In this document: positions 1-9,496 of the stretch, one piece after another
Layout: every line of letters starts with the position of its first letter
Position numbering within the stretch: the stretch's first letter is position 1
Notes under the pieces: model-generated
The model's database searches: none
What the model was told of the DNA's origin: nothing
What the model saw: the letters and a program-made list of their open reading frames with translations, nothing else
Program-made: the position numbers and the translations under genes
Assembly (NCBI GenBank): GCA_021157815.1
Contig: JAGGVT010000024.1
Location: 1 to 9,496 of the forward strand
Direction of reading: 5' to 3'
DNA from: a bacterium
GTDB lineage: Bacteria; JAJVIF01; JAGGVT01
DNA length: 9,496 bases

Positions 1-1
1 G

Positions 2-1270
2 GAATATATCTATACGATCCCGGTAATTTCCAGTGATGATATATTCCAGACTGATCTCGATTCCACGGTTCTGGATATGAAAGACAACTCATCTGTTAAT
101 CGAGCCGCGGCGATTGGATGGTCATCGGATTATTACTACTGCGCTTTCTCATCGGAAGCTGGCACTCGAAGGGATATCTGGCTCGTTGTCGGCAACAGCG
201 AAGGAGTTTTCACCTCTAATTGCATCACGGCAACCATGTCAGAGGATTGTTTCCATCCGTCAATTCAGGTCATTGAGAATGGTGTAAATGACAGAGTTGT
301 TGTTGTCTTCAACACAATGAACGGAACTAACTGGGATTTGTATTCAACATGGGGCAATCTTGACGGTTCCAATTTTTTACCTTCGCATATTACCCAAATT
401 GCCACAACCACTGATTACAGTTCTTTCGTGGACACCATTTATCAATACGGAAAAATCTTCGCGTATTGCTGGATATGGGATTTAATGTCACCTAATCAAA
501 ATCTTCAGATTGTATACTCGGAGGATTATGGCGAATCATGGACAGTTCATCCAACTTTGGTGGACAGCGGTTCAGCAAGGAAATATGAGCCAACAGTCGT
601 TTATAATGAACCAAATTTCAGGACATTTCTAATATGGGAGGATTTCAGGAATGGCGCTACAACCGGAACGGATATCTATATGGCAGAATCGTATGGGGGG
701 CTGGACTTTGACCCACCGTTAAACCTCACTAATTTCTCAGGGAATGTTGATGAAAAACATCCTGAAGCTGTTTCCAAGGGTTCTAAAATAGCTATTGCAT
801 ACCTTGCCGACCCGGAAAATACAGGTGATGATCATGTATATGTGAAATTATTTGATGTTTACCAGCAGGCATCTATTGATTTCTGGGTGGATTACTGTTC
901 TTATGGTGTTCATTGCCTTAAACCATCAATTGGTATGGCGGTGGATAACAAAATGGTTCTGGCATACTGCACATATAACTCAACAACCGAGGAACTTAAA
1001 AGCATTGTTGCTGAGGTCGAGGCACAGGACGGTTTCTTTGATTTGCGCAACAACACAATATATAACGAATCAGTTGGAACCATTCCTCCCGCAGCATTAC
1101 CGTATTACCCGGGTTCAGCAGTGATTTGTCGAAGCCATATTGATGATAAAGCTTATGAAACTTTCGCTGTCTGGACAGGATATAACAACGGATACGCCTT
1201 GGATAACACCCCATTCCCGATGTATCTGGGCGATATAGAGTGCATCGCCTCTATCCGGGATGGGGAATAA
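2..1270 (+). CDS. Secreted beta-propeller-type surface protein, C-terminal part (5' end outside window)
   Basis: The reading frame is open from base 2, in phase with the ATG at 77, so that ATG is internal and the gene starts upstream of the window. The 422 visible residues align throughout with the C-terminal part of the lipoprotein at 1759-4617. Shared stretches include EYIYTIP, AIGWSSDYYYCAF, YSTWGNLDGSNF, SIGMAVDNKM and ETFA-WTGYN. One Asp-box (S-x-D-x-G-x-[ST]-W) reads SEDYGESW at bases 518-541, and a later WEDFRNG...GTDIYMAES stretch has the look of a sialidase/BNR-like blade. The residues before the repeat region match the end of the PKD-like domain of the paralogue. I infer an extracytoplasmic, surface-anchored role by analogy with the paralogue's signal peptide; ligand or enzyme activity is unknown. 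The TAA stop (1268-1270) lies 2 bases before the octamer array. The nucleotide identity of 30 bases at 119-148 with 3454-3483 points to fairly recent duplication or gene conversion. Confidence 0.85.
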   Translation, partial: EYIYTIPVISSDDIFQTDLDSTVLDMKDNSSVNRAAAIGWSSDYYYCAFSSEAGTRRDIWLVVGNSEGVFTSNCITATMSEDCFHPSIQVIENGVNDRVVVVFNTMNGTNWDLYSTWGNLDGSNFLPSHITQIATTTDYSSFVDTIYQYGKIFAYCWIWDLMSPNQNLQIVYSEDYGESWTVHPTLVDSGSARKYEPTVVYNEPNFRTFLIWEDFRNGATTGTDIYMAESYGGLDFDPPLNLTNFSGNVDEKHPEAVSKGSKIAIAYLADPENTGDDHVYVKLFDVYQQASIDFWVDYCSYGVHCLKPSIGMAVDNKMVLAYCTYNSTTEELKSIVAEVEAQDGFFDLRNNTIYNESVGTIPPAALPYYPGSAVICRSHIDDKAYETFAVWTGYNNGYALDNTPFPMYLGDIECIASIRDGE

Positions 1271-1272
1271 TA

Positions 1273-1472
1273 GTTAGCAGGTTAGTAAGTTAGCAGGTTA
1301 GCAAGTTAGCAGGTTAGCAAGTTAGCAGGTTAGCAAGTTAGCAGGTTAGCAAGTTAGCAGGTTAGCAAGTTAGCAGGTTAGCAGGTTAGCAGGTTAGCAG
1401 GTTAGCAAGTTAGCAGGTTAGCAAGTTAGCAGGTTAGCAAGTTAGCAGGTTAGCAGGTTAGCAAGTTAGCAG
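1273..1472 (+). repeat. Octamer tandem array 1, 25 units of GTTAGCAR
   Basis: Exactly 25 contiguous 8-bp units without any change of register. Most alternate GTTAGCAG and GTTAGCAA, giving a 16-bp higher-order unit; units 13-16 and 22-23 are runs of the G form, and unit 2 is GTTAGTAA. The array begins 3 bases after the stop codon of the preceding gene, on its sense strand. Because 8 is not a multiple of 3, the TAG in each unit falls in all three frames within 24 bases, and TAA does so on the opposite strand. Function unknown. Confidence 0.97.
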
Positions 1473-1496
1473 GTGGGAAAACAGAATTGATATAGT

Positions 1497-1520
1497 AACA
1501 CCACGCTAAAGCATGGTGTT
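1497..1520 (+). repeat. CACCA/TGGTG hairpin repeat, single copy
   Basis: AACACCA (1497-1503) pairs with TGGTGTT (1514-1520). Inside, GC pairs with GC around a TAAA loop, leaving one C/A mismatch. The same core, CACCA-cgctaaagca-TGGTG, recurs twice at 5934-6001. It is followed by an AT-rich stretch but no clean T-tract, so it is listed as a dispersed palindromic repeat rather than a terminator. Confidence 0.75.
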
Positions 1521-1559
1521 ATTGTTAAATAAAATTATCAGGTTTGATTGTATCCTGGA

Positions 1560-1589
1560 AACCCCGGTGAAGGGACACCGGGTTACAGA
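1560..1589 (+). repeat. GC-rich 30-bp hairpin repeat, copy 1
   Basis: AACCCCGGTG (1560-1569) pairs with CACCGGGTT (1576-1584) with one bulged C and an AAGGGA loop. An identical 30-bp copy is at 4642-4671. REP-like dispersed palindrome; it has no T-tract and could act in mRNA stability or be a remnant of a small mobile repeat. Confidence 0.85.
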
Positions 1590-1642
1590 ATAGAAGTTAG
1601 AAGGTTCGGTATGTTAAATAACAGGTTAATCCTCTTGCAAAC

Positions 1643-1738
1643 CTGCTAACTTATTAACTTATTAACTTACTAACCTACTAACCTGCTAACTTACTAACTT
1701 GCTAACTTATTAACTTGCTAACTTATTAACTTACTAAC
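1643..1738 (-). repeat. Octamer tandem array 2, 12 units, opposite orientation
   Basis: Twelve in-register units of [CT]T[AG][CT]TAAC, the reverse complement of the array 1 unit. It is more varied than array 1 (CTGCTAAC, TTATTAAC, TTACTAAC, CTACTAAC, TTGCTAAC). Its last unit ends 8 bases before the ribosome binding site of the downstream lipoprotein, so it forms much of that gene's leader. It is complementary to array 1, so a transcript across both could form a long duplex. Confidence 0.95.
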
Positions 1739-1746
1739 CTCTTTTT

Positions 1747-1753
1747 GGAGGAG
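1747..1753 (+). promoter_or_regulatory. Ribosome binding site of the lipoprotein gene
   Basis: GGAGGAG lies 5 bases (GGAGG core 7 bases) before the ATG at 1759, directly after octamer array 2. It fixes the start that gives a proper lipoprotein signal peptide. Confidence 0.85.
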
Positions 1754-1758
1754 ATTAC

Positions 1759-4617
1759 ATGAAATCACTAAATTTACTTATTACACTGATGTTGCTTCTT
1801 TTCCTGCTGACATCCTGTTCAAAAAGCTCGAATCCACTAACTCCCGGCCAGATGGAGCTAAACGGTTCGGATGAGAATCCGGTTGTTGTCGCTGATTCAC
1901 AAATGCCTGTTAATCCCTACCGTGGCGTTTTTGGCGCGTGGGAGGTTAATGTGGATGTGGAAAATCTCACTGCGGAAATTATTCCTGCGAGAAACGCTCA
2001 GGTGATTGGTGATATTTACGATGCCGACCTTCTGCAGTTTCTCACGGTATCGCCATGCGCTAACTGCATAAGGATTACAAGAATCGCAATTGAAAGTTGG
2101 TATTTGGAGATGGATGTCGGGATAAAGCATCCTTTCGATAACTTAACTGCACGACCTGACCTTCATGGATTCGATGTACGATTGATGTTTATATATGGCG
2201 ACTGGACTGATGAAATTACAGGTATTAACGTAATGCTGCCTGATGGTTCCGAAGTGGTTGCCGATGTGCCGATAAACACACTTGTTAACGCCGATGGTTT
2301 CACATCACATTTTGACAGCATCGTAACAGATGAACGTTATTTTATTGGCGGCTCGGATGTTCTCGGCAATATAAATCCTTTCCTGCGTTATTTTCAGGAC
2401 AACACAGTAAGTGAATTTGACCCTCATGCGCCATCGGGTCAGAATGTCATGCCTGTCGGCTCAGCTTTTGAAACACGTACTGCACAGCTAAGCAGCTGGG
2501 GCTGTGAAGGTTTGAAATTATATCTGGTTGCGGATGTAGCGTACGGACATTCCGCTACTTATCTTAATCGTCCTGACCCGCAATACTACCTTCCTGAATT
2601 TCATCGAACCGAGCCCTGGCGTATTGAATACTGGAATGAAAACAATAACCTCGATGGTGCAAATCCGGCATCTACCGCGGATATCATGGTTCAGGTTTTC
2701 GATTGGCAGCATGGGGCGACTGTTGATCCTGACTATCCTAATCCCGATAACCTGTCAGGAATTTCACAATCCAGCAATGTCAGCCAGCTTGAACTTCTAT
2801 TACCCGCTCTCCAGGATGATCCGATTATTGTTGATACACCGGAATCAGGAACCGGAACTCCGCAGGACCCGTTGACTTATCGTCTTCAGGTTACAAACGA
2901 AAAAGGCAGCAACTATACTTTTTGGTCTGGCTTGCTTGCGGTAAGGGATGAGCTTTACGGACAAACCGGAAGAATGCCGATACCGGTACTGCCAGCCGGA
3001 TTCCCGTATGACACGGAGGATATTCTTGATTACACCTATTACAACCTTGTTTATGTGAATAACCCAAATTCAGCAAGCTATTATGGCCTTAATATTAATG
3101 GAGAACTTGATATTGACAATGATGACCTGTACGCACAATATGTCAACACAATCTTACGGCCGCGATTCTTCATGGATCCGGGTGGGAAAAGATTCCAGTA
3201 CAGGTGGGATTACGACTATGACGGTATCACGTTTGATGACGACGGCGGGGGGAATCCAAGCCCGAGAATCGAGTTTACAGAGGGTGGCATACACAATGTC
3301 GGATTGAGAATCAGAACCAATTCAGTACCGCCGCGTGAATATATCTATACAATACCGATAACCGTCAACGGTACGGTGTTCGAGGGTGATATAGATTCAA
3401 CAGTAATGGAAAAGAAAGACTGCACATCATATAATCGATCGGCTGCTATTGGCTGGTCATCGGATTATTACTACTGCGCTTTCACATCCGAAGCGACAAC
3501 AATAAAAAGAGATGTCTGGCTTGCCGTTTATAACACGTCAACAGGGCTTTTCACTTCACACAACCTGACATCAGCATTATCAGTCGATTGTTCCCATCCA
3601 GCGATTACGGTTATCGAGGATGGCGAACACGACAGGGTTGTTGTTGTTTTTAATATTATCAATGGCCTTGGTGAATGGCATTTCTATTCAACATGGGGAA
3701 ATCTTGACGGTTCAAATTTTCTCGGAGCCCACATTACTTCTCTTGGCACAACAAGAGTAATCAACGCGTATGCGGATACTGTTTATCAATACGAAAAAAT
3801 ATTTGCTTATTACTGGTCAACCCCTAATCCCTTTATTGAGGGGAATATCGAAATCGCTTACTCAAGTGATTATGGCGAATCATGGAACATTCATCCAACG
3901 CTAATTGAAAGCGCTTCAAAATGTAAATTTGCACCAATAGTGGTCTATTCCACAAGAGAGCCAAGGACATACGTAATGTGGGAGGATTGCCGCGATTCCG
4001 GTACTAATGGAACGGATTTATATATTGCGAGATCATATTTGGGACTTAATTTTGAAACACCGATAAATATCTCCAATTTCATCGGCGATGTTGATGAGAA
4101 GGATCCTGAGGCTGTTGCCTGTAGTTCTAAAATCGCCATTGCTTATCTTGCTGACCCGGATGGTGTTGGAAACGATGAAGTCTGGGTGAAATTGCTGGAT
4201 GTTTACGATGAATTATATGTCGATTTCAAGGTTGGTTATGCATCCGCAACAGTCGATTGCCTGAGGCCATCAATTGGGATGGCGGTTGACAACAAAATGG
4301 CGGTTGCATACTTATCCTATAATACGGTATCTGAAGAACTCACAAGCTACGTTAGTGAACTTGAATCATATGGTGGTTTCTTTGACCTGCGGCAATGGCC
4401 GATATACAGTGAATCAGCTGGAACTATAGACTCAACTGGAATTAGCTATAATTATGGTCCTGGTGTTATTTGCAGGAGTTTACTGAAGAATGACGCTTAC
4501 GAAACTTTCGCGATCTGGACAGGATATAATCACGGTTCAGAGAAAGTTACAACACCGTTTACAATGTATTTCGGTGATATCGAAGGTATTTCTGTTATAA
4601 GGAATGGGGATATATAG
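1759..4617 (+). CDS. Large surface lipoprotein with PKD-like and sialidase-type beta-propeller regions
   Basis: 952 residues. The N-terminus has K2, a hydrophobic stretch and the lipobox L17-T-S-C20, so it should be exported by Sec, lipidated on Cys20 and anchored to a membrane. Residues about 50-330 form a domain I do not recognise; it includes a CxxC pair (C100, C103). Residues about 470-545 resemble a PKD/Ig-like fold (YRWDYDYDG..FDDDGGG followed by GGIHNVGLRIRT). Residues about 550-950 look like a beta-propeller, with one Asp-box, SSDYGESW, at 702-709 and a WEDCRDSG...TDLYIARS blade. This last region is paralogous to the partial gene at 2-1270. No catalytic residues of true sialidases could be assigned, so carbohydrate or surface binding is only a guess. 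The stop TAG (4615-4617) shares its G with the first unit of octamer array 3. The next gene is convergent. Confidence 0.9.
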   Translation: MKSLNLLITLMLLLFLLTSCSKSSNPLTPGQMELNGSDENPVVVADSQMPVNPYRGVFGAWEVNVDVENLTAEIIPARNAQVIGDIYDADLLQFLTVSPCANCIRITRIAIESWYLEMDVGIKHPFDNLTARPDLHGFDVRLMFIYGDWTDEITGINVMLPDGSEVVADVPINTLVNADGFTSHFDSIVTDERYFIGGSDVLGNINPFLRYFQDNTVSEFDPHAPSGQNVMPVGSAFETRTAQLSSWGCEGLKLYLVADVAYGHSATYLNRPDPQYYLPEFHRTEPWRIEYWNENNNLDGANPASTADIMVQVFDWQHGATVDPDYPNPDNLSGISQSSNVSQLELLLPALQDDPIIVDTPESGTGTPQDPLTYRLQVTNEKGSNYTFWSGLLAVRDELYGQTGRMPIPVLPAGFPYDTEDILDYTYYNLVYVNNPNSASYYGLNINGELDIDNDDLYAQYVNTILRPRFFMDPGGKRFQYRWDYDYDGITFDDDGGGNPSPRIEFTEGGIHNVGLRIRTNSVPPREYIYTIPITVNGTVFEGDIDSTVMEKKDCTSYNRSAAIGWSSDYYYCAFTSEATTIKRDVWLAVYNTSTGLFTSHNLTSALSVDCSHPAITVIEDGEHDRVVVVFNIINGLGEWHFYSTWGNLDGSNFLGAHITSLGTTRVINAYADTVYQYEKIFAYYWSTPNPFIEGNIEIAYSSDYGESWNIHPTLIESASKCKFAPIVVYSTREPRTYVMWEDCRDSGTNGTDLYIARSYLGLNFETPINISNFIGDVDEKDPEAVACSSKIAIAYLADPDGVGNDEVWVKLLDVYDELYVDFKVGYASATVDCLRPSIGMAVDNKMAVAYLSYNTVSEELTSYVSELESYGGFFDLRQWPIYSESAGTIDSTGISYNYGPGVICRSLLKNDAYETFAIWTGYNHGSEKVTTPFTMYFGDIEGISVIRNGDI

Positions 4618-4640
4618 TTAGCAGGTTAGCAGGTTAGTTG
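4617..4640 (+). repeat. Octamer array 3, 3 units, overlapping a stop codon
   Basis: GTTAGCAG, GTTAGCAG and GTTAGTTG. The first base is the G of the lipoprotein TAG stop. The junction TAGTTAGCAGG is the same as at the end of the first paralogue (1271-1281), so the short array occupies the same place relative to the gene end as the 25-unit array 1. Confidence 0.85.
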
Positions 4641-4641
4641 T

Positions 4642-4671
4642 AACCCCGGTGAAGGGACACCGGGTTACAGA
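4642..4671 (+). repeat. GC-rich 30-bp hairpin repeat, copy 2
   Basis: Identical over 30 bases to 1560-1589. Here the stem extends outwards to GTAACC...GGTTAC. It sits directly after octamer array 3, in the space between two convergent genes, where it may help stop transcription. A 12-bp perfect palindrome, CAGATTAATCTG (4668-4679), overlaps its right edge, and TTGTTGTTTTT follows further on. Confidence 0.85.
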
Positions 4672-4702
4672 TTAATCTGGATTGTTGTTTTTCTAAATCG
4701 CT

Positions 4703-4748
4703 CATGTACTGAGCTTGTCAAAGTACATGTACTGAGCCTGCCGAAGTG
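4703..4748. repeat. 23-bp tandem duplication
   Basis: Two adjacent 23-bp units starting CATGTACTGAGC (4703-4725 and 4726-4748), with differences at four positions near the TGTCAAAGTA/TGCCGAAGTG ends. The core resembles the widespread TGAGC-TG-CGAAG type of dispersed intergenic repeat. It abuts the cloverleaf element with no gap. Confidence 0.8.
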
Positions 4749-4850
4749 CGGGTGCCGCCCACACATCACGTCTTTTTGTGATTTGTGGGTGAAAGCGTAA
4801 CTTCGCAATATGACACCCATAAAGCCGAGACGACTGTATAGACGGCACAC
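4749..4850 (+). mobile_element. Cloverleaf-like small repeat element, copy A (MITE/REPIN-like)
   Basis: About 102 bp, clearly homologous to the reverse complement of 6015-6117. Hairpin 1 is CCCACACATCAC (4758-4769) with GTGATTTGTGGG (4778-4789). A small GCG/CGC hairpin lies at 4795-4806. Hairpin 2 starts CCCATAAAGCC (4816-4826) but its partner, GACTGTATAGA, is degraded. The outer stem, GTGCCG (4752-4757) with CGGCAC (4843-4848), survives in part. No coding capacity. A non-autonomous mobile repeat is the likeliest reading; the structure also suits an RNA processing or transcription-stop function downstream of queE. Confidence 0.75.
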
Positions 4851-4910
4851 AGTGTTTTGAATTAAATTGACACAGTACACGACAGGCTCTTAAATCCTTT
4901 GCTGTTTCTG

Positions 4911-5564
4911 TCAAACGCCTTTGGTATCCGGACCCCAGATATGCTTGTGTATCTGGATACTCAAACGCACCGGCAATCCGCATGGCAATATCCATTCTGC
5001 AAGACTGGCAGGCTCGATAAATCCCCATGCCGGCTGGAATATCAGATTCGGTGTTTTTTCGAGGAGTTTCCATTCTTTGGTTATATCCACTGCCCAGTCG
5101 AAATCATCCTTTGACGTTATAACGAATTTGATGTCATCACGGACGGTTATGAAATCCAGATTTGATTTGAGGAAACTGCCGCCAGCTCCGCTTCCGGGAG
5201 TTTTAATATCGACTGACTTAATTGCCTTTGGCGCGACTGCGTTTAAATCCAAACTGCCGTTGGTTTCGAGATGAACCTCACGATTTCCCGATAGAAGCTG
5301 AATAATCAAAAACAGCGATTCCTCCTGCATAAGAGGTTCGCCGCCTGTGATAAACACCGGGTAAATCCACGGTGAGCTGACTTTCTCTATTATCTCATCA
5401 ATTGAAAAATAAGGCCCGGATTTATTTTCAATCGTATCGCAATAGACGCAATTCAGATTGCATCCTGAAACACGCACAAAATGCATCGGACGTCCCACAT
5501 GAGCGCCCTCGCCCTGAATGCTTGTGAATATCTCATTGATTCTAAGAATGTGTTGAGATGTCAT
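4911..5564 (-). CDS. queE: 7-carboxy-7-deazaguanine synthase
   Basis: 217 residues. QueE is a radical SAM enzyme that converts 6-carboxy-5,6,7,8-tetrahydropterin to 7-carboxy-7-deazaguanine in the preQ0/queuosine pathway, in the cytoplasm. Motifs seen: FTSIQGEG at 13-20; the GRPMHFVR stretch; the Fe-S cluster motif C35-x3-C39-x2-C42 followed by D43; GGEP at 74-77, which contacts S-adenosylmethionine in this family; ETNG at 100-103; and the D-x-K-x-PGSG stretch. The C-terminal QIHKHIWGPDTKGV stretch is typical of the family, so the gene is full length. Its ATG overlaps the TGA of queD by four bases (ATGA), which implies a shared transcript and translational coupling. A weak AGGGA lies close to the start. 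Confidence 0.96.
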   Translation of the reverse strand: MTSQHILRINEIFTSIQGEGAHVGRPMHFVRVSGCNLNCVYCDTIENKSGPYFSIDEIIEKVSSPWIYPVFITGGEPLMQEESLFLIIQLLSGNREVHLETNGSLDLNAVAPKAIKSVDIKTPGSGAGGSFLKSNLDFITVRDDIKFVITSKDDFDWAVDITKEWKLLEKTPNLIFQPAWGFIEPASLAEWILPCGLPVRLSIQIHKHIWGPDTKGV

Positions 5565-5932
5565 GATTCCCTGTAAACGGCGCGTGAATTTTCGCTTTCG
5601 TGAACGCAGATTTCCTTTATTCGCACATCTGTGTCAACCAGATGTTCTTTCAATCTATCGTGGATGAATTTTGCTATTCGTTCTGCGGACGGGTTCAACT
5701 CTTTAAACTCAGGATGATCATTCAACAGCGTGTGGTCAAGTTCATCGAGGATTTCACCAAGCGCTTTTTTCAGTAATTGGAAATCATAAAGCAGTCCGGT
5801 GTCATTAACGTTGTCGCCATATACAGTAGCCTCGACAACCCAGTTGTGGCCATGCAGGTTTTCGCATTTTCCCTCATATTCACGAAGGAAATGCGCCCCG
5901 CTGAAATGTGTCTTTACAGTTATTTCGTACAT
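5561..5932 (-). CDS. queD: 6-carboxy-5,6,7,8-tetrahydropterin synthase
   Basis: 123 residues, the usual length for QueD. It converts 7,8-dihydroneopterin triphosphate to 6-carboxy-tetrahydropterin, the substrate of QueE. Zinc ligands H14 (SGAHFL), H27 and H29 are present. The C23-x3-H-G-H motif marks QueD rather than eukaryotic-type pyruvoyl-tetrahydropterin synthase, with C23 the catalytic cysteine. D66-H67 (ELDHTLLND) and E112 (VHESENS) are the other expected active-site residues. It is the first gene of a queD-queE operon. There is no strong Shine-Dalgarno sequence: only GGTG, 7 bases before the ATG, and that GGTG belongs to a hairpin repeat (5934-5967). The promoter must lie within the repeat-filled stretch upstream or be shared with the exonuclease gene. 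Confidence 0.97.
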   Translation of the reverse strand: MYEITVKTHFSGAHFLREYEGKCENLHGHNWVVEATVYGDNVNDTGLLYDFQLLKKALGEILDELDHTLLNDHPEFKELNPSAERIAKFIHDRLKEHLVDTDVRIKEICVHESENSRAVYRES

Positions 5933-5933
5933 A

Positions 5934-6001
5934 ATTACGCACCACGCTAAATCAAGGTGTTAGCCATATTACGCACCATACTAAAGCATGGTGTTATCCT
6001 T
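5934..6001. repeat. 34-bp tandem repeat carrying CACCA/TGGTG hairpins
   Basis: Two adjacent 34-bp units (5934-5967 and 5968-6001), both starting ATTACGCACCA and carrying a GGTGTTA close. They are related to the hairpin at 1497-1520. The second unit has a perfect CACCAT/ATGGTG stem; the first is degraded (CACC/GGTG). The block starts one base upstream of the queD start codon and so makes up the end of the queD leader. Confidence 0.8.
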
Positions 6002-6014
6002 TATTGTTCAGACC

Positions 6015-6117
6015 CGGGTGCCGCCCATACAGCCGTCTCGGCTTTATGGGTGTTTTCTGCAAAGTTACGCATTTCACCCACAAATCACAAAAAGACGTGA
6101 TGTGTGGGCGGCACCCG
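6015..6117 (-). mobile_element. Cloverleaf-like small repeat element, copy B (MITE/REPIN-like)
   Basis: 103 bp, the better preserved copy, inverted relative to 4749-4850. A perfect 9-bp outer stem, CGGGTGCCG (6015-6023) with CGGCACCCG (6109-6117), closes directly onto two hairpins: 6024-6034 with 6040-6050 (10 of 11 pairs) and 6077-6088 with 6097-6108 (11 of 12 pairs). A small TGC/GCA hairpin lies in the linker (6058-6071). All arms abut without unpaired bases except the linker. The ends are perfect inverted repeats, as in small non-autonomous transposable elements. Length, absence of conserved tRNA elements and lack of an anticodon arm exclude a tRNA. Confidence 0.8.
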
Positions 6118-6123
6118 AGGTAG

Positions 6124-6267
6124 CTACAAACCTACAAACCTACTAACCTGCTAACCTGCTAACCTGCTAACTTGCTAACCTGCTAACCTGCTAACCTGCT
6201 AACCTGCTAACTTGCTAACCTGCTAACCTGCTAACCTGCTAACCTACTAACCTACTAACCTACTAAC
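6124..6267 (-). repeat. Octamer tandem array 4, 18 units, supplying a stop codon
   Basis: Eighteen in-register units of CTGCTAAC and variants (TTGCTAAC, CTACTAAC, and CTACAAAC at the outer edge), reading GTTAGCAG on the minus strand. The TAG stop of the exonuclease gene (6265-6263) lies inside the first unit on that strand, as at array 3. The edge units are the most diverged and the central ones nearly uniform. Confidence 0.95.
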
Positions 6268-8818
6268 CGTCGTCCAAACTGTCCTTTTCACCATCCAGCT
6301 GCCCAAGAAAAACAATGCCGGATTCGCTTGTGGCGAGTTTTTCATCAAGGATGAACATGCGAGCTTTGCCATCAAGGTAATTCTGCCATCGCTTGAGGCT
6401 TCTTGTTAGTGTGAAATGGATTCTCGGTTCGAGATATTCGGTGAAGTAATCCGCGCCCGCATCCTCTATTTCATGTTTGATAAACACCTCGATTGGGTCT
6501 TGCATCGATGTCAGATGCAGCGACTCAAATATCAGGTTATCCGGCGGATTGGCAAACTGCAGAATGTTCGTAACAAGGTCGGTTAGTCCGAAGAAAACCA
6601 CGTTGTCATGCTTTGAAAATTCTTTTATCAGAAGTCCCTTGGGACCATCCTGCTTCTGGAAAAGGGGCCAGAATCCCGCTTTTTTCAATTTGGGTGAAAG
6701 GCGATATTTGAAATTAAGAAGTTCCTGGCTGCCTCGCACTATCACGATTGTTCGCCCGGGGAATCGGGAGAGAATTTTCGTGATAACCTCGCCCTTTATC
6801 TCCAGTAGTTTCTTCTTGGATGGCTTGATCTCAACGGATTCAGGCGGCGCAATGTATATCCGGTTGCCATCGGGAATACGCTTTGACACGTCATGGAATT
6901 CAACCGGATGTTTGTCCCGTCCAAGAAGCCGAATGTATTTTTCCCAATCCTCGGTATCGCAGATATGGTGTGTCAGATAGAAAATCCGTTTGACATCATC
7001 AGGAATTTCAAGGAATTCAAGATGGAAGATATGCGGGAAAAACAGGAAACGGCAGGTTTCAGGCGATGCTTTATCGATTTTATCAAAACAGAGAACCATG
7101 TCATCTTTAGACATCGACTCAATTGCCTTCTCAAGTTCGGAGGAGAAATGCTCCAGCATTCTTGAGATGATGACAACCGGTTCAGGAGCGGAGTCAGGAA
7201 GCGATTCAATAAAATCATGTGCAATGCTGATATGATTTTCCAGCTCGTGTATCACCCCCGCCGCTTCATCCATCAAACTGTCGTCAATGAAAAGGAAAAA
7301 GCGTTTTCCCTTTTGCAATCGACGGCTTCCAGCGTTCTGTATGATGTTATCAACAAGATTGTTGATTGTCTCAATCGTATCATTGGCACGTTCAAGTATT
7401 TTCAAAGACTGCGCTGTGTTCTCATCCGGCAGGAATTTGATAATCTTGTTCATCAGAACATTATTGTGATTAAGCCCAAAAGCCATGATTCCGGCGGACA
7501 GATTATCCCTGAAGATGCCTTCAGGATTCATGAATGTCAGATCAGCATCCATGTTCGATTCCTCAGCGCCTGGAACATTCATTTCCTCTTTTAGCACTCT
7601 GAACGGGAAACCGAGACGGTTCGCTGATTTTGCTTTCTCAACAGCTTTTAGATATAAGCAGTTATCAGTGAAGGGGCAGTCATCCTGCTTGCAGTTTGAT
7701 GCGTTCAAATAGGGAATCGCGGATGCCAGATTTGACAGGTTATTCCATATCCACCAGCTAAGCCGTGAGAAATTTCCCATCTGGCTGTTTGATGCAAACG
7801 AACTTAAAACAGCAATTTCAAATCCGGTCAGCGCCAATCGTTCGTGAATGCTCTCCTCGATAAAAATCCGCATCTGACGCCTGCACAGAAGCCTGTTTTT
7901 GCCGGGATAGAGCTCGATGCCGTCAGTCTCATCGAAAATCGTGTTCCACTTCTTGTCAACTCCCCAGTAATTACCGGGGAATTGCGTGGCTGGAAAAACA
8001 AAGTGATGGCGTATGTTCTCGGGATAAAGGTTGACGTCACGGAAGATATCCTGCGGGGATTTATCTTCTTCAGGTGTGATTCTGATTAGCAGATCCTCTT
8101 TTGATGAAGAAATTATTTTCTTAAACTTTTTGTTCGAGCCTGCTGGAGGGGATTTGGTTATCTTTACCGTATTTGGCACTGACGCATATTTCTCAAAATC
8201 GGGGTGTTCAAGGATATGTTTCAACGGTATGGAAATATCGGTGCCTTGAAGATATTCACATGCGATTTTTTCCAACAGTTCTCTTTTAAAAACGGAAGGG
8301 ACATTTCTCAGAAACTCTATGAACAATTTGCCTGTTACAATGCAATCCTCAGATGCCCTGTGCGCTTTTACAACCGGAACATTGAAAGCATACGCGAGCG
8401 CCTCAAGGCCAAAGGATTGGATTTCAGGATATAAAAGAACACTCAGCTTAAGGTTATCCCAAATCGGATTGGTGGGGATTTCCATATTAATGCGTGGAAG
8501 CTTTTCACTTAAAAAGCCCATGTCGAAATCGGCGTTATGCGCAACGATAGGAAGATTCTCGATGAAATCGAGAAACCCCGGCATGACATCGCTGAAACTG
8601 TGTGCCCAGTCAAGCTCTCCGGTTGTCAAACCGGTTAATGCGGCGATCCTGTCAGGGAGAGGCCTTGTAGGGCGAATCAGCCGGTTGAAATGGTCAACAG
8701 CTTTGCCGTTTGAGAATTTTGTCGCTCCGACTTCAATTATGTCACTCTGCGATGGGTCAAGCCCTGTCGTTTCGAGATCAATCGCAACAAAATCGGGAAA
8801 GTAACTGTTTTCAGAAAT
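6263..8818 (-). CDS. DnaQ-type 3'-5' exonuclease fused to a degenerate DinG-like helicase domain
   Basis: 851 residues if started at the ATT at 8818-8816; the frame opens only after the TGA at 8848-8846. Residues 9-170 form a DEDDh exonuclease with every catalytic residue: D14 and E16 (DLETTG), D99 (HNADFD), H153 and D158 (HRASED). The rest matches the layout of ExoDinG proteins (such as the S. aureus DinG nuclease, about 900 residues). Four Fe-S cysteines are kept: C312, then C376-x4-C381-x5-C387, the E. coli DinG spacing for the last three. The ATPase is lost: the Walker A position reads ITPEEDKS (247-254), the DEAH position reads NPEG (431-434), and motifs V and VI (about 743-755 and 805-812) lack the usual glycines and arginines. 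I infer a DNA- or RNA-trimming nuclease with a non-motor substrate-binding domain. A TTG at 8629-8627 would remove the first exonuclease motif and is not credible as the start. The stop lies in octamer array 4. Confidence 0.88.
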   Translation of the reverse strand: MSENSYFPDFVAIDLETTGLDPSQSDIIEVGATKFSNGKAVDHFNRLIRPTRPLPDRIAALTGLTTGELDWAHSFSDVMPGFLDFIENLPIVAHNADFDMGFLSEKLPRINMEIPTNPIWDNLKLSVLLYPEIQSFGLEALAYAFNVPVVKAHRASEDCIVTGKLFIEFLRNVPSVFKRELLEKIACEYLQGTDISIPLKHILEHPDFEKYASVPNTVKITKSPPAGSNKKFKKIISSSKEDLLIRITPEEDKSPQDIFRDVNLYPENIRHHFVFPATQFPGNYWGVDKKWNTIFDETDGIELYPGKNRLLCRRQMRIFIEESIHERLALTGFEIAVLSSFASNSQMGNFSRLSWWIWNNLSNLASAIPYLNASNCKQDDCPFTDNCLYLKAVEKAKSANRLGFPFRVLKEEMNVPGAEESNMDADLTFMNPEGIFRDNLSAGIMAFGLNHNNVLMNKIIKFLPDENTAQSLKILERANDTIETINNLVDNIIQNAGSRRLQKGKRFFLFIDDSLMDEAAGVIHELENHISIAHDFIESLPDSAPEPVVIISRMLEHFSSELEKAIESMSKDDMVLCFDKIDKASPETCRFLFFPHIFHLEFLEIPDDVKRIFYLTHHICDTEDWEKYIRLLGRDKHPVEFHDVSKRIPDGNRIYIAPPESVEIKPSKKKLLEIKGEVITKILSRFPGRTIVIVRGSQELLNFKYRLSPKLKKAGFWPLFQKQDGPKGLLIKEFSKHDNVVFFGLTDLVTNILQFANPPDNLIFESLHLTSMQDPIEVFIKHEIEDAGADYFTEYLEPRIHFTLTRSLKRWQNYLDGKARMFILDEKLATSESGIVFLGQLDGEKDSLDDG

Positions 8819-8823
8819 AGTAA

Positions 8824-8844
8824 TTACACCTCTTTGTGTGCCAT
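8824..8844 (-). other. Six-codon leader ORF (MAHKEV) or trace of a frameshift
   Basis: The only ATG just upstream of the exonuclease (8844-8842) is in another frame. It reads six codons to a TAA ending at 8824, five bases before the proposed ATT start. It contains the GAGGTG used by that start. It could be a translated leader with reinitiation, chance, or the true N-terminus broken by a one-base change. Confidence 0.3.
8827..8833 (-). promoter_or_regulatory. Ribosome binding site pointing to an ATT start
   Basis: AGAGGTG (six contiguous matches to the anti-Shine-Dalgarno) lies 8 bases before the in-frame ATT at 8818-8816. It lies only 2 bases before the other ATT (8824-8822) and inside the six-codon ORF, so it decides the start of the exonuclease gene. 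Confidence 0.6.
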
Positions 8845-8876
8845 ATCACAAAGTCTGCATGCACCAGTAAAGAATA

Positions 8877-8910
8877 ATTGATTATCGAACATCTGATTCT
8901 GAAAATCAAT
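8877..8910. promoter_or_regulatory. Possible operator: TGATT/AATCA inverted and direct repeats
   Basis: ATTGATT (8877-8883) is inverted as AATCAAT (8904-8910), and a further TGATT (8894-8898) faces AATCA (8904-8908) across 5 bases. These overlap both boxes of the minus-strand promoter and lie upstream of the plus-strand one. A shared regulator is possible but not shown. Confidence 0.25.
8881..8909 (-). promoter_or_regulatory. Sigma-70-type promoter for the exonuclease gene
   Basis: On the minus strand, TTGATT (8909-8904), a 17-base spacer, then GATAAT (8886-8881). Transcription would begin near 8874, giving a leader of about 55 bases before the ATT start. Confidence 0.6.
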
Positions 8911-8923
8911 ACCATTACTTCTA

Positions 8924-8932
8924 TGTTATAAT
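8924..8932 (+). promoter_or_regulatory. Extended -10 promoter for folE2
   Basis: TGTTATAAT is a perfect extended -10 (TG-N-TATAAT); no good -35 is seen. The expected start of transcription, about 8938-8942, falls at or within a few bases of the folE2 ATG at 8942. Confidence 0.6.
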
Positions 8933-8941
8933 CTTTAATCT

Positions 8942-9496
8942 ATGGAAGACGTGCAAGGCAGAACTGACAGCCGTGGTATTCCCATTGACCGTGTTGGGAT
9001 CAAGGGTCTCAAGTACCCTATTACCGTTCTCGACCGCGAAAAAGGGAAGCAGTCCACCATTGCGTCAATCAACATGTTTGTTGATCTCAGCCCCATGTTC
9101 AAGGGCACTCACATGAGCCGCTTCATTGAGATACTCAACGAGCACAGGGAAAATTTCGAGATGAGGAAATTCACGAAAATCGTGCGTGACATTCGCAAAA
9201 GATTCGAAAGCCGCAGCGCGCATCTTGAACTCACGTTTCCATATTTCATCGAGCGAACATCTCCCGTCAGCAAATCATTATCGTTAATGGAATACACATC
9301 GCATATTCTACTCAGCTCAATTGATTCAAAAGATACGGACATCGTGGTCGGAGTCAGCGTGCCACTCACAACTGTATGCCCGTGCTCACAGGAGATTTCA
9401 GAAATCGGCGCGCATAACCAGCGTTCGATTCTGACAATTAAATTCCGCATGGATGATTTTGTCTGGATTGAGGAGATAATTGAACTCGCCGAGGGA
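8942..9496 (+). CDS. folE2: GTP cyclohydrolase IB (FolE2), N-terminal 185 residues, 3' end outside window
   Basis: The frame runs from ATG 8942 to the last base of the window without a stop. The start, MEDVQGRTDSRGIPIDRVGI followed by KGLKYPITV, is typical of FolE2, as is the TTVCPCSQEIS...GAHNQRS stretch at 143-162. C146 and H158 have the 12-residue spacing of metal ligands C147 and H159 known from the Neisseria enzyme; the C-terminal glutamate ligands lie beyond the window. The enzyme converts GTP to 7,8-dihydroneopterin triphosphate, feeding both folate and 7-deazaguanine synthesis. Unlike FolE it does not depend strictly on zinc, and it is often induced by zinc limitation in other bacteria, though no clear Zur site is seen here. 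There is no Shine-Dalgarno before the ATG, in line with a leaderless mRNA. It is divergent from the exonuclease gene and 3 kb from queD-queE, whose substrate it makes. Confidence 0.95.
   Translation, partial: MEDVQGRTDSRGIPIDRVGIKGLKYPITVLDREKGKQSTIASINMFVDLSPMFKGTHMSRFIEILNEHRENFEMRKFTKIVRDIRKRFESRSAHLELTFPYFIERTSPVSKSLSLMEYTSHILLSSIDSKDTDIVVGVSVPLTTVCPCSQEISEIGAHNQRSILTIKFRMDDFVWIEEIIELAEG

Follow-up and report, generated by a model that had tools for sequence, protein, structure and literature searches.

Can a DinG-type protein lose its helicase motor, yet keep both its exonuclease and the cysteines of its Fe–S cluster, and if so, what is the rest of the helicase for? The question is raised by one gene in a bacterial contig of 9,496 nt (JAGGVT010000024.1), which was analysed at its full length and is referred to here as the window. 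The gene has the architecture of an ExoDinG, an exonuclease fused to a DinG-derived body, and its features are as follows.

6263..8818, minus strand: exonuclease–DinG fusion gene, 851 aa, motor-dead
8827..8833, minus strand: Shine–Dalgarno-like AGAGGTG, ending 8 nt before the ATT (read from the sequence)
8816..8818, minus strand: probable start codon ATT, rare (frame reading and G002 homologue)
8306..8791, minus strand: DnaQ/DEDDh exonuclease domain, residues 10–171 (Pfam RNase_T, 1.5e-30; AlphaFold pLDDT about 90)
8771..8779, minus strand: catalytic D14 and E16, in DLE (sequence, alignment)
8522..8524, minus strand: catalytic D99 (sequence, alignment)
8345..8362, minus strand: catalytic H153 and D158 (sequence, alignment)
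8057..8080, minus strand: site of the missing Walker A motif, reading ITPEEDKS, residues 247–254 (spacing to C312)
7883..7885, minus strand: Fe–S-type cysteine C312 (sequence, alignment)
7658..7693, minus strand: Fe–S-type cysteines C376, C381 and C387, CKQDDCPFTDNC (sequence, alignment)
7517..7528, minus strand: site of the missing DEAH box, reading NPEG, residues 431–434 (spacing to C387)
6266..6937, minus strand: remnant of the second motor (RecA-like) domain, residues 628–851, motifs IV–VI degenerate (typeIV_DinG HMM, TIGR01407, pLDDT 75–93 at 671–760)

The 851-codon frame is unbroken from the ATT at 8818 to the stop codon at 6265–6263. No ATG, GTG or TTG lies in this frame upstream of the exonuclease motif, and a homologue in another species of the same phylum (G002) begins with ATG at almost the position of the ATT. 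The ATT, with its good Shine–Dalgarno sequence, is a rare AUU start or else results from a base error, and it may cast a small doubt on expression of the gene. The unusual start codon, and a fragmented genome (90.9 % complete, 221 contigs), could suggest a normal ExoDinG gene spoiled by assembly or sequencing error. The chance of this is negligible in our view, as the same motif losses were seen in separately assembled relatives from two other families of the phylum, one of these assemblies comprising 4 contigs at 99 % completeness.

The gene is enclosed by a queuosine/preQ0 cluster, with a queD–queE pair at 4911–5932 and folE2 at 8942–9496. Tandem arrays of 8 bp units (GTTAGCAG-type) fill gaps directly after genes (1273–1474, 1640–1740 and 6129–6268), and the exonuclease–DinG stop codon falls within such an array. 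With at most one mismatch allowed, the genome contains 388 copies of the 24-mer made up of three array units; the reversed control gave 0. Two adjacent ORFs, 2–1270 and 1759–4617, are paralogous (57 % identity over 429 aa); the latter, the complete paralogue, has a lipoprotein-like signal at its start and no Pfam match.

The preliminary description of the locus, made from the sequence alone, had proposed an intact exonuclease, and the residues that it named (D14, E16, D99, H153 and D158) were all present and were invariant in a 12-sequence alignment. The exonuclease was the only domain of the protein to pass its Pfam cut-off, so misannotation of such proteins as plain exonucleases or as DinG helicases is to be expected.

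The approximately 680 residues after the exonuclease gave weak DinG signals only. Helicase_C_2 scored 12.1 bits, below the Pfam cut-off of 25.3, DEAD_2 gave no Pfam match, and the PADLOC model of CRISPR type IV DinG (typeIV_DinG) matched residues 627–836 at 5.4e-5. The ExoDinG model TIGR01407 matched the C-terminal part at 2.5e-5, but its total of 156.8 bits did not reach the curated cut-off of 547.7 bits, and we therefore class the protein as a divergent ExoDinG derivative rather than a standard member. Homology was settled by profile–profile comparison, by which the helicase part is DinG-derived: hhalign joined the sequences of the window's phylum to intact ExoDinGs with a probability of 99.7 % over 536 columns, and a profile built from 12 motor-dead proteins matched E. 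coli DinG (6fwr, E 1.3e-4), starting at residue 193. In its helicase part, the window protein is about 15 % identical to intact ExoDinGs. To call the DinG part full length, as had been done, was generous, since the protein has 851 aa against 914–990 in intact relatives.

Two spacings locate the places where the motor motifs should be. In intact proteins, the first Fe–S cysteine comes 59–67 residues after the Walker A lysine, and C312 comes 59 residues after K253 of ITPEEDKS; NPEG lies 44 residues after C387, compared with 41–42 for the DEAH box of intact proteins. The correct sites had therefore been examined in the preliminary description, and the motifs are absent from them. MAFFT aligned ITPEEDKS with motif Ia instead of Walker A, and no alignment of the window protein restored a P-loop. 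Alignment and spacing together leave the protein without Walker A, DEAH and motifs III, V and VI, which bears out the reported loss of Walker A and DEAH and the unrecognizable motifs V and VI, and adds motif III to the list. Lacking Walker A, DEAH and the motif VI arginines, the protein cannot unwind in the way usual for XPD-type helicases, and it should not be named a helicase, since the defining motifs fail. An ATPase might survive nonetheless, either at an unconventional site or through ATP hydrolysis by a partner such as MutS2. K253–S254 does have the Lys–Ser/Thr spacing of Walker A, and mutS2, an ATPase gene, adjoins the homologous gene in a second phylum. However, the window protein has neither P-loop glycines nor DEAH nor the motif VI arginines, the P-loop segment has apparently been deleted in the second-phylum proteins, and the window gene is not adjacent to mutS2, its neighbours being queD, queE and folE2; we accord a live ATPase a very small probability.

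The cysteines contrast with the motor. All four that had been reported (C312, C376, C381 and C387) are present, the last three spaced by 5 and 6 residues, and the distance from C312 to C387 is 75 residues, within the 69–75 of intact ExoDinGs. E. coli DinG and the XPD family have four cysteines in corresponding positions, and in DinG the last three (C194, C199 and C205) are likewise 5 and 6 residues apart; the window protein differs from that family in lacking Walker A, DEAH and motif VI and in carrying an exonuclease. Outside the exonuclease, an alignment of 20 intact ExoDinGs has 72 invariant columns; the window protein retains 19 of these, all four cysteines included. A hypergeometric estimate (p about 0.004) suggests that retention by chance would not easily account for this, and position and conservation make it likely that the cysteines still carry an Fe–S cluster. 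Alternatively, they might hold zinc or nothing, the inherited spacing serving a structural zinc knuckle. Zinc and Fe–S sites of four cysteines are not distinguishable from sequence alone, and two relatives in the window's phylum manage without the full set; against zinc, position and spacing fit the [4Fe–4S] site of DinG, and the cysteines are invariant in the second phylum. We regard the zinc reading as unlikely, though it deserves some weight.

Our genome set held four species of the window's phylum (the window species, G001, G002 and G003), and all four encode a motor-dead homologue. That of G002 has 864 aa and that of G001 944 aa, whilst in G003 the protein lies as two halves on separate contigs, so that its motor-motif loss is judged from these halves and from its close kin G001. 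G001 and G003 retain a recognizable second motor domain, with Helicase_C_2 above cut-off and a motif V-like segment, and lack the motif VI arginines; motor loss has thus proceeded to different degrees within the phylum. Close homologues with a normal GTGKT and DEAH, which would have spoken against the proposed motor loss, were not found in the phylum, and an intact DinG was not detected in any of the four genomes (one 99 % complete, that of the window 90.9 %). The C-terminal halves of G001 and G003 gave a dN/dS of 0.08, at a dS near saturation (pN 0.20, pS 0.73). In G003, a KsgA/RsmA-like rRNA dimethyltransferase frame, read by eye (L136, 3491–4360), adjoins the homologue in the opposite orientation.

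Within this phylum, the formula of a cluster kept and a motor lost holds for the window protein only: it alone has the full cysteine set, G001 and G002 having lost most of the cluster cysteines. The cluster would therefore be dispensable for whatever role these proteins have in common. The same formula proved strikingly conserved elsewhere. One match outside the window's phylum, G016, turned out to be a member of a conserved group in a second phylum, for which we aligned 26 proteins of two families, f16 and f60 (complete frames of 678–861 aa, some others cut by the ends of their loci). All 26 lack Walker A, DEAH and, where the region is present, motif VI, and all 26 have the four cysteines. 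Outside the exonuclease, invariance in this group is limited to 10 of 560 columns, four of them occupied by the cysteines; one member, L137, has no cysteines beyond the four. Conservation of the exonuclease residues and the cysteines in homologues, with loss of the Walker residues, had been named as a check; it held for the exonuclease and Walker residues, and for the cysteines in the second phylum, though not in G001 and G002.

Selection on the DinG part was assessed in these relatives. The non-exonuclease part gave a dN/dS of 0.08 for the closest f16 pair (L137/L138) and of about 0.08–0.19 for f60 pairs with dS under 1. It evolves faster than the exonuclease part, but the value of about 0.1, obtained in relatives of the window species, is far from the dN/dS near 1 that had been named as grounds for abandoning the proposal. 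With the motif loss, this upholds the core of the preliminary description, namely that the motor was lost, the exonuclease kept and the protein retained under selection. Were the exonuclease alone useful, the DinG part could be a slowly eroding passenger, and the approximately 15 % identity to intact ExoDinGs, the cysteine losses in G001 and G002 and the faster evolution outside the exonuclease would all be in keeping with this. Such decay is very unlikely, however, given a long open frame in every member, a dN/dS of about 0.1 and four cysteines invariant across 26 proteins.

The second-phylum genes also share a neighbour. In each of the 25 loci with usable flank (L137–L163), the motor-dead ExoDinG gene directly follows a MutS2-like C terminus, the MutS2 identity being confirmed with Pfam at one of them. 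MutS2 rescues stalled ribosomes in Bacillus subtilis (PMC10897456) and the DinG of Listeria trims unprocessed rRNA (PMC12774634), so a role in RNA or ribosome biology is no more than a lead.

In a census of 385 genomes sampled across bacteria, with motor motifs judged by pattern, about 37 genomes had ExoDinGs with an intact motor and nine had a motor-dead one. Two of the nine were isolated cases, both with the four cysteines: G328 reads VQGVGKKS at Walker A and EEAD at DEAH, and G314 reads EAKNDNQS and YDSH, and intact ExoDinGs exist in the phylum of each. Motor-dead ExoDinGs thus recur in four phyla. Separate motor losses are likely because the motor-dead groups are more similar to intact ExoDinGs than to one another: hhalign gave 98.7 % for f16 and 99.1 % for f60 when these were compared with intact ExoDinGs, and 1.6 and 87 %, respectively, when they were compared with the window's phylum. 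The number of losses is likely to be at least two and probably four, although the trees are compatible with fewer. Four changes were needed on the exonuclease tree, but under the AU test a single clade of all motor-dead proteins was not rejected (p 0.08), and the same was true of a clade uniting the groups of the window's phylum and the G016 phylum (p 0.48); the full-length tree, which forced two changes, joined long branches and is not trusted. Other exonuclease-bearing frames of 590–800 aa in the census were not ExoDinGs, and those inspected resembled RecJ-type fusions. When a separate set of genome contigs was searched with the window protein, the matches were mostly clostridial PolC exonucleases, and the sole ExoDinG located there by motif was an intact one from Chloroflexota (L075). 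Viral contigs yielded exonuclease-only or unrelated proteins, and no ExoDinG turned up when they were scanned with an intact one.

An AlphaFold2 model, built on a shallow alignment of 11 sequences of which one was an ExoDinG, was confident for the exonuclease and fairly confident for a RecA-like segment at residues 671–760 (pLDDT 75–93). On this alignment, pLDDT fell below 50 over residues 213–464, so that the model gives low confidence for the fold of the Fe–S region, former motor domain 1 and the Arch. The best structural match was Staphylococcus aureus DinG (8zef/9ii8; E 1.4e-15, Z 24.8, rmsd 13.5 over 323 residues), a match to which the exonuclease domain contributes most.

Taken together, we consider it probable that the exonuclease stays active, that the motor is dead and that the DinG body serves as an ATP-independent binding scaffold, usually built around an Fe–S cluster. 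The protein would be an ExoDinG whose ATP-driven helicase motor died and whose 3′–5′ exonuclease remained active. Selection would keep the DinG body (two former RecA domains, Arch and Fe–S region) because it binds single-stranded DNA or RNA without ATP and offers the 3′ end to the exonuclease. We infer that the four cysteines probably continue to bind a [4Fe–4S] cluster, both in the window protein and in several other lineages. This cluster would hold former motor domain 1 together and shape the binding groove, its role being structure and binding, not unwinding. The 'Fe–S-dependent clamp' for an exonuclease that was first suggested for this protein is at this stage a hypothesis. A bolder version, in which several phyla have repeatedly made ExoDinG into a motor-free, Fe–S-dependent exonuclease, with the cluster acting on its own in nucleic-acid binding or redox control, apart from any helicase activity, and in one phylum an operon with MutS2, a factor of ribosome rescue or recombination, is possible but tentative.

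Known systems offer partial parallels. The ExoDinG subgroup (DinG of S. aureus, B. subtilis and L. monocytogenes; TIGR01407) has the same domain order, DEDDh residues and DinG-derived body, but its known members keep the ATPase motifs that the window protein lacks. Bacillales ExoDinGs lost the Fe–S cysteines (PMC11981726), whereas the window protein kept them and lost the motor motifs. S. aureus DinG had been put forward as a nuclease devoid of helicase activity, a view now outdated: a 2025 study found 5′–3′ helicase activity despite the missing cluster and reported its pseudo-Fe–S domain to be important for DNA binding even so (PMC12345164). Loss of the motor need not disable the nuclease, because the ATPase (DEAH-box) mutant E465A of Listeria DinG retains exonuclease activity (PMC12774634). 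In pExoDinG, for example of Caulobacter, one of the two enzymes is likewise dead, but the loss is the opposite one, of the exonuclease with the helicase kept (PMC11981726). A 2025 review of DinG-like proteins covers ExoDinGs with and without Fe–S cysteines and the dead-exonuclease form; an ExoDinG architecture with failed helicase motifs was absent from the open-access literature searched, which also yielded no biochemistry on any motor-dead member, and we regard the window protein as a new variant of ExoDinG.

The closest functional analogy, for which no homology is claimed, is with AddB and RecC of AddAB and RecBCD, dead helicases retained as DNA-binding modules beside a nuclease activity (PMC4824097). 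AddAB binds broken DNA via an Fe–S cluster, according to the entry for a J Biol Chem paper of 2009 listed in PMC4824097. AddB and RecC are of SF1 type, belong to a motor complex and have a different nuclease fold, whereas the window protein, derived from SF2, consists of one chain that carries a DEDDh exonuclease and lacks a motor. Motor-dead ExoDinGs would extend the use of inactivated helicases as nuclease accessories to the SF2/XPD family.

E. coli DinG and archaeal XPD usually cease to unwind when they lose the cluster, which is why the role of the XPD/DinG cluster, be it structure, lesion sensing or redox signalling, has been hard to separate from motor function. A second, distant phylum also conserves the cysteines without a motor, so here the cluster would have been separated from the motor naturally. 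Motor-dead ExoDinGs represent a natural experiment in which the motor is gone and the cluster cysteines are under selection, and they therefore make the question of the cluster's role directly testable.
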